Assembly (NCBI GenBank): GCA_020437545.1
Contig: JAGQWH010000004.1
Span: 1 to 38,289, forward strand
DNA length: 38,289 nucleotides
Origin: Ignavibacteriota bacterium
GTDB lineage: Bacteria; Bacteroidota; Ignavibacteria; Tepidaquicellales; Tepidaquicellaceae
Reading direction: 5' to 3'
Below are positions 1 to 38,289 of the stretch, piece by piece; within the stretch, counting starts at the first letter, position 1, and every line of letters begins with the position of its first letter. The translations under genes were made by a program, and so were the position numbers. The notes beneath the pieces are model-generated. The model ran no database searches. It was not told where the DNA came from and was given only the letters and a program-made list of their open reading frames with translations.

Positions 1-396
1 CATATTCTTAACCCCTGAGATACCTTTTACTTCGAGTTTGTATGTCAGCTCACCTGAAACAATTAATCCGGCTGATTTAAAATGAATCTTATAATCTCCC
101 TGATCCATAACATCATCTACAAGAGTTTCAAGAAGTTCGCCTTTAGAGTTACTTACGGTAAGCACTACATTTGCTTCTTCACCCAGCTCAAATTCGATAA
201 TAGTTACGTTATCACATGATGTTGATGCGCTGCTGTGCAAAATGAATAAATCTGTAATGGGTTTTTGAACAGAGCTTGTTTGAATTGCCGGATACACAGA
301 TTTACTGACCGGAGTTTTTTCCTGAGAAAATACATTTGAAATTGTCATCAGGAATACTACTAAGCAGATTGATTTTATTAATTTGATTGTAAACAT
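1..396 (-). CDS. Secreted protein with a FlgD/T9SS-like C-terminal module (3' end outside window)
   Basis: Reading leftwards from 396 there is an open frame of 132 codons that runs off the window edge, so the protein is partial. It starts MFTIKLIKSICLVVFLM, a typical Sec signal peptide, with a likely cleavage after F-S-Q near residue 25. A clear Shine-Dalgarno (AAAGGAG, 403-409) lies 6 bases before the ATG, which fixes the start. After a short linker comes a beta-sandwich-like stretch (about residues 65-130) with the pattern V-V-L-T-V-S-N-S-K-G-E-L then T-L-V-D-D and G-D-Y-K-I-H-F. This matches the FlgD-like/secretion-tail modules at the ends of other secreted proteins in the window, but the usual N-Y-P-N-P-F-N-P opening is missing. 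What it does is unknown; it is probably a small surface or secreted protein. Confidence 0.7.
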   Translation of the reverse strand, partial: MFTIKLIKSICLVVFLMTISNVFSQEKTPVSKSVYPAIQTSSVQKPITDLFILHSSASTSCDNVTIIEFELGEEANVVLTVSNSKGELLETLVDDVMDQGDYKIHFKSAGLIVSGELTYKLEVKGISGVKNM

Positions 397-652
397 TTTT
401 TTCTCCTTTGTTTAATGTTTTTTAGTTTTTTAATTAATTGATACAAAAATATGCTAAGGTTTTACATTCTCCAAAGAAACTTTTAGGCGAGTTTCACAGA
501 ATCTAACTACCACTTTGATAAAAAAAGTGTTAATTTACGCAGGAATTAAGATAAATATTTTGGAACCTTCTTAGATGGGATTTTACAATTAAGTGTTTAT
601 ACTTAGAAAAAAATCATAAAAATTAAGTAAGTTTACTAAAATATTTACCCCA

Positions 653-2134
653 ATGCACAAAAGTTCACTGCTCGAGATCCTCCGCACATTCTCCAAACAG
701 GAACTGATAAAGTTTGAGGACTTTATCATATCACCTTATTTTAATAAAAAAGAAAACGTAACAAAGCTGTTTCTTGAGGTAAAGAAATATGCTCCGGAAT
801 TTGCAAGTGAGAATCTTGAAAAAGAGAAAGTTTGGAAAGCAGTCTTTACGGGAAAGGAATACAATTATGGCATAATGAAGAATTTGATATTTGACCTGAA
901 CAAGCTTGTTGAACAATTTATGATAATTCTGAAATTGAACACAGACGAAAATAAGCAGAATGAATATCTGATGGGCTCAATGCTTGACCGAAAGCTGATT
1001 AAAATTTACAAAAATAAATATAATTCATTAAGCCTTGAGCCTGATCTTAAAGTTATTAATGAGAACCTACAGAATATAATTGATCACATTAATCATGTAA
1101 ATACAATGTTATATATGAAGTTTTTCTTTCATCATCAGTACGAGCAAAATTTCAGCCTTAAGGAATTACAGGTGAGCCGGGATTCTTCATTTATTACAGG
1201 ATTTCTGATAAAATTATTCGGAGCTTATAATGATGCTTTGGGAGTAGGTTCTAACGAAAAATCCGATCAAGGAGAAAATATCATTGTGAAATTTCTGGAT
1301 CTGATTTCTCCTGGTCTCGACGATATAGTAAAGTCGATACCGGTAACTTCTGATTTCCACTCTGTTTACGTTATGATTTATTACCGGATGTATCAGGCAT
1401 TAACAGGGAAAACCGAAGAAAAGTATCTGGAATTTAAAAAAAGTGTTTTTGAGAATATGAAAATACTTCCCAAAGTAAATATTAAAGCAATACATAATTG
1501 TCTTGCCCATGCTGCAATGGTTTCAAAATTTGAAAATCTCGACCGTAATAAGGAAATATTGCAAATAATAGATTCAATGGTGTATCAGGATGTAATTACT
1601 GAAGGTGGAAATGACAGGATTCCGCTTCATATTTTTACAACTTATATTTCAATTTGCTTTTTGTTTAATGATTCTGACATGCTTAAATCGTTTGCTGATA
1701 GATTTATTGACAAACTTGATCCTGAAGTAAAGGTCAATACAGGTATTCACATAAATTACATGTTGAGCTTTTTAAACAAATCATACAGGGATGCTTTGAA
1801 CTATTTATCAATGCTCGACATACCGTATATTTTTTTAAAACCCGGGCTTCGATATGACAAGGCAAAATGTCTTTATGAAACTGATGATTATGAAATGTTT
1901 CTCAATGAGTATGACAGCTTAAAACATTACCTTAATAATAATAAACACATATCAGAAAGAGAAAAGGATTTTCTCAAGATCAGGTTTTCCAATATAAAAA
2001 AATTGTTTAATCTCAGACAAAATTTTGACAAATATGAATGCATGAAATTGAAAAAAGAAATATCCGAATGGAAACCGGCATCTGCAAAATGGACGGCAGA
2101 AAAGCTTGAGGAGATTGAGAAGAAAAACAGTTGA
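653..2134 (+). CDS. Helical-repeat protein of unknown function, 493-aa paralog family, copy 1
   Basis: A 493-residue, highly charged protein without signal peptide or membrane segment, so probably cytoplasmic. I recognise the type (N-terminus L-L-E-I-L-R-T-F-S-K-x-E-L then F-x-D-F-I-x-S-P-Y-F-N-K) as a conserved uncharacterised family of this bacterial group, but no function. The body looks all-helical, TPR-like, and ends with an amphipathic W-T-A-E-K-L-E-E-I-E-K segment. A second copy follows 79 bases downstream and a third lies at 6192; a more distant relative is at 22611 on the minus strand. The first ~50 residues are almost identical to copy 2, whereas the middle is barely alignable by eye. 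No Shine-Dalgarno is visible; the ATG at 653 is chosen because the paralogs align from that Met. A scaffold or protein-interaction role is only a guess from the repeat-like helices. Confidence 0.8.
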   Translation: MHKSSLLEILRTFSKQELIKFEDFIISPYFNKKENVTKLFLEVKKYAPEFASENLEKEKVWKAVFTGKEYNYGIMKNLIFDLNKLVEQFMIILKLNTDENKQNEYLMGSMLDRKLIKIYKNKYNSLSLEPDLKVINENLQNIIDHINHVNTMLYMKFFFHHQYEQNFSLKELQVSRDSSFITGFLIKLFGAYNDALGVGSNEKSDQGENIIVKFLDLISPGLDDIVKSIPVTSDFHSVYVMIYYRMYQALTGKTEEKYLEFKKSVFENMKILPKVNIKAIHNCLAHAAMVSKFENLDRNKEILQIIDSMVYQDVITEGGNDRIPLHIFTTYISICFLFNDSDMLKSFADRFIDKLDPEVKVNTGIHINYMLSFLNKSYRDALNYLSMLDIPYIFLKPGLRYDKAKCLYETDDYEMFLNEYDSLKHYLNNNKHISEREKDFLKIRFSNIKKLFNLRQNFDKYECMKLKKEISEWKPASAKWTAEKLEEIEKKNS

Positions 2135-2213
2135 TAGTTGATATTTGAAAGTTGACAGTTGAAAAACTTATATCCTTAAACATAAACTTTAAATTTATTT
2201 GTAATTTGAAATT

Positions 2214-3695
2214 ATGCTGAAAAGCTCACTGCTTGAGATCCTCCGCACATTCTCCAAACAGGAACTGCTAAAGTTTGAGGACTTTATCATATCACCTTAT
2301 TTTAATAAAAAAGAAAACGTAACGATGCTGTTTCTTGAGATAAAGAAATATTTACCTGAATTGTCGAATGAGAATCTTGAGAAAGAGAAGGTCTGGAATG
2401 CAATATTTCCAGGAAAGGAATATAATTACGGGATAATGAAGAATATTATCTTTGATCTGAATAAACTTTGCGAATCCTTTCTCTCAGAGGAAATTTATAA
2501 GAAAAATGATATTCAGAGAGATCTGGATTTTATGACATCTGCTTCAGAAAGAAATCTCAGTAATCTATTGATGAGTAAATTTGATTCTGCAGAACGTGCT
2601 TTCAGTAAAAATTCTGAAAAGTTTAAAGATGATTTTGCAAGCAATTATTATGAGAATCTAAGGGATTATTATGAATTAAAGACTGTATTCCTTCAGTCAA
2701 ACAGTCAGTTTAAAAAGCGGGATGAGCTTATTAAAATGCCTGAATATCTGATCTGCGGATTTCTTATTAAATGCTTTTCCACTTTTCATAAACTCATTCT
2801 GAATAATCTCGATTTTAACATACCAGTGAAAGATAATATTGCATATCTGATCCTGAAAGAAATGGATGAAAATTCAATTATAGAAAATTTTATGAATTAT
2901 ATTAAAGAGCATTCATTTAAGAATTATCCTGTATTGAAATGTTATTACAGCATGTATAAAGCTTTGTCGCGGAATGACAGCATTGAATATTTCCATGAGT
3001 TTAAAAATGATCTATCGAAATACGGCAATTTATTTTCCGAAAACGAAATACGGGATCTGTATAATTGCTTACTAACGAGTCTGGGAAACCGGAAATTTAC
3101 CACATTGGATTTTCATGCTGAATATTTCAGTATCATTGAGATTGGATTTAAAAACAAAGTTATTCTGAACCATGAAGGTACAATCCATCCGGCTAATTTT
3201 ATATCAATAGTAAATGTATCTTCCTCAAACAATAAAATTGAATTTACTGAAAAATTTATTTCAGATTACAAAGATAAACTGCCTCAGGAATTACGTGAAA
3301 GCCTTTTTAATTATTCCATGGCTCAGTTGAATTTTTATAAAGGGAATTTTGATAAATCACTTGAATTCATTATTAAATTTCAGACAAAGGATATGATGCT
3401 GAAATTTTTTATAAAGAATCTTCAGCTGAGTATTTACTATGAGCTTAATGACCGTGTATCTTTTGATTATTCAATAGATACTTTCAGGCATTTTATAAAG
3501 AAGAATAATTTAACAAACGAATCAAGATCAATTGTTCAGGCAAAGTACAGCGATTATGTTAACAGGCTTTTTAAACTCAGAGAAAAATCAAATGCTTTTG
3601 AGCTTTCAAAATTAAAAAAAGAGATCACTGACAATAAAGCCACCAATAAGATCTGGCTTCTTGAAAAAATTAAGGAACTAGAAAAAGTAAAGTAA
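2214..3695 (+). CDS. Helical-repeat protein of unknown function, 493-aa paralog family, copy 2
   Basis: 493 residues, the same length as copy 1, no signal peptide. From about codon 4 to codon 42 its DNA matches copy 1 with only about four mismatches in 113 bases, including a run of 50-odd identical bases. Beyond that point identity falls sharply. The C-terminus (W-L-L-E-K-I-K-E-L-E-K) is again the same amphipathic type. The conserved family N-terminus contains I-S-P-Y-F-N-K-K-E-N-V and a G-K-E-Y-N-Y-G-I-M-K-N segment near residue 70, shared with copies 1 and 3. The gene probably shares a transcript with copy 1 and ends at a strong hairpin terminator 12 bases downstream. Function unknown. The sharp boundary between conserved and diverged DNA suggests gene conversion at the 5' end or strong selection on the N-terminal segment. 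Confidence 0.8.
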   Translation: MLKSSLLEILRTFSKQELLKFEDFIISPYFNKKENVTMLFLEIKKYLPELSNENLEKEKVWNAIFPGKEYNYGIMKNIIFDLNKLCESFLSEEIYKKNDIQRDLDFMTSASERNLSNLLMSKFDSAERAFSKNSEKFKDDFASNYYENLRDYYELKTVFLQSNSQFKKRDELIKMPEYLICGFLIKCFSTFHKLILNNLDFNIPVKDNIAYLILKEMDENSIIENFMNYIKEHSFKNYPVLKCYYSMYKALSRNDSIEYFHEFKNDLSKYGNLFSENEIRDLYNCLLTSLGNRKFTTLDFHAEYFSIIEIGFKNKVILNHEGTIHPANFISIVNVSSSNNKIEFTEKFISDYKDKLPQELRESLFNYSMAQLNFYKGNFDKSLEFIIKFQTKDMMLKFFIKNLQLSIYYELNDRVSFDYSIDTFRHFIKKNNLTNESRSIVQAKYSDYVNRLFKLREKSNAFELSKLKKEITDNKATNKIWLLEKIKELEKVK

Positions 3696-3707
3696 GAACT
3701 AAATGGA

Positions 3708-3750
3708 TCTCTTAACCACAGGTTTTCAGTCTGTGGTTAAGAGAGATTTT
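3708..3750 (+). terminator. Intrinsic terminator after the 493-aa paralog pair
   Basis: A perfect 14-bp stem (TCTCTTAACCACAG at 3708-3721 with its complement at 3731-3744) and a 9-base loop, followed by TTTT at 3747-3750. It sits 12 bases after the stop of the plus-strand gene ending at 3695. The opposing minus-strand gene also ends here, but no T-tract lies on that side, so it is mainly a plus-strand terminator. Confidence 0.85.
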
Positions 3751-3768
3751 ATTTAGTTATTAAAAGTT

Positions 3769-5946
3769 TTAAGGAGGTGAAATCTTAGAAACAAATGCAG
3801 TCGAATTATTAAATCCTATCAGAATGTCGGTTAAGTCTGTAACGGAATCTCCATTAAGATCAGTCACTGCATAAAGTACAGCTACAAATTCCGAAGCATC
3901 ATTATAAATGCTGACAACATCTGTCAGGTCAATTGTTCCGTTCTGATTCACGTCACCGCTGTAAAGACACCATCTTGTTCCTTTCAGAATCATATTGTTG
4001 CCATAAGCCTTGTTTGCATCAGTGGTAAAATCATAAAATGAAAAATAATCCGGAGATATAGTTACAGGTTCAGCGCTCCAGGTTTCAATGCAGTTGAAAT
4101 GTTTTGCGATGAGATAGTAATTTCCTGATGGAGCTTTTGGGAATGTAAAAACGTTTGACATTCCCTGAACATCAAGGTAAGCGAATCCGGTATCTACTAT
4201 ATTATATGGAGGACTTGATTCTGCAAGAAGAATATGAACCGGAGCAAATACATTCTGTTCATCGGTATTCTCATTATAATAACCTTCAAGGGCGGCTCTG
4301 ACATATAGATTGGATACAGAACATCCGCCTGTTGAAGAAACAGAATAAAAATATGACCATATATTAAGGCAGCTGTCATTGTTTACATATCTGAAAAGCG
4401 GTTTAGGAGAAGCCGATGAGTTGGCATAGTCGGTATTAAATGCATGATTGTAAGCAGTCGCAAAAAGATTTTTGAAGCTGTACATTGAAGCGTTTTCCAT
4501 GTTCCCGTATATATTCTTGAAAGCCACTGAAAAACTTCCATCAGCATTTCTTCTGCCGATCACATCACCGTTTTTTGAATTGTTAAATGATGTATAATCC
4601 AGAGAAGCGACATCCCAGTTATTCGCATCAATAGTGTAAAGATACCACTGATCGAAATCTCCTGTATTGAAATAATTGTCTGAATAAGTAATAAGCATGC
4701 TCTTCTGATTTGTACCTCCGTTTGATGCAATTCTTGCATTTTCAAGATTGTCTCCTGTGGGTATATATGATCCTTTTGGAACAGGATAAACAACAGAATT
4801 GCTAAATGCTTTATAAAAATACAAACCATTTTCATAACCCGGATAAGAGCTAAGGACAAATATGAGTGAATCACTTCCGTTATGGAAATTTGCAACATCT
4901 GTGAATACATAATCATTATATCCAGGAGCTACACTATAAATACTGTTTGAAAGATAAGTTATTGCCGGAGACACGCTAAATGGGCTCAGCACTCTGCATA
5001 TTTTTGTCATAAAGTAATGATCCTGTCCGGCCAGAGAATCCTGTGTAATGACAATTGTGACCCATGGATTGCCTGGGTATCTTACATTATCGGAAGTGAT
5101 CCTGGCTTTTGTATATTTGCTGTTTGCATTATATCCCGGCGGGAAAAAAGTTGTGCCTGCATAACTCAGGGAAGGGGCTGCAACAATTGTATAACCAATT
5201 AGACTCTGTCCGTAACCGCCGTCAGTAAAATATCCGAAAACTATATGAAGATATTTCTGGCCGGTTGTATTTTCGATTATTTCCATATCCATATTGTCAA
5301 AATCTATTTTATTATGGCCGCTGAATGCGATAGTTGCATAAAGATTATATGATATTCCGTTGTTTACTGAATAGAATATTTTGATTGAATCCGGTAAGGC
5401 GAATATTCCGGTATCACCATTGTACTCTCCGACTGCTACCCAGATCTTTCCGGCAGTAGCGCCTGTCTGCTCAACCTGGGCTGCCAGTCCTGCCACATAA
5501 TTCCCGTCTCCGTACATAAGATAAGATATATCAAGATTATCCGTCAATTGAGGATTTGATCTGTCTGCAGGAATTAATTTTCCAAAATCATTTGATTGAA
5601 TCTGTGTAATGGTGGAGCCATTTGTCTTTTCGATTTCTTTTTGAAGCTGAACCATCTTGTCCCCATCGGCTTTGGAATTCCCGGGTTGTTTCAGCTTTTC
5701 GATCTGATCCTGAATATTTTTTTCTTTATCAGAAAATTTATTCAAAGGAGATCTGTTAATTATGCTGTTATCCATTATAGGAGATACAGGAGTTTCTGAT
5801 TTCAGCACAATGTTATCCATCCCGGATTTATTTGCAGGCAGTTTTAGTACCTGTGCGATTGAAGAACTTAGGAATAAAAAGAATGAAAGTAAAATTACAG
5901 ATAAAATGATCAGTAATTGATTGCGTTTAGTATTTATAGTATTCAT
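3769..5946 (-). CDS. Secreted beta-propeller-like protein with C-terminal dockerin-type repeats
   Basis: 725 residues with an N-terminal signal peptide (hydrophobic stretch L-L-I-I-L-S-V-I-L-L-S-F-F-L-F-L, cut near residue 31, S-I-A-Q). Residues ~70-115 form a short charged, coiled-coil-like linker. The central ~500 residues are rich in W, Y, G and N with strand-like patterns resembling sialidase/BNR-type propellers, without clear catalytic residues. The last ~65 residues carry two dockerin-type calcium loops, G-D-V-N-Q-N-G-T-I-D-L-T-D and D-L-N-G-D-S-V-T-D-L-T-D. This is a tail seen on surface proteins in place of the T9SS domain used by its neighbours. It lies on the opposite strand between paralog copies 2 and 3. 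The start is 25 bases from a large palindromic element (5972-6046), so its mRNA leader may include that structure. No enzyme activity can be assigned. Confidence 0.75.
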   Translation of the reverse strand: MNTINTKRNQLLIILSVILLSFFLFLSSSIAQVLKLPANKSGMDNIVLKSETPVSPIMDNSIINRSPLNKFSDKEKNIQDQIEKLKQPGNSKADGDKMVQLQKEIEKTNGSTITQIQSNDFGKLIPADRSNPQLTDNLDISYLMYGDGNYVAGLAAQVEQTGATAGKIWVAVGEYNGDTGIFALPDSIKIFYSVNNGISYNLYATIAFSGHNKIDFDNMDMEIIENTTGQKYLHIVFGYFTDGGYGQSLIGYTIVAAPSLSYAGTTFFPPGYNANSKYTKARITSDNVRYPGNPWVTIVITQDSLAGQDHYFMTKICRVLSPFSVSPAITYLSNSIYSVAPGYNDYVFTDVANFHNGSDSLIFVLSSYPGYENGLYFYKAFSNSVVYPVPKGSYIPTGDNLENARIASNGGTNQKSMLITYSDNYFNTGDFDQWYLYTIDANNWDVASLDYTSFNNSKNGDVIGRRNADGSFSVAFKNIYGNMENASMYSFKNLFATAYNHAFNTDYANSSASPKPLFRYVNNDSCLNIWSYFYSVSSTGGCSVSNLYVRAALEGYYNENTDEQNVFAPVHILLAESSPPYNIVDTGFAYLDVQGMSNVFTFPKAPSGNYYLIAKHFNCIETWSAEPVTISPDYFSFYDFTTDANKAYGNNMILKGTRWCLYSGDVNQNGTIDLTDVVSIYNDASEFVAVLYAVTDLNGDSVTDLTDILIGFNNSTAFVSKISPP

Positions 5947-5971
5947 TATAAATGATTAAAATTTTTAAATT

Positions 5972-6046
5972 AAAACAATAACCCGGCATACCGGCATGCC
6001 TTTTAAGGAAAGAAGCCCGCGTGCTTCTTGTCCGGGTTATTGTTTT
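5972..6046. repeat. Compound palindromic element (REP/MITE-like) in a divergent intergenic region
   Basis: A perfect 15-bp outer stem (AAAACAATAACCCGG at 5972-5986, complement at 6032-6046) encloses about 45 bases that hold two further hairpins: GGCAT/ATGCC (5985-5989 with 5996-6000, overlapping the base of the outer stem) and AGAAGC/GCTTCT (6011-6016 with 6023-6028). It is visibly GC-richer than the surrounding spacer. It lies between two divergently transcribed genes, where no terminator is expected, and only 25 bases from the start codon at 5946. Architecture and composition resemble dispersed REP-like palindromes; copy number elsewhere cannot be seen here. Confidence 0.7.
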
Positions 6047-6191
6047 TAAATGAACTGTTACAAAACTAACCGTGATTAACTTATATAGCAAAGAAAGTTT
6101 TTTCAGGTTTTCATCTGATTTAAAAAACAAAAACCCGAATTTTGTATCGTAATACCAATAAATTTAATTTATCTTTCACCTACAGACATAT

Positions 6192-7676
6192 ATGTTAAAA
6201 ACATCATTAATTGAAATATTAAAGACATTTTCATCTGAGGAACTTAAAAAGTTTGATGATTTTGTTAACTCTCCTTATTTTAATAAAAAGACTCCCGTCA
6301 TAAATCTATGGAAAGAAATAAAAAAACTTTCACCGGAATTTAATTCTGAAAGTCTGGACAGAAAACTTATTTATAGTAAATTGTTCCCTTCAAAAGAATT
6401 CAATTACGGGGTGATGAAAAATTTAATTTTCGACCTGACAAGGCTTGCTGAAAACTTTACCGTGATCGAATCCTTTCTTGAAGATGAATTGTCAAAAAAA
6501 TTAAACCTGATATATGGACTGGAGGATCGAAATCTTGTGGATTTATATGTTTCTAAATTTGAGACCATAGAAAAGACCGCACTGGATATGAGTTTTAAGA
6601 ACAATATTGTAAGGGAAGATTTCTATTTATGGATGTGGAAGCTCTTTATGGATAAATGGAATTTTGATAATCAATTCATTCATACAAAAAGTTATGAGAA
6701 AAACATTCATAACAGCTCGGATTATTTTCTGGCATTTATACTTATAAAATCGTTTATAATGTATCATAATATTGGAGGTCAAAAGTTCATTCATAATTCT
6801 TTAAATGAACCCAGCTCAATTGAAATATTCTTAAATGAAATTTCATCAAATAACGTTGTGGAGAAACTCATTTCGTCAATCAAGCCTGAGCTGAATGAAG
6901 TTTCGACAGTATTGGATGTATATCATAAAATGTATTTATCAGTTTCAGAAAACAGTACTTTAGAAAGTTATTTGGATTTTAAACATTCTTTGATGAAAAA
7001 CACAGTACTATTTTCAAAAAACGATTTGAATGCGTTATTTATTACATTATCAAATTGTCTTGGCCGTAATAATTTTAAAGAAATAAATCATAGTGAAGAG
7101 ACTCTTGAAATTTATGAATTCAGGATTGAAAATGATCTTTTAGTTACACATGAAGGAAAGCTTTGGGATCAGGAAGTTATAAGATATATTTCAATGGCCG
7201 GTAACATGGAAAGAATTGATCTTCTCGAAAAATTCATGGATAAAATGCAAAATCGAATTAGAGAAGAGACAAAAGAAAATCTTATTAAATTTGCCAGCGC
7301 TAACATTCTTTTAATTAAAAAAGAATATAATAAAGCCCTTGAAGTTACTTCATCAATAAAGTTTGATCTTTTTACAATGAAGTTTTATATCAAGAATCTC
7401 CAGCTAAAGATCTATTACGAACTTAATGAATATGATCCGTTTTCACTTTCACTGGATTCGTATAAACACTTTCTGAGTAGAAATAAAAATGTAAGTGATA
7501 AAATGAAATCCTACAATAAATCTTTTTGCGATTTTATAGAACAGCTTTTCGAACAAAAAAATAACTATGATGAAAACATATTCGAAGAAGTGAAAATCAA
7601 AATTTATGAGCATTACGGAAAAAACAACACATGGATAATGAGAAAAGTAAGGGAAATTGAACTAAAGTTCGGATAA
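6192..7676 (+). CDS. Helical-repeat protein of unknown function, 493-aa paralog family, copy 3
   Basis: 494 residues, the most diverged of the three plus-strand copies, but with the same landmarks: M-L-K-T-S-L-I-E-I-L-K-T-F-S at the start, N-S-P-Y-F-N-K-K near residue 27, K-E-F-N-Y-G-V-M-K-N near residue 70, a late K-F-Y-I-K-N-L-Q-L-K-I-Y-Y-E-L-N-E motif shared with copy 2, and a W-I-M-R-K-V-R-E-I-E-L tail. Copies 2 and 3 are closer to each other in the C-terminal half than to copy 1, while copies 1 and 2 share their N-terminal DNA. That mosaic pattern argues for recombination among copies. The gene is predicted cytoplasmic, with no signal peptide or membrane helix. It reads divergently from the dockerin-tailed gene across the palindromic element. 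Function unknown. Confidence 0.8.
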   Translation: MLKTSLIEILKTFSSEELKKFDDFVNSPYFNKKTPVINLWKEIKKLSPEFNSESLDRKLIYSKLFPSKEFNYGVMKNLIFDLTRLAENFTVIESFLEDELSKKLNLIYGLEDRNLVDLYVSKFETIEKTALDMSFKNNIVREDFYLWMWKLFMDKWNFDNQFIHTKSYEKNIHNSSDYFLAFILIKSFIMYHNIGGQKFIHNSLNEPSSIEIFLNEISSNNVVEKLISSIKPELNEVSTVLDVYHKMYLSVSENSTLESYLDFKHSLMKNTVLFSKNDLNALFITLSNCLGRNNFKEINHSEETLEIYEFRIENDLLVTHEGKLWDQEVIRYISMAGNMERIDLLEKFMDKMQNRIREETKENLIKFASANILLIKKEYNKALEVTSSIKFDLFTMKFYIKNLQLKIYYELNEYDPFSLSLDSYKHFLSRNKNVSDKMKSYNKSFCDFIEQLFEQKNNYDENIFEEVKIKIYEHYGKNNTWIMRKVREIELKFG

Positions 7677-7800
7677 ATATTTTTTATATATACTTTCCGG
7701 ATATTTAAAAACCAATAAAATCTTTATTGAAATTCCAGATAATAAATAGTATGTTAAGCCCGTTAACAAATAATATATCATTTCAACAAAAAAACAATTT

Positions 7801-8013
7801 ATGACCGAAGTAAAAACCAGTTCACACACTATTTTTCCACCGGCCGGATCATGGAATAATGCAGGCGAAAAGTCTCATTCAATATTCCCACCGGCAGGAT
7901 CATGGAACGATGCCAGCGAAAAATCACATTCGATTTTCCCGCCTGCAGGTTCATGGGATAAAGCATGTGAAAAGTCACACTCAATATTCCCACCGGCAGG
8001 ATCGTGGAAGTAA
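7801..8013 (+). CDS. Putative multi-core RiPP precursor: four 17-residue repeats
   Basis: A 70-residue protein with a 7-residue start (MTEVKTS) followed by four tandem copies of a 17-residue unit, consensus SHSIFPPAGSWNDASEK; the last copy stops after W-K. S-H, I-F-P-P-A-G-S-W and E-K are constant. The residues after Trp vary (N-N, N-D, D-K, K), and the third unit has a Cys. The four DNA copies differ at many synonymous positions (for example Ile att/ata and Pro-Pro ccaccg/ccgcct) while the peptide is preserved, which indicates selection on the protein. The gene has its own terminator 22 bases downstream and is followed by two radical SAM enzymes. That layout resembles multi-core precursors of ribosomally made, modified peptides. 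The near-absence of a leader is unusual. Repeated Trp, His, Phe and Pro would be possible modification sites; a cut at each K-S junction would release identical-sized peptides. The function is inference; the repeat structure is directly seen. Confidence 0.75.
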   Translation: MTEVKTSSHTIFPPAGSWNNAGEKSHSIFPPAGSWNDASEKSHSIFPPAGSWDKACEKSHSIFPPAGSWK

Positions 8014-8035
8014 GAGTTTAACTTATTTTTTAACG

Positions 8036-8072
8036 AAGTCCCGTGAAAGTAATTCTTTGCGGGACTTTTTTT
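8036..8072 (+). terminator. Intrinsic terminator/attenuator after the repeat-peptide gene
   Basis: AAGTCCCG (8036-8043) pairs with CGGGACTT (8060-8067); with two G-U pairs the stem extends to about 12 bp around a loop of about 9 bases. Seven T follow at 8066-8072. It lies between the repeat-peptide gene and the first radical SAM gene. Partial read-through would give much more precursor than enzyme mRNA, as is common in RiPP operons. Confidence 0.85.
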
Positions 8073-8157
8073 AATTAGATAAAAAGTTTGTAAAGTTTTT
8101 AATGTTTGTAAAGCAAATTTAAATTTTAGCTTTAAAAAAAATGTTACATACTTTATG

Positions 8158-8184
8158 AACTTTACTAACTTTACCAACTTTATA
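8158..8184 (+). repeat. Three 9-bp direct repeats just before a start codon
   Basis: AACTTTACT, AACTTTACC and AACTTTATA run in tandem and end 8 bases before the ATG at 8193, where a ribosome-binding site would lie. No Shine-Dalgarno is present. Confidence 0.7.
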
Positions 8185-8192
8185 TACAAAAA

Positions 8193-9419
8193 ATGAACGA
8201 CAGAAAAGAATTAATAAAATTAAAATGCGACCTGCTGCTTAATGGTCTGAGATTAAATGAATTAAGAAGTGATCTCGTGGAAACACAGGGATGGGAAAAA
8301 GACAGAGCTGCATGTTTCCTGCCGGCTGAATTAAAGATGCCTGAAGATGTATTCGTTCAGGTAAGGGAAAATCCTGAAGCTAATTTTAGGTTAAGGATCT
8401 CAGGTTCAGATGTAGTCATAGAAGATAGATCAAATAACGAGATATGCCGCGGTGAGTTTGTTTCACTTCCACCATTCTCAAAAAATTATACTAACGATCT
8501 TACTCCTTTCGAGAAGATAGTTGTTTATAACGGAATCTGTAATCTGAATTTCACATGGAATTATTACTGTGATTATTTCAGAACAAAGACAGAATGCAGA
8601 TTCTGTAATCTAACTCCGGCTCAGGATTTTTATCCGGATGAAAATATTTCAAATGCAAGAAAAACAGCTTCTCAGGTTGCAGACGTGATCGAAGCTGCAA
8701 AAAAATATCATACTGATCCTAAGTCAATTCTTACAAGAGGTACACCGGCTGATAAACAGGGACTCGGCGGAACGGTTCAGATACTTGAAGAGCTCTCGGC
8801 TAGATTTCCATACACAAATGACAGAGAGAGAACCAAACTTCTGATGACAGTATCTCCGACCAAAAAAATAGAAGAAGTGAAGTTACTTCATGATCTTGGA
8901 CTTCATTCGGTTTCATTTAACTTTGAAGTCTTTGATAAAGGATACTGGAAAGCTATTGTGCCTGGTAAAGATAAGAATATCGGAAGAGAGCTTTGGGAAG
9001 AATCTCTTGTTGATGCAGTAAAGCATTTCGGACCTGGCAGAGTTTTCTCGGCAATGATAGCAGGGCTTGAGCCGAGACAAACTCTTATTGAAGGTGTCCA
9101 CTGGTGCTGCGACAGAGGTATCATCCCTATTATAGTGCCGTTTAGTCCGGAGACAGGTAGTCAGTTTGAAGGTTTCAGACCGCCTACATTTAACTGGATG
9201 ATGGACACAACCACTCAGGCTGCAGAAATAATCGGAGAAAAACTCCCGTTCATAAATACTGAAGAATACTGGGATCTTGATGCTCCGATCTGCGCTGAAT
9301 GTTTTACCGGTGGATTTCTTTTTGATGTGATCAAAGAGAATGCAGGACTCAGGGATTACCATTCAGGCAATGAATTAAGTATAAATGTAATTCCGGCACA
9401 GGCAGTTAAAGTTGATTAA
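8193..9419 (+). CDS. Radical SAM enzyme with C-x9-C-x8-C-x2-C motif (paralog A), putative peptide modifier
   Basis: 408 residues, cytoplasmic. The first ~110 residues form a separate N-terminal region, possibly for substrate binding. Then come C116, C126, C135 and C138; C126/C135/C138 form a C-x8-C-x2-C motif ending in C-R-F-C-N, which reads as a [4Fe-4S]/SAM site with wider spacing than the usual C-x3-C-x2-C. Downstream features fit a radical SAM TIM barrel of the BioB/MoaA kind: G-T-P-A-D-K-Q-G-L-G-G, F-N-F-E-V-F, V-P-G-K-D, A-G-L-E-P and I-V-P-F-S-P. A late C367-x2-C370 pair, also present in paralog B, could bind a second cluster. No SPASM or cobalamin-binding domain is evident. The gene lies 180 bases after the repeat-peptide gene and 25 bases before a META-domain gene. 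The reaction is unknown; modification of the upstream peptide is inferred from position only. Confidence 0.8.
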   Translation: MNDRKELIKLKCDLLLNGLRLNELRSDLVETQGWEKDRAACFLPAELKMPEDVFVQVRENPEANFRLRISGSDVVIEDRSNNEICRGEFVSLPPFSKNYTNDLTPFEKIVVYNGICNLNFTWNYYCDYFRTKTECRFCNLTPAQDFYPDENISNARKTASQVADVIEAAKKYHTDPKSILTRGTPADKQGLGGTVQILEELSARFPYTNDRERTKLLMTVSPTKKIEEVKLLHDLGLHSVSFNFEVFDKGYWKAIVPGKDKNIGRELWEESLVDAVKHFGPGRVFSAMIAGLEPRQTLIEGVHWCCDRGIIPIIVPFSPETGSQFEGFRPPTFNWMMDTTTQAAEIIGEKLPFINTEEYWDLDAPICAECFTGGFLFDVIKENAGLRDYHSGNELSINVIPAQAVKVD

Positions 9420-9444
9420 ATTTTTAATTAAATCAAATAATATT

Positions 9445-10605
9445 ATGTTTAAAAATATAGTTTTTTTTATATTTGTTATTTTTTTTATGACAAAGAATAT
9501 TTCAGCTCAGGATCTTAATCCTGACAATACGCAGAGAGACAGTTCAGATTTTCTGATGAAGATGTTCAATGACGGTGTTGATTTTTATGCAAACGGAAAC
9601 GAACCGTTCTGGTCTATGGATCTTGCTTTTGATAAGTATTTGCGTTTTAATGTGCTGGATGGTGATTCAATCAATCTTGGTTCCGTAAAAGGCGAAAAAG
9701 CAATGGATGCAAATATTATGAGGTATGCTCAGAAAACAGATAATGGATTTTTCACAATGACCATTTATCAGCAGGAATGTTATGATGATATGTCAGGAGA
9801 AAAATTTGATTATAAAGTCATAGTCGAACTGAATAATCCCGGAGACGCGAATTATAAAAAGTATGAAGGCTGCGGAAACTATGTACCGGATTATAAACTG
9901 AACAGAACATGGATACTTAAAAAGCTGGGAGATAAAGATGCAGTGGATACTGATTATTCAAAAGGACTTCCCGATTTAACATTTGATGTTAAACAAAAGA
10001 GATTCAGCGGTAACGGTGGTTGTAACAGGATCATGGGATCTGTTTTTATTGAAGGCGGAACTTTAAGATTCGGAGAAGTAGCTTCGACAATGATGATGTG
10101 TCCGGATATTGAAATGGAAACTGAATTCACTAAAGCTCTTGCAAAAGTTACAAGTTATAAACTGACAGGAAATCAGCTTATACTTGAAAATCCTGATGAA
10201 TTGATTATGGTATTGTATGATCCGACTCTGGGATTCTCGGATAAAACCAAGGAAGAATTTGCAGACAGTTACAAGCTTAACGATACATGGGTGCTTGAAA
10301 AGATCAATGGCTCTTTTGCTCAGGAAAAGGATTACATGAAAGGTTTACCTACGATCGAGATCAGTATTGAGGATATGTCTGTAAAAGGAAACGGCGGATG
10401 CAATCAGATATCATGTACTTTTATTGCTGATAAGGAAAATATTAAATTCGGTCCAATAGCAGCTACAAGAATGGCTTGCCCGGGAAATTTTGAATCGGAT
10501 TTTCTTTCTGTACTTGAAAATGCTAATAAATATAAAATTGAAAATAACCGACTTTATCTAATGAATGATGAGATCACTCTGGCAGTTTTAAAGAAAACTG
10601 ATTAA
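9445..10605 (+). CDS. Secreted protein with two META (HslJ-like) domains
   Basis: 386 residues from the ATG at 9445. A TTG at 9412, overlapping the preceding gene, would add 11 residues before the signal peptide and is less likely. The signal peptide is MFKNIVFFIFVIFFMTKNIS, cut after A-Q near residue 22. Residues ~45-130 contain G-N-E-P-F-W-S, typical of a domain often found beside META domains. Two META/HslJ domains follow (about 140-250 and 265-386), each with L-N-x-T-W-x-L, G-N-G-G-C-N and an M-x-C-P or M-A-C-P signature. HslJ-type proteins sit in the envelope and are linked to stress or drug tolerance, but their biochemical role is unclear. The gene sits between the two radical SAM paralogs on the same strand with short gaps, so it is probably co-transcribed. 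It could be an envelope partner or immunity/binding protein for a peptide product; that is speculative. Confidence 0.8.
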   Translation: MFKNIVFFIFVIFFMTKNISAQDLNPDNTQRDSSDFLMKMFNDGVDFYANGNEPFWSMDLAFDKYLRFNVLDGDSINLGSVKGEKAMDANIMRYAQKTDNGFFTMTIYQQECYDDMSGEKFDYKVIVELNNPGDANYKKYEGCGNYVPDYKLNRTWILKKLGDKDAVDTDYSKGLPDLTFDVKQKRFSGNGGCNRIMGSVFIEGGTLRFGEVASTMMMCPDIEMETEFTKALAKVTSYKLTGNQLILENPDELIMVLYDPTLGFSDKTKEEFADSYKLNDTWVLEKINGSFAQEKDYMKGLPTIEISIEDMSVKGNGGCNQISCTFIADKENIKFGPIAATRMACPGNFESDFLSVLENANKYKIENNRLYLMNDEITLAVLKKTD

Positions 10606-10607
10606 AA

Positions 10608-10635
10608 CACAATACTCAATACTCAATACACAATA
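10608..10635 (+). repeat. Four 7-bp direct repeats before a start codon
   Basis: CACAATA, CTCAATA, CTCAATA and CACAATA run in tandem between the META gene and the ATG at 10643, ending 7 bases before it. They fill almost the whole spacer and occupy the ribosome-binding position. Copy-number slippage here would change spacing only. Confidence 0.75.
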
Positions 10636-10642
10636 CAAAAAA

Positions 10643-11872
10643 ATGACACTCGACGAATCCATAAGACTAAAAACCGAACTCTTAATAGACGGACTTACCA
10701 TCACAGATGAGGCTTTGACAACTGTCGGTCAGGGCGGACTTGAGAAAGTATTCTGGGTTTTTGAAATGACGCCATCGACTCACAAGGGAACAGGCGACGG
10801 CACCAGACCTTTGCCTAATGATATGCTTCTTCCGCATGATCTGTATGTGGATGTCAGATACAGTCCGGCTTCTCCTTTCAAAGTTCATAAGAGCGGAGAT
10901 ACCGTTGTACTTATGAAAAACAATAAAGAATTGTGTGAAGTTAAATGGCCGAAGAGACCTGATTTTTATGATAAGAAAACACGAAGCGGGGAGTCTATGA
11001 AGAAAGTCGCATCAATGAGAGGCGACTGCGGTCTGAGAGTTTGCTTTGATAATGCATGCACATATTTTGCAAAAGGGGAACAGTGTAAGTTTTGTAATAT
11101 AGTTCCGGCGAGACAGCGTAACCGTGATCATATTGTGACAATAAAAGAAGCAGAAGATATTTATGATGTTGTAAAAGAAGCGATAATTGATAATCCTGTC
11201 TGCTCTCATCTTGCAATGACAGCCGGCGCTGCAAAGGATGACGGACTGGGTAATCTGCCGAAGATACTTGAAAGATTAAAACCTTTACTTGAGGAGAAAT
11301 ATTTTCCAATTGTTACAGCAATAACTGCAACACGCAACAGGGAAGAGACGGAATATTTATGCTCGAGCGGTATTAGTTCGGTCGCATTCAATCTCGAGAT
11401 CTGGGATGAACAGATATTCTCTCAGATATGTCCCGGCAAAACAAGAAGAGTTGGAAGAGAGCGATGGATCGAATCATTAAAAGAAGCAAGAGATCTTCTG
11501 AAACCTGCGAGAGCTTTGAGTTCGTTTGTAGTAGGACTCGAACCAATGGAATCAGTACTGACGGGAATAGATTATTTGTCATCTGAAGGTATCTTCCCGA
11601 TCATGAGTCCGTTCATACCGATGGTAGGAACAGAATACGAAGGAAACCCCGCTCCAAAGTCACAATGGGTCTGGGATGTACACGAAAGAGCAACAGAGCT
11701 GATTCATAAAAACCTGCCTGAAGCATTCTGCGATGAAATATGGGACGGAGACATTGGCATCTGTCCGTCCTGCACTACAACTAAATTATTCTTTGATTTT
11801 ATGAGAAGAATAGTACCCAGAGATAATCCGAGAAGGTTAATGTCTAATGAGAGTGTGGAAGCGTATGTGTGA
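10643..11872 (+). CDS. Radical SAM enzyme with C-x9-C-x8-C-x2-C motif (paralog B), putative peptide modifier
   Basis: 409 residues, clearly paralogous to the enzyme at 8193 along its whole length. C129, C139, C148 and C151 repeat the C-x9-C-x8-C-x2-C spacing exactly (C-K-F-C-N-I at the end). Shared blocks are F-N-L-E-I-W, C-P-G-K-T-R-R-V-G-R-E, G-L-E-P-M, G-I-F-P-I-M-S-P-F-I-P and the late C374-x2-C377. It has an extra ~13 residues in the N-terminal region and an extra C134 in the motif. The N-terminal L-K-T-E-L-L-I-D-G-L pattern matches L-K-C-D-L-L-L-N-G-L in paralog A, so both may bind a related substrate. It is the last intact gene of the presumed unit 7801-11872. Two related but diverged enzymes in one operon could act one after the other or form a pair. 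No catalytic assignment is possible from sequence. Confidence 0.8.
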   Translation: MTLDESIRLKTELLIDGLTITDEALTTVGQGGLEKVFWVFEMTPSTHKGTGDGTRPLPNDMLLPHDLYVDVRYSPASPFKVHKSGDTVVLMKNNKELCEVKWPKRPDFYDKKTRSGESMKKVASMRGDCGLRVCFDNACTYFAKGEQCKFCNIVPARQRNRDHIVTIKEAEDIYDVVKEAIIDNPVCSHLAMTAGAAKDDGLGNLPKILERLKPLLEEKYFPIVTAITATRNREETEYLCSSGISSVAFNLEIWDEQIFSQICPGKTRRVGRERWIESLKEARDLLKPARALSSFVVGLEPMESVLTGIDYLSSEGIFPIMSPFIPMVGTEYEGNPAPKSQWVWDVHERATELIHKNLPEAFCDEIWDGDIGICPSCTTTKLFFDFMRRIVPRDNPRRLMSNESVEAYV

Positions 11873-11971
11873 TTAGATTAATTTCATAAACTAATTAATA
11901 GTACTTTTTTAAAATAATTCTTACTATTTTTAAACTGAAAATAATTTCAATTCTAATGTTAAGATGTTATT

Positions 11972-12091
11972 ATGAAAGTAAAGGAAGTAATAAAATTAAT
12001 TGAGAAAGACGGATGGTATCTTAAAGAAACCAAAGTTAGTCACAGACAATTACCAACCTCGATCAGTGATTCAGTTGAAGTGGCGGCTTAA
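11972..12091 (+). pseudogene. hicA-hicB deletion scar (HicA N-terminus fused to HicB C-terminus)
   Basis: A 39-codon frame in the 300-base gap between the radical SAM and DinB genes. Residues 1-26 read as the start of a HicA mRNA interferase (MKVKEVIKLIEKDGWYL, then S-H-R-Q with the catalytic-type His at 24), but the usual Gly before Ser-His is Val. Residues 27-39 (LPTSISDSVEVAA, then stop) match the typical end of HicB antitoxins. The simplest reading is that a hicA-hicB pair lost everything between these points in one internal deletion that kept the frame. The product should lack both toxin fold and DNA-binding antitoxin, so it is probably non-functional. The rest of 11873-12172 is AT-rich with nothing else recognisable. 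Confidence 0.65.
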
Positions 12092-12172
12092 ATCAATAAA
12101 TCTAATTTTTAATATTAAAAACTATATAGTTTTGAAAATTAAGAAAATCATTAAAGGCAGAATCCGCAAAAT

Positions 12173-12712
12173 ATGAAAGAAGAAATAATAAAACCTGAAA
12201 ATCTTTTCCTGGTCAAAGATATCCCCGGTTACACTCCTCATATAAGCAGGCTTCTCTGCATGATGAATTATGCAAGAGATGTTACAATTTCCTCTGTAAA
12301 AGGACTGACTGTAAAAGAACTGGACTTTCAACTGGATGAAAAAAGCAATTCCATCGGCGCGTTATTATTGCATATGGCTTCCGTTGAATTCTTTTATCAG
12401 AAAATTACCTTTGAAGAAAGAGATATTACGGAAGAAGAATTTAAAATCTGGGAAGCTGCATTGGATCTCGGTGAAAAAGGCCGTGAACAGATCAGGGGAA
12501 ATTCTCTGGATTATTATCTGAACCGGCTTGAAGAGATCAGAAATCAAACAAATAAATTATTCAAAGAGAAGGATGATGCCTGGCTTCATAAAGAGTCAGA
12601 ACTTTGGGGTCAAACAGGTAATAATTACTTTATGTGGTTTCATACATTTGAAGATGAGATAAATCACAGAGGACAAATCAATTTTATCAGAAAACGTATC
12701 ATTTCAGCATAG
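12173..12712 (+). CDS. DinB-like four-helix-bundle protein
   Basis: 179 residues, no signal peptide. The pattern is that of the DinB/DUF664 superfamily: an N-terminal region leading to a helix with L-L-L-H-M-A-S-V-E (first metal-type His near residue 67), a charged middle, W-F-H-T-F-E-D-E-I-N-H-R-G-Q-I near the end (His residues near 155 and 163), then a final helix. These proteins often bind a divalent metal through three His and many are thiol-dependent transferases or hydrolases, but substrates vary. The protein is slightly longer than the usual 150-170 residues. It stands alone, 81 bases after the hicAB scar, and ends at a bidirectional terminator. A specific function cannot be given. Confidence 0.75.
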   Translation: MKEEIIKPENLFLVKDIPGYTPHISRLLCMMNYARDVTISSVKGLTVKELDFQLDEKSNSIGALLLHMASVEFFYQKITFEERDITEEEFKIWEAALDLGEKGREQIRGNSLDYYLNRLEEIRNQTNKLFKEKDDAWLHKESELWGQTGNNYFMWFHTFEDEINHRGQINFIRKRIISA

Positions 12713-12758
12713 TTTTATTTTTTTGAATTGGTAAATTCACATTGTTGTTTATATAAAT

Positions 12759-12791
12759 AAGACCGGAAGTATTTCTACTTCCGGTCTTTTT
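12759..12791. terminator. Bidirectional intrinsic terminator between convergent genes
   Basis: A perfect 13-bp stem (AAGACCGGAAGTA at 12759-12771, complement 12776-12788) with a 4-base loop. A T-run follows on the plus strand (12787-12791) and a T/A-rich tail on the minus strand. It separates the DinB-like gene (plus) from the secreted-protein gene ending at 12817 (minus). Confidence 0.9.
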
Positions 12792-12816
12792 ATTTACGCT
12801 ATGTAAAGTATTAATT

Positions 12817-14178
12817 TTATTTTACAAGTATCATCTTTTTCACCTGAGTGAAATCTTTATTTCCTTTGACTTCCAGTCTGTAGAAGTAAGATCCGCTTGA
12901 TAATGATGAACCATCAAAACTTACAGTATAATATCCTGAAGTCTTGAATTCATTAACTAATCTTGAAACTTCTCTTCCTGAATTATCAAAAACAGTTAAC
13001 ACAGTAAATCCGTCATTTGGTAATGAATATTCAATCTTAGTAGTGGGATTGAAAGGATTCGGATAGTTTTGTGATAATTTGAAATCCTGAGGAATTCCAA
13101 CATTAACTTCATTGGCTAAATTGAAATATTCAAAATTACCGTTGAAATCGATCTGCTTAAGTCTGTAGCTGTAAGATCCGGAAGCTAATCCCTTATCAGA
13201 ATATGAATAGGAATTCGGACTTGTTGTAGTTCCGTTACCGGCAACTGTTCCGATCTTAGTCCATTCATTTTCTGTTGCTGATCTTTCGATCTCAAATTCA
13301 GAATTGTTGATCTCTGAAGAAGTTGTCCAGCTAAGATCTACGTCATTTCCTGTTGTTGTAGCAACAAATGAAGTAAGTTCAACCGGAAGAGGGTCATTTG
13401 AAGTAACCCAACCAACTAAAGCATTTAAAGCATCACCAAAACCGCCGTCAAAATATCTGGGATCAACGAACATAGTAGCGGTGAGGTAAACATCATCAAT
13501 GTGACCGATCGCGGCTAAAGTATCAAGATCACCGTGATTCTGATATTTGTATAAAGATACTCCGCCTGCAAACATAGAACTGCCATCAGGCCAGTAACCG
13601 CCGCCAGGTACAGTTGATAATAAATTTCTGGTATTTGAAATGTCAATGTTTGTTCCTGTTACGGATGGTGAACTTGTTCCCGGTGCATTATCCACTCTGT
13701 AGATAAATTTACAGTAAGTCTCGGCAAATTCCAGATCTCTGCCATTACTTCCTGATCTGCTGTAGTTATATCCCTGATCGGCACCGATACTGACTAATTT
13801 CTTTTTAGTTACCATTGTTCCGGAAGACAGCCAGGCTTTTAACTGACCTCTTGCTGTTGCTCCGAGATATCTTCTGTTGCCTGTGTCAAAACTGGTTTCC
13901 TGAAGAATTATCAGGTCATAACTGGTTAGATCCGGTAAAGAAGTGGAAGTGTCAACTGTAATCATAGTATAACCTCCGACAGCTGCTGGAAGATATTTTC
14001 TTAGAGTATCTCTGTCTGCATCTCTTTTAACACTTGTTCCGGCAGAATCATGCACAATGACCAATACATTTGATCCTGAAGTTGAGTTTACGGATGAATT
14101 ATCCGCAGTTGTAAATGAGTAAAACAGAAAAGCCAGAGCTAATACCGGTAAAAAATAGATAGGTAGTTTTGATTTCAT
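12817..14178 (-). CDS. Secreted protein with amidotransferase-like N-domain, Fn3-like domain and T9SS tail
   Basis: 453 residues. The signal peptide includes I-Y-F-L-P-V-L-A-L-A-F-L-F-Y-S-F, and the start is supported by a purine-rich GGAAAG stretch before the ATG. Residues ~38-260 look like a Rossmann-type glutamine-amidotransferase-like (ThuA/GATase-like) fold: N-V-L-V-I-V-H-D-S-A-G at the start, then Y-D-L-I-I-L-Q-E-T near residue 90 and W-P-D-G-S-S-M-F. The expected catalytic Cys-His pair is not obvious, so it may be a non-catalytic binding version. Residues ~265-355 are a fibronectin-III-like domain (V-D-L-S-W-T-T-S-S-E). The last ~85 residues are a T9SS-like sorting domain starting N-Y-P-N-P-F-N-P-T-T-K-I-E-Y and ending K-K-M-I-L-V-K. 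It is expected to be exported across the outer membrane and surface-attached or released. Monocistronic. Confidence 0.75.
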   Translation of the reverse strand: MKSKLPIYFLPVLALAFLFYSFTTADNSSVNSTSGSNVLVIVHDSAGTSVKRDADRDTLRKYLPAAVGGYTMITVDTSTSLPDLTSYDLIILQETSFDTGNRRYLGATARGQLKAWLSSGTMVTKKKLVSIGADQGYNYSRSGSNGRDLEFAETYCKFIYRVDNAPGTSSPSVTGTNIDISNTRNLLSTVPGGGYWPDGSSMFAGGVSLYKYQNHGDLDTLAAIGHIDDVYLTATMFVDPRYFDGGFGDALNALVGWVTSNDPLPVELTSFVATTTGNDVDLSWTTSSEINNSEFEIERSATENEWTKIGTVAGNGTTTSPNSYSYSDKGLASGSYSYRLKQIDFNGNFEYFNLANEVNVGIPQDFKLSQNYPNPFNPTTKIEYSLPNDGFTVLTVFDNSGREVSRLVNEFKTSGYYTVSFDGSSLSSGSYFYRLEVKGNKDFTQVKKMILVK

Positions 14179-14420
14179 TTTTCTTTCCTTTCTTAATTTT
14201 TTGATTTTTTTAAAAAATAAAAATCTTAGTAATACACCATTATCTTAAATTCGATAGTGAAATGGTTTTTACTAAAATTTTTTGTAGGTAGAAAGTATAA
14301 AAGGTATGATTTAAAATTTCAAGTCTTTTTTGAAATTATATTAAATAAAATATTTCAGTTAAAATTAATTTGAAATTTCTTAACCGGTTAAAAATTTTTA
14401 AAGATTATAAATTAAGACAA

Positions 14421-14999
14421 TCAATTCTTCACGGCTTTTTCAATATTTCTGTCAGGTATAAGCCAGAGAACGGCAGTTGCAAAGAATAAAAATCCGGAGA
14501 TATAATAATTTATATAAGCAAGCGGAATAGCGATTGTATATGCTGCTATTGAGATCATTTCTTTTTTAAATAATTTTTTCATTGCTTTCTTTATATGCGA
14601 ATTATCATCAAGACTATTCTCAATTACTTTCTGAAGAATGAAATAAGCAAATCCGCATAACAAAAGTAAAACAGCATACAATGCTACTGTATTGGATTCG
14701 AAATGATTCTCACCCATCCAGCCCGTTACAAAAGGAATCAGTGAAAGCCAGAATAACAGATTAAGATTTGCCAGCATTATAGACGGATTCACATTTGAGA
14801 TTGTATGAAGAAGATGATGATGATTTCCCCAGTAAATTCCAAGATACAAAAAGCTGAGCAGGTAACTTATAAACACAGGTATTAAAGGGGTAAGATTTTC
14901 CCAGCCGGAACCGTGAGGTACTTTCATTTCAAGAACCATTATTGTAATTATAATGGCAAGTACTCCGTCACTGAATGCTTCAAGTCTGTTTTTAGACAT
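14421..14999 (-). CDS. TMEM175-family potassium channel-like membrane protein
   Basis: 192 residues with about five to six membrane helices. The N-terminal R-L-E-A-F-S-D-G-V-L-A-I-I-I-T-I matches the diagnostic R-x3-F-S-D motif of the TMEM175/DUF1211 family, whose bacterial members (about 200 residues) form tetrameric potassium channels. A second family-like feature is W-G-N-H-H-H-L-L in the third helix region. Length and topology agree with bacterial TMEM175. The gene stands alone on the minus strand with 242 bases of AT-rich spacer downstream and 251 upstream, neither with a recognisable feature. It likely sits in the inner membrane; actual ion selectivity is inferred from family. Confidence 0.85.
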   Translation of the reverse strand: MSKNRLEAFSDGVLAIIITIMVLEMKVPHGSGWENLTPLIPVFISYLLSFLYLGIYWGNHHHLLHTISNVNPSIMLANLNLLFWLSLIPFVTGWMGENHFESNTVALYAVLLLLCGFAYFILQKVIENSLDDNSHIKKAMKKLFKKEMISIAAYTIAIPLAYINYYISGFLFFATAVLWLIPDRNIEKAVKN

Positions 15000-15250
15000 A
15001 TTGATTTTTTAGTTTAGTGATTGCCAATATCCGGAATTTCAATAAATATTAAAATATAATTTTGACTGACTTTCCCGGTATAAGCCGTTTCTATATTACA
15101 GTTAGTTGAGACTTTAATGATTTATAACAGATTGAATTATCTTATGCAAGAATTTTCTCTGAGATACTTTGCGAAATATGTAATTCTGTAATCTTACACT
15201 GCATTATTTAATAATAATCTTTATTTTGACCAATAAAATAATTCAAAAGA

Positions 15251-17296
15251 TTGAGTACATTCAAATCTATTTACTGCTATATTATAATTATAGTTGTTAC
15301 TTATCTCGTTTTTCAGAATACCTTAGAGAATAACTTTGTTTTTGATGATGAGAGTGTGATCATTGGCAATACATCAATAAGGGATTTATCAAACATACCT
15401 AAGTATTTTACTGCTGAAGAGGGATTTCATAAAGTTATAGGAAGATATTACAGACCGGTAATTTCTACAACTTACGCTCTCGATTACTCCGTCTGGGAGC
15501 TTAATCCTTATGGCTATCATCTGACCAATATAATTATTCATATAATATCCTGCCTACTTTTATTCAAAATATTATCTACTCTTTTCTACCGGTATAAATA
15601 CCGGAATCTGATATCATTATTTTCAACGCTTATCTTTGCAGTGCATCCTATTCATACTGAAGCGGTAAGCTGGGTAAGCGGCCGGACAGACTCGCTTGTT
15701 ACATTGTTTTTCTTTGCTTCATTTCTGTTTTATATAGAATTCACAAGGGAATCCGATGGCAGCAGAACAGAAAAACCCGGAGAGAAGACAATTAAAAAGA
15801 ATTATCTTTATCTGGGGTTGTCATTATTTTTTTATGTAACGGGTTTACTTACAAAAGAAATGATAGTAACTATGCCAGTGATAATTCTTCTTTATGACCT
15901 TGTATACAGAAAAAAGGACATGGATTATATTAAAGAGAATGTGATCAATTACGTTCTGTTTTTTGGTGTGACAATCATATATCTGATACTGAGATACTCT
16001 TTGCTTGCAGACATTCCTGAAAGGGAGACTTATCTCTATTTCTTTGGTAAAGATTACACTGTAGTGATCGGTACGATGATAAAGACAATACCTGTTTATT
16101 TCCGGCTTTTGTTTGCGCCATTCCCGCTTCTGTATCATTATAACGGTGTGATCCCTGATGCAAAAACGCTTATTGATTCTGCGGTAATTTTATCTTTTTT
16201 ATTTGTCGTATTTCTGATCTTTATAGCAGTTTACTTCTATAAAAAAGACAGCATAATTTCTTTCTGCATATTTTTCTTTCTGATTTCTCTTGCTCCGGTT
16301 ATGAACATTATTCCAACGATGAATCTAATGGCGGAAAGATTTTTATATTTCACATCATTTGCACTTGTACTTCTTATCTGTCATCTTGCTATGGTCGGAA
16401 GTTCAAAAAGGGATTTTTCAATGCTGACGATCGGAATGGTTATTATCATAGGTTCATTGAGTTATCTCACATATTTAAGAAATATCGATTGGAAAGATAA
16501 TGATTCATTATACCTTTCAGCAAAGGGTGTTGATGGAACAGTTCTTCTCGTAAATGAAGGGAATATTTATGCCAATAATAAAAGATATGACGATGCAAAA
16601 GAATTCTATAAAAAAGCAATTTTATTAAGAGAAAATAATGTGCTTGCTCATCACAATTTAGGATTGGTTTATCTGCTCAACGGAAAGATAGACTCGGCGG
16701 AAATGAGATTCAAACGCGGCATTCAGATCGACTCTCTTGCACCTGACGGATATTTTCAGATGGCTACCGTATACAACATGAAAAATGAAAAAGACAGCGC
16801 AATTATGATGCTTGAAAGACTTCAGGAAATTGCTCCTAATTATAAAGAGTCGCTTGCAATTCTTGAAAGAATAAAATCGGGCGGTGATACAGACATCAGT
16901 CTGAATACACAGGAGTTTAAGAATGAAGAAACAAAAAGCTATCAGATCAATCTTTTACAAAGAAGATCCTATCAGTATTTTAATGAAAAAAAATATAACG
17001 AAGCCATTCAGGATCTTGAGAGACTTATAAGTCTGAATACGGATCCAAAGATAATATCCGGATTCATGAACAATATTGCAATGTGTTATAATGAAATGAA
17101 TAAACCCGAACAGGCTGAAAAATATTTTACGGATGCAATAAAAACTGACAGTGAAAATATAAATGCCCTTAACGGACTTGCCTCGATCTCTCTTTCCAAA
17201 GGGGATAAATCAAAAGCAAAGGAGTATCTGGGAATGATCCTGAAGATAAATCCCGGAGATGAAAATGCAAGAAATAAACTGGATTCCTTAAAATAA
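15251..17296 (+). CDS. TMTC-like O-mannosyltransferase (GT-C) with C-terminal TPR repeats
   Basis: 681 residues starting at TTG; a stop lies 9 bases upstream in frame and no ATG exists before the first conserved block, so TTG is the only reasonable start. Residues 1-430 contain about ten membrane helices. Conserved blocks include N-N-F-V-F-D-D-E near residue 28 (acidic pair of a GT-C enzyme) and A-V-H-P-I-H-T-E-A-V-S-W-V-S-G-R-T-D near 130, the hallmark of eukaryotic TMTC proteins and bacterial relatives. Residues ~435-680 form at least five TPRs (for example Y-D-D-A-K-E-F-Y-K-K-A and A-E-K-Y-F-T-D-A-I). Predicted role: transfer of a sugar from a lipid-linked donor onto exported proteins at the periplasmic face, with TPRs binding the acceptor. 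The many secreted proteins nearby are plausible but unproven substrates. Confidence 0.8.
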   Translation: MSTFKSIYCYIIIIVVTYLVFQNTLENNFVFDDESVIIGNTSIRDLSNIPKYFTAEEGFHKVIGRYYRPVISTTYALDYSVWELNPYGYHLTNIIIHIISCLLLFKILSTLFYRYKYRNLISLFSTLIFAVHPIHTEAVSWVSGRTDSLVTLFFFASFLFYIEFTRESDGSRTEKPGEKTIKKNYLYLGLSLFFYVTGLLTKEMIVTMPVIILLYDLVYRKKDMDYIKENVINYVLFFGVTIIYLILRYSLLADIPERETYLYFFGKDYTVVIGTMIKTIPVYFRLLFAPFPLLYHYNGVIPDAKTLIDSAVILSFLFVVFLIFIAVYFYKKDSIISFCIFFFLISLAPVMNIIPTMNLMAERFLYFTSFALVLLICHLAMVGSSKRDFSMLTIGMVIIIGSLSYLTYLRNIDWKDNDSLYLSAKGVDGTVLLVNEGNIYANNKRYDDAKEFYKKAILLRENNVLAHHNLGLVYLLNGKIDSAEMRFKRGIQIDSLAPDGYFQMATVYNMKNEKDSAIMMLERLQEIAPNYKESLAILERIKSGGDTDISLNTQEFKNEETKSYQINLLQRRSYQYFNEKKYNEAIQDLERLISLNTDPKIISGFMNNIAMCYNEMNKPEQAEKYFTDAIKTDSENINALNGLASISLSKGDKSKAKEYLGMILKINPGDENARNKLDSLK

Positions 17297-17339
17297 AAAT
17301 TAAAAATAAAAAGATTTTATAAATTAAACTAAAAAATAT

Positions 17340-17735
17340 ATGAACTGGAAAATTATTTTATATCTATCCTTAGCAAGCATAGTCATTGGAGTTGCTTCAG
17401 TATTTGGAATTTTTAACAGTAATTTCATGCCACTTGTAATGCTGATATTCTCTGTTGTATCAGGGTATGTAATTGCTAAAAAAAGCAATACACAGCTTTT
17501 TATGAATGGAGTATTGGTTGGTTTATTCAGTGGAATACTTATCTCTGTAATTCAGGCAGTAATGTTTGATACTTACCTTCTTAATAATAAGGAATCCCTT
17601 GATGGTTTTACAAACATAACCGGTGCAATGCCTACGACTTCTGTCATTATATTTCTGGGACCTTTCATAGGATTGATATATGGAATAATTGCCGGAATGG
17701 TTGCAAGTAAAATATACAAGAGTAACAAAAAATAA
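17340..17735 (+). CDS. Small four-helix membrane protein of unknown function
   Basis: 131 residues with four predicted membrane helices: I-I-L-Y-L-S-L-A-S-I-V-I-G-V-A-S at the start, F-M-P-L-V-M-L-I-F-S-V-V-S-G, G-V-L-V-G-L-F-S-G-I-L-I-S-V-I, and a final I-I-F-L-G-P-F-I-G-L-I-Y-G-I-I. A glycine-rich pattern and a basic C-terminus (K-S-N-K-K) suggest an inner-membrane protein with a cytoplasmic tail, similar in size to the loosely defined DUF4199-type proteins; I cannot confirm the family. It lies 43 bases after the TMTC-like gene and 38 bases before the next, so it may be co-transcribed with both. Confidence 0.65.
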   Translation: MNWKIILYLSLASIVIGVASVFGIFNSNFMPLVMLIFSVVSGYVIAKKSNTQLFMNGVLVGLFSGILISVIQAVMFDTYLLNNKESLDGFTNITGAMPTTSVIIFLGPFIGLIYGIIAGMVASKIYKSNKK

Positions 17736-17773
17736 AGATATTCAGTATAGAGAATAAATAAATTTTAAAGATC

Positions 17774-19471
17774 ATGACAAAAACAATTATAGCTTTCCTT
17801 TTTTTAGTAATATTTTTTTCCTTCAATGATATATTCTCTCAGGATGAAAGTGCTCAAAGATTCAGAAAACCACTGGATGAAGAGACACGGGAAAAAGAAT
17901 TTAAGAGTGAATCATTTTCCGACTATATACCTCATACAACTTCTTCAGTTTTTGTAAATTATAATGTTTCCGATAATCCGGCACCTCAGAATGAAACATC
18001 CGTTAAGATCAGCAGAAAAGATCCTAACAGAGTAGTTGCCGCATGGAGAGATTTCAGGATCAGCGTTACACCAGCAAACAGAAGAGTCGGATACAGTTAT
18101 TCTTCAGACGGAGGAAATACCTGGGCAGTAAGCAGGCTTCTGGATTCTACTTTACTTCCGGGATTTCCGCGTAACAGTGATCCGGTAGTTACAACAGACT
18201 CAGCCGGAAATTTTTATATTGCTGTAATATGTATCGGATCCACTGGGGCTCTCGCTATTTATAAATCAACTGACGGAGGCGTTACTTTTCCTAATGCATA
18301 CCTAATCGCCAATGACGGCTCTGAAGATAAAGAATACATGGAAACGGATTTTACTCCGGGTAGTCCTTATTTGAATTCTATTTATATAAGCTGGACAAGA
18401 TTCAGCGGAGTCAGAGGAATTAAACTTACTAAATCTACAAATGCAGGAGTTAACTGGACTGCAGCCGTACCTGTGAGTGACGTAAACTTAGGCAATCAGG
18501 GATCTGATGTCGCTGTAGGTCTTGACGGTGAAGTATATGTAACCTGGCTAGACGGTAATACAGCTAATGATATTGTAATGTTTGATAAATCAACAAACGG
18601 CGGGATTACTTTTGGCACTGATAAAAATATTGCTCAGGGGACTCCTCCGGATATTCCCATTTCTTCAAGCGGTGTAACTTTTCCTTCTATTGCTGCTGAT
18701 ATTACTAATGGTCCAAACAGCGGTAATGTTTATGTGGCATTCTGTGATTCGCGTAACGGAGATCCGGATGTATTTCTGACCCGCTCGACCAACAGGGGAG
18801 TGAACTGGTCAGCACCCGTAAGAGTCAATAATGATCCTGTCGGTAATGGTAAACTTCAGTGCTGGCCATGGATCGCTGTTGATGAAAAAGGAAATATTGC
18901 CATCACTTTTTTTGATTCCAGAAATACTTCTTCCAATACTATTATAGAAAATTATGTCGCATATTCATCTGACGGTGGATTGACTTTTCTTAATCTACTT
19001 GTAAGTACCGTTCCAACTCCTACAGCTCAGCCTAATTTCGATGTAAGATTCGGAGATTATATCGGAGTAGATTATTACAATGACCTGATCATTCCTGTCT
19101 GGACTGACGAACGAGCAGGTGGTTTTGATATGGAATGTTATTCTGGAATCGTTTCAACTCCGGTAAGCATAAATAATTTACTATCTGAGATTCCTGAAAA
19201 TTTTAAACTGTTTCAGAATTATCCTAATCCTTTTAACCCTAATACAGTGATCCGATATTCTGTTGCATCTCAAAACGGAGGTCTTAGTTTAGTTTCACTG
19301 AAAGTATATAACTCACTGGGTACTGAAATTGCTACTTTGGTTGACAGGAAACAAAACACCGGAAATTATGAAGTGAATTTTTCGGGAGAAGGATTGAGCA
19401 GCGGGATTTATTTTTATAAGCTGCAGACTGATGGGTTTGTGCAGACAAAGAGTATGGTTTTGGTTAAATAG
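17774..19471 (+). CDS. Secreted BNR/sialidase-type propeller protein with T9SS tail
   Basis: 565 residues with a signal peptide (I-I-A-F-L-F-L-V-I-F-F-S-F, cut after F-S-Q near residue 23). Residues ~55-455 carry at least six Asp-box-like strand turns (S-S-D-G-G-N-T-W, S-T-D-G-G-V-T-F, S-T-N-A-G-V-N-W, S-T-N-G-G-I-T-F, S-T-N-R-G-V-N-W, S-S-D-G-G-L-T-F), the signature of a six-bladed sialidase/BNR propeller. The sialidase catalytic arginine triad cannot be identified by eye, so enzyme activity is not claimed. The C-terminal ~90 residues are a T9SS-like domain (N-Y-P-N-P-F-N-P-N-T-V-I-R-Y to K-S-M-V-L-V-K). The product is expected to reach the cell surface or medium. A 9-bp tandem array starts 19 bases after the stop. 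Confidence 0.8.
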   Translation: MTKTIIAFLFLVIFFSFNDIFSQDESAQRFRKPLDEETREKEFKSESFSDYIPHTTSSVFVNYNVSDNPAPQNETSVKISRKDPNRVVAAWRDFRISVTPANRRVGYSYSSDGGNTWAVSRLLDSTLLPGFPRNSDPVVTTDSAGNFYIAVICIGSTGALAIYKSTDGGVTFPNAYLIANDGSEDKEYMETDFTPGSPYLNSIYISWTRFSGVRGIKLTKSTNAGVNWTAAVPVSDVNLGNQGSDVAVGLDGEVYVTWLDGNTANDIVMFDKSTNGGITFGTDKNIAQGTPPDIPISSSGVTFPSIAADITNGPNSGNVYVAFCDSRNGDPDVFLTRSTNRGVNWSAPVRVNNDPVGNGKLQCWPWIAVDEKGNIAITFFDSRNTSSNTIIENYVAYSSDGGLTFLNLLVSTVPTPTAQPNFDVRFGDYIGVDYYNDLIIPVWTDERAGGFDMECYSGIVSTPVSINNLLSEIPENFKLFQNYPNPFNPNTVIRYSVASQNGGLSLVSLKVYNSLGTEIATLVDRKQNTGNYEVNFSGEGLSSGIYFYKLQTDGFVQTKSMVLVK

Positions 19472-19489
19472 TTGATTGGTTAATTGGTT

Positions 19490-19604
19490 GAGTGTGTGGA
19501 GTGTGTGGAGTGTGTGGAGTGTGTGGAGTGTGTGGAGTGTATAGAGTGTATAGAGTGTATAGAGTGTATAGAGTGTATAGAGTGTATAGAGTATAGAGTG
19601 TATG
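19490..19604 (+). repeat. 9-bp tandem repeat array (two unit types)
   Basis: Five perfect copies of GAGTGTGTG (19490-19534) pass directly into six perfect copies of GAGTGTATA (19535-19588), then a 7-base partial GAGTATA and one GAGTGTATG. The change of unit type part-way suggests two rounds of slippage expansion. It lies in the 308-base gap between the genes ending at 19471 and starting at 19780. The remainder of that gap is AT-rich; the only other repeat-like element is a doubled AGATTGTTT near 19733-19750. Confidence 0.95.
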
Positions 19605-19779
19605 GAGCAATTTGCAATAACGAATTGCTGATGACTTAAGATAATTTTTAATTTTTGTACCGTTCTGATAAAGTTTATACATCCCTTAGAGATGAGATGA
19701 TATCTTTTTTGTAGTTAGTTTCAATTTAAAACAGATTGTTTAGATTGTTTAGTTTGTTGAAATAGAAAATTTTTTAGCT

Positions 19780-20805
19780 ATGAATTCAAAAATTCACAAC
19801 CTGACAGTTATACTGTTTTTATTTTACTTTTTATCTATCACAAATTTACTGTTTTCAAAATCAGACAGTACGGAACTCAGGCATGAAGATAAACTAAGGA
19901 TCCGTGAGGCGGTGAGAATTGCAAATGATTATGGGGATTTGGTCTGGAAAAATTTTGACAGTGCTCCGTTTGCAATTATACTAGTCACAAATGATAATGA
20001 ATATTTAATGAATCTTCCAAACCCAACGGATGATTTTAAATCGATCGGCTATGATACTATTATTGGAGGAGAAATATTCACCCGCCCAAGACAGTTCAGC
20101 AATAACATGCTGGCAACATTCCCTGCTGTAAACGGAATTCCGACTATTGTTGTCGGTCAACCGGAATACACAAGCCGTCCGACAATGGACTGGATCATAA
20201 CGATTGTTCATGAACACTTCCATCAGCTACAGTATTCTCAACCTGATTATTATGAATCTGTTAATGCACTCGATCTTGCAGGCGGTGATGAATCAGGCAT
20301 GTGGATGCTGAACTATAATTTCCCCTATGATAATAAGGAAATATCTGAGCAGTATCAAAAATTAACACAGTCAGCAAAGAAGACCTATCTTTCAGAAAGC
20401 GATAAGGAATTCAATATTAACCTGGGTGTGTATAAAGCAGAAAGAGCAAAATTTAAAAGCATGCTTAATGATAACGATTACAAGTATTTTTCTTTTCAGC
20501 TCTGGCAGGAGGGACTTGCAAGATATACTGAGATAAAAATAGCAGATAAGATAAAGGATATTTATAAGCCGTCGAAAGAATTATCAGAACTCGAAGACTA
20601 CATTTCTATGGAATCTTTTTATGAAGATATATTAAGTAAACTATTACGCAAAGCAGATACTCAGTCTCTTCAGGAAGATGGCAGGGTTTGCTTTTATACA
20701 CTCGGCGCACTGGAAGGCTTGATCCTCGACAGATCAAATCCGGGCTGGCAGGATCTGTATTTTACAGAAAAGTTTTATCCGGAGATGTATTTTTCGGATA
20801 ATTAA
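19780..20805 (+). CDS. Secreted zinc metalloprotease-like protein (HEHFH motif)
   Basis: 341 residues with an N-terminal signal peptide (V-I-L-F-L-F-Y-F-L-S-I-T-N-L-L, cut near residue 26). H144-E145-H146-F147-H148 is a perfect H-E-x-x-H zinc site inside I-I-T-I-V-H-E-H-F-H-Q-L. About 96 residues later W-Q-E-G-L-A-R-Y-T-E (E244) resembles the third-ligand/active-site helix of gluzincin-type peptidases. This supports a zinc-dependent hydrolase in the periplasm or outside the cell; the substrate is unknown. It has no T9SS tail, unlike its neighbours, so it may remain periplasmic. It is monocistronic, with the next gene converging on it from the minus strand across a terminator. An alternative is a non-proteolytic gluzincin-like protein. 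Confidence 0.75.
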   Translation: MNSKIHNLTVILFLFYFLSITNLLFSKSDSTELRHEDKLRIREAVRIANDYGDLVWKNFDSAPFAIILVTNDNEYLMNLPNPTDDFKSIGYDTIIGGEIFTRPRQFSNNMLATFPAVNGIPTIVVGQPEYTSRPTMDWIITIVHEHFHQLQYSQPDYYESVNALDLAGGDESGMWMLNYNFPYDNKEISEQYQKLTQSAKKTYLSESDKEFNINLGVYKAERAKFKSMLNDNDYKYFSFQLWQEGLARYTEIKIADKIKDIYKPSKELSELEDYISMESFYEDILSKLLRKADTQSLQEDGRVCFYTLGALEGLILDRSNPGWQDLYFTEKFYPEMYFSDN

Positions 20806-20830
20806 TTTAAAACTGTTTAATCATTATAAC

Positions 20831-20868
20831 AAAAAAAACCTGCTGTCATATTTCTACGACAACAGGTT
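20831..20868 (-). terminator. Intrinsic terminator for the minus-strand SusE-like gene
   Basis: An 11-bp stem with one mismatch (AACCTGCTGTC at 20837-20847 with GACAACAGGTT at 20858-20868) is followed, reading leftwards on the minus strand, by eight T (plus-strand A at 20831-20838). It lies 27 bases after the stop at 20896. Confidence 0.85.
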
Positions 20869-20895
20869 AGTACTATTAGTGAAAATTTAATAAAG

Positions 20896-22362
20896 TTATT
20901 TTATCAGCATCATTTTTTTTGTGTCTGTGAAATTGTTTCCGTTACCTTCAGCATTGATTCTGTAATAGTATATTCCGCTTGATAAATTAAAACCATCGAA
21001 AGTTACAGTGTAAAATCCTGCTGATTTAACTTCATTCAGGAGAACAGCCACTTCTTTTCCTGCCATATCATATATCAGTATCTTCACATTGCCCGTTTGC
21101 GGCAGTTCAAAATTAATTTTTGTAGATGGATTGAACGGATTCGGATAGTTTTGTGATAATGCATATTTGTCAGGTATTCCGGTTCCGTTTTGAGTTATGC
21201 CGCTCTTATTATCTCTTTTGAATGTTATGTCAAATGTCTCTGTTGATTTCAGCGAATCACCGTTAAGATACGCCCAGACTGCCCATTCACCTTTAACTGA
21301 ATCACCAGGGTTTACACCTAATCCTGCAAGAATACCATCAACAGCTTCCGGTGTAACTGTCAGTACCGTGTCAGCTCCGTTGTTGTTTGAAGGCAGATCA
21401 AGTATGGTATTTTCTACCATCGGAGCACCGAATTTCCATTTATATGTCACACCATTAGCAGATTTACTCCATTGTATATTTACAGGTGTACTGTTATTTG
21501 GTTCCGCCAGGAATGTAATACCGCTTGGTGGTGAAAGCAAATTGAACATTGACAATGTACTTCTTCTGAATGTTATATTAAAAGTTTCAGCAGATTTCAA
21601 AGAATCACTTCCATTGTATGCCCATACTGCCCATTGACCTGATACTGAATCTCCCGGATTTAATCCAAGTCCGGCTAAAATTCCGTCAACTGCTGCAGGT
21701 GTAACTGTAAGCATAGTATCACTTCCTGAATTGTTCGATGCTAAGCTCAGAATGACAGAGCTGATTGTTGGAGCACCGAACTTCCATTTGTATGTAGCTC
21801 CTGAGGATGAATTTCCCCATGTGATATTTACCGGTGTATTGTTCTCGGGTGAGGTCACTAAAGTAATACCTGCCGGGGGAAATAATAAGTTAAACTGATT
21901 TAGAACTACTTTTCTTTTAAATGTAATATTAAATGTTTCAACTGACTTTATAGAATCATTGCCTTCATATGCCCAGACAGCCCATTGCCCTGAAACAGAA
22001 TCCCCAGGATTTAATCCAAGTCCGGCTAAAATACCATCAACAGCTGCAGGTGTAACAGTCAGTGCTGTTGCTGTGCCATTTGTGTTGGATGGCAGATTAA
22101 GTATTACGCTGTTTATAGTTGGTGCACCGAATTTCCATTTATAAGTTGCATTTGCACCGGCAGAAGTCCAGGTAATGTCGATCGGAGTATTGTTTCCCGG
22201 TTCGGTTTCCAGTCTCAGACCGGTTGGCGGAAACAAAAGATTAAACGGATTCAAAACCTGAATTTCACTTTGCTCAGCTTTAAGTGAATTCTGAGAATTG
22301 AAGATTGTTCCTGATGCAAAAAATATTGCAATCATTAATGTTGCATAGATTAGCTTTTTCAT
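20896..22362 (-). CDS. Secreted protein with three SusE-like tandem domains and T9SS tail
   Basis: 488 residues. The start is fixed by AGGAG (22370-22374), 7 bases before the ATG; an overlapping ATG five bases upstream is out of frame. After the signal peptide (to about residue 29) come three strongly similar ~110-residue domains (about 40-152, 153-262 and 263-375). Each has F-N-L-L-x-P-P-x-G, T-P-x-x-I-x-W, Y-K-W-K-F-G-A-P and D-G-I-L-A-G-L-G-x-N-P-G-D-S-V. This pattern resembles the SusE/SusF N-terminal-type domain, which packs as an Fn3-like sandwich. The repeat 1 and 2 copies are also close in DNA, so duplication is fairly recent. Residues ~395-488 form a T9SS-like sorting domain. No lipoprotein cysteine is seen. 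Probably a surface binding protein; ligand unknown. Confidence 0.75.
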   Translation of the reverse strand: MKKLIYATLMIAIFFASGTIFNSQNSLKAEQSEIQVLNPFNLLFPPTGLRLETEPGNNTPIDITWTSAGANATYKWKFGAPTINSVILNLPSNTNGTATALTVTPAAVDGILAGLGLNPGDSVSGQWAVWAYEGNDSIKSVETFNITFKRKVVLNQFNLLFPPAGITLVTSPENNTPVNITWGNSSSGATYKWKFGAPTISSVILSLASNNSGSDTMLTVTPAAVDGILAGLGLNPGDSVSGQWAVWAYNGSDSLKSAETFNITFRRSTLSMFNLLSPPSGITFLAEPNNSTPVNIQWSKSANGVTYKWKFGAPMVENTILDLPSNNNGADTVLTVTPEAVDGILAGLGVNPGDSVKGEWAVWAYLNGDSLKSTETFDITFKRDNKSGITQNGTGIPDKYALSQNYPNPFNPSTKINFELPQTGNVKILIYDMAGKEVAVLLNEVKSAGFYTVTFDGFNLSSGIYYYRINAEGNGNNFTDTKKMMLIK

Positions 22363-22610
22363 GTCATTTCTCCTTTTTTATGTTTTAGTTTGTATTTCAT
22401 TATTGTTTGTTTGAACTTGTACAAAATTAACTGCAGAAAGCCCAAAGAAAAAATTAAAATATGTCATAACATAGAAATCGGAGATAAATTACTGTTTTTA
22501 TTGTGGTTAGTATTGGCTAAAGAGTAGTTTTAAGGTTTTAATCAGGAAGTTTAATGGTGGAATTTTTAGTGATAATTGTTTAAAGAAGGGAAAGTTCAGA
22601 CCGGATAAAT

Positions 22611-24185
22611 TCAGAAATTCAGATCTGACAGCTTTATTCTGGAATTGGATTTAATAATATCGCTGAAAGTTTTTGATTGGATCCTGCTCTCAATCCATGA
22701 CAGGATATCAAAATAATCCAGGGCTTTTATATCACTGCCTTCACTGGAGTTCAATTTTAAAATTATTTCATTTTTTAATAATTCGAGCTGAAAGATTCTT
22801 TCTTTTTTATCGTTGATATCAGGAAGTTTTTTCAATGTGTTAATAATTAAATTCTCATATTCATAAAGTTTATCTTTTTTAGTAAGATATCTTTTTAGGG
22901 ATTTGTATTCGTAATCCATAAGATCATAATTCTCAAGTTCATAATGAATTATAAGATTCATAATTCTTGCAAATGCTTTGTAGTCAAGACGGTTTTCTGA
23001 TTTATCATTGAGGATCTTATTTAACCAGTATAATGATTTTGAAAGGTCGCCTGCACCGAAATACAAATAAGCAATTGAATATATTACTTTCAGTTCTTCG
23101 GATTTATTGATCCTGCCGGAATATTTTTTCAGCCAGTCCTGTACTTCATCTACTATTTTTAGACCTTCATTGAAATAACCGGATATAATATAAATATTCA
23201 GCTCAAAACTGTAAGATTTAAAATACATCTCAAGAAAATTCGGAGTTCCGGCTGATAAAGCACCGGTCTTATCTGATATCTCTCTTTGTTTTCTGAGATA
23301 GGAAATGCAAAGATCAAAACGTTTAAGATTATATGACATAGCAATTGCATCACTCAATGCATAAAGGAATTCTTTCATACCACCTGCGATCTTATCCGGA
23401 TTATTTTCTATTAATGCCAGTCTCTTCTGAGCAAATTCAAATGCTTTTTCATTATTTGAAGTGCAATAATAAAAAAGATAATTCAATATACAGAACAGAT
23501 TTTTAGCTCTTACGGATTTAGCATGGGATTCATTCTTCATGAGAGGATCTTTCATTACTTTCTCAAACAGTTTTATATCGTTCTTATTCCTGGCTATTCC
23601 TGTTTTTTTAAATATTGATGACATTCTCAGATAAAGTGCATTATACTCTGCAATGTTTTTCTGCTTATCGAGAATATCCAGTTCTTCTTTTTTACACTCT
23701 TCCACATATTGTTCAAAGTCCGGCTCGGTTATCTTTCTGTAATCAAAATTTTTCTGATCTTTATAAATATCTATCAGCTTCGTAAATCTGTCTTCATCTC
23801 TGGCTAATTTCTTTGCCCGGTTCAATATTGATTCAGCCTGATCGAATAATGTTTTTTGAAATAATATCGTATATTGTTCTTTCATTCCGGAGAGTACACT
23901 TTCGCTTGATTTGTCATCATTATAACTGACAAGACTCTTAAGGATCATATTATATAAATAATTCTTCGCCGAGGTAAGCTGTTTAATGAATTTTTCATTT
24001 TTAAATTTAAGCTTAATCTCATTTTCATCATATTTTTCAGTCTGACTGTTAATGGCATCAAATAATCTAATATAATTGTTCTCCTTTTCCGGTGAATGCC
24101 TTTTAGCAAATTTTACAAAATAGCCTTTTTCTGATATGTTAAGTGAGTGAATTAATTTCCAGAGATCTTCTGATGGTGTTTTCAT
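22611..24185 (-). CDS. TPR-like helical protein of unknown function, distant relative of the 493-aa family
   Basis: 524 residues, cytoplasmic, all-helical by eye. It begins M-K-T-P-S-E-D-L-W-K-L-I-H-S-L, then E-K-G-Y-F-V-K-F-A-K-R-H and F-I-K-Q-L-T-S-A-K-N-Y-L-Y-N-M-I-L-K-S-L near residue 85. I recognise this as a recurrent uncharacterised family in the same bacterial group. The layout (N-terminal 'selector' segment, short K-F-x-x-E/F-I-K-Q-L block, then TPR-like helices) parallels the proteins at 653, 2214 and 6192, although identity is low. Helices with A-Y-L-Y-F-G-A-G-D-L-S-K-S-L-Y-W-L-N-K fit a TPR pair near residue 390. It stands alone on the minus strand. Function unknown. Confidence 0.75.
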   Translation of the reverse strand: MKTPSEDLWKLIHSLNISEKGYFVKFAKRHSPEKENNYIRLFDAINSQTEKYDENEIKLKFKNEKFIKQLTSAKNYLYNMILKSLVSYNDDKSSESVLSGMKEQYTILFQKTLFDQAESILNRAKKLARDEDRFTKLIDIYKDQKNFDYRKITEPDFEQYVEECKKEELDILDKQKNIAEYNALYLRMSSIFKKTGIARNKNDIKLFEKVMKDPLMKNESHAKSVRAKNLFCILNYLFYYCTSNNEKAFEFAQKRLALIENNPDKIAGGMKEFLYALSDAIAMSYNLKRFDLCISYLRKQREISDKTGALSAGTPNFLEMYFKSYSFELNIYIISGYFNEGLKIVDEVQDWLKKYSGRINKSEELKVIYSIAYLYFGAGDLSKSLYWLNKILNDKSENRLDYKAFARIMNLIIHYELENYDLMDYEYKSLKRYLTKKDKLYEYENLIINTLKKLPDINDKKERIFQLELLKNEIILKLNSSEGSDIKALDYFDILSWIESRIQSKTFSDIIKSNSRIKLSDLNF

Positions 24186-24474
24186 TTTACAATTAATTAA
24201 TATCCGTTGATCAATTTTGTATATAAATAACGGTTTGAAAGTTTTATCTTTAAAACTTCATACGGTTTTCCTAAGGATGTTAACAGCGTTATATTATTTT
24301 TATATAATTTGCTTTAAATTTCGTTCATACTAAATTACTTAAATTAACCCGGAAGTATCAATACACAAAAATTCGCAGATTTTCGGGTTATGACCAATTT
24401 CTATGTTATGAAATTTTTAAGATTCACTTTAGGTTAAAAATTGTCTTAAATTATCTTAAATAATAAGAGTCAAA

Positions 24475-26310
24475 ATGAAAAGTAAAATATTTTCTGCTTC
24501 AGTTCTGTTTTTTATATGCAGTTTCTTCTATGCTCCATTATCATATGGGCAGACTTTTGAAAAGTTGGACCTTGATCTGCCGGGTTTATCTCACGGCAAA
24601 GTAAACTGGCTGGATATAAATAATGACGGATATCTTGATATATTTGTATCAGGTGAAGACGATTCTTTAAGTCCGGGTACTCATGTATTTCTGAACAACG
24701 GGAACGGTGAATTTACACCTGTTAATACGGGTATTCCGCATGTAACAAGTGCATCTGTTTCCTGGGGAGATTATGATCTGGATGGGGATCTTGATATGGT
24801 GGTTTGCGCATATTCTCTGAATCACAGCGGAGTAATATCAAGGATCTATAAAAATAATATGCCTTTTGGATTTTCTGAAATTGATCCCGGATTTGTAAAC
24901 ATACATTCAGGATCCGTAAAATGGGTTGATTATAATAATGACGGAATGCCTGATGTTCTTTTGACAGGACTTGACGCTGAAGGATTTCCGCAGATAAAAT
25001 TGTATAAGAACAATATGGGATTATTTACAGAACAGAATATATCGCTTCCGGCTTTGTATAATTCGACTATGGAGTTTTATGATTTTGATAAGGACGGAGA
25101 TCAGGATCTGCTTATGTCGGGACAGTCTGATGAGAGTAAGAAATCATTTGTGACTAAGATCTTTCTTAATGAGAATCACATTTTTACAGAGTCCGGTATT
25201 CTTCTTCCGGGAATGTCTAAGGGATCAGCTTCATGGGGAGATTTCAATGCAGACGGATATGCTGATATTCTGATCAATGGTGAAACAGCAGCGCCATTAT
25301 CTAGAGTGCAGGAATACAGAGTTATGATATTTCATAATAACAGGAATGGCACTTTCTCCGAACATTTTGCATCACTTCCGGGTGTTGCTTTGGGAAATGT
25401 TCTCTGGTCGGATTTTGATAATGACGGTTACCTTGATATTTTAATGACAGGAAATTTTTACGGAAATTCTCAGGGATTGACGAGAATTTTCAGAAACAAT
25501 AACGGGACTTTCACGGAAGTAAAAAACTCGCTTCCGAATGTTACATACGGAAATGTTTCGATAGGTGATTTTAATAATGATTTCAAACTGGATATTCTTG
25601 TAGCAGGTCATAGTACTTCAGGCAACAAGAATATTTCTTCTGTTTATAAAAACCTTATTCCGGTTGCTAATGATGCTCCGGTTGAGCCTAAAGGACTTAC
25701 AACGACTTTTGATAATCTGATCGTTCATTTCAGCTGGTTCCCGGGTTTCGATAATAATACACCTTCACCCGGTCTGACTTATAATCTGAGACTCGGAACT
25801 ACTCCAGGCGGATCGGAGATAATCTCACCTTCTGCATCAGGAGTCAATGGATTCAGTATTTTACCCGGACACGGAAATACAGATAATGATACCAACATAC
25901 ATATTATTGGATTGGATTCAGGAACATATTACTGGAGTGTGCAGACTGTTGATAATTCATTCAATACATCAGAATATTCTGCTGAAATTTCTTTTAAGTA
26001 TAACAGGAATACAGCAGCATTGGGAGATCCGTTTGAGGTAATTCCGGAGAATTTCAATCTTGAACAAAATTATCCCAATCCCTTTAATCCGGTTACAAAA
26101 TTCCGTTATGAACTTGCAAAAGATGTCAATGTAAAGATAAAGATCTATGACATGAACGGAAGACTTGTTGATACGCCTGTTAATGAATTCAAAAAGGCGG
26201 GAAGTTATTCTGTAACATTTAACGGAAGCAATTTATCAAGCGGCATTTATTTTTACAATATTGAAACTGAAAATTTCAGTCAGACAAGGAAGATGATCCT
26301 GATCAAGTGA
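24475..26310 (+). CDS. Secreted FG-GAP/VCBS seven-bladed propeller with Fn3-like domain and T9SS tail
   Basis: 611 residues with a signal peptide (F-F-I-C-S-F-F-Y-A-P-L-S-Y-G-Q). Seven repeats between residues ~40 and 390 each carry a calcium-loop motif of the D-x-N/D-x-D-G-x-x-D kind: D-I-N-N-D-G-Y-L-D, D-Y-D-L-D-G-D-L-D, D-Y-N-N-D-G-M-P-D, D-F-D-K-D-G-D-Q-D, D-F-N-A-D-G-Y-A-D, D-F-D-N-D-G-Y-L-D and D-F-N-N-D-F-K-L-D. This is the integrin-alpha/VCBS type propeller. Residues ~400-515 are an Fn3-like domain with P-S-P-G-L-T-Y-N-L-R-L-G. The last ~90 residues are a T9SS-like domain (N-Y-P-N-P-F-N-P-V-T-K-F-R-Y to R-K-M-I-L-I-K). Probably a surface adhesion or binding protein. Confidence 0.85.
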   Translation: MKSKIFSASVLFFICSFFYAPLSYGQTFEKLDLDLPGLSHGKVNWLDINNDGYLDIFVSGEDDSLSPGTHVFLNNGNGEFTPVNTGIPHVTSASVSWGDYDLDGDLDMVVCAYSLNHSGVISRIYKNNMPFGFSEIDPGFVNIHSGSVKWVDYNNDGMPDVLLTGLDAEGFPQIKLYKNNMGLFTEQNISLPALYNSTMEFYDFDKDGDQDLLMSGQSDESKKSFVTKIFLNENHIFTESGILLPGMSKGSASWGDFNADGYADILINGETAAPLSRVQEYRVMIFHNNRNGTFSEHFASLPGVALGNVLWSDFDNDGYLDILMTGNFYGNSQGLTRIFRNNNGTFTEVKNSLPNVTYGNVSIGDFNNDFKLDILVAGHSTSGNKNISSVYKNLIPVANDAPVEPKGLTTTFDNLIVHFSWFPGFDNNTPSPGLTYNLRLGTTPGGSEIISPSASGVNGFSILPGHGNTDNDTNIHIIGLDSGTYYWSVQTVDNSFNTSEYSAEISFKYNRNTAALGDPFEVIPENFNLEQNYPNPFNPVTKFRYELAKDVNVKIKIYDMNGRLVDTPVNEFKKAGSYSVTFNGSNLSSGIYFYNIETENFSQTRKMILIK

Positions 26311-26327
26311 TCAGAATTAATTATTAT

Positions 26328-26993
26328 TCAGGTATTTCTTACGGCATTAAAGAATTTTTCTAACTTTGATTCATCCAGCTTTCCGTCAGTCCGGACTCCG
26401 CTGCAAAGATCCACTGCATAAGGACTGACGGTATTTATGGCTTCTTTTACATTTTCTGCATTCAAACCTCCTGCAAGATAAACGGGAACATTAACTTTCT
26501 CTCTGATCATTCGGCTTATATTCCAGTTATGAACTTTACCCGTTCCTCCAAGTTCTTTTACACTCAGATCCGGATTTCCGGAATCCAGTAATATTGCATC
26601 GACAAACCCGGAAATTTTTATCGCATACTCTGCTGAACTTTTATCTTTTACATGAACTACCTGTACTATCCTTACCGAAGGTATTTTATTTTTCAGATCA
26701 TGATAAACTTCCGTGCTGACCTCGTCAACTAATTGCAATGTATCAGGTTTGAATTTTTCCTGCTGCTGAATGATTTCAGAAGATTCCGTTTCGCTGGTAA
26801 GAAGGAATTTATCAATGTGTGAGGGGACAGTCTTTATTATTTCAAGTATCTTTTCATCTGAAATTACACCCGGACCGCTCGGCATTTTGGAAACAAATCC
26901 CAGTGCGTCAGCACCATAACTAACAGCAAGAGCAGCTTCACTGACGCTGCTTATGCAACAGACTTTCACTTTCACTTTAAGGGGATCACTCAT
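26328..26993 (-). CDS. TrpF-like (phosphoribosylanthranilate isomerase family) orphan enzyme
   Basis: 221 residues, the right length for a TrpF TIM barrel. Shared with the family are the Cys after the first strand (V-K-V-C-C-I-S-S, usually K-I-C-G-I), the Asp of L-L-D-S-G-N-P, G-G-T-G-K-V-H-N-W, and A-G-G-L-N-A-E-N-V. It departs from canonical TrpF at several usually fixed places: C-C-I instead of C-G-I, P-S-G-P-G-V instead of a S-P-R-type loop, and D-L-C-S-G-V-R-T-D-G-K-L-D instead of D-x-S-S-G-V-E. I recall a TrpF-like subgroup with exactly these substitutions in other bacteria, annotated as TrpF but not linked to tryptophan genes. No trp gene lies nearby. So it may isomerise a related sugar-amine phosphate rather than serve tryptophan synthesis. 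Confidence 0.75.
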   Translation of the reverse strand: MSDPLKVKVKVCCISSVSEAALAVSYGADALGFVSKMPSGPGVISDEKILEIIKTVPSHIDKFLLTSETESSEIIQQQEKFKPDTLQLVDEVSTEVYHDLKNKIPSVRIVQVVHVKDKSSAEYAIKISGFVDAILLDSGNPDLSVKELGGTGKVHNWNISRMIREKVNVPVYLAGGLNAENVKEAINTVSPYAVDLCSGVRTDGKLDESKLEKFFNAVRNT

Positions 26994-27020
26994 CTGAAAG
27001 TATGACCGGCTACAAAAAGT

Positions 27021-27122
27021 TTAATTGTGAGATAAATTGTAATAAGAGTAGATAATATAATTATTCCCAGTACAATTTTAGTCAGTATGCTTACCGGTTT
27101 TTTAGGTTTAGCTGTTTCCAAG
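27021..27122 (-). CDS. Possible small membrane protein upstream of the trpF-like gene (doubtful, perhaps frameshifted)
   Basis: A 33-codon frame from a TTG reads M-E-T-A-K-P-K-K-P-V-S-I-L-T-K-I-V-L-G-I-I, a basic start followed by a hydrophobic helix. Removing one base near 27060 would let the hydrophobic helix continue and end at a stop overlapping the ATG of the gene at 26993, the usual layout of a translationally coupled pair. As written the frame stops 27 bases earlier. It could be a real small gene, a broken one, or chance. Confidence 0.25.
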
Positions 27123-27244
27123 ATATAAGTTTTTGAGTTTCAGTTGAGTTTAAAATAATTAATTACTTTGTTTTTGTAAAGTTCTTAAGTTCAACACCCC
27201 TTTTTACTTTTCCCCGCTAAATGTAAATTGACTTTTGAATTCAG

Positions 27245-27266
27245 TTACCTTAAATTATTAAGGTAA
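27245..27266. promoter_or_regulatory. Perfect 9-bp inverted repeat (operator candidate)
   Basis: TTACCTTAA (27245-27253) and TTAAGGTAA (27258-27266) separated by 4 bases, ending 13 bases before the ATG at 27280. No T-tract follows. It fits a dimeric-repressor operator or a leader hairpin controlling the small gene downstream. Confidence 0.6.
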
Positions 27267-27279
27267 ACAAACAATCACA

Positions 27280-27540
27280 ATGGAAACAGTAAATCAGGTA
27301 TTCGAACCTGTGGAGGTGATAGCACACTTCAATAATCTCAAAATACAGATAGTAAAATTCAAATGGAACGGCAGTGTCTATAAGGTCACGGAAATGCTGC
27401 AGAGCTGGAAGATCCCCGTGCGCGAGGGTTTTGTGATGCACTATATCGTGACATGCAAGGATAAAGATCTGCTGTGCGAACTCTCATTCAGCAATACGGA
27501 TATGAAATGGGAGCTTGTGAGATATGATGATATTGCGTGA
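27280..27540 (+). CDS. Small conserved cytoplasmic protein (DUF6504-like)
   Basis: 86 residues. The core K-F-K-W-N-G-S-V-Y-K-V-T-E-M-L-Q-S-W followed by H-Y-I-V-T-C-K-D-K-D-L-L-C-E-L-S-F and W-E-L-V-R-Y resembles small all-beta proteins of the DUF6504 type (F-x-W-x-G-x-x-Y-x-V-x-x-x-x-x-x-W, then a basic/aromatic end). Function unknown. Codon use is clearly GC-richer (ctgcagagctgg, cgcgaggg) than in neighbouring genes, suggesting high expression or different ancestry. It stands alone behind the inverted repeat at 27245-27266, which probably controls it. Confidence 0.65.
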   Translation: METVNQVFEPVEVIAHFNNLKIQIVKFKWNGSVYKVTEMLQSWKIPVREGFVMHYIVTCKDKDLLCELSFSNTDMKWELVRYDDIA

Positions 27541-27658
27541 TCTTCCTTGGAGGACTAATTCGTATCCTGCGAGGAAAATAGTAATTGCATTTAGAAATGA
27601 TTAATCTTAGCTTCAACTTAGCTAAAGTTAATCTCAACTGGCGAACAAAATATAAAAA

Positions 27659-27690
27659 TTAATCCGCTGTGGTGGATTAATCAGATTTTT
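27659..27690 (+). terminator. Probable weak intrinsic terminator
   Basis: TTAATCCGC (27659-27667) pairs with GTGGATTAA (27672-27680), with one G-U pair and a 4-base loop; TTTTT follows at 27686-27690 after a 5-base gap. It lies 118 bases after the small gene ending at 27540, just before the cassette array. Confidence 0.45.
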
Positions 27691-27779
27691 CTGAATGTAT
27701 ATTCTTTTCAAATAAAGATTTCATATTTGTATATAAAAATATTATTAAAATAGATTTTATTAATTTTAAATAAATTCTT

Positions 27780-29097
27780 ATGGCTACCGAGACAGCAGTA
27801 ATAAACGCATCCTCAGGAGTTCAGACATTTTATACAACTTATGCAGCGGCAAGATCAGCAGCAAGCGCAGGAGATCTGATACAAATCTGGGCTGATCTGA
27901 ATGAACAAATCATACTGAAAAATGAAGTGGATATCTGGATTGCACCGGGAAGAGTTTTGGATGTAAGTACTGCTGTGCCGACAATCACAGATAATAATGT
28001 TTCATTGGTTTGCAGTATATACGGAAACGGTATTATAAAAAATACATATGCTGAAAACTATCCGACAGGTCCTTATTATGAATGTATAAAAATTCTGCAC
28101 GGCGGTTCGAAGATTTCCATTCAATGTGATTCAATAGACGGAGCAGGTGGAGTAACTCCCGATACTATAGATGGTTCATCAGTAAAAGTTACAGATGCTT
28201 CAAAATTTCACCTGTGTTGTCAAACTATTATAAATCGAAGTAATACTGCAATTGAAATTCTAAATTGTAGTGATATTAATATGCAAACTAAAAAGATAGA
28301 GTCCGGGGATAATGGATCCGGTAATAACGGTTCACCTGTTTTTATTACAGGGAACAGGATTTATCAGTGCAGATGAGCTGATATGCGGAGGTAAAGGATC
28401 CTGTCTGGATTTTAAAGCCGGAAACATAACTGCTAACATAATTAAGATCACATCTCTTGAAACAGAAAATGCCGGGTATCCAACCATACTTCTTGATGAT
28501 GGAAGTCAGAATCAAAATCTCATACTTTATTTCGACGAAATTCAAAATCTCAATTCAAACGGAGGCGATGCCGTAAAGATAACAGAAGGGATAGCTACTT
28601 TGATCGGTAGAAGAATTTATGCTCTTAACGGAATGTCAGTTGACCTTAACAATATTATTATCTCTGCACTGATTCAAAGTGATGAAATAATAAGCGAGAC
28701 AAAAGGAATCAACATCAGCAATTCTGACGAACAGGTAATTATAGATGCAAACTATATTGAAGGAAGTAATGGGAATGATGGTGTGATAAGGTCTGCAAGC
28801 GGTTCAAATTATTTGATAAGGAATGCTAAAATAACGAATACTTACACAAGTAGTCCATCAATAGGAATATATTTAGATACTGGGAGTCAAACAATCGAAA
28901 TTGAAAATTTAATAATTGTAACAGGGACTGAAACAAATGATTTTAGTATTTTTAGAAATAGTACCACAAACATTGATATTAAGAATTTAGGTCTATTTGT
29001 TAAAAAGGCGATCTCTATGCATATTACTTTAAAAATAGGAACTGGAACAGGAACAGGAGAAAATTTCAAATATATTATTAGCAATGACATTACTTAG
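27780..29097 (+). pseudogene. Beta-helix-like protein, cassette 1, interrupted by a 1-base frameshift
   Basis: The first frame (27780-28376, 198 codons) and a second frame continuing to 29097 together match the intact paralogs at 30749 and 33484 from end to end. The switch is at the GGG run 28350-28352: dropping one G restores F-I-T-G-T-G-F-I-S-A-D-E, aligning with I-F-G-I-G-F-I-N-I-N-E in the paralog, and gives a 438-residue product (paralogs 460 and 442). Sequence features are strand-turn repeats rich in I, N, S and G (for example I-K-I-L-H-G-G-S-K-I-S-I-Q-C-D), as in right-handed parallel beta-helices. No signal peptide. It could be a real broken gene, phase variation, or a sequencing error. 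The next gene starts 14 bases before its stop. Confidence 0.7.
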
Positions 29098-30721
29098 TAA
29101 AAATATACAATCAGTAAATCATTATTATAAATTGAAAAGATTATTACAGATATTTTCTTTTTCAAACTTTATGCTACTATGTGTTTGTAATATATATTCC
29201 CAAGTTTTACAGGAATGGAATGTAAGAAAATCTAATGGATTTTCGAAGTCAATGGAAATTGACAGTTTTGGAAATATCTATGTTGGAGGTAATCAAGGAA
29301 ATGAAACAGTAATTGATTTTTGTTTAATTAAATATAGTCCATCAGGAAATTTACAGTGGGCAACATACTATAATGGATCTGCAAATGGTTATGATTTTGG
29401 AAATACTATAAAACTAGACAATGACGGAAATATTATAATTACTGGATCAAGTGAAGGTGTAGGTACACTTGTGGATTGTGCTACAATTAAATATTCTTCA
29501 TCAGGGGAACAAATATGGGTTGCAAGATACAATAGTGTAGAGAATCAGAATGATGTTTCATATGCTTTAACAGTTGATAAAAAATGTAACATTTATATTA
29601 CAGGTAGTAGTCAAAATACCTTTGGGGGCAGAGAATGTATTACGATTAAATATGATTCTACTGGAATTCAAAATTGGATATCAAAATATAATAGAGGTAC
29701 AAATAGTTTTAATGAAGGATATTCGATTACCCTTGATGATTCAGAGAATGTATATGTGACTGGAATAAGTAATGGAGACTTCATTACAATAAAATATAAC
29801 GATATTGGAACACAACAATGGGTTGTTTTTTATAACTCTCTAATGAATGATAATGACGGAGCGGAATCAGTTAGAGTAGATAAAATTGGCAATGTATATG
29901 TATCCGGAAGTAGCGTTGGTGCTATGTTTTATTATGATTATGCAACAGTTAAATACAATTCTGAAGGTGAAGAGCAATGGGTGAGAAGATATGAAGGATC
30001 ATCACATTATATGGATCAACTAAGAAGTATGGAAATTGATAGTAGCGGAAATGTTTTCGTAACAGGAAACAGTACAGAGTCAGGACACGGATATGATTTT
30101 ACAACTATAAAATATAATACTAATGGAGATACCTTATGGAAAACAAGTTATAATAACGGACTAAATGATATTGCTTTTGCAATTGCACTTGATAATTTTG
30201 GTAATGTTTATGTAACCGGGGAAAGTGATGGAAATGGAACAAATGAAGATTATGCAACTGTAAAGTACAATTCCTCCGGTGTTTTGCAATGGGTTAAAAG
30301 ATATGATTATTCCGGACAATTTGGTGATATTCCAAATGCTATAGCGGTAGATAATTCAGGAAATATATTTGTAACAGGTTCAAGCAACAGAGATATTCTC
30401 ACAATAAAATATTCACAACCTACAGGAGTTAATCCATTTTCGTTTGAGAATCCTTCTGTATTTAAACTTGAACAGAACTATCCGAATCCTTTTAATCCTA
30501 TTACTAATATAAATTTCTCATTACCAAATAATAAATTTGTAATATTAAAGATATATGACATTTTAGGTAGTGAAGTTAATCGAATAATTAATGAGCGAAA
30601 GAATGCAGGGACTTACTCTGTTCAATTTAATGGAAATGATTTACCAAGCGGCATATATTTTTATTCTTTATTGTTAGACGGAAAGGTTGCTGATACAAAA
30701 CGTATGGTACTTTTAAAATAA
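29084..30721 (+). CDS. Secreted SBBP-repeat beta-propeller protein with T9SS tail, cassette 1
   Basis: 545 residues. The start overlaps the end of the preceding frame by 14 bases, implying translational coupling. A longer-than-usual signal region ends at C-V-C-N-I-Y-S-Q near residue 40. Residues ~50-445 hold about eight ~48-residue repeats of the SBBP type, each with D-x-x-G-N-x-Y-V-T-G-x-S then Y-A-T-V-K-Y-N-S-x-G-x-x-Q-W-V; one copy has Cys in place of Gly (D-K-K-C-N-I-Y-I-T-G). The last ~85 residues are the T9SS-like domain (N-Y-P-N-P-F-N-P-I-T-N-I-N-F to K-R-M-V-L-L-K). Codon use is more AT-biased than in genes before 27 kb. Probably an exported surface protein; binding partner unknown. 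The gene 28 bases downstream begins the second cassette. Confidence 0.8.
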   Translation: MTLLSKNIQSVNHYYKLKRLLQIFSFSNFMLLCVCNIYSQVLQEWNVRKSNGFSKSMEIDSFGNIYVGGNQGNETVIDFCLIKYSPSGNLQWATYYNGSANGYDFGNTIKLDNDGNIIITGSSEGVGTLVDCATIKYSSSGEQIWVARYNSVENQNDVSYALTVDKKCNIYITGSSQNTFGGRECITIKYDSTGIQNWISKYNRGTNSFNEGYSITLDDSENVYVTGISNGDFITIKYNDIGTQQWVVFYNSLMNDNDGAESVRVDKIGNVYVSGSSVGAMFYYDYATVKYNSEGEEQWVRRYEGSSHYMDQLRSMEIDSSGNVFVTGNSTESGHGYDFTTIKYNTNGDTLWKTSYNNGLNDIAFAIALDNFGNVYVTGESDGNGTNEDYATVKYNSSGVLQWVKRYDYSGQFGDIPNAIAVDNSGNIFVTGSSNRDILTIKYSQPTGVNPFSFENPSVFKLEQNYPNPFNPITNINFSLPNNKFVILKIYDILGSEVNRIINERKNAGTYSVQFNGNDLPSGIYFYSLLLDGKVADTKRMVLLK

Positions 30722-30748
30722 CTTTTATAAACTTTAGAAATTAAGATT

Positions 30749-32131
30749 ATGCCAATTCCCACCGAAGTAGCGATATACAAACGCGACGGTTCATTCTCGT
30801 TATATACAAGCTATGCCTCGGCAAGAGCGGATGCTGTTGATTTTGATCTGATACAGATCAGAGCGGATTTGAATGAACAGATTGTATTAAAAGATAAAGT
30901 AGATATCTGGATAATGCCGGGGGTGGTGATAGATAATACAAATGGTGGGGCAACTATAACCGATAACAGTGTTGCAGTAATGTGTAAAATTTACGGAGAG
31001 GGTATTATTAAAAATACCCGAGACGTAGGAACAACATGGTATGAATGCATAAAAATTTCTAATTCAAATTCAAGTTTATCTGTAGAATGTGATTACATTG
31101 AAGCTTATGGAGGCACTAGCGCAAATGGAATCGAAGGTCCTTGCATTGATGTTGTGAATGCTAAAAAATTTCATCTAAAATGTAATAAAGTCTATAATGT
31201 AAGAAATTCAGCAATAGTAATTGGTAAGAAAACTAGCAGTACACAGTTTAATGTAATAGGTGACATTAATTTAAAAATTTCAGATGTTGAAACAGGCGAT
31301 TCCACATATGGAACATCTGCCTTATTAATATTTGGAATCGGATTTATAAATATAAACGAAATTTTATGTAGAAATCTCGGACATTGTTTATCTCTAAGGG
31401 GTGGCGAAGTAGTTGCAAGAATTAAGAAAATGACATCAAGAATGAATCGAACAAATTTTGTTTCAACTGTCCACATAGATCAAGGTACAAGTGAACAAAA
31501 ATTAGTATTGTATTTTGATGAAATATTAAATTTATCAACAGGTTCAATAAGTGCAAGTACTGCTATCGAACATCATCAAGGTACAGGCATTTTCATAGGA
31601 AGAAGTGCATTTACAAACAGCTTTGGATCCAATCCAGCACCGACAATACAAATTTCAAAATCTGGCCAAACCCCAAATGGTCTGCCAAAAGGGTATCTTA
31701 AAATAAATAATATTACAAGTGTTAATGGTGTAACTCTTACTTTAAATGATTTTAATGAACAAATTACAATAGATGCTAATCATATTGAAGGTAATGGTGG
31801 AACAGTTATTTACTCAAGTGGTTCTTCTACAGAAAGAGGAAATTATTTTATTAAAAATGCTAAAATAATAAATAAAAGTACTTCTTCATCTGCAAAAGGT
31901 ATCTACTTCGAAAATATTTATCCAATAGTAACACTCAATAATGTAAAAATCATTTCCGGATCAGAAGTTGGAAGCAATATTTTTTTGGGAAATGGATCTT
32001 CTATAGATGTTTATAATTATGGATTATTTGGAAATTTAACAATTCAATCTGCAGTAAACTTAAAAATTGGGCCTAAACCAGGAGCTTCAGGTTACAATTA
32101 CCAATGTATTATTGATGAAGATTTAACTTAA
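30749..32131 (+). CDS. Leaderless parallel beta-helix-like protein, cassette 2
   Basis: 460 residues with no signal peptide or membrane helix. The first ~62 residues (M-P-I-P-T-E-V-A-I-Y-K-R-D-G-S, then Y-A-S-A-R-A-D-A and D-K-V-D-I-W-I-M-P-G-V-V-I-D) are about 93% identical in DNA to the copy at 33484. The rest is only moderately similar and AT-richer. The body has irregular ~22-residue strand-turn repeats with many buried I/V/L and N/S turns (for example I-K-I-S-N-S-N-S-S-L-S-V-E-C-D-Y-I-E), as in pectate-lyase-like helices; the three copies share Y-G-x-G-I-I-x-N-T and L-x-L-Y-F-D-E-I. No catalytic residues are recognised. The copy is followed 15 bases later by a T9SS-tailed gene, as in the other two cassettes, so the two products probably act together. 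How a leaderless protein would reach a surface partner is unclear. Confidence 0.75.
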   Translation: MPIPTEVAIYKRDGSFSLYTSYASARADAVDFDLIQIRADLNEQIVLKDKVDIWIMPGVVIDNTNGGATITDNSVAVMCKIYGEGIIKNTRDVGTTWYECIKISNSNSSLSVECDYIEAYGGTSANGIEGPCIDVVNAKKFHLKCNKVYNVRNSAIVIGKKTSSTQFNVIGDINLKISDVETGDSTYGTSALLIFGIGFININEILCRNLGHCLSLRGGEVVARIKKMTSRMNRTNFVSTVHIDQGTSEQKLVLYFDEILNLSTGSISASTAIEHHQGTGIFIGRSAFTNSFGSNPAPTIQISKSGQTPNGLPKGYLKINNITSVNGVTLTLNDFNEQITIDANHIEGNGGTVIYSSGSSTERGNYFIKNAKIINKSTSSSAKGIYFENIYPIVTLNNVKIISGSEVGSNIFLGNGSSIDVYNYGLFGNLTIQSAVNLKIGPKPGASGYNYQCIIDEDLT

Positions 32132-32146
32132 TCTTTAATAAATTAT

Positions 32147-33457
32147 ATGTCTTTATTAAATCTTAAATATTGCTTCATAATATTATTTTTTTTTGTTGTT
32201 TTAACAATTAACAATTCATTCTCCCAATCAGGATGGATCCACCAAAACTCAGATATTACTACATCTTTAAATTCGGTTAAGTTTGTAAACTCTCTTACAG
32301 GTATTTGTGCAGGCAATTCCGGGATAATTCTTCGAACAACAAATGGCGGAATTAATTGGGTTCCTCAGTCAAGCGGTTTTTCAGGAAATTTTAATTCAGT
32401 TTATTTTAGTTCTGAAAACATTGGATATGTAGTAGGAGATAGTGCAAATTCAGGTTTTCTCTTTAAAACGACAACAGGTGGAATAAATTGGAATAGATGT
32501 GATTTGACAACAAATGTTTTACTCATATCTGTATTTTTTATAAACGACAAAATTGGTTTTACCAGTGGAGAAAGTTTTTCAACTTCCGGCTATGTAAAAA
32601 TTTATAAAACAATTGATGGTGGAGTCACGTGGGATTCAATTGATTCCAATACATCATTTCTTTTTAATATTTATTTTATAAATTCCTCAACAGGATGGCA
32701 TACTGGTGGTTACGTTGTTTTAGGATCACAGAGTTTGTATAAAACTACGAATGGTGGAATAAATTGGTTTATACAATTTGATGGACAAGCACCAGTTAGA
32801 GAGGTATTCTTTATTGATTCATTAAATGGATGGTTTTCAGGTAGAAGCTCTTTTTCAGTTGCTACGATTTTTAAAACAACTAACGGAGGAAGTAATTGGA
32901 CACCTAATTTCCCGGGAACAGGTAGTATTGTTAACTCACTTTATTTTATTAACAAAAATAAAGGATGGGCAGCTACTGAAAATAGAATTATCCAAGCTAC
33001 AACAAACGGAGGAATAAACTGGATAAATCAAACTTATTTTCAATCCGGAATAAATTATAATTCAGTATATTTTGCAGATTCCCTCAACGGCTGGACAGTC
33101 GGTGACAGCGGAACAATCCTCAAAACCACCACCGGCGGGGTTCTTACCGGCTTCTCAAATACTTCTGTTGAAATTCCAGACAACTATTCTCTTTCACAAA
33201 ACTATCCGAATCCTTTCAACCCAAGTACAATTATAAATTATACGATACCAAATCAGGGAAATGTTGAATTGAAATTGTTTGATATTGTAGGTAAGGAAGT
33301 TGCGACTTTGGTAAGTGAAAGTAAACCTGCCGGAAGTTATGAAGTTGAATTTTCCGCCAATAGCGAAGGCAAGAAATTTCCTAGCGGGATATATTTTTAT
33401 TCTTTGTCAGTTGACGGAAATATTATTGATACAAAGCGTATGGTGCTTTTGAAATAA
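32147..33457 (+). CDS. Secreted YCF48/BNR-type beta-propeller with T9SS tail, cassette 2
   Basis: 436 residues with a signal peptide (I-I-L-F-F-F-V-V-L-T-I-N-N-S-F-S-Q). Residues ~28-330 carry seven or so repeats with K-T-T-N-G-G-I-N-W and F-I-N/D-x-x-x-G-W/Y, characteristic of YCF48/photosystem-stability-factor-like and BNR propellers. The T9SS-like domain begins N-Y-P-N-P-F-N-P-S-T-I-I-N-Y and ends K-R-M-V-L-L-K. From F-A-D-S-L-N-G-W-T-V-G through P-D-N-Y-S-L-S-Q it is nearly identical to the propeller gene at 34856. Upstream of that block the two differ substantially. The gene lies 15 bases after its beta-helix partner and 26 bases before the next cassette. Surface protein of unknown ligand. 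Confidence 0.8.
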   Translation: MSLLNLKYCFIILFFFVVLTINNSFSQSGWIHQNSDITTSLNSVKFVNSLTGICAGNSGIILRTTNGGINWVPQSSGFSGNFNSVYFSSENIGYVVGDSANSGFLFKTTTGGINWNRCDLTTNVLLISVFFINDKIGFTSGESFSTSGYVKIYKTIDGGVTWDSIDSNTSFLFNIYFINSSTGWHTGGYVVLGSQSLYKTTNGGINWFIQFDGQAPVREVFFIDSLNGWFSGRSSFSVATIFKTTNGGSNWTPNFPGTGSIVNSLYFINKNKGWAATENRIIQATTNGGINWINQTYFQSGINYNSVYFADSLNGWTVGDSGTILKTTTGGVLTGFSNTSVEIPDNYSLSQNYPNPFNPSTIINYTIPNQGNVELKLFDIVGKEVATLVSESKPAGSYEVEFSANSEGKKFPSGIYFYSLSVDGNIIDTKRMVLLK

Positions 33458-33483
33458 AAATAAAAACTTAAGTAATTAAGACT

Positions 33484-34812
33484 ATGCCAAATCCCACAGA
33501 AGTAGCAATATACAAACGTGACGGTTCATTATCGTTATATACAAGCTATGCCTCGGCAAGAGCTGATGCTGTTGATTTTGATCTGATACAGATCAGAGCA
33601 GATTTGAATGAAACGATTATATTAAAGGATAAAGTAGATATCTGGATAATGCCGGGAGTGGTGATAGACTATAATCCATCAGCACCAGGGCCAACAATTA
33701 CTGATAACAACGTAGATGTGGAAAGTAATATTTATGGAATGGGAATTATACAAAATACACGAAATAATAGCAGCTCTTTACTCAATACAATTTTAATTTC
33801 AAACTCAAACTCTAAAATATCCATAGATTGTGATTTGATTGAAAATGAGAGTCCAGGTTTAACAATATCTTGTATCTCATCGAATGCAGCTAAATTCTTT
33901 TTGAAATGCAATAATGTATTTAGTAAAAGAGGAGGTGCAATTTTTTTAAATAATAATAATTCAATTATTAACATTAATGTAACAAAAATTGAAACTGGAC
34001 TGGAAGGTGACTTTAATACAGGATCGACTGCAGTTATTTCCAGAGGAAGCGGTTTTATAAAAATAGATGAAATACTTTGCAGAAATTTAGGTCATTGTAT
34101 ATCTCACAGAGCCGGTACAATTACAGCAAATATAAAAAAAATGACAACAATCAATAATAGATCCGGAGTCATTTCAACTGTGCACTTAAATCAAGGTGAT
34201 AATAACCAGAAATTGATTTTATATTTTGATGAAATATCTAACTTAGCGGGAACAAACACTTCACTCTGTGGAATTGAAGTTTCACAGGGAACAGGAATAT
34301 TTATTGGACGAAAAGTCTATTCAGAAATTTTAAATGATACTGAAGGTGCGACAATTCAAATTGGAGGTACTTCAGTAAAAGGATTTATTAAGATAAATGA
34401 AATTATAAGTAAGAATAGCGGTGCATTAGTTTTGAATCAATTTACGAGTCAAATATTGGTTATTTCGAATTATATTGAAGGAAACAAAACGGGAGATGGT
34501 GGAGTTATTTTCAGTTATGATTCTGCAAACTTTGTTTTAAAAAATGCAACTGTAAGAAACGTAAATTCTGGATCTTCAGTCAAGGGAATCGGTTTATTTA
34601 AAAACTCCGGAAATGGAAATATACCTAACGTGGCATTTCAAAATGTAAAAATCATTTCCAATGGAGCAATAGTATATTATAATACTTCTACACCTGACAT
34701 TGAAATAAAAAATTATGGTTTGATAGGAAATAAAGATATAGAAGGAAATGTAATGTTAAAGGTAGGAACAGCGGATAATTTTGTATTTATCTTCAGCAAT
34801 GAACTTACTTAA
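33484..34812 (+). CDS. Leaderless parallel beta-helix-like protein, cassette 3
   Basis: 442 residues, close paralog of the protein at 30749. The N-terminal ~62 residues are nearly identical (M-P-N-P-T-E-V-A-I-Y-K-R-D-G-S-L-S-L), the body is diverged but keeps the same landmarks: T-I-T-D-N-N, I-Y-G-M-G-I-I-Q-N-T, I-D-E-I-L-C-R-N-L-G-H-C-I-S and L-I-L-Y-F-D-E-I. The R-N-L-G-H-C block is common to copies 2 and 3 and replaced by G-G-K-G-S-C in copy 1. The protein ends at F-I-F-S-N-E-L-T, like copy 1 (S-N-D-I-T). No signal peptide. It lies 26 bases after the cassette 2 propeller and 43 bases before the cassette 3 propeller, so one long transcript is likely. Function unknown; a beta-helix fold is inferred from the strand-turn pattern. 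Confidence 0.75.
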   Translation: MPNPTEVAIYKRDGSLSLYTSYASARADAVDFDLIQIRADLNETIILKDKVDIWIMPGVVIDYNPSAPGPTITDNNVDVESNIYGMGIIQNTRNNSSSLLNTILISNSNSKISIDCDLIENESPGLTISCISSNAAKFFLKCNNVFSKRGGAIFLNNNNSIININVTKIETGLEGDFNTGSTAVISRGSGFIKIDEILCRNLGHCISHRAGTITANIKKMTTINNRSGVISTVHLNQGDNNQKLILYFDEISNLAGTNTSLCGIEVSQGTGIFIGRKVYSEILNDTEGATIQIGGTSVKGFIKINEIISKNSGALVLNQFTSQILVISNYIEGNKTGDGGVIFSYDSANFVLKNATVRNVNSGSSVKGIGLFKNSGNGNIPNVAFQNVKIISNGAIVYYNTSTPDIEIKNYGLIGNKDIEGNVMLKVGTADNFVFIFSNELT

Positions 34813-34855
34813 TTTTAGAATATTCATCAATAATTTTTAATGGATCTTAATTTTT

Positions 34856-36139
34856 ATGAGTAGTTTTATAATCTTAATATTTTATTTAATCCTTAATCCA
34901 ACAATTTCCTATTCCCAGCTCGTACCTGAAGGTTGGTTTCAACAATTGAATCCGGTAAATAAAGATTTAAAATCGGTTACATTTGTAAATTCCCAAATAG
35001 GTTTTGCTTCAGGAGATTCCGGTGTAATTATTAAAACGACTAATGGAGGGACAAATTGGTTTCAACTTTCAAGCGGATCGACAGATGATTTAATAAAAAT
35101 CACTTTTACTTCAATAAATACCGGGTATGTTATTGGAACGGATAGTCTGATTATGAAAACTACAAACTCAGGATTAAGCTGGGTCCGACAAAATAGTAAC
35201 ACAAACAATTCTCTAACCTCGAGTTCTTTCATAAATGATGCAACTGGTTTTATTTCCGGTTTAAACCAAACTTTGTTAAAGACAACTAACGGAGGATCCA
35301 ATTGGAACAATTTAACTTTTCCTGAATCTTTAAATTTTTATTCCATATTTTTTATTAATAATTTAACCGGTTGGTTAAGTTCGGAAGATCCAAATTTGGT
35401 AGGTGATTCTGCATTAAGCATTTTTAAAACAACAAGCGGTGGTATAAACTGGTTTAAACAATATAAACATAATAGAGAGTTCTCACCTATGCTCCAGTTG
35501 CAATTTGCTGATTCATTGAATGGTTGGTCTGTTATTTATCTCAAGGCAGTCGATTTATCATATTTAATAAGAACAACAGACGGTGGGAATATCTGGACAG
35601 AATATCCATTGGGAAACAGCGGTAACTGGTGTTTATTTTTTATAAACCAGGAAAAAGGCTGGGCAGCTGGTCCTCAAAATAGAATAAGAAGGACAACAAA
35701 TGGGGGAGAATCCTGGATCAATTCTATTGCACTCCCCGCTTCAATAAATTATTTTTCAAATTACTTTGCGGATTCATTAGTTGGATGGACAGTTGGAGCA
35801 AATGGAATTATCCTCAAAACCACTACAGGCGGAGTTCTTACCGGCTTCTCAAATACAACTTCTGAAATTCCTGACAACTATTCTCTATCGCAAAACTACC
35901 CAAACCCATTCAACCCAAACACAATTATAAATTATAAATGTTCAATGTTCAATTATATTTCACTTAAAGTTTATGATATACTAGGGAATGAAGTTGCGAC
36001 TTTAATAAATGAAAATATACCTGCAGGTAGTTATGATGTTCAGTTTAATGGAGCTGATTATCCAAGCGGAATTTATTTTTATTCCTTTATTATTGACGGA
36101 AATGTAGCGAATACAAAACGTATGGTGCTGCTAAAATAG
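34856..36139 (+). CDS. Secreted YCF48/BNR-type beta-propeller with T9SS tail, cassette 3
   Basis: 427 residues with a signal peptide (F-I-I-L-I-F-Y-L-I-L-N-P-T-I-S-Y-S-Q). About seven propeller repeats carry K-T-T-N-G-G-T-N-W or similar and F-V-N-S-Q-I-G-F or G-W turns. The final block (F-A-D-S-L-V-G-W-T-V-G, then G-F-S-N-T-T-S-E-I-P-D) matches the propeller at 32147. The T9SS-like domain runs from N-Y-P-N-P-F-N-P-N-T to K-R-M-V-L-L-K. Compared with 32147, its sorting domain has a different central segment (K-C-S-M-F-N-Y-I-S-L-K-V-Y-D-I-L-G), so module exchange has affected even the tail. It is the last gene of the plus-strand array. A short 7-bp repeat, not a hairpin terminator, follows before the convergent phosphoesterase gene. 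Confidence 0.8.
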   Translation: MSSFIILIFYLILNPTISYSQLVPEGWFQQLNPVNKDLKSVTFVNSQIGFASGDSGVIIKTTNGGTNWFQLSSGSTDDLIKITFTSINTGYVIGTDSLIMKTTNSGLSWVRQNSNTNNSLTSSSFINDATGFISGLNQTLLKTTNGGSNWNNLTFPESLNFYSIFFINNLTGWLSSEDPNLVGDSALSIFKTTSGGINWFKQYKHNREFSPMLQLQFADSLNGWSVIYLKAVDLSYLIRTTDGGNIWTEYPLGNSGNWCLFFINQEKGWAAGPQNRIRRTTNGGESWINSIALPASINYFSNYFADSLVGWTVGANGIILKTTTGGVLTGFSNTTSEIPDNYSLSQNYPNPFNPNTIINYKCSMFNYISLKVYDILGNEVATLINENIPAGSYDVQFNGADYPSGIYFYSFIIDGNVANTKRMVLLK

Positions 36140-36226
36140 TCAAACGCGATCTGACAAAGGCAGAGCCATACATCAGATTAGAAAGATGAAGTAAATTTTT
36201 TATATTTTCAGCCAGAAGACGATCGA

Positions 36227-36254
36227 AATTCTTAATTCTTAATTCTTAATTCTA
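36227..36254 (+). repeat. Short 7-bp tandem repeat between convergent genes
   Basis: Three perfect copies of AATTCTT and a fourth, AATTCTA, ending 6 bases before the stop codon of the minus-strand gene at 36261. Confidence 0.85.
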
Positions 36255-36260
36255 TAAAAC

Positions 36261-38039
36261 TCACTTTTTCAATATAATCGGATTCTCGATCAGTTCCGCA
36301 CCCGAACCATCTTCCGGAACTATGTAAGACTTTATATTATCTTTTTCTATATCATGCTTGTTCCTGTTACGCCACTTACGCGCGACCTTTTCTATCTTCA
36401 CAGGATAGATCGTAAGCGTTCCGTCTTCATCAATATGAAGTCTGAGGAAATTCTTGTAATCCTGAATCTTCAATGCAGAGAAAGCTTCTTCGTTATGCCT
36501 TCCGAAAAAATACATCGAGCTGAAAAGATAAATTCCCATAACACATGATCCCGCGATCCAGCCAAGTATTAAGACCATTGATACGGCGGACAGGAACTGG
36601 AACAACTGATTCTCCGGAAATAGATATACAGCAAGATACAGACTTCCCCAGCCTATGTAGAATATGCATATCAGATGTGCGGTAAAATGAAGCGTTCCTC
36701 CGATCCATTTGTAAATTGTTGAATGCGTATCGGTAAAAGTAATGAATATTATAAAGATTGTTAACAGCCAGAGAGCAACAAAAGGGTTATCCCTGAACGC
36801 TTTTGCAGTGAGATAAAATGTATCAAGGAACCCGGTGGGAACCTGATAGTTTATCGCCGCTCCCACCATCCAGACGGTGAACAGATAAAGGACAGCTGTT
36901 ACGATCCCGAAACCCGGATTGATGAAAAGAAATAGCAGATCTCTGAATGTAAGTTTTTTTGATGTTTCAATATCCGGGTAACTTTCTTTCAGAGCGAACC
37001 GGCGTTTTGTTTTCTTATTAATGCCGTAATTTTCTGTTATCAGAGAAACATCAATATCATTCGTCGGATGCATGAATGCTCCGCCACCGCCTGCTATTAT
37101 CTTCTGCACCCGGTGTCCTTTTTCAATATCACCGGTTTCCTCATGCCTTCTGTAATGGTGAAGATCTCCGGAAAGAAATACTTTCACGTCAATATTTTTC
37201 TTTGCAAGTATCTCATCCTGAAGATAGATCAGATCACTTTCGTCATATGGTTCGTTGAACTTTTTGTATTTATGTGCATAGATCCAGGTCGGCTGGGAGG
37301 TACAAAGGATCACGCGGTCTCCTTTTTCCATGTGATTTTCACAGACATATCTGAAATATTCTATCTGCGGCGTATCAATATCAGACTGTAGCTGTCCGTC
37401 AGAACCGAAGAGCCACCAGCCTGAAGTAAGCTTCAGCGCGAAGTAACTCCTTCGCTGCAGTGATATCCAGCCCGCGAAATACCTGTTAAGCTCGGAACAG
37501 AATATTTTTGAAAATGCAGAAAGCCCGTCATACCAGTCGTGATTTCCGGGAATTGCAAAGACATGAGGCTTATGTTCCGGTGTGTCATCCCCGAATGCCG
37601 TCTGAAACGGAACTATAAGTCTTTTGTGATAAGCATCTTTGCTAGGTGTAGGATAAACTTCATCACCACCAAAAACCAGTACTTCACCGCGCTTGGTATT
37701 GAATGATTTACTATCGCCTTTTAATGTAAGCTCAGGATTGGAAGCGTAATAAGCAACAGAGTAAGTAGAATTCCAGCCGTCTCCTGTATCTGAAACATAA
37801 TCGAGCCACATTTCCTTTCTTGGATTATCTGTATCAACAACGGGAGATCCGTCAATATCTTTATAATGAAAACTGTAATCATAAAAGTCTTTTCCTGCGG
37901 ATGATAAAGCCTGAATTATCCTTTTGTCAGTCTGCTCACCAATGATGGTAGAAAAAATTACTTTTATGCCTGTTGATGCCAGTTGCTTAACATCAAACCA
38001 CCGGACCATAGGCATTCGTTTTATATCTTTGAGCTTCAT
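36261..38039 (-). CDS. Membrane-anchored calcineurin-like metallophosphoesterase
   Basis: 592 residues. The N-terminal ~340 residues are a calcineurin-like phosphoesterase domain with the metal-binding blocks V-S-D-T-G-D-G-W (near 84), F-G-G-D-E-V-Y-P (123-130), I-P-G-N-H-D-W-Y-D-G (163-172), and G-D-L-H-H-Y (291-296). A glycine loop G-G-G-G-A-F-M-H-P-T (317-326) holds a further His. All expected ligands for a two-metal centre appear present. Residues ~370-530 contain four or five membrane helices (for example F-V-A-L-W-L-L-T-I-F-I-I-F-I), then a soluble ~60-residue tail. There is no N-terminal signal peptide, so the catalytic domain is probably cytoplasmic. The substrate (phosphate ester, nucleotide or lipid) is unknown. 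Codon use is GC-richer than the adjacent cassette array. It is convergent with the array and stands alone. Confidence 0.85.
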   Translation of the reverse strand: MKLKDIKRMPMVRWFDVKQLASTGIKVIFSTIIGEQTDKRIIQALSSAGKDFYDYSFHYKDIDGSPVVDTDNPRKEMWLDYVSDTGDGWNSTYSVAYYASNPELTLKGDSKSFNTKRGEVLVFGGDEVYPTPSKDAYHKRLIVPFQTAFGDDTPEHKPHVFAIPGNHDWYDGLSAFSKIFCSELNRYFAGWISLQRRSYFALKLTSGWWLFGSDGQLQSDIDTPQIEYFRYVCENHMEKGDRVILCTSQPTWIYAHKYKKFNEPYDESDLIYLQDEILAKKNIDVKVFLSGDLHHYRRHEETGDIEKGHRVQKIIAGGGGAFMHPTNDIDVSLITENYGINKKTKRRFALKESYPDIETSKKLTFRDLLFLFINPGFGIVTAVLYLFTVWMVGAAINYQVPTGFLDTFYLTAKAFRDNPFVALWLLTIFIIFITFTDTHSTIYKWIGGTLHFTAHLICIFYIGWGSLYLAVYLFPENQLFQFLSAVSMVLILGWIAGSCVMGIYLFSSMYFFGRHNEEAFSALKIQDYKNFLRLHIDEDGTLTIYPVKIEKVARKWRNRNKHDIEKDNIKSYIVPEDGSGAELIENPIILKK

Positions 38040-38100
38040 TATTTACTGTTAATTTTTTGTAAGATAATGATTGAGATTTTTAACTTCACGTTAGATTTTA

Positions 38101-38148
38101 GTTAATTGGTTAATTAGTTAATTGGTTAATTGGTTAATTGGTAAATTG
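38101..38148 (+). repeat. 8-bp tandem repeat, six copies
   Basis: GTTAATTG, GTTAATTA, GTTAATTG three times, then GTAAATTG. It lies 61 bases upstream of the phosphoesterase start at 38039, in what would be its promoter region. Confidence 0.9.
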
Positions 38149-38206
38149 GTTATTTTGTTTTCCACCGATGTGGAGTGTTCAGTTTTCAGAACAATAGTTA
38201 AAAATT

Positions 38207-38289
38207 ACCTAATACCTAATACCTAATACCTAATACCTAATACCTAATACCTAATACCTAATACCTAATACCTAATACCTAATACCTAA
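38207..38289 (+). repeat. 7-bp tandem repeat array running off the window end
   Basis: About 11.9 perfect copies of ACCTAAT from 38207 to the last base, with no sequence variation among copies. The array continues beyond the window, so its full length is unknown. The 38149-38206 spacer before it shows nothing recognisable. Confidence 0.95.

Follow-up and report, generated by a model that had tools for sequence, protein, structure and literature searches.

The structure of the locus described here points to a three-gene module of Ignavibacteria, in which a repeat peptide is probably a RiPP precursor with several cores and almost no leader, and two paralogous radical SAM enzymes probably modify it. 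The analysed stretch of DNA, hereinafter the window, is 38,289 nt long (Ignavibacteriota bacterium GCA_020437545.1, contig JAGQWH010000004.1, positions 1-38,289, forward strand). The locus contains the following features:

7727-7755, + strand: promoter-like motif of the Bacteroidota type (TTGA-N19-TAnnTT), 5' of the peptide gene
7801-8013, + strand: candidate precursor peptide, 70 aa, four SH[S/T]IFPPAGSW cores (ORF with homologues in 12 genomes)
8035-8078, + strand: intrinsic terminator, a hairpin with a T tail at the peptide/enzyme boundary (equivalent hairpin in 11/11 loci)
8193-9419, + strand: radical SAM 1, 408 aa, NF045502, with C126/C135/C138 (C-x8-C-x2-C) and C116, C367 and C370 (profile match and alignment)
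9445-10605, + strand: META-domain protein, a passenger gene probably outside the module (in 3/11 loci)
10643-11872, + strand: radical SAM 2, 409 aa, paralogue of radical SAM 1, ~30% identical (NF045502 match)

The window's genome encodes a single copy of the repeat peptide and no NF045502 members other than radical SAM 1 and radical SAM 2.

The product of ORF 7801-8013, MTEVKTSSHTIFPPAGSWNNAGEKSHSIFPPAGSWNDASEKSHSIFPPAGSWDKACEKSHSIFPPAGSWK, consists of four 17-residue units with a 51-bp period, as described in the original prediction. Among the 12 genomes encoding it, the protein contains 4-6 core units, and its size grows by whole repeats. These genomes provide 52 complete SH[S/T]IFPPAGSW units, which are partly copies within one genome and hence not independent. 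Ser1, His2, Ile4, Phe5, Pro6, Pro7, Gly9, and Trp11 are invariant in the 52 units, and Ala8 is nearly so. The same units have a pS of 0.63 and a pN of 0.046 (dN/dS ~0.035). Because synonymous codons are free to vary while the protein is constant, the repeat is a true protein-coding gene under purifying selection rather than a chance or non-coding repeat.

The first unit differs from the others. Specifically, core position 3 is Thr in unit 1 (12/12) and Ser in all later units (40/40), and three of the four exceptions at Ser10 are in unit 1, which makes unit 1 a candidate for a role in recognition. The spacers between cores are loose, except for a near-constant Glu-Lys ahead of each later core, and the peptide ends one residue past the last Trp. 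It starts just 7-8 residues ahead of core 1, consistent with the near-absence of a leader noted at the outset, and signal peptide-like sequence is absent there.

The core was originally assigned to no known class, and indeed no Pfam, NCBIfam, PHROG, or PADLOC model matches the repeat peptide meaningfully. The PADLOC defence-system search gave no match, no relatives of the peptide were found on plasmids, no relatives were found in viral contigs, and a phage search returned one partial match (20%). Weak peptide matches occur elsewhere in the phylum; those in G098, the only genome examined closely, turned out to be in-frame readings of CRISPR arrays (L120 and L121) and were rejected. The in-frame translation of this CRISPR repeat is VAPPAGAWIET, which mimics PPAG.W and is a trap for motif searches.

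A scan of 84,980 species genomes with radical SAM 1 identified seven relatives, each from Ignavibacteria or a 'Bacteroidetes' MAG, and all seven have an IFPPAGSW repeat protein immediately 5'. In the window's order (Ignavibacteria), the repeat peptide is present in 12 of 44 genomes, and NF045502 enzymes are present in exactly these 12 genomes and in no others. The chance of two identical 12/44 sets is 1 in 2.1e10, with phylogeny ignored. The carriers represent 8 of 19 genera and two families. Two carriers call for caution: enzyme 2 alone is seen, in part and at a contig end, in the incomplete genome G345 (67%), and the two enzymes of G346 are on separate contigs. Run over the whole class (391 genomes), the enzyme profile recovers only the 12 carriers and distant homologues in four genomes of family f12.

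The original prediction, which linked peptide and enzymes by position only, suggested searching genomes for IFPPAGSW proteins beside radical SAM pairs; this search confirms the adjacency and adds strict co-inheritance. Neither of the patterns named there as contrary was found: all 12 carriers of the repeat protein have the radical SAM genes, and this radical SAM pair was never seen elsewhere without the repeat peptide. The co-inheritance shows that peptide and enzymes are functionally linked, but does not by itself identify the peptide as the substrate. Genera g167 and g3 each contain carriers and non-carriers, indicating that the module genes probably were gained or lost jointly more than once. 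In G358, a congener of G366, the genes that precede the G366 locus are present in unchanged order but are not followed by the module; different genes lie downstream, and then the contig ends. Between congeners, the module is present or absent as a unit.

In all loci with usable contigs (11 loci), the peptide gene comes first, followed by enzyme 1 and then enzyme 2, all on one strand; the flanking genes differ among distant genera. TTGA-N18/19-TAnnTT is located 54-74 bases upstream of the peptide in 12/12 genomes (shuffles, mean 1.2, maximum 4), a count that is descriptive because the pattern was written after the sequences had been viewed. The terminator reported after the repeat peptide consists of a hairpin and a T run, located at 8035-8068, and this layout is kept across loci: a terminator separates peptide and enzyme 1 in 11/11 loci by eye and in 9 by a strict script (shuffles 0.02). 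The stems differ in sequence between genera, indicating that structure is kept rather than sequence. Because the terminator separates the peptide from the enzymes, the peptide is probably produced in excess of them. A gene-encoded precursor clustered with modifying-type enzymes, as expected of a RiPP locus, is found both in the fixed order of the 11 loci and in the co-occurrence among the 44 genomes.

Between enzymes 1 and 2 there is nothing in 6 loci, a META gene in 3, a gene for an FMN-binding protein (FMN_bind_2) in 1, and six unrelated genes in 1; no accessory gene is conserved between the enzymes in the 11 loci. The META protein of the window is located where originally described (9445-10605, likely start 9445) and has two META domains (E 2.6e-45). 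Its proposed membership of the system does not hold: found in just 3/11 loci and replaced elsewhere by nothing or by other genes, META is a passenger and is rejected as a component. Across the 11 loci, no protease, transporter/exporter, or immunity gene is conserved with the module, in agreement with the earlier remark that a transporter and a protease are absent.

Several other features of the window and of related loci were observed. A 39-codon ORF just 3' of radical SAM 2 (11972-12091) resembles the HicA toxin over its first 27 residues (E 1.7e-5, under the gathering cut-off) and departs from it after that; it looks like a hicA remnant. Three paralogous ORFs of ~494 aa (653-2134, 2214-3695, and 6192-7676), one of which was tested and has no Pfam match, are arranged around a 725-aa ORF. 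The 9-bp repeat GAGTGTATA occurs 13 times at 19490-19607, and, following a GTTAATTG repeat at 38101, the contig closes with 12 perfect TACCTAA copies (38206-38289). In two congeneric carriers, a lysine-alanine repeat protein (KKAVKKA, histone-tail-like) is encoded 5' of the peptide (L129:6909-7127 and L136:1498-1749).

The enzyme pairing was originally recognised from no named class. Both enzymes are in fact members of NCBIfam NF045502 ('variant radical SAM'; cut-off 125), with 286.9 bits (E 1.9e-85) for radical SAM 1 and 322.4 bits (E 3.3e-96) for radical SAM 2, and are near the MSMEG_0568/Nit1C group. Like other NF045502 members, they have C-x8-C-x2-C, which is invariant across 77 members of the family. 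Unlike the MSMEG_0568/Nit1C enzymes, they are paired, carry C116/C367/C370, and are encoded beside a repeat peptide; their scores against the MSMEG_0568 (Nit1C) model TIGR04043 (83.2 and 105.2 bits) are far under its cut-off of 303.7, and the loci of the peptide module have no nitrilase gene and thus also differ from the Nit1C context. The C-x9-C-x8-C-x2-C spacing that was first noted is present in both window enzymes, but its first cysteine is outside the core motif, because only C-x8-C-x2-C is invariant in the wider family.

C116, C367, and C370 (enzyme 1 numbering) are invariant in 22/22 Ignavibacteria sequences, comprising both paralogues. Nearly all members from family f25 (probably Chlorobiaceae) are without these cysteines, a few having one aligned cysteine at 367, and in two Nit1C enzymes C-terminal CxxCxxC cysteines lie close to the C367/C370 site but C116 is missing. 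The extra invariant cysteines suggest that each module enzyme probably contains a second iron-sulfur cluster. Enzymes 1 and 2 group as a clade (support 0.956), and their between-genome distances correlate (Spearman 0.58).

AlphaFold2 models of radical SAM 1 and radical SAM 2 (mean pLDDT 78.7 and 74.8, respectively) have the radical SAM fold, with the cluster loop poorly modelled (pLDDT <50 over residues 122-155 in enzyme 1). The nearest fold of both models, though a weak match, is lipoyl synthase (LipA/LIAS), with Z of 16.5 and 17.7 and rmsd of 3.4-4.0 (~240 residues aligned, 12-14% identity). HydE, NifB, and BioB are only ~2 Z units below, so the resemblance implies no function for the enzymes. 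Lipoyl synthase, too, belongs to the radical SAM enzymes and carries a second cluster; it has C-x3-C-x2-C and an N-terminal C-x4-C-x5-C auxiliary motif. Neither spacing is present in enzymes 1 and 2, which place their cysteines differently and have an extra N-terminal domain. A sequence search of solved structures with radical SAM 2 gave no meaningful relative.

SPASM/twitch RiPP maturases have a C-x3-C-x2-C cluster motif. The systems that they serve (sactipeptides, ranthipeptides, streptide, and triceptides) resemble the module in having a radical SAM enzyme beside a short peptide, and the extra cysteines of the module enzymes likewise suggest a second cluster. However, the module enzymes have C-x8-C-x2-C, belong to another family, and give no SPASM match in Pfam or NCBIfam, as originally stated, while the peptide has neither a leader of normal length nor a conserved core cysteine.

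The precursors of mycofactocin and PQQ are single-core, and these systems use a PqqD-type RRE and SPASM enzymes. In contrast, the module has tandem cores and no recognised RRE, and its two paralogous enzymes belong to another family. RiPP precursors in general have a leader or a follower, which an RRE often binds. No PqqD-family protein is encoded in the window's genome, and a PqqD-type RRE, present in 2/12 carriers versus 14/32 non-carriers, is not associated with the module. The N-terminal domains of the enzymes are modelled with helices ahead of strands (in enzyme 1, three helices and then strands), whereas the order in an RRE is strand-strand-strand, helix-helix-helix (PMC12710340). Otherwise the module is similar to mycofactocin (MftA/MftC) and PQQ (PqqA/PqqE), in which a conserved small polypeptide is clustered and co-inherited with a radical SAM enzyme and no exporter is expected (PMC3023750). 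Haft distinguished bacteriocin systems, which have exporters and fast-changing peptides, from cofactor systems, in which a radical SAM enzyme is inherited together with a small peptide of striking conservation (PMC3023750). With its conserved, co-inherited peptide and no exporter, the locus fits the cofactor pattern apart from the tandem cores.

Other members of the enzyme family are found in different surroundings. Most of the radical SAM relatives found on plasmids are Nit1C enzymes (~24-28% identity), Nit1C relatives lie in nitrilase clusters, and two Nit1C proteins have C-x9-C-x2-C instead of C-x8-C-x2-C. Arrays of up to six or more NF045502 paralogues are present in f25 (L105/L106/L107/L108/L116, from genomes G141/G252/G221/G205/G193), adjoining nitrogenase-like NifD/K and NifH homologues, a short-chain dehydrogenase, MFS or ABC transporters, and small PNPOx-like proteins. 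A search of these arrays for repeat peptides found none.

Because these relatives occur in small-molecule settings, the peptide might instead act unmodified. It could be a multivalent scaffold, a carrier, or a chaperone that binds metal, and would present a cluster or a small-molecule substrate to the radical SAM pair, which would itself make a small metabolite. The invariant His and Trp of each repeat are candidate metal ligands, and NifB, HydE, and lipoyl synthase are among the nearest folds, as would suit such a role. We nevertheless consider it unlikely: genes for transport or for making a substrate are not conserved with the module, the separate terminator suggests that peptide outnumbers enzyme, and a mostly loose chain that repeats an 11-residue motif 4-6 times resembles a substrate.

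The multi-core layout, the terminator after the precursor, and the patchy occurrence in the order would also be compatible with an exported RiPP antimicrobial or signal, matured by the pair and secreted by a general transporter encoded elsewhere. This is quite improbable: the core is almost invariant over 8 genera, whereas antimicrobial cores usually diversify, and the module has no exporter or immunity gene, no signal peptide, and no PADLOC match. It is more improbable still that the repeat ORF is a regulatory leader peptide, with stalling at its His, Pro, or Trp codons controlling terminator read-through into the radical SAM genes (attenuation), because, although a terminator lies directly 3' of this His-, Pro-, and Trp-rich ORF in all loci, the entire 11-residue motif is conserved as protein, beyond the stalling codons, the ORF lengthens in whole repeats, and pairing between the terminator's 5' arm and the coding region, which would form an antiterminator, is not in excess.

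Modification of the peptide by the enzyme pair is thus probably the right reading and the most economical one, as it accounts for the strict co-inheritance, the fixed order, the excess-expression layout, and the conserved, repeated, substrate-like motif. Against it stand the lack of a recognised RRE, of PqqD, and of a conserved protease or transporter, and the small-molecule genes beside other family members. The RiPP locus with two radical SAM maturases that was originally proposed is accordingly kept in outline, both contrary patterns being absent and the terminator layout conserved, but with META placed outside and the enzymes assigned to a named family.

In the proposed RiPP pathway, a precursor carrying 4-6 SH[S/T]IFPPAGSW cores (70 residues and four cores in the window) would be made, probably in excess of the enzymes. 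The two radical SAM paralogues, each probably with a second iron-sulfur cluster, would modify residues in each core, the likely targets being the invariant His, Phe, Pro-Pro, or Trp. Repeat 1, which has SHT where later repeats have SHS, may replace a leader in recognition. Cleavage, perhaps after the conserved Glu-Lys, would free near-identical units. A core that does not vary and the lack of an exporter point to a conserved product kept inside the cell, for example a redox or metal cofactor, which fits better than a bacteriocin.

In the literature searched, the PPAGSW motif is not mentioned, Ignavibacteria are not tied to radical SAM RiPPs, and nothing relevant was found for the MSMEG_0568 radical SAM; the locus is a candidate radical SAM RiPP class. 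We suggest tentatively, as a possible though rather speculative extension, that it represents a new Ignavibacteria class in which an almost leaderless tandem-core precursor uses repeat 1 as its leader and a duplicated C-x8-C-x2-C pair with a new auxiliary-cluster arrangement makes many copies of an invariant peptide-derived cofactor. If the proposed modification is correct, radical SAM peptides would gain a class whose enzymes come from a family otherwise found here next to small-molecule genes, and the module would provide a multi-core precursor with essentially no leader. The function of NF045502/MSMEG_0568-type enzymes would become testable with a defined candidate substrate, and the invariant core, present 4-6 times per peptide, would lend itself well as a substrate to elucidating the reaction.
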